Position numbers and translations under genes: made by a program | In this document: one piece after another, positions 1 through 33,667 of the stretch | How positions within the stretch are numbered: the first letter of the stretch is position 1 | Layout: each line of letters begins with the position of its first letter | The notes under the pieces: model-generated | The model's database searches: none | What the model was told of the DNA's origin: nothing | What the model saw: the letters and a program-made list of their open reading frames with translations, nothing else | Assembly: GCA_001804805.1 (NCBI GenBank) | Contig: MHBH01000024.1 | Coordinates: forward strand, 106 to 33,772 | From: Lentisphaerae bacterium GWF2_49_21 | Lineage (GTDB): Bacteria > Verrucomicrobiota > Lentisphaeria > Victivallales > GWF2-50-93 | Direction of reading: 5' to 3' | Length of the DNA: 33,667 bases

Positions 1-330
1 TGTGGCTGACCATCCTCTCAGACCAGCTACCCATCATCGCCTTGGTGAGCCATTACCTCACCAACTAGCTAATAGGACGCGAGCCCATCCCTAAGAGATA
101 AATCTTTAGATATCCCCCCATGAGGGGGAAATCCACATTCGGCATTAGCCCTCCTTTCGGAAGGTTATTCCAAACTTAGGGGCAGGTCACTCACGTGTTC
201 CTCACCCTTTCGCCACTCTCACTGAAATATTCTCATATTGCTACTTGAACATCTCAGATCCCGTTCGACTTGCATGCCTAATCCATACCGCCAGCGTTCG
301 TTCTGAGCCAGAATCAAACTCTCCGAAAGA
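1..330 (-). rRNA. rrs: 16S ribosomal RNA, 5' portion (partial)
   Basis: Read on the minus strand, the sequence contains the universal 5' 16S motif AGAGTTTGATTCTGGCTCAG (complement of about 303-322), followed by GAACGAACGCTGGCGG and CATGCAAGTCGAACGG. Further in come the conserved GGTGAGGTAATGGCTCACC and CTGGTCTGAGAGGATG stretches. The mature 5' end should lie near 329-330. The gene runs off the left edge, so only about the first 330 bases are present. The GAACGAACGCTGGCGG start occurs in PVC-type bacteria among others, but this fragment is too short to place the organism firmly. Confidence 0.97.
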
Positions 331-432
331 AATTTTAAATTCTCTTTTTGGAGAATCCAATATATGCTCTATTTTTTATTTTGACTTCTTCAATACTCGT
401 CAAAGTAATTAAACGGACACATCGCACTATTC

Positions 433-447
433 AGTTTTCAAAGAACT
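433..447 (-). promoter_or_regulatory. boxA-like antitermination motif in the 16S leader
   Basis: On the minus strand the leader reads AGTTCTTTGAAAACT, which matches the rRNA boxA element (TGTTCTTTGAAAACT type) bound by NusB/S10. It lies about 100 bases upstream of the 16S 5' end and downstream of the promoter. A short GC-rich hairpin (449-464, arms GCCGG/CCGGC) immediately precedes it in the transcript. The position and sequence are as expected for an rrn leader. Confidence 0.75.
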
Positions 448-559
448 TGCCGGAAACGACCGGCGATAAAAAAGCAAGCACACCCATCCGTTTCTGATTG
501 GCTGCTCGCCTGATAAATAACTGTTATATTTTTGTCCGCGCTTTGTTACGCGAATAGTA

Positions 560-587
560 AGTATATCAGAAAATAAAATATTGTCAA
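560..587 (-). promoter_or_regulatory. sigma-70 type promoter of the rRNA operon
   Basis: On the minus strand a perfect -35 TTGACA (complement of 582-587) is separated by 16 bases from a -10 TATACT (complement of 560-565). Transcription would start near 550-553, giving a leader of about 220 bases with boxA before the 16S 5' end. The region 331-716 contains no convincing gene; it holds only this promoter, the leader and AT-rich sequence. Confidence 0.75.
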
Positions 588-716
588 TACCGACAACATC
601 TATTCTTTCAAAAAACTACGCTCTTATTTGAAGCGGCTCATATAATATCACCCAATATAAACAGTGCAAGCGAGTTTTTAAAATATTTTCATATTTTTTT
701 GTTTTAGCCTCAAATA

Positions 717-1298
717 TTACTGGTTTTTCGCTGGTTCAATCTCTGTTTTTCCCAGTATTTCAAAAACTTTACTTGCGAAATTCGCAGCCTCTCCTGCAAG
801 CTTCTCATCCTTCGCCGCATGCGTAATCCTTATCTTCAGGAAATTCCCCTTGTACCCGGTAAGATATATGAATGACTCCTTGTCCTTGCCCTCGGAGCTA
901 TATGTGAATTTCCGGCAGAGGAAATCTATCCCCGCCATGTTCTTCTTCTCCATCTCCCCAAGGGCCTTCACGTCCTTGTATTTCTTCATTTTCTCATACT
1001 GATATATGTCCCCGGAAACCTCCTCGAAGTGCTTTTTTACGGTTTCAGAATTCGTCCCGTCTAAAATGTCCTTTATTCTAAAATCATATACATATATGTC
1101 AGCATTTATACCTGGAGCCCTATATGACAGACCCACTCCAAGGCCCTTGTTCTTCTTCTCATAATCAACCACATCTATAAGACTGAGACTTCCTATCTTT
1201 TCGGGAAATGTTTTACCTATGCTCTTTACAGAACTATCTACAGCCCACATAGATACAGCTATTACCATTAAAACTGCCGCAAAAAAATAATTTTTCAT
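717..1298 (-). CDS. Small exported protein of unknown function
   Basis: This predicted 193-residue protein starts with a typical signal peptide (MKNYFFAAVLMVIAVSMWA, then VDSS). The start at 1298 is preferred over an in-frame upstream ATG at 1328 because AGAGG lies five bases before it and because it places the signal peptide at the N-terminus. The mature part is rich in Lys and Glu, contains one Cys, and has no motif I recognise. It has a plausible mixed alpha/beta composition. It stands between the rRNA promoter region and a lipoprotein gene on the same strand. It is likely periplasmic; function unknown. Confidence 0.75.
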   Translation of the reverse strand: MKNYFFAAVLMVIAVSMWAVDSSVKSIGKTFPEKIGSLSLIDVVDYEKKNKGLGVGLSYRAPGINADIYVYDFRIKDILDGTNSETVKKHFEEVSGDIYQYEKMKKYKDVKALGEMEKKNMAGIDFLCRKFTYSSEGKDKESFIYLTGYKGNFLKIRITHAAKDEKLAGEAANFASKVFEILGKTEIEPAKNQ

Positions 1299-1352
1299 GT
1301 CAACCTCTGTTATCATGTTAATTATCAATTATTTATACCATTTACTGACATC

Positions 1353-1730
1353 TTATTCAGTAAATTCTATTACATCCGCCCTAACTGTCAGCTTGGTTAT
1401 TGAAAAAAGGAGGAGGTATGTCACCGATCTTTCCTCGGCTGAATTCACAAATGCCTGTGGTTTACCCTCCTGCAAGCCGGATTTTTCGCAAAGATCAGAT
1501 ATGGCTCCAGTATAACTCGTTGTAGTAATGGGAATTATGCCGAGAAGCCAGAAACCGTAGCTTCTCCCGACGGCATTAGATTTGATCACCTTGTAGTTCT
1601 TCCTTGCAAGGTCAACCTGGGTACCCGTCTTATTGGCGAATCCGCTTGGACTTTCACATCCTGAAAAAAGGGCAATTAAAATCCCGAAAACACATGAAAA
1701 AACAAAAACTCTCATGCCTGTAATTTTCAT
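1353..1730 (-). CDS. Small putative lipoprotein (resembles DUF6567-type)
   Basis: The protein has about 125 residues from the ATG at 1730, and an in-frame ATG at 1739 is also possible. AGGGA lies nine bases before the 1730 start. The N-terminus is hydrophobic and ends in a lipobox (LFSGC, Cys about residue 25), so it should be a lipid-anchored envelope protein. The body contains NYKVIKSNAVGRS and GFWLLGIIPI segments followed by SYTGAISDLCEKSG. This layout reminds me of the small lipoprotein family DUF6567 found in Bacteroidetes and PVC genomes, but that is from memory only. No catalytic motif is visible. The gene lies upstream of the exported-protein gene at 717-1298 and is separated from it by about 55 bases, so the two may be co-transcribed. 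Confidence 0.7.
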   Translation of the reverse strand: MKITGMRVFVFSCVFGILIALFSGCESPSGFANKTGTQVDLARKNYKVIKSNAVGRSYGFWLLGIIPITTTSYTGAISDLCEKSGLQEGKPQAFVNSAEERSVTYLLLFSITKLTVRADVIEFTE

Positions 1731-1853
1731 AATAATCATTCCCTGTCCTATAGCTATTGTTTTCATCCGGTGATAATACAATTTCATCTATATTCTTTCA
1801 AGAATGGTGGAAAAAATAATGTACAGTGTTATCTTACCCGACTTCATTGAAAT

Positions 1854-1925
<72 letters not shown>

Positions 1926-1959
1926 CCAATCTTTTATCTGGAATCCCGGATATCCTTGA

Positions 1960-4311
1960 TCATTTATTCCCGAGCACATCATTTATCGTATTAGTCAACT
2001 CATTGATATTGAATGGCTTCTGTATGAAAGACTTAGCCCCGGCATCCATTATGCTCTGAGCTTCCCCGTCAATGCTGTAACCTGACGACAAAATCACCTT
2101 TATATCAGGATTTATCTTTTTCAGAGCCAGGAAGGTATCTCTGCCACTCATCTTTGGCATGATCATGTCGAGTATGACTATATCTATTTCCTTATAAATT
2201 TTCCTATACATTTCCAACGCTTCAGTACCGTTTGAACAGACCATGACTCTGTGTCCGAACGGCTTTAAGACGCTGGCAACCATATTCGACAGTATTTCCT
2301 CGTCGTCGACTACCATTATTGTGGCTTTTTTCGGTGCATGAAACCTCTCCTTCCCATTGTCAATAATATCAGGAACATCATCAATTACAGGGAAATATAT
2401 CGTAAAGACCGAGCCGTGTCCTGCCTCACTGCTGGCAATAATTACACCATTATGGTTGTTCACCGTCCCGTATACGGAAGCCAGCCCCATTCCTGTCCCT
2501 TTTCCTCTCTCCTTTGTAGTAAAAAAAGGTTCGAAAATATGTTTAATCGTCTCCTGAGCCATTCCAATTCCGCTGTCGGAGATGGATATCTTCATGCAGT
2601 GCCCAGTATCATTCTTTGGATATTTATCCTTCAAAGGAGATTCTTCCATCTTCAGGTTTTCAGTGGTAAATATAAGCTCCCCCCCATTTGGCATCGCGTC
2701 ACGGGCATTTATGGCAATATTAAGCAATGCGTTCTGAAGCTGGGAAGGATCTCCTATGACGGAGGAGGGGATGGCCTTGAGAATCCTTTTGATCTCTATC
2801 CTTTTATCTATGCTGCGTTCAAGCATGGACACTACTTCCTCAATCTCCTCGTGGATGTTCACGGGGATGGATCGCATCTTCCCCTTCCTTGAAAATGCCA
2901 GAAGATCCCTTGTAAGATCTGATGCCCTCCTGGAGGCACGGACAATATTTTCCGCATGTCCTCTCAGGTTCTTGTCCTCAAGCCTGTCGGCAAGCATTTC
3001 TGCATAACCCATGATGGCGGCAAGCTGGTTGTTGAAGTCGTGTGCTACACCTCCGGCAAGCTGTCCTATGGCCTCCATCTTCTCGGAATGCCTCAGACGT
3101 TCTTCAAGATGTTTCCGATCCGTAATGTCCAAAATTACTGAAAGGAATATCTTCTCGCCGCCATGGTCTAGAAGCTGAAGATGAACTTCTACCGGATAAA
3201 CACTTCCATCAGCCCTTTTATGTACTGTTTCAAAGATCTGCATGTCCTTAGTCTTGTCCACCAGCGGATTGATCAGTCTTTCAAAGGATTTCCTGTCAAA
3301 TTCAGGTTTCAAATCCAGAGGGGTCATCTTCAGAATCCTCTCAAGCGAATATCCAAGATTCTCCAACGCCCCCCTGCTCACATATTTGAAGAGAAGAGTC
3401 TTGGAATCGAAAAGATATATCTCGTTTAGGCTTGCGCTTATGGTTTCTGATAAAAGAGCCCTGTCCTTTTCAATGCGCTTCTGCTCTGTCATGTCGAACA
3501 CTGAAGACCGGGAACAAATGAATTTGCCTTTCTCATCCTTTACAGCTGTTGCATTTATAAGCACAGGGAAGACTGATCCGTCCTTGCGAACAAAATTGCC
3601 CTCGATATCACGGATGTATCCCCTATCCCTGAGCACCGGGAAAGTCTTATTGAACACATTCACGTCCTCCAGGGGAATGACATATGTAAACTTCTTCTTG
3701 CCTATCAGTTCCTCCCTCGAATAGCCCAGCCATTTCAATTCAGTATCATTTATCTGTATAAACATGCCGTTCTTGTCCAGCGAGTGATATCCGCAGGGCG
3801 CATTGTTGTAGAGATCGCAGATCTCTTCTGAGGATTTTTCAAGGGCACCCACTGCAATTTTCAGGTCCTCATCGGCCTTTTTATGTGCTTTGCGGATTTC
3901 AGACTCGCGGAGTTCGCGTTCGACGGCCGAGGTGAGTCTTGAAAGATTGTCCTTCATTATATAGTCGCTCGCACCGGCCTTCATGACCGCCACCGCAGTC
4001 TCCTCTCCTATGGTGCCGGACACGATTATGAATGGTATGTCCAGATTTTTCCTCTGGAGCAGCTGGAGGGCGGCAAGACCGCTGAAATTTGGCATCTTGA
4101 AGTCGGAAATGATCACATCCCATGTTTCACCATCCAGCAATGCTTCCATTTCATGGGATGTTTCAACGCGTTTCCACTTCGGATCAAATCCGCCTCGCTT
4201 CAATTCACGTATGATCAGATCCGCGTCGCTCTGCGAATCCTCGACGATGAGAAGGCGCAGCGGCTTGGCTGTCAAATCTCCTGCTTTTGAATTTTTGTCC
4301 TCTTTGGCCAT
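1960..4311 (-). CDS. Hybrid histidine kinase REC-PAS-PAS-HisKA-HATPase-REC
   Basis: This is a cytosolic 783-residue two-component protein with no membrane segment. The N-terminal receiver (about 17-135) carries phospho-acceptor Asp70 in ISDFKMP. Two PAS domains follow (about 160-280 and 285-400), each ending in a D-(M/I)-T-(E/D) motif. The dimerisation/phosphotransfer domain has His424 in GGVAHDFNNQ. The ATPase domain shows an N box near 531-540, G1 SDSGIG (about 578-583), F box EPFFTTK and G2 GKGTGMGL (about 603-610). A second receiver (about 663-781) has Asp715 in ILDMIMP and Lys765. The C-terminal half is closely similar to the end of the 1842-residue kinase in this window, while its first PAS resembles that of the 732-residue kinase. 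A palindromic repeat ends 16 bases before the start codon, and the Shine-Dalgarno is weak. Signal and output are unknown. Confidence 0.95.
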   Translation of the reverse strand: MAKEDKNSKAGDLTAKPLRLLIVEDSQSDADLIIRELKRGGFDPKWKRVETSHEMEALLDGETWDVIISDFKMPNFSGLAALQLLQRKNLDIPFIIVSGTIGEETAVAVMKAGASDYIMKDNLSRLTSAVERELRESEIRKAHKKADEDLKIAVGALEKSSEEICDLYNNAPCGYHSLDKNGMFIQINDTELKWLGYSREELIGKKKFTYVIPLEDVNVFNKTFPVLRDRGYIRDIEGNFVRKDGSVFPVLINATAVKDEKGKFICSRSSVFDMTEQKRIEKDRALLSETISASLNEIYLFDSKTLLFKYVSRGALENLGYSLERILKMTPLDLKPEFDRKSFERLINPLVDKTKDMQIFETVHKRADGSVYPVEVHLQLLDHGGEKIFLSVILDITDRKHLEERLRHSEKMEAIGQLAGGVAHDFNNQLAAIMGYAEMLADRLEDKNLRGHAENIVRASRRASDLTRDLLAFSRKGKMRSIPVNIHEEIEEVVSMLERSIDKRIEIKRILKAIPSSVIGDPSQLQNALLNIAINARDAMPNGGELIFTTENLKMEESPLKDKYPKNDTGHCMKISISDSGIGMAQETIKHIFEPFFTTKERGKGTGMGLASVYGTVNNHNGVIIASSEAGHGSVFTIYFPVIDDVPDIIDNGKERFHAPKKATIMVVDDEEILSNMVASVLKPFGHRVMVCSNGTEALEMYRKIYKEIDIVILDMIMPKMSGRDTFLALKKINPDIKVILSSGYSIDGEAQSIMDAGAKSFIQKPFNINELTNTINDVLGNK

Positions 4312-4327
4312 GAATTGACTCGTCTCA

Positions 4328-4501
4328 GTAGGTACGGGCTTCAGCCTGTACCATAGAATTTAATCTTGTCATACTTAAGTCCACAGGCAAGACTTGTACA
4401 GAGCTTGTCGAAGTATGCCTGTGTTACATTAAATACAGAAGATGGTACAGGCTTCCGACTTCGCTATTAAGCTACGCCGGACACGAAAGCCCGTACCTAC
4501 C
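4328..4501. repeat. Palindromic dispersed repeat, copy A
   Basis: The element is bounded by inverted ends: GTAGGTACGGGCTTCAGCC on the left and AAAGCCCGTACCTAC on the right. Each end region is itself a hairpin (GGTACGGGCT/AGCCTGTACC on the left). The middle holds a further inverted module (ACAGGCA near 4383, TGCCTGT near 4424) and a CTTCCG..CGCCGG hairpin. It fills the gap between the response regulator (stop at 4504) and the hybrid kinase (start at 4311). Copies B and C of the same family lie at 13692 and 30620. Confidence 0.85.
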
Positions 4502-4503
4502 TG

Positions 4504-4947
4504 TCACACCGGCGGCTTGTTTATCAGCAGCCAGTACAGTCCAAGCTCTCCTACGGAATCCAGGAACTTGTCGAAGTCTACTGGCTTGGTTATGTAACTA
4601 TTGACACCCAGCTTGTAGCTTTCCACCAGATCCTTTTCCTCCTGGGATGAGGTAAGCACCACCACTGGTATTATCCTTGTAGACTCATCCGACTTGATCT
4701 TCTTCAGAACCTCAAGCCCGCTGACTTTCGGAAGTTTCAGGTCCAGCAACACCACCTTCGGACCGTTCGCCAGACTGCGCCCTTCATATTTACCTTTCGA
4801 GAAAATGAAATCAAGAGCTTCAACCCCATCGTTGACCACCATCACCTTGTTCGCAAGATTGCGTTTTTTAAGCGCCCGCAAAGTCATTTCCACATCTCGA
4901 GGATTGTCCTCGACCAGCAGAATTTCGACAATGTTCTGCGTCGTCAT
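4504..4947 (-). CDS. Single-domain response regulator (Rcp1/CheY-like)
   Basis: The protein has 147 residues and is a receiver domain only. Acidic Glu13/Asp14 follow the first strand (LLVEDNPRD), phospho-acceptor Asp69 lies in VLLDLKLP, a Thr/Ser switch sits at 99-100 ([10 protein letters not shown]), and Lys121 lies in TKPVDF. The insertion [10 protein letters not shown] after the second helix is typical of the Rcp1 subfamily, which partners phytochrome-like kinases. The neighbouring 732-residue kinase has exactly that kinase type, so the two are probable partners (inference from context). A very strong Shine-Dalgarno (AGGGGGG, four bases before ATG) decides the start. There is no output domain, so it acts through protein contact or as a phosphorelay shuttle. 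Confidence 0.94.
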
Positions 4948-5011
4948 ATTACCCCCCTCTTCTTGTTCATCTTACCAAAATCTTACTAGCCTGGTTAATT
5001 CATGCGAAATC

Positions 5012-5126
5012 TTTTTCACCACGAAGCGCACGAAGAACACGAAGGAATAATTGTACTATAAAAAATCAATGCAACCCTGGCTCTTGTATTACCTTCGATA
5101 ACTTCGTGCCCTTCGTGGTGAAAAAA
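5012..5126. repeat. MITE-like inverted-repeat element
   Basis: Two long inverted arms of about 34 bases (5012-5045 and about 5092-5126) flank a core of about 46 bases. The left arm begins TTTTTCACCACGAAG and contains three tandem CACGAAG-like units. The right arm is its near-complete reverse complement (CTTCGTGCCCTTCGTGGTG). No ORF is inside. It occupies the 273-base gap between the sensor kinase (stop at 5221) and the response regulator (start at 4947). CACGAAG-rich elements of this kind are common in environmental bacterial genomes; the mode of spread cannot be judged from one copy. Confidence 0.8.
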
Positions 5127-5220
5127 CCGCCCTTTGTTATGTTGGAACTCCATTCTATTTAGAAACTATTAGCAAAATCATGAACATGCTCTGTTTAACC
5201 GCTGCAACCTTTACATTCTA

Positions 5221-7419
5221 TCACATCCCCTGTTTATTTACAACAACCGGCAGAGAAAAACTGAATTCCGCACCTTCCCCTATTTTCCCTTCCGCCCAAA
5301 CTCTTCCTCCATGCCTCTGGATGATCCTCTGTACAAGTGCAAGCCCTATGCCGGTACCTTCGAATTCAGCAGCGCTGTGCAACCTCTGGAAAACACAGAA
5401 CAATTTGTCCTTGTATTCCATGTCAAAGCCTACTCCGTTGTCCCTGACAGTAAAAATCACCTCATCACCTTCAGTCCTTCCTTCGACCTTCACAAGCGCA
5501 ACCTTTGCGTGCCTGGTGAACTTGAATGCATTCGCAATCAGGTTTGCAAAGACCTCATGTATCATTGCATAATCTCCAAATGCTTCAGGAAGCTCCCTTA
5601 AATCCAAGCTGACTACCCTCCCCTTCAATTCGTTTTCAAGCTTTGAATAGCTTTCCCTGACAAGATCATTCATATTGATATTGGTCTTATGCAGATCCTT
5701 CCTGCTCATACGTGAAAAGTCAAGAAGATCGCTTATCAATTGCCCCATGTCCTTCGCGCTGTCGCGGATGACTTTGAGAAGGCGCCGTCCTTCATCATCA
5801 AATTTTCCGGCGTAATCCTCTTCAAGTATCCGGGAGAATCCATCAACCGACCTCAATGGTGCCTTTAGATCATGGGAGACGGAATAAGAGAATGCCTCCA
5901 GTTCCCTGTTCACGGCTTCAAGCTCTTCGGTCCGGAGTTTCAGGCTGCGGTTCAGCTTCTCAAGTTCCTTTCCTATGCGCTTGCGCTCAGTTATGTCAAC
6001 AGTGGTCGATCTGCTCATCATATAATTCCCTTCGGTATCTTTTAACGCCGTGGCATTGAGTATGATTGGAAACATAGAACCATCCTTGCGTATCAGTTCC
6101 AAGTCCAGATCCTTGACATATCCCTTTTCCTTGAACTGAGGAAATTCCACCTGGAAGATCTTCTGGCTTTTCGGAGTAAAGATGTCAAAGATTTTTTTCC
6201 CTATCATCTCCTCCTTTGCATATCCGAGCCATTTCAATTCAGTGTCATTGACCATCACAAATTTGCCATCCTTGTCCAATGAATGGTATCCGCAAGGGGC
6301 GTTGTTGTAGAGGTCGCTTATTTCCTTAAGGGACCTTTCGAGCGCGACCGTACGTTCAATGACACGGCGTTCCAGTTCGTCACGTGACTTCCTGAGCAGT
6401 TCGGCGTCCCTCTGCTTCCAGAGGAAACCCACGCCCAGTGCCGTGGAGAAAATAAGAATCATTATAAGCACAACTGTAATCCCGGCCTCTTTTTTCAAAG
6501 GAGAATAAATTTCATCCTCGTCAACTTTGGAAACCAGGAACCATGGAGTCCCCGGAACCGGACCAATATCGGCAATTACATCAACACCACGGTAATCCAA
6601 GCCTTCGATGATGCCCTTCTTCCCGGTCACAGCCATTTGCGCAGGCAGATTTGATTTTTCGGCAATCGGAAATCTCAGTTTCAAGGCCGTATCCTTCCGA
6701 TGCCGCAGTTCATTCAAGAACACCACTTCATCCCCTTCTTTCCGGACCAGCAGGGTTTCGGCGCTTTTGCTTGCTGTAGGCCAGGACTGGATAAGTGGAA
6801 AAAGGAATTCATGGGGATTTATTTCAAGCATCAGTACGCCAACGGACTTCCTTGTCTGATCTGAAACTGTCTTCTCTGAGACAATCGGCACGAAAATATC
6901 CATGTCAACAGTGCCTGGAACCATTTTGCTCAGATGAAGGTCTGAAACCATGATTTTCCCCTCCCGCAATGTGTCGGCTATGAACTTCTTAGAGGTAGGG
7001 CCTGTCCATGTCTTATCCTCGGGAAAGGAGTATACAAGCCGCAGGCTGGAATCAAATAGGAGAACACGGTTGCAATGGAAGTTCCTATGGATCGAGGCCA
7101 TTCGTTCCTTGATTACGCCTATTGATTCAAGTTCGGATGGATTCTCCTTGAGATGCATCATAGCCTTAATAATCGAGGGAGAGTTATATAAGTAATTGGC
7201 GTGGTCAAGCTGATCCGAATACCATGTGACAATCTCCTTTGCTTTAAGCTTTCCTATGGTAGACAACTCCTCTTCTGCGGAAATGCGGGACTTCATAGAA
7301 TGATCTTCAAGATGGAAATACCCTATTGCTCCGATTCCAATTGCAAGAAGTAGGAAAGCCGTCACATAGGCCTTGGACAGCCTATTTGAGAATTCACCTG
7401 ATGGATTTTCATTTTTCAC
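5221..7419 (-). CDS. Membrane sensor histidine kinase (Cache-like sensor, PAS, phytochrome-type kinase core)
   Basis: This is a 732-residue inner-membrane kinase. The first membrane segment is near residues 17-36 and the second near 313-334, enclosing a periplasmic domain of about 275 residues with the size and layout of a double Cache sensor. A coiled linker (about 338-365) leads to one PAS domain (about 366-480) and a second coil. The HisKA domain has His516 in YSVSHDLKAPLRS, the variant typical of phytochrome-like kinases. The ATPase domain shows N626/N630, G1 DNGVGF and G2 EGTGIGLAL. No receiver is attached, which fits a separate partner such as the regulator at 4504-4947. The GTG start at 7419 overlaps the end of the upstream kinase by 11 bases and has AAGGAG four bases before it, so translation is probably coupled. 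Confidence 0.94.
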   Translation of the reverse strand: MKNENPSGEFSNRLSKAYVTAFLLLAIGIGAIGYFHLEDHSMKSRISAEEELSTIGKLKAKEIVTWYSDQLDHANYLYNSPSIIKAMMHLKENPSELESIGVIKERMASIHRNFHCNRVLLFDSSLRLVYSFPEDKTWTGPTSKKFIADTLREGKIMVSDLHLSKMVPGTVDMDIFVPIVSEKTVSDQTRKSVGVLMLEINPHEFLFPLIQSWPTASKSAETLLVRKEGDEVVFLNELRHRKDTALKLRFPIAEKSNLPAQMAVTGKKGIIEGLDYRGVDVIADIGPVPGTPWFLVSKVDEDEIYSPLKKEAGITVVLIMILIFSTALGVGFLWKQRDAELLRKSRDELERRVIERTVALERSLKEISDLYNNAPCGYHSLDKDGKFVMVNDTELKWLGYAKEEMIGKKIFDIFTPKSQKIFQVEFPQFKEKGYVKDLDLELIRKDGSMFPIILNATALKDTEGNYMMSRSTTVDITERKRIGKELEKLNRSLKLRTEELEAVNRELEAFSYSVSHDLKAPLRSVDGFSRILEEDYAGKFDDEGRRLLKVIRDSAKDMGQLISDLLDFSRMSRKDLHKTNINMNDLVRESYSKLENELKGRVVSLDLRELPEAFGDYAMIHEVFANLIANAFKFTRHAKVALVKVEGRTEGDEVIFTVRDNGVGFDMEYKDKLFCVFQRLHSAAEFEGTGIGLALVQRIIQRHGGRVWAEGKIGEGAEFSFSLPVVVNKQGM

Positions 7420-10400
7420 AATGCTCCTTCATCGCATCCTCTATGCTCAATGACAGTTCCTTCATATTGAACGGCTTCTGTATGAACGCCTTCGCACCTG
7501 CATCCAGAAGGCCCTGCGTCTCGCCATCCATGCTGTATCCTGAAGCCAGAAGGACCCTGATTTCGGAATTGATGGATTTCATTGAGACAAAGGCCTCCTT
7601 GCCATTCATCCGAGGCATCATTATGTCAAGTACCACAAGATCTATGTCCTTCCATGAATTGCGATAGAACTCAACCGCCTCAAGACCATCATTGCACGTC
7701 ATGACTTTATGCCCAAAGGATCTCAGCATGCTTCCAACCATGTTCCTGACAATCTCCTCATCGTCTACCAGAAGAATACGGATGCCTTTCCTCTTCAAGG
7801 TGGATTCTGGTTTTGAATCATCCTTATGGACAATATCTTCCATCAGAGGGAAATACATGCAAAATACCGAGCCCTTGCCAGGTTCGCTATTGACATTGAT
7901 GATTCCATTGTGGCTGTTTACGGTGCCATACACAGATGCAAGCCCCATCCCTGTGCCCTTGTCCGGACCCTTGGTGGTAAAGAAAGGTTCGAAAATATGC
8001 TTTATCGTCTCCTTGTCTATTCCAATACCGGTGTCACTGATGCAGATTTTCAAATAACGGCTCATCAACGCCTTTTTCTGATCCTCCTTGTGAAAGACTT
8101 CCTCCATCGGGACATTTTCCGTGGTGAATGTGATCTCTCCGCCGTTAGGCATGGCGTCACGGGCGTTTATCGCCATGTTCAGCAGGGCGTTCTGCAGCTG
8201 CGTCGGATCCCCCACGATTATCGCCGGGCTTGCCTTCAATATCCTCTTGATTTCAATCCTCTTGTCTATGCTGTGCTCAAGGACGCTTATAACCTCCTCA
8301 ATGACCTTGTGGACGTTTACCGGTATAGTCAGGAATTTCCCCTTCCTTGAAAAGGCCAGAAGATCCTTGGTCAGATCCGAGGCTCTCCGCGAAGCACGAA
8401 GGATGCTTTCAATGTCATTTCTGAGATTGACATCATCCAGACGGTCATAAAGCAGTTCGGCGCAGCCCATTATGCCCATAAGCTGGTTGTTGAAATCGTG
8501 GGCGATTCCTCCGGCAAGTTGTCCTATTGCCTCCATTTTTTCGGAATGGCGGAGCCTCTCTTCAAGCTTAAGACGTTCCTCTTCGGCTTTCCTCTGTGTC
8601 GAAATATCGCGCACTGTCGCCTGAAGAATTATTTCGTCCTTGATTTTCACCCTTGAAAGAAGCACTGTGGCCGGGAATTCCTCCCCGGTCAACCGGCGAT
8701 GCGTCCATTCGAAGTAATTATACCCATCCCTTACTGCTATCTCAATCATCTCCTTCGCCTTCTCAATGGATTGCCGCCCATCAGGCTGAGACAAAGGAGA
8801 AAGCTCCCATGGCGCATGTCTTATAAATTCTTCAATGTCCTTCACCCCGAACATCTCGGCTATGGCAGGATTTGCGGAAGTGAATTTCCATGACGGCGGT
8901 GACAGCGTCATCAATGCATCCTTTGAATTTTCAAAAAGAGTGCGGAAGCGTTCTTCGCTCGTTTCCAGCGCCTGCTCAGTCCGCCTGCGCTCGGTGATAT
9001 CGTCGAACATGACGAACACCTTGCTTGCAACAGGAACTCCAAAGATGAACATTATCTTGACATCTCCATTCTTGCAGGTCACATGGTATTCTCTTCCTTC
9101 TATCTCGTGGTTGTCGGCTATTGCCTTTTCCATAAGACCCATCCACATGGCCATCGCTTCCTTGCGGTATTTCTCATCCGGATATGCCCGCTCCCACCAG
9201 CGGTCCATGTTCGGGATATCCTCATGGGAATAACCAAATGTCTCAACCGACTTATTGTTGATGAATTCAATCGTGCCGTCCATGCCAACTATCGCCATCG
9301 ACATCGGGGACTGTTCGACGATTTTCTGGAACCGGGATTCGCTCTTCATCAGTTCCTCAGTACGTTCCTCTACAAGTTCTTCGAGCCTGTTGCGGTATTT
9401 GTCCAACTCCCTCTCGGCATTCACCCTGTCGCTAATGTCATTTCCAACGCATAGTATCTCTATAACATTCCCCTTCTTATCCAGGATCGGCTTATTAGTC
9501 CAGGCTATCCATACGCGTTCGCCGTTCTTGCGCATGTTCTCATTGAGGTTGTTCCTGTATTTCTCAGGATGCCTGCCTATGTCCAGGATCATCACCTTGA
9601 GATCTGCTCCGTTCGTATCGAATTTGGGGACGATCGTTCCAACCACGTTTTTGCCAAGGATTTCCTCATTGCTGAAACCAAAGAACATCTGGGCGAACTC
9701 GTTGAAGAAAGTGACTTTTCCGGTATTGTCCATCCTGAGAATTATGCTGTTTGTGTTCTCGACAAGTTCCCGGTACTTCTTCTCGCTCTCTTTCAGTTCA
9801 GAGCTGCGTTCTTCCACCAGCTCCTCAAGATGATCCCGGTGTCTGGCAAGTTCAGCTTCGGCCAGCTTGCGGTCTGTCATGTCAAACTCAATTCCGTCCC
9901 AGCATGTCGTCCCGTCCTCAAGCCTGCGCGGACTTGAAACAAAAAATGACCAGCGGATTCCTCCAGAGGGAGTAATTATCCTGGCTTCGCTTTTGAAAAT
10001 GGATAGTTTCTCATTAGCCTCCTCCTCTTCTAGAAATATCCTTTCCCTGTCTTCCGGATGCACCTTGTTGTAGATAAGGCTGGCGTCCTTCATTCCTTCC
10101 TCAGGAGTGATGCCATAGAATTTTTGCACAGTTTCGCTCAAATATGTAAACCGGCGCGATCTGTCTTTCAACCTCAATAATTGATAGATCATCCCCGAAG
10201 CCAGATTGTTGCTGATATTACGGATGAGGGCTTCGTTCTTACGCAGCTCCTCCTGGCTCTTCCTGCGTTCCGTTATATCCCTGCACAGCGTAAGAATCCT
10301 CGGTCCATCCCCAGTTTCAATGACTGTCGCATTTATTTCAATCGGGGTGATCTTCCCTGAGGAATCGACGTAATCTATTTCAAAATTCCTTATGTATCCG

Positions 10401-12937
10401 TCCTTGGCGCATTTCCCTACAGCTTCGGCGTTTCTTTTCCTTTCATGTTCGGCGGTCCATTCAGTCACCTGCCTGCCTAGAATATCCTTCAACCCCTTAT
10501 GCCCTGTCAGATGGACATACTCCTGGTTCGCATCAATGACCCTTCCTTTGTCGTCAATCGTCACGTATCCAGTATTTGTCGTGTCAATCAGCGACTTGTA
10601 TTTTCTTTCGCTGCTGATCAAGGACGCAGACGCCTTCCTGCTTTCTGTAACATCACGGAAGCTCCAGACGCGGCCGACAGGTTTTCCATTTATCCGCTGT
10701 GGATGGGAATAACGCTCAAATATCCTTCCATCCTTGAACTCGAATTCGTCAAAACTTCCCTCCTCGGGATGGACATAGAGATATTTGACCTTGCTGATGA
10801 ACTTATCTGGATCCTTCAGCTGGTCAAGAACATAGTTCAGCGCCCGTTCATCCTCCCCCCTGGCTATGATTTCCCTAGGGATGTTCCACATCTTTGAAAA
10901 CCTGCTGTTCGAGTAAGTGATTTTCCCTTCAAGATCGACGACAAGGATGCCGTCAGTTGTGGATTCTACGGTAGCACTCAGGAGAGATAGCGACTGATTC
11001 AGCCCCTCTTCCACCATTTTGCGTTCTGTAATGTCCAGAAGCACTCCGGTCCAAATACGTTCCCCATCAGGAAGCTCCCTTGGACGCGACTCATAATGCA
11101 TCCACCTGACATTTCCCTTTACTATGAAACGCCCTTCCCAGAAGAATGGCTTTAAATTCTTATCTGAATATTCGTTTTTAGCCACCCACTCATCCCAGTC
11201 ATCAGGATGGATCATCTTCATTGTCAGTGTCGGATCCTTGAGATGCTCCTCCCTTCTTGCACCTGTAAGTTCGCAGTAACGGTCATTCATGAATTCATAG
11301 GCGTACGGGGGCTTGTCCGCAGAGGACCATTTGCCTTTCTTCCTGACCCTGATCCTGTATATTCCCGCCGACTGGTTGGCCAGGATGTCCTGATACAGCG
11401 CCTTGCTCTCCAGCAACATGTATTCGAATTGTTTCCGTTCGGTGATGTCCCGGAAGAAACCCACATTGCATTCGGTCCCTTCAAGCGTCAACCGCGCGGC
11501 GCTTATGTCCACATAAATGATTTTCCCGTCCTTGCACAGGCATGGAATGTTCGGAGCTATCGTCTTTTCACCCCTCGCCTGAGATTCAAATTCGGAGAGG
11601 ACGCGCGGCCAGTCGGGCGCAGGATGGATCTTCTGGATGGACATTTTAGCAAACTCGGCGGCGGAATACCCCAGCATTTTACAAATTCCAGGATTGGAGT
11701 ATTTGATCTTTTTCGTATGGATGTCCGCTATAAGGATGCCATCGGTGGCTCCTTCAAGGATCAGCTTGAACCTTTCGTATGACTCCTCAAGTTCCTGTTC
11801 CACCTGTTTGCGCTCAGTGGTGTCATCATATATGGCGACAATTTCGCCGGAAGGCAGCTTGTATATGTAGTTCTCCTTCCAACCTGATATCCTCTTGTCC
11901 TTGTAGAGACTTACGGGATGATTCTCCGGCTTCCCCGTCTTCCATACCCTCTTGAATACATCAAAAAGACCAAACTCCTTTACTCCGGGAAAAACTTCAA
12001 GGACTGATCTGCCTATTACCTTTCCCCTTGAGATCTTCTCTGTCTTTTCAGCTGATTTATTGAAATCCTTTATAATGAAGTCTTCACCATTTTTTGCAGC
12101 CTCGTAAACCGCCACACAGCTTCCCATGCTGTCAAATATGTTGCGGAACCTGTCTTCGCTTATCTGCAGGGAATCCTCCATGTTCCTGCGCTCGGTAATG
12201 TCGGAAACAATATGAACTATTCCACAGATCCCCCCCTCCTCGTCAAGAATCGGATCAACCGTTATTTCAAGCCAGAGATCCCCTGATTTTACAACAGAAA
12301 CTTCCCTCTTCTTTGTTTTTTGCATCCGTACTGTTGGACATTCTGGCAGGGGTTCAGTAGTCCCATGCACGACTTCCCAGCAAAATTTCCCGAGCATCTT
12401 TCCAGAATGCTTCTTGAACATCTCGCTTGCCGCCTTGTTGCAACGGAGAATTTTAAAGTCGGGGCCCAGCAGGAACATGACATCCTTCACTGCATCAAAG
12501 GTCGTCTGCCATTCGAGAACGGCGGTAAGCAGGGTGTTCTCAGCTCTCTTTCTCCGAGTAATGTCCCGGCAAGTGCTCATGATCGCTGACTGTCCTTCCC
12601 AGACAATCAACTGGGCGGTCACATCGACAGGAAAACTCGTACCGTCCTTGCGCTGATGCATTGTTTCAAAGGTGGCCTGCCCGTCCTTCAGAACCTTGTC
12701 TATACGTTCTGGCATATTGATGCGCTGATCTGAATTATCCACCATATATGGGTTCAGGGATATCAGTTCATCCTGATCATAGCCAAGTTGGCGGCAAGCT
12801 GTCTTGTTGGCGGCAAGTATTTTCTTGCCTTTGGTGTCATGTATGAAGATGGCGTCTCCGGCTTCTTCGAAAATCTTCCGGAATTTCGAATCATCCCCAG
12901 GTAGCGGAGCTGGATTAACATGGTTTTTTCTTATCAC
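7409..12937 (-). CDS. Giant multi-PAS hybrid histidine kinase with C-terminal receiver
   Basis: This protein of 1842 residues carries about 11 consecutive PAS domains (about residues 15-1460), counted from the repeated boundary motif D-I-T-E-R/DITRRK at the end of each. Several look like PAS_3 folds (for example domains 5 and 8). Two linkers repeat an EELVEERxxEL coiled coil before domains 9 and 10. Phosphotransfer His1480 lies in [10 protein letters not shown]. The ATPase has G1 SDTGIG and G2 DKGTGMGL. The receiver carries Asp1771 in VLDIMMP. No membrane segment or signal peptide is visible, so sensing should be cytoplasmic, possibly of redox, ligands or oxygen through the PAS domains. The GTG start is supported by AAGGGG seven bases upstream. 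The stop overlaps the next kinase by 11 bases. It is much longer than usual hybrid kinases. Confidence 0.95.
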
Positions 12938-13136
12938 AAAAACACCCCTTCAAAAAGGCGCAAAGCTCCAGGCAATATCATCCTATTTTAAAACAAGCAA
13001 AAGCCTTTTCTGTTTTCAGCAAAATGGAAATAATAAAAACCGAAGCATTGAGATGGGAAATATATGATTAACTATAAAGGAGTTGTAAATATTTTTCATA
13101 AAAAATACTGTCCTATGTATTATTGCTCGCCACAGC

Positions 13137-13182
13137 TTGAATAAAGTATATATTAATTGTAATCTTTACAACTAAAGTTGTA
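13137..13182 (+). promoter_or_regulatory. Candidate promoter and operator before the cupin gene
   Basis: TTGAAT (13137-13142), a 17-base spacer and TAATCT (13160-13165) form a plausible sigma-70 promoter. A perfect hyphenated palindrome TACAACT-AA-AGTTGTA (13167-13182) covers the expected transcription start, as a repressor operator would. The rest of the 278-base gap 12938-13215 is AT-rich, with nothing else recognisable. Confidence 0.4.
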
Positions 13183-13215
13183 CAATTTTTTCAATTTAAT
13201 ATAAGCGGTATAACT

Positions 13216-13695
13216 ATGAAGCCTTCTGTAATCATTGAACTCCTTGATTTGAAACCTCTTCCAATCGAAGGAGGGTATTTCTGTGAAACCTTCCGGTCAA
13301 AGGAAGAGTCGAAAAGGGGGAACCACTGTACTGGAACCTGCATCTATTACCTTCTCGAAGGAAAGAAAAGATCATACTGGCATTCAGTGAAATCTGATGA
13401 GATCTGGCTATATCACTGCGGCTCCCCAGGAATACAGATACTGCTCTTTCCGGACGGAAAGTGGGAGGAACGCATAATCGGTGCGAACTTCGCAGAACGT
13501 GAATTCCCTCAAAGCATAATACCTGCAGACACCTGGCAGGCGACCATCCTCAAGGATCAGAATTCATGGGGACTCTTCTCCGCCATAGTATGTCCAGGCT
13601 TCGAATTCGAAGACTATATTCCAGGAAAAGGCTCGTACATGATTAAGAACTGGCCAAAGGCGGAAAAAAGGATAAGGGAACTGGGTTTGGAGTAG
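13216..13695 (+). CDS. Cupin_5 (DUF985) family protein
   Basis: The protein has 159 residues, the usual length of the family. It shows the family hallmarks PIEGGYFCETFRS (about 16-28), GTCIYYLLEG (about 40-49), SYWHSVKSDEIWLYHCG (about 53-69) with His and Glu as likely ligand or metal contacts, and IPADTWQA near 113-120. Cupin_5 proteins are small beta-barrel proteins; the biochemical role of most is unknown, though some bind sugars or nucleotide sugars. The gene is alone on its strand. Its TAG stop (13693-13695) lies inside the terminal GTAGGTAC of a palindromic repeat. The ribosome site is weak (AAGCGG). Confidence 0.88.
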   Translation: MKPSVIIELLDLKPLPIEGGYFCETFRSKEESKRGNHCTGTCIYYLLEGKKRSYWHSVKSDEIWLYHCGSPGIQILLFPDGKWEERIIGANFAEREFPQSIIPADTWQATILKDQNSWGLFSAIVCPGFEFEDYIPGKGSYMIKNWPKAEKRIRELGLE

Positions 13696-13799
13696 GTACG
13701 GCCTTCAGGCTGTACCATCTTATGTATTAAATTCATGGTACAAGCTTCCGCCTTCGCAAAAAAGAGCTACGGCGGACACAGAAAGCCATGTACCTACCT
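13692..13799. repeat. Palindromic dispersed repeat, copy B
   Basis: This copy begins GTAGGTACGGCCTTCAGGC and ends GAAAGCCATGTACCTACC, like copy A. The middle has a TCCGCC...GGCGGA hairpin. It lies exactly between the convergent cupin and nadA genes. The last base of the cupin reading frame and the stop codons of both genes fall within its two terminal GTAGGTA sequences. It could serve as a bidirectional terminator. Confidence 0.85.
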
Positions 13800-14717
13800 A
13801 GACATCTCCAGCATCTTCCTTATGGATTTTTCCGCCGGCACACGGATCTCCTCAGGAACTGAAATCCTGTGTTCCAGCTTCTCCAGCGATTCAAGCACAT
13901 TCTCAATCCTGTGCATCTTCATGTTCGGGCATACCGCCTGTTCCGTCACAGGTATGAACATCTTGTCCGGATTCTCCTTCCTGAGCCTGTAGATGAGTCC
14001 AATTTCTGTAGCAACAATTATTTTCTTCGCATCCGTCTGTTTTGCGAACTTGCACATACCACCGGTGCTGAGGACTTCATCGGCAAGATCCAATACGTCC
14101 AGCCTCGCTTCAGGATGGATCATGACCTTGGCATCGGGATATTCCTTCTTCTTCTGGATTATGATCTGCGGGGTTATCCGCATGTGGGTCGGACAGAATC
14201 CCGGCCACAGGATCATCTTTCTCCCCGTCTTCCTCTGGACATACGCACCAAGATTCTTGTCGGGGACAAAAATTATCTCCTTGTCCGGGGGAAGCGCCGA
14301 AACTATCTTAAGGGCGTTTGCGGAAGTCACACAGACATCTGTCAGGGCCTTTACCTCAGCCGAACTGTTGACATAAGTCACCACCAGGGCGTCAGGATGC
14401 TCCTTCTTCATCTTGATGAGATCTTCAGCGTCGGCCATATCGGCCATCGGGCACCCAGATTCCATTACCGGAAGAAGAACTGTCTTGTCCGGAGAGAGTA
14501 TTGCTGCGGTTTCCGCCATGAACTTGACGCCGCAGAATACGATCACGTCGGCCTTCGTGTCAGCCGCCTTCATGCTCAGTTCGAGGGAGTCCCCGGTGAA
14601 ATCTGCGATGTCCTGGACTTCGCCAAGCTGATAGTTATGAGTTATGATAATCGCATTCTTCTGCTTGCGCAGTACATTGATGCGGTCTATTATTTCTTTT
14701 TCAGTCAGAAATTCCAT
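13794..14717 (-). CDS. nadA: Quinolinate synthase NadA
   Basis: The protein has 307 residues, the length of the short form of the enzyme. It condenses iminoaspartate with dihydroxyacetone phosphate to quinolinate in de novo NAD synthesis, in the cytoplasm, using a [4Fe-4S] cluster. Diagnostic motifs include ITHNYQLGEVQDIADFTGDS (about 25-44), VNSSAEVKA and IFVPDKNLG. The three conserved cluster cysteines are Cys89 in ESGCPMADM, Cys175 in GFCPTH and Cys263 in QAVCPNMK. Neither nadB nor nadC is visible nearby. The gene converges with the cupin gene, and its stop codon is formed by the end of repeat copy B. The start codon gives the canonical N-terminus. Confidence 0.96.
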   Translation of the reverse strand: MEFLTEKEIIDRINVLRKQKNAIIITHNYQLGEVQDIADFTGDSLELSMKAADTKADVIVFCGVKFMAETAAILSPDKTVLLPVMESGCPMADMADAEDLIKMKKEHPDALVVTYVNSSAEVKALTDVCVTSANALKIVSALPPDKEIIFVPDKNLGAYVQRKTGRKMILWPGFCPTHMRITPQIIIQKKKEYPDAKVMIHPEARLDVLDLADEVLSTGGMCKFAKQTDAKKIIVATEIGLIYRLRKENPDKMFIPVTEQAVCPNMKMHRIENVLESLEKLEHRISVPEEIRVPAEKSIRKMLEMSR

Positions 14718-14750
14718 TTCATTTGTCTCTGTATTAGATTTTGCAAGAGC

Positions 14751-14767
14751 GCCGGCATCTTGCCGGC
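14751..14767. repeat. Short GCCGGC hairpin between divergent genes
   Basis: GCCGGC-ATCTT-GCCGGC forms a perfect 6-bp stem in the 107-base gap between the divergent nadA and DUF374 genes. The GAGCGCCGGCATCTTGCCGG context resembles small dispersed REP-like hairpins of environmental genomes. Only one copy is seen here. Confidence 0.5.
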
Positions 14768-14824
14768 AACTAATTGCATGGCTCCATATTATTGATAACT
14801 ATAGATATTTACAGGAAAATATCA

Positions 14825-15490
14825 ATGTTTAATTTTTTCAAGAGAAAATTCAGGAACATAAAGAAGCTCCCTACCTTCCTCTTCTTCCTGCCTGTCTCCA
14901 TGATAAAACTCTCAAAGATCTGCATGAAAACTGAAGTTGTCGACCCGAACAAATGCGTTGATCCTGAAAAGTTCCCTTTCATTACCGTGACCTGGCACAA
15001 CAGGCTCCTCTTCTATCCCGCGATGTTCAAAAGACCGATCCGGAAGAAGACTGTCGCCATGGTAAGTGCTTCCCGCGACGGACAGTATGTCACCGACATC
15101 TGCAGGCTCTTTGGAATACGGAGTGTCAGGGGATCAAGCTCGAAAAAGGGGTTCGTCGCCTTTACTGACGCCCTGAAATTCCTCGAAGAAAAATGCAACA
15201 TAAGCATTACCCCTGACGGACCTCGCGGTCCCCGATACAAGATGAGCAAGGGCCCTATTGCACTGGCAAGCATGACGGGATATCGCGTCCTTCCCGTATC
15301 CGTCAATTATTCGTCATACTGGGAACTCAGGAGCTGGGACAAATTCCAGATACCGAAGCCCTGGGCGAAAATCACTCTGGTTCTTGGGAATCCCATTAAA
15401 ATCCCCGCCGACCTTTCTGATGAAGACACGGAAAAATGGCGCAAGACCGTCGAAGACGCCCTAAATGCCATCAGCGAGATTAAAAAGTAA
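14825..15490 (+). CDS. DUF374 lysophospholipid acyltransferase-like protein
   Basis: The protein has 221 residues from the ATG at 14825. That start is favoured over one 51 bases upstream because AGGA lies eight bases before it and the protein then begins MFNFFKRKF. The family markers are TVTWHNRLLFYPAMF (about 74-88, His as the acyltransferase histidine), VSASRDGQYVTDICRLFGI, RGSSSKKGF and TPDGPRGPRYKMSKG (about 134-148). DUF374 proteins are related to the PlsC/HtrB-type acyltransferases and are thought to act on lipid A or phospholipid precursors at the inner membrane, with few members tested. The gene is divergent from nadA and has no operon partner. Confidence 0.92.
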   Translation: MFNFFKRKFRNIKKLPTFLFFLPVSMIKLSKICMKTEVVDPNKCVDPEKFPFITVTWHNRLLFYPAMFKRPIRKKTVAMVSASRDGQYVTDICRLFGIRSVRGSSSKKGFVAFTDALKFLEEKCNISITPDGPRGPRYKMSKGPIALASMTGYRVLPVSVNYSSYWELRSWDKFQIPKPWAKITLVLGNPIKIPADLSDEDTEKWRKTVEDALNAISEIKK

Positions 15491-15538
15491 CAAAGCCATC
15501 CCTTGTCAGCGTACTCCTCCTATCCTAATTAATCCAGT

Positions 15539-15901
15539 CTAGCGACATTCACGCCGTGTTGAATCGGGCGGGGCCATAGGTGTCGGACGAGTGAAAGTGG
15601 AGGATTCATGCTTTTGCTGGATAGTGGAGGTAGTCATAGCGTCAGAAAGACGCTGGACAGAAGAGGCGGCAAGGTTGAAGCTATGGAGCATCTTTGTACA
15701 CGCTTCCGACTGATTTATCCACCCCCATGCGCGATCATTTATGAACCGGTCTACGTCTAATGAGTGCCCGTTGTGGAGTATTTCCGGCTTCCCTGAATTT
15801 TCCCATAAATACGTGTATATTTTATCTTCCATTTTTTTCTCCGCTGCTTGTGCCAATGTAGCCCATGCTCCAGCATATACAACTACGCCAGCCGCAAGCA
15901 A
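15539..15901 (-). CDS. Doubtful small ORF, possibly a secreted protein or a gene remnant
   Basis: The frame of up to 120 residues has only a TTG start (LAAGVVVYAGAWATLAQAA follows it, a plausible signal peptide). No Shine-Dalgarno is evident, and the frame stays open upstream without an ATG. The middle part (EDKIYTYLWENSGKPEILHN, then DRAWGWINQSEAC) looks protein-like. The C-terminus (TFTRPTPMAPPDSTRREC) is low in complexity and unconvincing. The upstream part overlaps a GC-rich CTCGCC/GGCGGG hairpin near 15922-15940. It could be a truncated gene. The 566-base gap 15491-16056 holds nothing else I can support. Confidence 0.3.
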   Translation of the reverse strand: MLAAGVVVYAGAWATLAQAAEKKMEDKIYTYLWENSGKPEILHNGHSLDVDRFINDRAWGWINQSEACTKMLHSFNLAASSVQRLSDAMTTSTIQQKHESSTFTRPTPMAPPDSTRRECR

Positions 15902-16056
15902 CGGGGTATTACGGATGCCCTCCCTCGCCTCGCGGCGGGCCGGAGATTCTTTATTAGGAAAAGAATTTTAGTACCTGTGTGACTTTGTGAGAGAAAAATG
16001 ATTTTGAATTTCTGCCCTTTACTAAACGTCTTTTTGAATTATAATTACGTCCCGAC

Positions 16057-16129
16057 GCCAATGTAGCTCAGTTGGTAGAGCAGCTCATTCGTAATGAGCA
16101 GGTCATCGGTTCAAATCCGATCATTGGCT
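16057..16129 (+). tRNA. tRNA-Thr (CGU)
   Basis: A full cloverleaf is visible. The acceptor stem is GCCAATG/CATTGGC. The D arm is GCTC-AGTTGGTA-GAGC. The anticodon stem GCTCA/TGAGC encloses the loop TTCGTAA with anticodon CGT at 16090-16092. The T arm is ATCGG-TTCAAAT-CCGAT. CCA is encoded at 16130-16132. I found no second copy of its 3' end in the window, so there is no sign of an integrated element using it. Confidence 0.96.
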
Positions 16130-16231
16130 CCAGTTTCTTTTCATCCCATAAAATGCAGAACTACTTGCAAATTCATACTCGGAAAAGAGAGTCCTGCATA
16201 CCAATGGTCCGTAGATATCCGCTCGCATGAT

Positions 16232-17476
16232 TTATTTTTTCTGAAGTTTCCCGTAAGCATTCCCCATATAAAGGCGTTTTAGAGGAGTTGCAGTCATGTC
16301 AAATGCCACCTTGTCCTGAAAAAGCATCACAATATCGGATCCACCAAATAGAAAGTACCCCAGCATATCTCCTTTCTTGATCTTTGCTCCCGGTACAACT
16401 GTTTTCTCAAAGTTGACCGACGAGACCTGGGACATTCCTATGGGGAGGACGGCCACCAGTCCAAATTCACCCGTATCCACAATGACGCACCCTCGTGTTT
16501 CAAACGATTGCCATCCGGGTGTCTGATCCAGAAGAATGTATTTCCCGTTTTTCGGATCCCAGATAGTAACGCCCCCTGCGGCATCATCCTGATCGATCAG
16601 ATTCACTTCCAGAACAGTACCGGAAACCGGGAAGTGATACCGATGGTAGTCGTTCACATCAAGAAATGTATGTGTCAGTGTCCCGTTTGCAAAAGCATCC
16701 TGATATTTGCTGCTTTTCCCAAGCAGGGGACGAACTGAATTGAACACGGCTGACTTGATCTGAACCCCCTCTTTCTGGATGATATTGGAGTTCCGGTCGA
16801 TCTGCCAAACTCCCTGTGGAGTGGAATCCGCCGGAGCCGTAACAATGGAATTATCATCTTTTGACTCAATCGGGCGCTTGTCCGGATTCTTTAAATATCT
16901 GGCAAAGAAGTCATTGAACGTCTTCCAGTTCCCGGGATCTTCATACCAGTCGTTCTGGAGACCGAATCGATCATCCTCCAAAGCCGTTTTATAATAGGAT
17001 TCGTTCCAAGACACCGGCGTGGAAAGATATTCACCCCATTTCTTTGTAAACACAATCATCCAGGAACGAACAGGCTCTACGTATTGGAGGGAATTATAGT
17101 AATAACCTTTTCCATCCAGTTCCTCGAGCGGCTGGTCGAGAATGAAATAGAAATAACACAGGCTCTGATCAATGCGCTCATAAAGCTTCGGGTATTTTTT
17201 TTCTGATTCCGGGAGGATGTTCCACGGCATGGCCCTGGCTGCCCAATCCAAGAACTTATAATATTCATCCAAATTCTGAGCCGGATTGGTTTCTTTGTCC
17301 GGATTGACGGTTTTTGCCTTTTCAATGGACTTCACAAGCAGGGCCTTCAACTCGGGATTATGATTCATAATGGTGATGAACTCTTCCGTAGACGGCTCAA
17401 CACACCATGCGATCAATGTCAGCAGGAAGAACGTCGCTCCCAGAAATATTTTCTTCAAACAGCCCTTGTAAGCCAT
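16232..17476 (-). CDS. Exported phosphatidylserine-decarboxylase family protein of PsiD type
   Basis: The protein has 414 residues. It has an N-terminal signal peptide or anchor (positively charged KK, then FLGATFFLLTLIAW, about 8-25). An N-terminal domain of about 150 residues resembles the accessory domain of PsiD-like enzymes (PSDC-type), with KKWGEYLSTPVSW near 145-157. The catalytic domain follows: TFNDFFARYL (about 186-195), TAPAD with Asp217, DVNDYHRYHFPVSG with His278, and the self-cleavage motif FGGSD with Ser380, which would become the pyruvoyl group. Known family reactions are decarboxylation of phosphatidylserine or, in PsiD, of L-tryptophan; the substrate here is unknown. AGGAGGG six bases before the ATG decides the start. 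No phospholipid gene (pssA) is next to it. Confidence 0.88.
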   Translation of the reverse strand: MAYKGCLKKIFLGATFFLLTLIAWCVEPSTEEFITIMNHNPELKALLVKSIEKAKTVNPDKETNPAQNLDEYYKFLDWAARAMPWNILPESEKKYPKLYERIDQSLCYFYFILDQPLEELDGKGYYYNSLQYVEPVRSWMIVFTKKWGEYLSTPVSWNESYYKTALEDDRFGLQNDWYEDPGNWKTFNDFFARYLKNPDKRPIESKDDNSIVTAPADSTPQGVWQIDRNSNIIQKEGVQIKSAVFNSVRPLLGKSSKYQDAFANGTLTHTFLDVNDYHRYHFPVSGTVLEVNLIDQDDAAGGVTIWDPKNGKYILLDQTPGWQSFETRGCVIVDTGEFGLVAVLPIGMSQVSSVNFEKTVVPGAKIKKGDMLGYFLFGGSDIVMLFQDKVAFDMTATPLKRLYMGNAYGKLQKK

Positions 17477-17596
17477 GGCAATCCCTCCTGTTTCATTGTT
17501 TTAGTGAACCGGGAACATTTATAAGCTACAACTTAGAGATAGTATTGGAAAAAGACAAGCGAAGGAATGTCATATACAATATTTAAATCCACATTT

Positions 17597-18883
17597 CTAC
17601 AACAGTTTATGATCCGAACTTATGCCCTTGATCTCATTAGGACCGAGTTTCGCTTTCGCAGCAAAATCCGGCCATTTGGAAACCGCTTCTCCAACCTGTT
17701 TAATAACCTTCTCGGCAGTGCCTATGCCAAACCGTTCTGCAAGTTCCAGAATATCGGCCCTGGAGATGCCCGCGAATTTCCGATTGACCGACATCAGGTG
17801 CTGATGTGTCCATTCACTTTTGGGATTATAGGCGTGCGTCACATCATACGCAGGCGCAAGCTGCCAGACTTTTCCTTCGCGCTTAATGAAGGAGAAGTTC
17901 TTGGGGTGATCGTCACAATTTGCAGTCATCACATTGAAGACCATCCTCCTGAACGCCTCTTCCTTGGCGGAGTATTCCAAGTCCAACTGTCTGATAGCCA
18001 GGAAAAGCTGGCTATAGTCGTGGCTGGCCTTCTGTTTGTAGTCCAGATGCGACATGGCACACAAGGTCTGGAGATGGTGCTTGCGGTTCCCGTCCCTGTC
18101 AAAGCGAAGTGTCATGAAATGGGCACGGCCGTTTTCCTCCAGCAACTGGCATTTGGACATTTCAATTCCTGCGGCAACAGCCATCAGATGATAGGCATAT
18201 TCTATACGTCCATAATCCTGTGAACCTCCAAGTTCCCTGTCGGCTCCCATGCCATCGAACTTGAGAAGCCAGTGCTCAAATCCGGACTCCACATCAAACT
18301 GCCCAGACCTTATTTCCCTTGTCTTCGGGTTCCACGCTATTGCGGCCTTGGCACGGGCTCCGCCAGCCGAGGTTCCAACCTGGATTATCTGCATAAGGGC
18401 AGCCTTTGACAAGTGGTCTTCCCCGAGATGACCGTGCACGGCGCTGCGGGCGCTTTCAATAAGGTTTGACAGATCGATGGCTGTACTTTTTGCTCCGGCG
18501 GGATTGCTGCGAGCAGGCTTGAACTCCAAAGCGCCGAAACCCCTCTTTCCCATGTAGGCAAGACGGTCCAGCGCGGTGATGTTTTCCTTATCAACACCCT
18601 TGCCCGCCATCCAGGCGTCAATAAGACTGTTACCAAAGTCATCTGGAAGCGCATCAGCCAGCAACGCCGGCAAACGCTTGAATGTAAGCTCTGGCAGGTC
18701 GGTGAAGATGAATGGCTCTCCAGCTCTTGACAGTGGCATGCTCAGCGGAGCCAGTTCGATCCCGGACGCGATGAATGCAGGCGCATATTCAAACGCATAA
18801 TAGCCAAGACGGGGATCTAGCGCGACCGCACCGACAGTCCTTCCCCATATACGGACCTCTATGGCTGAAACCGGCTTAAACAC
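17597..18883 (-). CDS. hipA: HipA-family serine/threonine kinase (toxin)
   Basis: The protein has 428 residues, the usual HipA length. HipA kinases phosphorylate a cytoplasmic target (glutamyl-tRNA synthetase in E. coli) and cause growth arrest. An N-terminal HipA domain (about 8-110, with RAGEPFIFTDLPELTFKRLPALLADALPDDFGN) precedes the kinase. The kinase shows the Gly-rich loop VGTSAGGARAKA (about 169-180), the catalytic segment TANCDDHPKNFSF (about 320-332, Asp324 and Asn329), and a DFG-like APAYD with Asp347. The GTG start has AGGAGG four bases upstream and overlaps the end of the antitoxin gene by 8 bases. All key residues appear intact, so it is probably functional. Whether its target is GltX cannot be told. 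Confidence 0.94.
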   Translation of the reverse strand: MFKPVSAIEVRIWGRTVGAVALDPRLGYYAFEYAPAFIASGIELAPLSMPLSRAGEPFIFTDLPELTFKRLPALLADALPDDFGNSLIDAWMAGKGVDKENITALDRLAYMGKRGFGALEFKPARSNPAGAKSTAIDLSNLIESARSAVHGHLGEDHLSKAALMQIIQVGTSAGGARAKAAIAWNPKTREIRSGQFDVESGFEHWLLKFDGMGADRELGGSQDYGRIEYAYHLMAVAAGIEMSKCQLLEENGRAHFMTLRFDRDGNRKHHLQTLCAMSHLDYKQKASHDYSQLFLAIRQLDLEYSAKEEAFRRMVFNVMTANCDDHPKNFSFIKREGKVWQLAPAYDVTHAYNPKSEWTHQHLMSVNRKFAGISRADILELAERFGIGTAEKVIKQVGEAVSKWPDFAAKAKLGPNEIKGISSDHKLL

Positions 18884-19184
18884 TTATCCTCCTGTTCCTA
18901 GACACCCTCTGCCGGACGGGTTTGGATTTCAGCATTTGCATAGGACTGATTGAAACCTGCGGCGTCAGAGTAGCAAGCCATTCATCCCTTTCCAAGGTAC
19001 GTAACACTTTAATCAGGGATGTGAGGGTTGCCCCTTTGCCTGACTCCAGCCTTTTCACAGCATTAAGAGCTACCCCGGCCCGTTCCGCAAGCTGCAGTTG
19101 GTCCATGTTCTTGCGAATCCTCAGCACACGCAGTTGCTGACCGAGTTCAGCTTCCCATTCCCTATGCGTAATATCTCTTTTCAC
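18876..19184 (-). CDS. hipB: HipB-like antitoxin, Xre-type DNA-binding protein
   Basis: The protein has 102 residues with one helix-turn-helix of the Xre/Cro type (about 15-65, including DQLQLAERAGVALNAVKRLE). It should bind its own promoter and neutralise the HipA kinase, as in HipBA systems. The GTG start is supported by AAGG six bases upstream. The C-terminal tail (about 75-102) is basic (KPVRQRVSRNRRISV) and could contact HipA or DNA. A palindromic operator lies 20-41 bases upstream of the start. Confidence 0.92.
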   Translation of the reverse strand: MKRDITHREWEAELGQQLRVLRIRKNMDQLQLAERAGVALNAVKRLESGKGATLTSLIKVLRTLERDEWLATLTPQVSISPMQMLKSKPVRQRVSRNRRISV

Positions 19185-19203
19185 TAATAGCCTTTATTTA
19201 GTC

Positions 19204-19232
19204 TATTGATATGCTAGTATCAATATATTATA
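19204..19232 (-). promoter_or_regulatory. hipBA promoter -10 and palindromic operator
   Basis: TATTGATA (19204-19211) and TATCAATA (19218-19225) are perfect 8-bp inverted arms with a 6-base spacer. On the minus strand a TATAAT -10 box (complement of 19227-19232) directly precedes them, so the operator covers the transcription start. This arrangement fits autorepression by the HipB-like protein, which is an inference. Confidence 0.7.
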
Positions 19233-19352
19233 CCTATTTTAGTATATTACAAGTATAAATACCATTATTTTTATGCCTCATTGCGGAATGTTTTTCCTGT
19301 CACGCACCTTGAAAGGCAATCCATGGATGGCCCAGGTACTTACCAGAATGTT

Positions 19353-20264
19353 TTATTTTTTCCTTCCCGCCCTGATTGTCGAGATGATCTCGATCAGGAA
19401 GAAGAGAAATACTACAAGCATGAAATAAAGCGCCGCAGGATGGCTTACGAAGAAGTTGCGGATCTTGTCGCCGAAGAAGCACATGGAAAGCGAGAGGAAA
19501 AGTCCGGTAATCGCGATCCCCCTCCAGTTTTTCGAACACCAGTCGGCGATCTTCTTCTCGCTTGCCGGCTTGACATATTTTGCATGGAGCTGCAATCCTA
19601 TGATCCCCAGCACTATTGAGGCGAATGGAAGTATGTTCACGTGGAAAAGCTTGTCATCCAGCTCGTCACTTCCGGAAAGAAGCATTTCTATGGCCACAAA
19701 AAGTATTATCATCAGTCCGAGCCACTGTATCTGCGGAAACTTGTCCATCTTGTTTGCGATATAGTTTGACGCCACCGCCATAAGGATGATTGAAAAGACC
19801 AGACCTATTCCCAGGATCAGCAGGTTCTCCCGGGCGGCGCCCGCAACAGCGAGGACGTTGTCAAGGCTCATGGACACATCCGCCAGCACGATAAGCCATA
19901 TTGCCGCCGCAAGCCCCTTCACCTTCTTCCCGGAATCTCCATGCCCTTCATTCTTCTCAGAGCGCAATTCCTTGTAGAACTTCCATACGACGTAGAGGAG
20001 GAGGAGACCTCCTGCAAATTTAAGTCCGACAATACTGAGGAGCATGACGGCCGTACACGCAAAGATTATCCTGAGCACGGTCGCAAGTACGACACCTATC
20101 ACTATCGCCCTTTTCCTCTCGGCTCCCTGGAGGTTCTTTGTCGCAAGCCCTATGACAATCGCATTGTCGCCGCTCATCACTATGTCAATAAGAATCACGT
20201 TGACCAGCGCGAAGAATCCAGCCGCCGTAAAAATCCCTTCCGCATGTGAAAACATCTGATCCAT
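19353..20264 (-). CDS. TerC/YjbE-family integral membrane protein
   Basis: The protein has about 303 residues from the ATG at 20264; an in-frame GTG at 20309 would add 15. It has many hydrophobic segments and the two family signatures: VILIDIVMSGDNAIVIGLA near the N-terminus and DVSMSLDNVLAVAGAA in the middle. The conserved Asp and Asn residues of these lie in the membrane. TerC/Alx/MeeY-type proteins export manganese and are linked to tellurite resistance or metal loading of exported enzymes. The related YjbE/YkoY genes are often under a manganese riboswitch, but the gap to the upstream gene is only about 35-80 bases and no such element is evident. The gene is downstream of the AraC regulator on the same strand. 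Confidence 0.9.
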   Translation of the reverse strand: MDQMFSHAEGIFTAAGFFALVNVILIDIVMSGDNAIVIGLATKNLQGAERKRAIVIGVVLATVLRIIFACTAVMLLSIVGLKFAGGLLLLYVVWKFYKELRSEKNEGHGDSGKKVKGLAAAIWLIVLADVSMSLDNVLAVAGAARENLLILGIGLVFSIILMAVASNYIANKMDKFPQIQWLGLMIILFVAIEMLLSGSDELDDKLFHVNILPFASIVLGIIGLQLHAKYVKPASEKKIADWCSKNWRGIAITGLFLSLSMCFFGDKIRNFFVSHPAALYFMLVVFLFFLIEIISTIRAGRKK

Positions 20265-20344
20265 TTGTTCAATTCCAATCTGTTTCTGTGGACTGTGAAA
20301 ATAATTCACTGGATATAATAGTCAAGCTTCCTGATGAAAACTGT

Positions 20345-21217
20345 TCATGTCCTCTTCGAAATATTTCTGTATCGCCTTGGCGACATGCCCGTGATCCTGC
20401 GGAACTGGCGGGAGAAATAGTTGCTGTCGTTGAATCCGCACGCATAGGCGGTCTCAGTGATGTTGTGCCCTCCGGACAGCAGCATCTTCTCAGCATGCCT
20501 GATCCTCAGATTTATCATATGTTCGATCGGTGTCGTACCAAAGGTCTTTCTGAACATCCTCAGGAAATGGCGCTCCGACATCGCTGCCTTCCTTGCAAGT
20601 TCCATGACCGTCGAATGCCTTACATAGTTCTCTTCCATCCAGGCTATGGCCTCGCTGAAACGAAGAAGACCGGTCGTTGAATTTTCTGAAGACCTGGAAT
20701 ACAGCCTTGAAAGATAAACAACCATGTCAAGCAGATACGCCTGGCTTGCACAGTCATATCCCGGGGAACGGGCTTCCATCTCATGCCTGAGACGGGTTAC
20801 CTTCTCCAGAACCTCCTTCAGATGGGCGCTGTCAAGACGAAGAAGGCTGCGGAATTCTCTGTCGCGCCTCCTGGCGGGTTCAAGCACGAACAAGGCCTGG
20901 TATCCCGGCATGGTCTTCAGCTTCTCAAGGGGGAAATTCGACAGTTCCGGACGGAACATGACATTGCAGACCCTGAAATCCGCGGTCGTATTCTGGAATC
21001 CATGCTCCTGGTTCCCCTGGAGGACATATACATCACCGCTTGTTACGCTGTATAACTTTTCATTGATGCAATGTTCCGCATGTCCGCTGAGGATGATCAC
21101 TATCTCCACATAATCATGTGAATGGAGGGGGAATCCTTTCACAAGGTTGTGGACGTTGATCTGGCAGAAATCCTCCTCCCCTGCAAAATGCAACCTGGCT
21201 GATATCCTCTTTGTCAT
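20345..21217 (-). CDS. AraC-family transcriptional regulator with cupin sensor domain
   Basis: The protein has 290 residues. The N-terminal cupin-like domain (about 20-100) carries HSHDYVEIVIILSG and GDVYVLQGNQEHGF, typical of sugar-sensing AraC/RhaS-type proteins. The C-terminal DNA-binding domain (about 185-287) has two helix-turn-helix units, VMELARKAAMSERHFLRMFR (204-223) and ITETAYACGFNDSNYFSRQF (253-272), followed by the family signature GMSPRRYR. The gene is divergent from the GH2 beta-mannosidase with 145 bases between the starts, so it probably activates that gene in response to a mannoside sugar (inference). The ribosome site is weak. Confidence 0.94.
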   Translation of the reverse strand: MTKRISARLHFAGEEDFCQINVHNLVKGFPLHSHDYVEIVIILSGHAEHCINEKLYSVTSGDVYVLQGNQEHGFQNTTADFRVCNVMFRPELSNFPLEKLKTMPGYQALFVLEPARRRDREFRSLLRLDSAHLKEVLEKVTRLRHEMEARSPGYDCASQAYLLDMVVYLSRLYSRSSENSTTGLLRFSEAIAWMEENYVRHSTVMELARKAAMSERHFLRMFRKTFGTTPIEHMINLRIRHAEKMLLSGGHNITETAYACGFNDSNYFSRQFRRITGMSPRRYRNISKRT

Positions 21218-21362
21218 GGCGGTATCGTACTAATATTTGTCGCTTTTGTCAAGGTTGATATCTATTTCCTACAGTATCTTTACATAATTTGAATGGCCGT
21301 ATCAGGCTTGTTTGAAGTCAGGCAATTGCCGGTGTTCAATACAAATAAAAATTGGAGTTGTA

Positions 21363-23816
21363 ATGAAAACATTGAATCTTTCAGGGGAATGGAAGCTTAT
21401 CCGCGTAAAAAACAAGGAAACGATCCCGGTCCAGGTCCCTGGCGACACCCACAGCGCTCTTCTCGATGCTGGCAAAATCCCGGATCCCTACTGGGCCGAC
21501 AATGAACTGTCATTGCAGTGGATCGGGCGCGAGGACTGGATATTCAGCAGGAAGTTCACGGTTCCGGATGGCATGCTTGCGGAAAAATCCGTATTCCTGA
21601 ACTGCGATTGTCTTGACTCGATAACAAGCATCAGTATAAATGGCAGGCCAGCTGGAACCACGGAAAACATGTTCCTCAGGTACCGTTTCGAGGTCAAGCA
21701 TTTGCTCAAATCCGGGGAAAACTCCATAGAGATACTTTTCCATTCAGCGGAGAACGCCGCAATTGAAGCTTCAAAGAAACTCAAACATGAAATACCATAT
21801 ACTAAAAATCCGGTACAGTCTCCCAACAGGAACCTCATCCGCAAGGTACAATGCCATTCCGGCTGGGACTGGGGCCCCTGCCTCATGGTGGCCGGAATCT
21901 ATGGAGACATCTCCCTTGGAGCGTATTCGGATGCCCGGATAGAACATGTGTATTGCGACCAGAAGCATTCTAAGGATTTATGCGAGGTAAAGGTGACCTG
22001 CGAAGTTTTTTCTCCGGACGGAGAAAAAACAACTATGAAAATTGTCCTTGCAGCCCAGGAGCTTATGGAAACCGTGGAATTGAAGCCTGGGCTCAACAAG
22101 ATAAATGGGACGGTAACAGTTAAAAATCCCAATCTCTGGTGGCCGAACGGATTTGGAGAACAGTACCTCTATCAATTGTCTGTCAAAGTAGGCTCCTCGG
22201 AAATCAAAAAGAGACTTGGTCTCCGCAGGATTGAACTTATCAGCGAGGAGGACAAAATAGGCCTTTCGATGCTTTTCAGGATAAATGGAACCGACATATT
22301 TGCAAAAGGAGCCGACTGGATTCCCTGCGATGCCCTACCCCGGCGGCAGACCAAGGAGGCCATGGAATACCTTCTCGACAGCGCTGTCAAGGTCAATATG
22401 AACATGTTGCGCGTATGGGGCGGTGGCCAGTATGAATACGACTATTTCTACGAGCTCTGTGATGAGAAAGGAATTATGATATGGCAGGATTTCATGTTTG
22501 CCTGCGCAATGTATCCGGCATCTGATGAGTTCTTGAATCTCGTACGCCAGGAAGCCGTATATCAGGTGAAACGCCTCCGTGACCACGCATGCATCGCCCT
22601 CTGGTGCGGCAACAATGAGAATCTTGGCGCCCTCAACTGGTTCAAGGAATCCAAGGAAAAACGCGACCGCTATCTCGTCGACTATGACCGCCTTAACGAA
22701 GGTGTTCTTGGAAACACGGTCCGTGAACTCGATCCTGACCGCGTCTTCTGGCCAAGTTCACCATGCGGCGGACCGGGGGACTATTCCGATGCATTCCATA
22801 ACGACAAACGCGGCGACATGCACTACTGGGGCGTCTGGCACCAGGGGAAATCTTTTGATAACTTCCTCAAGATATTCCCGAGGTTCTGCTCGGAATTTGG
22901 ATATCAGTCATTCCCTTCAATCGATACGGTCAGAACTTATGCCCCGGATGATCAGTTCAATGTGACATCTCCAGTCATGGAGCATCATCAGAGGAACTTC
23001 GGCGGCAACTCAAAGATCATAGAGATGTTCTCTCGTTACTTCCGTCTGCCGGAAGGTTTTGAGAACTTCGTCTATCTCAGCCAGGTCATGCAGGGAATAG
23101 CTATAAAGACCGCAGTCGAACACTGGCGCCGCCTGCGCCCCGACTGCATGGGAACCATCTACTGGCAGTTGAACGACAACTGGCCAGTATGCTCCTGGGC
23201 CTCTCTCAACTATCAGGGTTCCTGGAAACTCCTCCATTATATGGCCAGACGTTTCTATGCTCCGACGATAGTCAATGCAATACAGGACGACGAGAAGAAA
23301 CAGGTTGAAATATTCATGTCAAACGATTCCCTGAAGGCAAAAAAGGCTGCCGTCACCATACAGGTACGGGACCTTTCCGGAAAAGTCTCGTTTGAAGACA
23401 AGATTTCAGCCTCAGTTCCTGCGAACTCCGCAAAACCGCTGCGCAAATATGATCTTGACAAGCTGACATCAAATCCAAATTCCCATTTCATGACTCTGAC
23501 CATGGAAATTGAAGGAACTGTCTTCCGCAACGAGCATTTCTTCTGCGTCTGGAAAAAATATGATCTGCCAAAACCTGAAATAAAGATTAAATTCAAGTCT
23601 GTGAAAGGCGGCATGGAGCTGAAGCTGGAAACAGATAATCCTGCTTTTTATGTCGGCCTTTTTGCCGAAGGGGTACTTGGGGAATTCGATGACAACTGCT
23701 TCCCCCTGATGCCCGGCGAACCAAGGATTGTCCTGTTCAAGCCAAGACAGAATATCTCTCTTGAGGCATTTAAGAAGTCCCTTAAGGTCAAACACCTCCG
23801 CCAGACGTATGTGTAA
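21363..23816 (+). CDS. Glycoside hydrolase family 2 beta-mannosidase
   Basis: The protein has 817 residues with no signal peptide, so it acts in the cytoplasm on imported mannosides. The N-terminal sugar-binding domain starts LNLSGEWKLI. The family signature HSGWDWGP and the MLRVWGGGQYEYDYFYELCD segment are typical of beta-mannosidases, as is the IMIWQDFMFACAMYP stretch. The acid/base is Glu419 in LWCGNNEN, and the nucleophile is Glu511 in CSEFGYQSFPS; this spacing matches characterised bacterial beta-mannosidases. The ATG at 21363 has GGAG five bases before it and yields the canonical N-terminus; the frame opens 51 bases earlier. It stands divergent from the AraC regulator and converges with the GntR-type regulator. 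Confidence 0.94.
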   Translation: MKTLNLSGEWKLIRVKNKETIPVQVPGDTHSALLDAGKIPDPYWADNELSLQWIGREDWIFSRKFTVPDGMLAEKSVFLNCDCLDSITSISINGRPAGTTENMFLRYRFEVKHLLKSGENSIEILFHSAENAAIEASKKLKHEIPYTKNPVQSPNRNLIRKVQCHSGWDWGPCLMVAGIYGDISLGAYSDARIEHVYCDQKHSKDLCEVKVTCEVFSPDGEKTTMKIVLAAQELMETVELKPGLNKINGTVTVKNPNLWWPNGFGEQYLYQLSVKVGSSEIKKRLGLRRIELISEEDKIGLSMLFRINGTDIFAKGADWIPCDALPRRQTKEAMEYLLDSAVKVNMNMLRVWGGGQYEYDYFYELCDEKGIMIWQDFMFACAMYPASDEFLNLVRQEAVYQVKRLRDHACIALWCGNNENLGALNWFKESKEKRDRYLVDYDRLNEGVLGNTVRELDPDRVFWPSSPCGGPGDYSDAFHNDKRGDMHYWGVWHQGKSFDNFLKIFPRFCSEFGYQSFPSIDTVRTYAPDDQFNVTSPVMEHHQRNFGGNSKIIEMFSRYFRLPEGFENFVYLSQVMQGIAIKTAVEHWRRLRPDCMGTIYWQLNDNWPVCSWASLNYQGSWKLLHYMARRFYAPTIVNAIQDDEKKQVEIFMSNDSLKAKKAAVTIQVRDLSGKVSFEDKISASVPANSAKPLRKYDLDKLTSNPNSHFMTLTMEIEGTVFRNEHFFCVWKKYDLPKPEIKIKFKSVKGGMELKLETDNPAFYVGLFAEGVLGEFDDNCFPLMPGEPRIVLFKPRQNISLEAFKKSLKVKHLRQTYV

Positions 23817-23839
23817 AGTGAACCTTTGAAATTTTATAG

Positions 23840-23865
23840 AAGGGATGGGCTTCAGTCCATTCCTT
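23840..23865. terminator. Bidirectional terminator-like hairpin between convergent genes
   Basis: AAGGGATGG and CCATTCCTT form a 9-bp stem (one G:T pair) around the loop GCTTCAGT. It is centred between the stops of the GH2 gene (23816) and the regulator (23904). Its GGGCTTCAG core resembles the ends of palindromic repeat copies A and B, so it may be a degenerate half copy. Confidence 0.6.
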
Positions 23866-23903
23866 CATTTTCTCTCTTTGTCCGCAGGATATCTCCGGGC
23901 ATT

Positions 23904-24962
23904 TCAAGTCCGGGCTGAAATCTCATCCTGGTCAATGGCTGGAAGCTCCTCGGAACAGGGCTTGGAATTCTTCTTGTGCAGGCTGTCGATTTCACATATG
24001 CACCTGTTCAGGATGAGGTTGATGTCGAATCCGATCCTGTGTATGTGATCATTGGTGCTGTTGAAAGGGAAGTTGCAGTGGGAGACGATTTCAATATCGT
24101 CGGGGATCATGAGAGACGACTTGGAAATCGCCGATGAAATAAATGGCGTTATGTTCTCGTTCAGGATCACAAGTGCGTCCGGGCGCGCTTCACGGCTTCC
24201 GCTCATCAAAAGTTCAAACACTGAGGAGCACCATGGAAGAGCATCCTTGCAGAGACATACCCCGTGTATCCAGCTCGGATGGGTCGTCATGCCGTTTTCC
24301 TGCACCTTCTTCTTGAAATGCTCCATGTATTCCCGGGGGGTCTCGGAGTTTGTTATGATGGCGATCCGCCTGCGTTCCCTCTTTTTCAGGTATGATATCA
24401 TTTTATCTATCATTGAAATATAATCCACCCATATCACCGACATGCGGGGGAATGAGATTATGGGCCTTGAAAAGGACACAATGGGAATGTCATATTTCTT
24501 CAGTTTGCCGAGGAGCTCCACTGAAGGCCAGAATATTATGAGCCCGGCAAGACGGTGCTCTTCGATATCTTCGATGAGCTTTTTAAAATCCCCTATCTCG
24601 GAGTTTGCTGTAATTCCATAATAGTTTTCAATCCTCTTCGAAGGATCCCTCCTTATCTTCAAGGCCTCTCCATTTATGACTGTCCAAAGCCTGTGCCAGA
24701 GATACATGTTTGAAGGAAGTTCAGGAATACACATCCCATACTTTGAAAGGTGAGGAGGATTGTCAACGACAAAAGTGCCGTCCCGTCCGCGCGAATCGAT
24801 GAAACCCTCCTTTGCCAGGATGTCCATGGCATTCTGCATCGTCGCCAGCGTCGTCGAAAAACGCCTCGCAAGCTCGTTCCTGGTAGGCAGACGGGAAAGA
24901 GGCTCATACCTCCCCCTTATGATGTCTTTCTTAAGTTCTGCTATTATAAGATCATATTTCAT
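23904..24962 (-). CDS. GntR-type winged-helix regulator with LacI-like sugar-binding domain
   Basis: The protein has 352 residues. The N-terminal winged helix (about 1-70) shows the GntR pattern LKKDIIRGRYEPLSRLPTR, ELARRFSTTLATMQNAMDIL and the wing GRDGTFVVDNPP. The rest (about 75-330) has the alternating pattern of a periplasmic-binding-protein/LacI sensor domain (for example LAGLIIFWPS, IPIVSFSRP, RRRIAIITNSETP, PDALVILNEN, IEIVSHCNFP). This is the AraR-type arrangement. The gene starts 15 bases after the GH65-PGM stop with AGGA suitably placed, so the two should be co-transcribed. It is the likely local repressor, with the inverted repeats at 28126-28233 as candidate sites. The ligand is unknown. 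Confidence 0.9.
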   Translation of the reverse strand: MKYDLIIAELKKDIIRGRYEPLSRLPTRNELARRFSTTLATMQNAMDILAKEGFIDSRGRDGTFVVDNPPHLSKYGMCIPELPSNMYLWHRLWTVINGEALKIRRDPSKRIENYYGITANSEIGDFKKLIEDIEEHRLAGLIIFWPSVELLGKLKKYDIPIVSFSRPIISFPRMSVIWVDYISMIDKMISYLKKRERRRIAIITNSETPREYMEHFKKKVQENGMTTHPSWIHGVCLCKDALPWCSSVFELLMSGSREARPDALVILNENITPFISSAISKSSLMIPDDIEIVSHCNFPFNSTNDHIHRIGFDINLILNRCICEIDSLHKKNSKPCSEELPAIDQDEISART

Positions 24963-24977
24963 ATGGTCTTTCCTGTG

Positions 24978-27900
24978 TCAATAAAGCATCCTTAACTTTT
25001 CCAGATCCAGATATCTTGTCGAAGACAGGACTGTGTCGGCCTCATATAGATCAATCTTGTATCCGATCCCCATGCTCTTAGTTCCGGCGTTAACCGCCGC
25101 CGCGATCCCAGCCTGGGCATCCTCGACGACAACGCAGTTTTCCGGCCTGACCTTGAGCTTTGACGCCGCTAGAAGTACCCCTTCAGGGTCCGGCTTGGAA
25201 CGCTTGACATCATTTCCAGTGACAACAACGTCGAAATATTTCACCACCTTGAGCTTCTCCAGTATCAGCTGGCTGTTCTTGCTTGCCGAACACAGGGCTA
25301 TCTTTATCTTGTCCTTCCTCAGCTCCTCGAGAAGTTCCGGTATCCCGGGGAGAAGATTGTCCGGAGTTATATGGTCAAGCATCTTGACATAGGTCTTGTT
25401 CTTCCTGTCCGCCAGCTCTTCCATCTCCTTGTCGGAATATTTCCTGCTGCTTCTTTCCATGATGATCTTAAGGCTGTCCATCCGGCTCACGCCCTTGAGG
25501 CGTTCATTGATCCGTTCGTCGAAGTAGATCCCCTCCTTTTCAGCAAGTTCCTTCCAGGCAAGGAAATGATATTTGGCGGTATCGACAATGACGCCGTCGA
25601 GGTCGAAGATCACCGCCTGCAGCTTCGGACGCTTCAGGAAGTTTTCATCCAGCGGGACCGACAGGGATTTCCCAGTAAGCGTATAATCCTTCCCCTTGAT
25701 TTGCACCTTGACATCATTTCCTCTGGCTATCTGGTAGATGGCCTGTTTCTTATCGACTTTGACCTGGATAACGCTTCCCTTGTAGGCGACTCTAAAAGAA
25801 TAATCCTTCCAGTCTTCAGGCACAATCGGATTGAAACTGATGGATTCATCGGTGACTGACATCCCTCCGAAACCGAAAACTATATTTGCCCAGCTCCCGG
25901 CCATTGAGGAGATGTGCAATCCTTCATGTGTGCTTTTGTTAAGGTCGTCAAGATCAAGCCGCGATGCCCAGAGGTAATAGGCATACGCCTGGGCATATCG
26001 CCCGATTTCACATGCCAGGATCGAATGGATGCACGGGGAAAGAGATGATGAATGGGCGGTACGCTGCTCGTAGAAACGGTAGTTGTTCCTCTTCTGTTCA
26101 ATAGTGAACTTATCCCGGTGGAAGAATATCGCAAGAAGAGTGTCGGGCTGCTTGACCATGTCGGTCTTGTACCATTTCTCCACCGTCCAGTGCCTTTCAA
26201 TAGGTATGTCCTTTTCGGGATCAAGCTGTTCACGGGTGAACGGCTCCATTGAAAGGAACATGTCGTCCTGGGGGAATATCTTGAATTTTTCATCGTAGTT
26301 CAGGATCATCTTCCCGGCGATCTGCCGCCAGGTGAAAAGCTCATCAGGATCCAATGTTATCTTGGATACCAGAGAATCAAGGTTCTGCGGTGATTCGACA
26401 GACATCCTGTCCACCACCTGGGCGGCATATTCAAGAACCCATTTCGCCATGTAGTTCGTGTAGAAGTTATTGTTCGTCCAGATATGCCATTCGTCCGGAC
26501 CCGTGACACGGTTCAGAGCATATCCGTCCCTGTAAGGAATAAAGCAGGCCCGGTCGGCCCAGAAACGCGCCTGTTCGACCAGCACCTCAGCTCCTTTTGT
26601 GAACAGATATTCGTTGTCTCCTGTAGCCCTGACATACTGGTATAATGCGAATGGTATTATTGCGTTGATGTGGATTTCAGAAAATACCAGGTCCCAGACG
26701 ACGCAGTCTTCAGTCCCATCAATCGTCGTAAACGGATAGACTGCACCTTGATAGCGGAGTTCGCGGGCACGGGACCGTGCGGCATCAAGAGTGTTATATC
26801 GGAATTCAAGGAGACGTTTTGCCGCTTCAGGATTTGTGTATAGATAGAACGGCACGCAGTAGCTTTCAGTATCCCAGAACGCCCGGCCATCATAGACTTC
26901 TCCTGTCATCCCCTTTGCCCCGATGTTCAGATAAGCATCACTTCCGCGGTAGGTGTTGAGAAGCTGGAAAAGGCAATATCGAATCCCCTGTTGCGCGGAT
27001 ATATCGCCGTTGATCTCCACATCCATGTCGTCCCAGACTTTTTTCATGCAGCTGGAATGCCTTGCCTTCAAACCATCATAATTGATCTTTGTCACCGAGT
27101 CAATGCGTTTCTTGCTGTTGGTCTTTATGAAATCAAGGATTTCCTGTTCATCTTTCGCATCGACCTCAATTCCAGACTCATCTTTGACGATAAGCCCATG
27201 CGGATATCCTGCGTCACGGCTGTTCCAGACGGAAACAATCCTGCTGAAAACATATTCCCTCCCTTTTTCAGGAGTGAATGAAATCATGCACTCGACTGTT
27301 TTTTCACGGACAGAATATTTTCCCTCTGATTTTTTAAGATTCGGATCCTTCAGGATTACCATGTGATGGATGTAATACTGCCCGGTTGAACGGATTTTCA
27401 TGATCAGCGACATCTCATCCGCCTTTGAAACTGCTGAAACCTTGTCTGAATGTATCCCGGTCTTTGTCACTTCAGTCTGGTTGCCTTTCGTAGCATCCAG
27501 CTGGAATGAAAGGCTCACGGTCTTCTGGTGGTTCAAGGCCTTGATCGAGATCTTCTGGGCGCCAAGACGCCGGTCATCCAGGCTTAAAAACCGTTCCCAC
27601 CGGAGCTGGGTCCTGTGCCCCGAACCTGTGACAAATACAAGTTCCCTGCAGAGAACGGCCGTCTTCATGTCCAATGTCCGGGAGTAACTTTCAAATTTAG
27701 AGGAATCCATCTGGAATGCTTCGCCGTCGACTTCGACAATTATTTTCAGCCAGTTGGTCGTATGGGCCATGGAATTCATGTAGCTTGGGAATCCGACCCG
27801 TTTCCACTCGAAGCATGTCTTCTCCTTGAAATACATGCCTCCGACATAGCATCCTTCGAGGGTGTTACCCTTCAATCCCTCTTCGAAAATCCCCCTTGTC

Positions 27901-28022
27901 CCCATGTATTCGTTGGCAAGGGAGAAGATTGATTCGGCGACCTTGTTTTTCCCGGGATCGAATTTCTCCTCGATTATTAGCCAGGGATCTTCCTTGAATA
28001 ATTTCACGGTGCTGCAATTCAT
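24978..28022 (-). CDS. GH65 disaccharide phosphorylase fused to beta-phosphoglucomutase
   Basis: The protein has 1014 residues in two enzymes. Residues about 10-790 are a GH65 phosphorylase with AKGMTGEVYDGRAFWDTE, GAVYPFTTIDGTED, catalytic acid Glu511 in VTGPDEWH, and the phosphate-site sequence MVKQPDTLL. GH65 phosphorylases split trehalose, maltose, kojibiose, nigerose or related alpha-glucosides with inversion, giving beta-glucose-1-phosphate; the exact substrate cannot be read here. Residues about 800-1014 are a HAD-family beta-phosphoglucomutase: nucleophile Asp807 and Asp809 in FDLDGVIVDT, CSASKNS, KPDPEGVLLA and VVEDAQAGIAAA. The fusion would channel the product to glucose-6-phosphate. 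There is no signal peptide. The ATG at 28022 with GAGGA six bases upstream is preferred to the adjacent GTG. The GntR-type gene follows after 15 bases. Confidence 0.93.
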   Translation of the reverse strand: MNCSTVKLFKEDPWLIIEEKFDPGKNKVAESIFSLANEYMGTRGIFEEGLKGNTLEGCYVGGMYFKEKTCFEWKRVGFPSYMNSMAHTTNWLKIIVEVDGEAFQMDSSKFESYSRTLDMKTAVLCRELVFVTGSGHRTQLRWERFLSLDDRRLGAQKISIKALNHQKTVSLSFQLDATKGNQTEVTKTGIHSDKVSAVSKADEMSLIMKIRSTGQYYIHHMVILKDPNLKKSEGKYSVREKTVECMISFTPEKGREYVFSRIVSVWNSRDAGYPHGLIVKDESGIEVDAKDEQEILDFIKTNSKKRIDSVTKINYDGLKARHSSCMKKVWDDMDVEINGDISAQQGIRYCLFQLLNTYRGSDAYLNIGAKGMTGEVYDGRAFWDTESYCVPFYLYTNPEAAKRLLEFRYNTLDAARSRARELRYQGAVYPFTTIDGTEDCVVWDLVFSEIHINAIIPFALYQYVRATGDNEYLFTKGAEVLVEQARFWADRACFIPYRDGYALNRVTGPDEWHIWTNNNFYTNYMAKWVLEYAAQVVDRMSVESPQNLDSLVSKITLDPDELFTWRQIAGKMILNYDEKFKIFPQDDMFLSMEPFTREQLDPEKDIPIERHWTVEKWYKTDMVKQPDTLLAIFFHRDKFTIEQKRNNYRFYEQRTAHSSSLSPCIHSILACEIGRYAQAYAYYLWASRLDLDDLNKSTHEGLHISSMAGSWANIVFGFGGMSVTDESISFNPIVPEDWKDYSFRVAYKGSVIQVKVDKKQAIYQIARGNDVKVQIKGKDYTLTGKSLSVPLDENFLKRPKLQAVIFDLDGVIVDTAKYHFLAWKELAEKEGIYFDERINERLKGVSRMDSLKIIMERSSRKYSDKEMEELADRKNKTYVKMLDHITPDNLLPGIPELLEELRKDKIKIALCSASKNSQLILEKLKVVKYFDVVVTGNDVKRSKPDPEGVLLAASKLKVRPENCVVVEDAQAGIAAAVNAGTKSMGIGYKIDLYEADTVLSSTRYLDLEKLRMLY

Positions 28023-28125
28023 CACAGTTCCTCTTTCATTATAGAAAATTAAACCCTATATCTATATCAAATTCTGTAAAAAAAAAGGAGTCAACCGAGC
28101 TGATTTCAAAAATACGAAGAACATT

Positions 28126-28168
28126 TGTAAATATTCACTGAACTATGTTCGTTCAGTAAATATTTACA
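28126..28168. promoter_or_regulatory. Large inverted repeat upstream of GH65-PGM, candidate operator
   Basis: The arms TGTAAATATTCACTGAAC (28126-28143) and GTTCAGTAAATATTTACA (28151-28168) match at 17 of 18 positions around a 7-base spacer. The right arm also contains a perfect 12-bp palindrome GTAAATATTTAC (28156-28167). It lies about 105-145 bases upstream of the GH65-PGM start, in a 226-base gap without genes. It is a likely regulator-binding site, possibly for the GntR-type protein. Confidence 0.6.
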
Positions 28169-28213
28169 TCTAATAAAAAGAGTGATTTTGCATTTTATTT
28201 TTAGTACGGATTA

Positions 28214-28233
28214 AGTAAACGACATAGTTTACT
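28214..28233. promoter_or_regulatory. Second inverted repeat upstream of GH65-PGM
   Basis: AGTAAAC-GACATA-GTTTACT is a perfect 7-bp inverted repeat. Its right part continues as GTTTACTGAA, sharing the TTTACTGAA core with the larger inverted repeat about 50 bases away, which suggests a second site for the same regulator. It is placed just after the GH35 stop (28249). Confidence 0.5.
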
Positions 28234-28248
28234 GAATACGTACATTCC

Positions 28249-30552
28249 TCAGATCTGATTTATGATAACTGCTTTCCTTTGGCAGGCAACCACCTTTATC
28301 GAGAGAAATCTAAGCCGCTCTCCCTCCCCTCCGGCATCTTTCATTGCAGCCATGCTTGTGTATTCCACCTTGGAACTGTTTTTACGCAGAGGTGTAATAA
28401 TAATCACCAGTTCACTTTTCAACAGGTCCGTAGCAAAACGCCTTAAGCCAATCTCCCATGTCTTCCCATTCCAGAAATTGTCATGTATCAGCTTCCCATC
28501 CAAATAGGCGCTTCCAGTATCTCCAATGTAGTTTATCTGCAGATACAAATCTTCCGATCCCTTGAATGCATCGTTAGGAAACTTCAATGAAACTTTCCCT
28601 TCGGATATCTTCTTGATCTTCAAATTCACGAATCTTCTGGGAACTGAAATGACTTGCCTCTGGAATATTCCATCCCTTTTAATTTCCCAGCCTGCAAGCT
28701 TCCTGTCCAAAGGGGGATATACTGAAAAATCCATTTCCTCGGTGGCAACATCATAAATCTCAATTTTCTTTTTACTGAAAAGCAGGCCGTTTTCTGAAAT
28801 GAACACCCTTTCCTGACCTGCGAATTCAGCCTTCCAGAAATTTCTAGACTGCTCATCTGTCAGAACAGTAACGAGAACTCTTCTGCCGTCTTTGAGCGTA
28901 AAATCCAATAAGTTATCTGTTCCTGCGTGGCACGTTATTATTGCAGTGCCTCCAATATCATTTCTTTTCCCATGATATATTTTCAGTCCTGAAAATATCG
29001 CAAAATTTATTGCGAGTTCCGCAGGAAATCCTTCAGGGGCAAAGAAGAAATAATGAGGAGTTCCCTTTAGATCAATTTTGGCGAGGGGTTGTACTGTCGC
29101 AGATTTGAGAAGAAGGCCGCCCAAATCCAGATTGAACGGAAGTATCGCACATTTTCCCTTCTTCAAAGTCAATCCATTGCCACCCGGAGGGAAGATCAGT
29201 ATCTCTTTCCCTGTATTTACTTTGAACACAAGGTTCTTCAAATCGCACATTTCAGCATGATCCTGGAAGTTGTTCAGGAACAGGAAGCCTGAATCGTCCT
29301 TTGCTCGTACCGACCAACGCGGAGTCCTAGTGTCCTCAGCCTTCATAGATTTCAATTTCCCAGGTATCGAAGTCTGCATCGGAGCCAGAATTTCACCAAA
29401 TTCCTTTAGAAAAATGAATTGTCGCCGGAGCATCCCATAATGAGGCCTTCTGCGGCCAAACTCGCTAAGCGGCGCCTGGAAGTCATAGGAAATCCGCGGA
29501 CATCTGTGCTCGTTGAAAAACGAATGATTCCCTATAGGGTTTGAACCTCCATGATAGACGTAGTACCCCATCATGTTCGAACCGCTTCCGAGCTGGACTA
29601 CATGCATGGCCTCCACGCTTTCAGGTGGAACGACCGGACGGTTCTTGTAGAAAGGCTGCATTCCACCTCCAATCTCACAGCATGCGAAAGGAACACTGTC
29701 AGTCCTGTATTCCGCTTTCCGGTTCCGCATGTCCTGGAACAGGAAAAATCCCGACGGTCCCTGGCTGGAAGGATCATCCAGCCACGCATAATAGCCATAA
29801 CCTCCGAACATCGGAAGGAATTCCTTTATGTCTATTGGCGAACCTCCCCATCCTGTGCTGGCATGCAGCGGGACATCCATGCCTGCAGAGATGGCTGACT
29901 TCTTGAGTACCTTCATATGGCTGATCCCGTCAGAGCCGACTGGTGTGTAAAGCATGCCTGTATTATGCGTGGTCTCCCAGGGAGCCGCACTCGACATGAA
30001 TTCATTTTCGCATTGAATGCCTATTATCGGACCTCCATCCTTGAAAGTCAGCCCCTTCAACTGCTTCCCTATTTGATTGTAAAGACGTTTAACATAGAAA
30101 AGATATTTTGGATCATTGCGCCTGACCTCAAAGGATCTTCCAAAAAGCCAGTCCGGCATCCCTCCGTTCCTTGCCTCTCCATGGCAGAACGGCCCCATGC
30201 GCATGATCACCCAGAGACCATGCTTTTTACAGAGTTCTACGAAGCGTCGGACATTCCTACGTCCTGTCCAGTCAAACACGCCCTCCTCCTCCTCGTGATG
30301 AATCCAGAAGGCATATGTCGGAACGATGTCCACGCCGCCGGCCTTGATCTTCCGAATTTCGTCTTCCCACAAATCGGCAGGATATCTAGAATACTGAAAT
30401 TCCCCCATTGAAGGCAGCCAGGGCCTGCCATTGAATTCCAGATAAAGGCTGTTCATCGCTATCGTCCCGCCGTTCCTGCTTCTGCCGCTGAAGATCTTTT
30501 TGGCGAGTGAAATATTCTTCCTCTTTGGAAGAGTTATCGATTGGATATTCAT
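28249..30552 (-). CDS. Glycoside hydrolase family 35 (beta-galactosidase-like)
   Basis: The protein has 767 residues with no signal peptide. The N-terminal TIM barrel has the family start FNGRPWLPSMGEFQYSRYP (about 40-58), the motif VIMRMGPFCHGEARNGGMPD, acid/base Glu184 in GIQCENEF, and nucleophile Glu293 in ACCEIGGGM. Family members release terminal beta-galactosyl residues from oligosaccharides. The C-terminal region (about 400-767) is beta-rich and includes a galactose-binding-like segment (LYLQINYIGDTGSAYLDGK). A later in-frame ATG at residue 33 could be the true start, as the first 30 residues are basic and not conserved in my recollection of the family. The upstream neighbour on the same strand is the uncharacterised 561-residue protein. 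Confidence 0.9.
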   Translation of the reverse strand: MNIQSITLPKRKNISLAKKIFSGRSRNGGTIAMNSLYLEFNGRPWLPSMGEFQYSRYPADLWEDEIRKIKAGGVDIVPTYAFWIHHEEEEGVFDWTGRRNVRRFVELCKKHGLWVIMRMGPFCHGEARNGGMPDWLFGRSFEVRRNDPKYLFYVKRLYNQIGKQLKGLTFKDGGPIIGIQCENEFMSSAAPWETTHNTGMLYTPVGSDGISHMKVLKKSAISAGMDVPLHASTGWGGSPIDIKEFLPMFGGYGYYAWLDDPSSQGPSGFFLFQDMRNRKAEYRTDSVPFACCEIGGGMQPFYKNRPVVPPESVEAMHVVQLGSGSNMMGYYVYHGGSNPIGNHSFFNEHRCPRISYDFQAPLSEFGRRRPHYGMLRRQFIFLKEFGEILAPMQTSIPGKLKSMKAEDTRTPRWSVRAKDDSGFLFLNNFQDHAEMCDLKNLVFKVNTGKEILIFPPGGNGLTLKKGKCAILPFNLDLGGLLLKSATVQPLAKIDLKGTPHYFFFAPEGFPAELAINFAIFSGLKIYHGKRNDIGGTAIITCHAGTDNLLDFTLKDGRRVLVTVLTDEQSRNFWKAEFAGQERVFISENGLLFSKKKIEIYDVATEEMDFSVYPPLDRKLAGWEIKRDGIFQRQVISVPRRFVNLKIKKISEGKVSLKFPNDAFKGSEDLYLQINYIGDTGSAYLDGKLIHDNFWNGKTWEIGLRRFATDLLKSELVIIITPLRKNSSKVEYTSMAAMKDAGGEGERLRFLSIKVVACQRKAVIINQI

Positions 30553-30619
30553 TTTCTATCTTTCATTGTTTTTATTCTTGAATCCGTTTGTAGTCAATGT
30601 CGCAAGACATGTTCTCAAA

Positions 30620-30687
30620 GTAGGTACGTGCTTTAGCATGTACCCTCTTTGCATTCAAGAATGGGACAGGCTAAAGCCCGTCCCTAC
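30620..30687. repeat. Palindromic dispersed repeat, copy C (short form)
   Basis: This short form has GTAGGTACGTGCTTTAGC on the left and GCTAAAGCCCGTCCCTAC on the right, each half forming its own hairpin. It lacks the long middle part of copies A and B. It lies between the GH35 gene and its upstream neighbour, within a 184-base gap. Confidence 0.75.
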
Positions 30688-30736
30688 TTCCCAAGAACAG
30701 CCCTGATGGGCTTGACTACAAACAAATGCGGAACCC

Positions 30737-32422
30737 TCAATCCGGATAATTGTCTGCTGCAGACGGAACAACTAGCTTCAATCCGGCCCATTCTGCAGAA
30801 TAAATATCCTTCTTCACTCTTTTTATATTTATCTTCCCTTTAACCGGCTCCTGATCTTTTCCTATTAGTTCAAGACCCGAGACAAGCTGTACGGCTCCCA
30901 TCGTCCCGAAATTGAAACCTTTTCTTTTGCCGTGATGACAGACGGCATCGACAAAGACGATGTCCTTCTCCTTTCCAATCTCCCATTTTATCGTGTTTGG
31001 TCCAAATCTTCCGGGTGCTGCATGGATCACGGCGCGCAGTTTTCCAGCTGAAAGGACAAAGATGTCCTTTCCAATCTTCCCAACTTCCACGCCTTTTCCA
31101 GCCAATTCATACCTAAGCCTGAAATCCTTCGCTTGAAAAATATCATCCTTAGGGTGATCAAAGTGAGGATGGAAGTCACCTCGGTTGAGGATCATTGTAG
31201 TTGCTGACAGGACACGCGGCCCCTTTTGCGAATTTCGCACGAGAGCCGAACAGAAATCCTTTCCGTCATGAAGGAATCTCAGTCTTAGGCATACGGCAGG
31301 ATCTTCCTCGGTCTTCCAGTGCCCAAATACGACTCGTCGCTGATCCCACATGTCATCATGGTTAATGGAACTTAGGGCAGCAGCATCATCCATCCAAGTT
31401 GTACCAATGCGATCCCCATAAATGTTCTTCGTCTTCCTGTTTTTCTCATCGCGCCTGATGAAACGTGTCCTGAACTCAAACGGAATTGACGTAAGTCTGA
31501 CGAATCTACTCCTAAATTTCTTGGGACAAGGGAGTTCTGGAATATATGACGGTAATCTTATGTGTGCCTTTTGGAATGAAGTTTGTGCTTTGATTTCAGC
31601 ACCAGTCTGTCTGGAAATATATTTGGTTAGATTGGGGCCGATATGGTTGCTATATGCCCTTGACTGAGGTCCTCCCCACTGCTGGGTGGCAGGATGGAAA
31701 TGCTTTGAAATCACATCCCAGGCAGTCCTGCGGATCCGTTCAGCATGCTTTCTTACCATCGGATCGTTCACAAGATCCAATATTCTTTCAGCCTCTTCCA
31801 AAGCCACAAATGTATATGTCGGGCTGTTGTATTCGGTAAAAGTGCCGTGAAAGTCTATATGTTCAACTATCCTGCGAAGTCTTTCACGTCCAAAATCAAG
31901 AAGTTTCTTTTCTTTAAGAATCTCACCTGCAGCCGCAGTAACCCCTCCCCCCATGATTGCAATGTTCGTATATCCAAGATGGACATTCCTGCGGAAAATA
32001 CACCACCCGGCATGCCCAAGGGATTCACGGACCTGCGAAATCAATCCTGCAGGAAGCTTTTTGGAATGATGTCTGATGATACATGCCATCCTGGCGCCAA
32101 GGAAATCCGCCCAGTTCCAGTCGGGCGGATTCATCTTGTCCAAAGGCTCCTCAAAATACCATGACCATATGCCGTAGGTCCTGCTGAACGGATCCGTGTC
32201 CTGCAGGCTGAGTATCTTCCGGATGACCTTTTCCGCACGTGAGATCTCCTTTTTCCCTCCAGACTCCATCAGGCATATTGCATACTGCAGATTCTCCCGC
32301 GTCGAATGGACAATCACGCCGTCCGGAATCATCGTATGATATCCCGGGCTGTGGCATTTCTCTGAAATCATGGATACCTTAGAATCGAAGCACTTGCCAA
32401 ATTCTCTGAGATAATCTTGCAT
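30737..32422 (-). CDS. Uncharacterised 561-residue protein, possible (alpha/alpha) toroid carbohydrate enzyme
   Basis: I do not recognise a named family. The first half (about 1-280) is helical, with repeated helix pairs and conserved-looking aromatic/polar motifs: YGIWSWYFEEP (about 83-93), DWNWADFLGARM, LGYTNIAIMGGG (about 149-160), FTEYNSPTYTFVALEEAERI (about 195-214) and WGGPQSRAYSNH (about 249-260). The second half is beta-rich. An alpha toroid followed by a beta sandwich is the layout of heparinase-II/III-like and other polysaccharide lyases, and the EYNSPTY and SRAY segments could hold catalytic Tyr and His. No signal peptide is seen. The start is well supported by GAGGAG three bases upstream. 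It precedes the GH35 gene in the same direction, which suggests a role in sugar or glycan breakdown. Confidence 0.85.
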   Translation of the reverse strand: MQDYLREFGKCFDSKVSMISEKCHSPGYHTMIPDGVIVHSTRENLQYAICLMESGGKKEISRAEKVIRKILSLQDTDPFSRTYGIWSWYFEEPLDKMNPPDWNWADFLGARMACIIRHHSKKLPAGLISQVRESLGHAGWCIFRRNVHLGYTNIAIMGGGVTAAAGEILKEKKLLDFGRERLRRIVEHIDFHGTFTEYNSPTYTFVALEEAERILDLVNDPMVRKHAERIRRTAWDVISKHFHPATQQWGGPQSRAYSNHIGPNLTKYISRQTGAEIKAQTSFQKAHIRLPSYIPELPCPKKFRSRFVRLTSIPFEFRTRFIRRDEKNRKTKNIYGDRIGTTWMDDAAALSSINHDDMWDQRRVVFGHWKTEEDPAVCLRLRFLHDGKDFCSALVRNSQKGPRVLSATTMILNRGDFHPHFDHPKDDIFQAKDFRLRYELAGKGVEVGKIGKDIFVLSAGKLRAVIHAAPGRFGPNTIKWEIGKEKDIVFVDAVCHHGKRKGFNFGTMGAVQLVSGLELIGKDQEPVKGKINIKRVKKDIYSAEWAGLKLVVPSAADNYPD

Positions 32423-32438
32423 GGTCTCCTCGTGTGTT

Positions 32439-32488
32439 TCAATTTTTGTCGGACTCGTCAGACTGGTCAGACACGTCGGACATTTCCC
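32439..32488. repeat. Direct repeat downstream of the four-helix gene (GTCxGAC units)
   Basis: This stretch contains five spaced units of the type GTC(A/G)GAC, roughly every 8-9 bases, flanked by TTCAATTTTT on one side and ATTTCC on the other. It overlaps the last codons of the four-helix gene and encodes its Ser-Asp rich tail. A closely similar copy in the same orientation lies at 33260-33311. Confidence 0.75.
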
Positions 32489-33239
32489 TTATTCCCCTAC
32501 AATCAGGATAGCCAGAGCAACCCCAAAAGGATTTCCCGGCATTTACCCCTTTCTTTGCAGTTCGCTGGATCATTTTTTTGTCGCAAATGGGGCATACCGG
32601 AATTTGGGCAATGGAGTCCGACCTGTCAGAATTTCCAGACTCTCTCTGCTTCATCCGGGTTGCGTATAGTCTTTCGGTGAAGCCGCCATGGCTGATGAAA
32701 TCCCTGTCCTGGCTTTGAATCTGCCTATACAGCAGATATGCCGCCTGGTTTATGGCGCACAGCATTGCATTGGCAGCAATTTCAGGATCGGCCTTCGCCA
32801 CAAACTCAGGAAGCCCCAGTAATCCAGTAAGAATAATTTTCCCTTCTGCAGATCTTGGCAGATCTGATGCAATGTCATGCATGAGTCGCTTGCGCATAGC
32901 CAGCGATTTCCGGGAATCCTTCTGCCATACACTCAATCCCTGTTGAAGCAGAAAACTTTTGTAGTCCTTGGCAAGTTCATCTGAAAGGCTTGCTCTGGCG
33001 ACATTTGTCAGCTTGATCTCAGTCTTGCGCGAAGTCGCAGCAGCCCCGCTGCCCTCGCTGATGTTGCGTACGCCACTACGGGCGGCCTGCACCATCTGGT
33101 CATGGGTGCGGGAACGCTTGTCAATGAAACGGTCGCAGAAGATCACTGTGGCATCATATACCACCTCGGCTACCTTGTAACTGCGGAGTTTTTCATATCC
33201 GCCGTGCGGAAGAAGGGTGCTGCTGGGAGATTTGTTCAC
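32439..33239 (-). CDS. Four-helix-bundle 'suffix' protein with C4 zinc finger
   Basis: The protein has 266 residues. The N-terminal part (about 14-75: YEKLRSYKVAEVVYDATVIF, RTHDQMVQAARSGVRNISEG) is the four-helix-bundle domain related to the 23S rRNA intervening-sequence proteins. A longer helical region typical of the 'suffix' subfamily follows (LSDELAKDYKSFLLQQGLSVW, AANAMLCAINQAAYLL). Near 214-250 is a topoisomerase-type zinc ribbon: CPICDKKM and WGCSGYPDCRG, with four Cys. The last 14 residues (MSDVSDQSDESDKN) are encoded by a repeat. The GTG start has AGGA six bases upstream. The function of the family is unknown; nucleic-acid binding is likely. It ends 16 bases before the 561-residue protein gene. 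Confidence 0.88.
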   Translation of the reverse strand: MNKSPSSTLLPHGGYEKLRSYKVAEVVYDATVIFCDRFIDKRSRTHDQMVQAARSGVRNISEGSGAAATSRKTEIKLTNVARASLSDELAKDYKSFLLQQGLSVWQKDSRKSLAMRKRLMHDIASDLPRSAEGKIILTGLLGLPEFVAKADPEIAANAMLCAINQAAYLLYRQIQSQDRDFISHGGFTERLYATRMKQRESGNSDRSDSIAQIPVCPICDKKMIQRTAKKGVNAGKSFWGCSGYPDCRGIREMSDVSDQSDESDKN

Positions 33240-33259
33240 GTTTTTTCCTGGATCGCAAG

Positions 33260-33311
33260 TTCAAGTATTTTGTCAGACCAGTCAGACACGTCCGACTGGT
33301 CTGAAATTTCC
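33260..33311. repeat. Direct repeat upstream of the four-helix gene (GTCxGAC units)
   Basis: This region has GTCAGACCAGTCAGACACG followed by TCCGACTGGTCTGA, flanked by TTCAAGTATTT and AATTTCC. The same order of flank, units and flank is found at 32439-32488, in the same orientation. The two copies bracket the four-helix gene almost exactly. Confidence 0.75.
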
Positions 33312-33373
33312 GATTTTTCTAGAAAACCAAAGCTTTAAAAATAGCACATGTTCATTCCCATTCAACATGCAGG

Positions 33374-33667
33374 CTATCTTGTAAGCTTCTCATAATTCTC
33401 CCTATTCAGCACATAGACCGGGCTCATGCCGATCTGGAACTGTGCATCGCCGTCCTTGACATCCAGCGGCTTCATCTGTCCGACGACATCGACTATCACC
33501 CATGGACCATTTCCGTCAAGCTTCATCTTCCAGTCGGAGGACTTGTCGTCCGCTCGCCATATCATGAAGGTATCACCGAAGTAAGCAGCTTGAATTTCTT
33601 TGTCGTCGGTCGTCAGTCTTCGGTATGGGAATCCGTCGATGAGTGCGCCGGCGGTATAAATTGCGGC
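33374..33667 (-). CDS. C-terminal end of a larger protein, possibly a glycoside hydrolase (partial)
   Basis: The frame is open from the right window edge to a stop at 33374, giving 97 residues. It starts within AAIYTAGALIDGFPYRRL, continues with FGDTFMIWRADDKSSDW and GNGPWVIVDVVGQMKPL, and ends in IGMSPVYVLNRENYEKLTR. An SPVYV-like strand near the end is common at the C-terminus of glycoside hydrolases with a terminal beta-sandwich, and the neighbourhood is rich in such enzymes. The evidence is weak because the catalytic part lies outside the window. The gap 33240-33373 contains a repeat and no gene. Confidence 0.7.
   Translation of the reverse strand, partial: AAIYTAGALIDGFPYRRLTTDDKEIQAAYFGDTFMIWRADDKSSDWKMKLDGNGPWVIVDVVGQMKPLDVKDGDAQFQIGMSPVYVLNRENYEKLTR

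Follow-up and report, generated by a model that had tools for sequence, protein, structure and literature searches.

Amino-acid and lipid decarboxylases are usually regarded as cytoplasmic. A gene of Lentisphaerae bacterium GWF2_49_21 appears to encode a pyruvoyl decarboxylase that leaves the cytoplasm, which raises the question of what family the protein belongs to and what it may act on. A sequence-only reading had proposed an exported PsiD-like enzyme that would be unusual in a bacterium, its layout being closer to that of fungal PsiD-type decarboxylases, which act on tryptophan, than to that of ordinary bacterial phosphatidylserine decarboxylases. The window referred to below is the whole stretch of 33,667 nucleotides that was analysed.

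The gene and its surroundings

The open reading frame at 16232-17476 proved to be real and intact, and it lies on the minus strand (Table 1); the plus strand across the same positions contains several stops. Its GC content of 46.2% is close to that of the window (47.1%), giving no hint of recent transfer. A pattern scan of 84,980 species genomes yielded at least 413 confirmed loci of the same kind, and the best 80, with 51-78% identity, were studied. In the exported family, dN/dS for close pairs was mostly about 0.06-0.16. This purifying selection indicates a working gene rather than a chance reading frame.

Several other minus-strand genes of the window were noted. A HipA-like kinase toxin gene (PF07804, PF13657) lies 121 bp upstream of the decarboxylase gene on the same strand, together with an upstream HTH antitoxin gene that overlaps it by 8 bases (17597-19184). 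By eye, a 1015-aa frame at 24978-28025 resembles a fusion of a GH65 glycoside phosphorylase and a beta-phosphoglucomutase-like HAD part, and the frame at 7409-12937 encodes a hybrid histidine kinase of 1842 aa with many PAS-like repeats. At 32439-33239, a four-helix part resembling those of 23S rRNA intervening sequences is joined to a topoisomerase-type zinc ribbon.

Table 1. Features of the decarboxylase gene and its product, in window positions
Feature	Residues	Position	Strand	Basis
CDS, exported PS_Dcarbxylase-family proenzyme	414 aa	16232..17476	(-)	ATG at 17476, stop at 16232
Shine-Dalgarno AGGAGG, ATG 7 bases downstream		17484..17489	(-)	sequence
Signal peptide, Sec type	1-25	17402..17476	(-)	sequence; export signals of relatives
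Accessory helical N-terminal domain	27-183	16928..17398	(-)	AF2 model
PS_Dcarbxylase catalytic domain	184-414	16235..16927	(-)	PF02666 match, structure matches
D217 (E. coli D90)	217	16826..16828	(-)	invariant, 74 members
D276-Y-H278-R-Y-H281 (E. coli D142-Y-H144-R-V-H147)	276-281	16634..16651	(-)	D276, H278, H281 invariant, 74 members
Predicted self-cleavage site Gly379-Ser380	379-380	16337..16342	(-)	invariant; E. coli G253-S254 (PMC7952604)

Conservation of export

The N-terminus of the window protein (MAYKGCLKKIFLGATFFLLTLIAWC) shows a hydrophobic core following a basic n-region, in agreement with the signal peptide that had been proposed. Judging from the sequence, cleavage probably occurs just after the AWC motif. 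An export signal, either a signal peptide or a lipobox, was found in 77 of the best 80 relatives among the 413 loci by a rule-based scan for a hydrophobic stretch with a basic n-region, which is not a trained predictor. About 45 of these 77 have a lipobox-like motif and 32 do not, a few of the lipobox assignments in Chlorobiota being doubtful. Ordinary signal peptides predominate in the relatives from Chlorobiota, Thermodesulfobacteriota and Negativicutes, and lipoboxes are found in those from Bacteroidota, Spirochaetota and most other Bacillota and Actinomycetota. The signal-bearing relatives span monoderm and diderm phyla. In the distant relative L006 the signal is absent. The occurrence of the same mature protein with two types of signal argues that the extracytoplasmic location itself is selected. 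As far as these sequence signals indicate, export is conserved across the family though the type of signal changes.

Catalytic domain and conserved residues

PF02666 matched residues 187-409 over model positions 1-197 of 198 (E 3.7e-38; 131.6 bits against a cut-off of 22). All three motifs named in the sequence-only reading were found: NDFFAR at 188-193, YHRYHFPVSG at 277-286 and FGGSD at 377-381. In E. coli Psd, self-cleavage is driven by D90/D142-H144-S254, decarboxylation requires His144, and Tyr137 contacts the lipid phosphate (PMC7952604). The residues D217, D276, H278, H281, G379 and S380 of the window protein are invariant in the alignment of 74 family members, so the Asp/His/Ser triad is retained. 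H269 and D381 are likewise invariant in the family and are absent outside it in the sample aligned.

The gene is isolated, with no pathway neighbours, which would be compatible with a surface protein that cleaves itself but employs the fold in a role other than decarboxylation. However, the residues for cleavage and for catalysis, the His144 equivalent included, are invariant in 74 sequences from many phyla, and the family is under purifying selection. This makes a role other than decarboxylation very improbable.

The position of E. coli Tyr137 is occupied by Phe271 in the window protein and by Phe in 72 of the 74 family members. It is also Phe in all 12 PsiD-clade sequences, and Arg in 22/22 of the type-I Psd sampled. 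The short Psd of the window's own genome has Phe at this position too, indicating that the residue alone neither decides the substrate nor excludes a lipid. In the PsiD clade, the D90 position is Glu in 11/12 sequences (among them PsiD and 9/10 bacterial PSDC proteins) and D142 is lost in 12/12.

Predicted structure and the accessory domain

The AlphaFold2 model of the window protein was confident, with a mean pLDDT of 92.6 and a pTM of 0.87, and the N-terminal domain folded alone had a pLDDT of 94.9. Foldseek placed PsiD and the arginine decarboxylase of Aspergillus oryzae at the top, followed by E. coli Psd. In VIA-align comparisons the first two reached Z 21.4-21.6 with 303-320 aligned residues, matching both domains (model residues 24-378). 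E. coli Psd matched one domain, at Z about 16 and with 210-228 aligned residues that start only at residue 121-139.

Only in the full-length comparison did the accessory domain align with the N-terminal domain of PsiD and with that of the A. oryzae enzyme. The domain model alone gave no Foldseek match in the PDB, with Z at most 2.7, and profile and sequence comparisons of the domain with PSDC domains were no better than shuffles. PF12588 (PSDC) gave no Pfam match to the window protein and matched 3 of 57 relatives, at a best E of 0.018. A full-length BLAST alignment with a PSDC protein of Caballeronia (L123) was colinear over residues 30-400 at 26% identity. The accessory domain is thus a probable, though not proven, homolog of PSDC. 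Of the proposed PsiD-like layout, the two-domain build stands, with PsiD and the A. oryzae enzyme as the nearest solved structures, but the PF12588 domain itself was not recognised.

Phylogenetic placement

The short type-II Psd row was too divergent to place: with a branch length of 10 it distorted an initial tree, which was rebuilt without that row. In the rebuilt tree, PsiD, the A. oryzae enzyme and the bacterial PF12588 proteins form one clade (100/100). Type-I Psd proteins form another (98/98), which excludes the window family; a position among classical Psd enzymes, named beforehand as counting against the PsiD-like reading, was not seen. The window family groups with L006 (85/89). Under midpoint rooting of this rebuilt tree, the window family joins type-I Psd and not PsiD, a pairing that depends on the rooting.

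A classical or housekeeping Psd was rejected as an identity for the window protein, which lies outside the Psd clade and whose genome encodes a separate Psd. Its scores against the NCBIfam Psd equivalogs are also too low (best 91.7 bits versus 371; TIGR00163, 65.6 versus 111.75). Orthology with PsiD was rejected as well, given the position outside the PsiD clade. Among 289 genomes of the same phylum, 10 encode PsiD-type (PF12588) proteins, indicating that the window protein is not just the version of PsiD that bacteria have. Together with the at least 413 loci of the exported family, this calls for a revision of the view that such a protein is unusual in a bacterium. By sequence comparison, the window protein belongs to a third, separate and widespread clade, uncharacterised so far.

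The placement also bears on whether the protein is a PsiD-type decarboxylase of tryptophan or another aromatic amino acid. The common build, the FGGS cleavage site, the GM(S/T) motif and Phe271 are consistent with such an enzyme. However, the window protein is outside the 100/100 PsiD clade and retains D217 and D276, and PF12588 is not recognised in it. Moreover, PsiD shares its clade with a second solved protein, 9jer, whose PDB title names an arginine decarboxylase, so resemblance to this clade does not predict tryptophan. None of the results supports tryptophan as the substrate, and an aromatic amino-acid decarboxylase of this type is hardly to be expected here.

Distribution and gene neighbourhood

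The exported family is spread over at least eight phyla. The best 80 of the 413 relatives come from Verrucomicrobiota, Thermodesulfobacteriota, Chlorobiota, Bacteroidota, Myxococcota, Pseudomonadota, Bacillota, Spirochaetota and Actinomycetota. The closest of these 80 (L033, 78% identity) is labelled Verrucomicrobiota, which is probably the phylum of the window organism as well; a 16S search of its draft genome gave no rRNA. Cultured carriers include Chlorobium ferrooxidans, Anaerovibrio lipolyticus and Bullifex porci. Two genomes from the genus of the window organism and three from its family contained no relative at E 1e-15, indicating a patchy presence. The tree mixes phyla, with Sutterella beside Coriobacteriaceae and Haliea within Bacteroidota. 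This suggests horizontal transfer, to which mis-binning of MAGs could contribute an apparent share.

No neighbour genes were conserved beyond closely related genomes, and the neighbourhood gives no direct clue to the substrate. In three Chlorobiaceae (L041, L044 and L053) genes for cytochrome bd oxidase are located close to the family gene, and ABC-transporter genes follow in two of the three; this association with cydAB and ABC-transporter genes is limited to Chlorobiaceae. A Desulfocapsa contig (L056) carries two family members in tandem between positions 685 and about 3200, 38 bp apart. No relative matching the patterns used was found on viral contigs, and phage and plasmid records gave only distant Psd or PSDC-type matches, all below 60% identity. 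None of the papers searched dealt with an exported pyruvoyl decarboxylase or with the A. oryzae enzyme.

Phosphatidylserine metabolism in the carrier genomes

The window genome contains two PF02666 genes. The second encodes a short Psd of 233 aa (best NCBIfam match in the PRK05305/TIGR00164 group), and directly after it lies a pssA-type synthase gene (TIGR00473, 89.6 bits, cut-off 107, versus 27.8 for pgsA). This Psd is separate from the window protein, which is therefore an additional paralog.

An ordinary Psd was missing from 17 of 50 carriers, 15 with a single PF02666 gene and 2 with two family-length copies; many of these are draft MAGs, in which single absences are weak evidence. The pssA model scored above its cut-off in 23 of the 50 carriers, most of which also have an ordinary Psd. 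E. coli-type pssA was absent from 17 of 18 genomes checked, with the Psychromonas genome (L049) as the positive control. In L068, L088 and L104, the best match to the pssA type II model is a clear pgsA. In six other genomes that were read, including that of the isolate Bullifex porci (L090, two candidates), the best matches are CDP-alcohol transferases of unassigned type, which could make phosphatidylserine (PS). This pattern of absences makes self-made PS unlikely as the general substrate.

The enzyme might instead decarboxylate PS outside the cytoplasm, either PS of the inner membrane's outer leaflet, PS of the outer membrane or PS acquired from other organisms. This would fit the PF02666 domain, the equivalents of D90 and D142, which the family retains like Psd and the PsiD clade lacks, and the joining of the family to type-I Psd under midpoint rooting. 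The 23 carriers with pssA, most with an ordinary Psd as well, point the same way. On the other hand, 17 carriers lack an ordinary Psd and at least three have pgsA-type synthases only, Phe replaces the phosphate-contacting Tyr/Arg, and the nearest folds are amino-acid decarboxylases. An exported PS decarboxylase is accordingly considered rather unlikely, but a substantial alternative.

Proposed function

The preferred reading, held at a probability of roughly 0.6, is an exported, self-activating pyruvoyl decarboxylase for which self-made PS is a less likely substrate than a free amino acid or a similar small amine. The absences of Psd and pssA, the nearest folds and Phe271 together make this class of compound the better guess. 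A Sec-type signal would direct the proenzyme out of the cytoplasm; in the window protein this is probably a signal peptide that is cleaved off, and many relatives carry a lipoprotein anchor instead. Once exported, the proenzyme would cut itself between Gly379 and Ser380. Ser380 would become the pyruvoyl group, which would form a Schiff base with the substrate amine, leading to loss of CO2. Because this cofactor would come from the enzyme's own chain, PLP would be unnecessary outside the cell. The accessory N-terminal domain is predicted to be placed as in PsiD and the A. oryzae arginine decarboxylase.

It is proposed more tentatively, at somewhat less than even odds, that the family as a whole is a clade of extracytoplasmic amino-acid or small-amine decarboxylases with their own cofactor, working at the cell surface or in the periplasm in at least eight phyla. 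If this is true, amines are made outside the cell, including by gut and rumen anaerobes. A conserved exported branch, in phyla ranging from Chlorobiota to the Bacillota and Actinomycetota of the gut, would put the synthesis of amines or of phosphatidylethanolamine outside the cell, and would require no imported cofactor to do so. The label "phosphatidylserine decarboxylase family" is probably misleading in genomes that lack both an ordinary Psd and a recognisable PS synthase.

Comparison with known systems

E. coli Psd (6l06, 7cnw-7cnz) resembles the window protein in its catalytic domain and in all D90/D142-H144-S254 residues. In contrast to the window protein, it has neither an accessory domain of such size nor an export signal, it is located at the cytoplasmic face of the inner membrane, and its phosphate contact Tyr137 corresponds to Phe271.

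The bacterial PSDC proteins (PF12588 plus PF02666; Caballeronia L123, Burkholderia L124 and L113-L122) differ from the window protein in their strong PF12588 match, in grouping with PsiD and in mostly lacking the D90/D142 equivalents. By eye, most have no export signal; a signal peptide is apparent, also by eye, at the start of three of these PsiD-clade proteins (L113, L114 and L122).

The A. oryzae arginine decarboxylase (9jer, 9jf5; function from the PDB title) shares the two-domain build (Z 21.6, 315 residues), but it belongs to the PsiD clade and is 22% identical in the structural alignment. The best PDB match in both sequence and structure is PsiD, the L-tryptophan decarboxylase of Psilocybe (8x4q, 8zia). 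PsiD and the window protein have in common the PF02666 domain, the FGGS site, a helical N-terminal domain, Phe at the Tyr137 position and the GM motif. They differ in that PsiD has lost the D90/D142 equivalents and shares its clade with PF12588 proteins, whereas the export signal is a property of the window protein.
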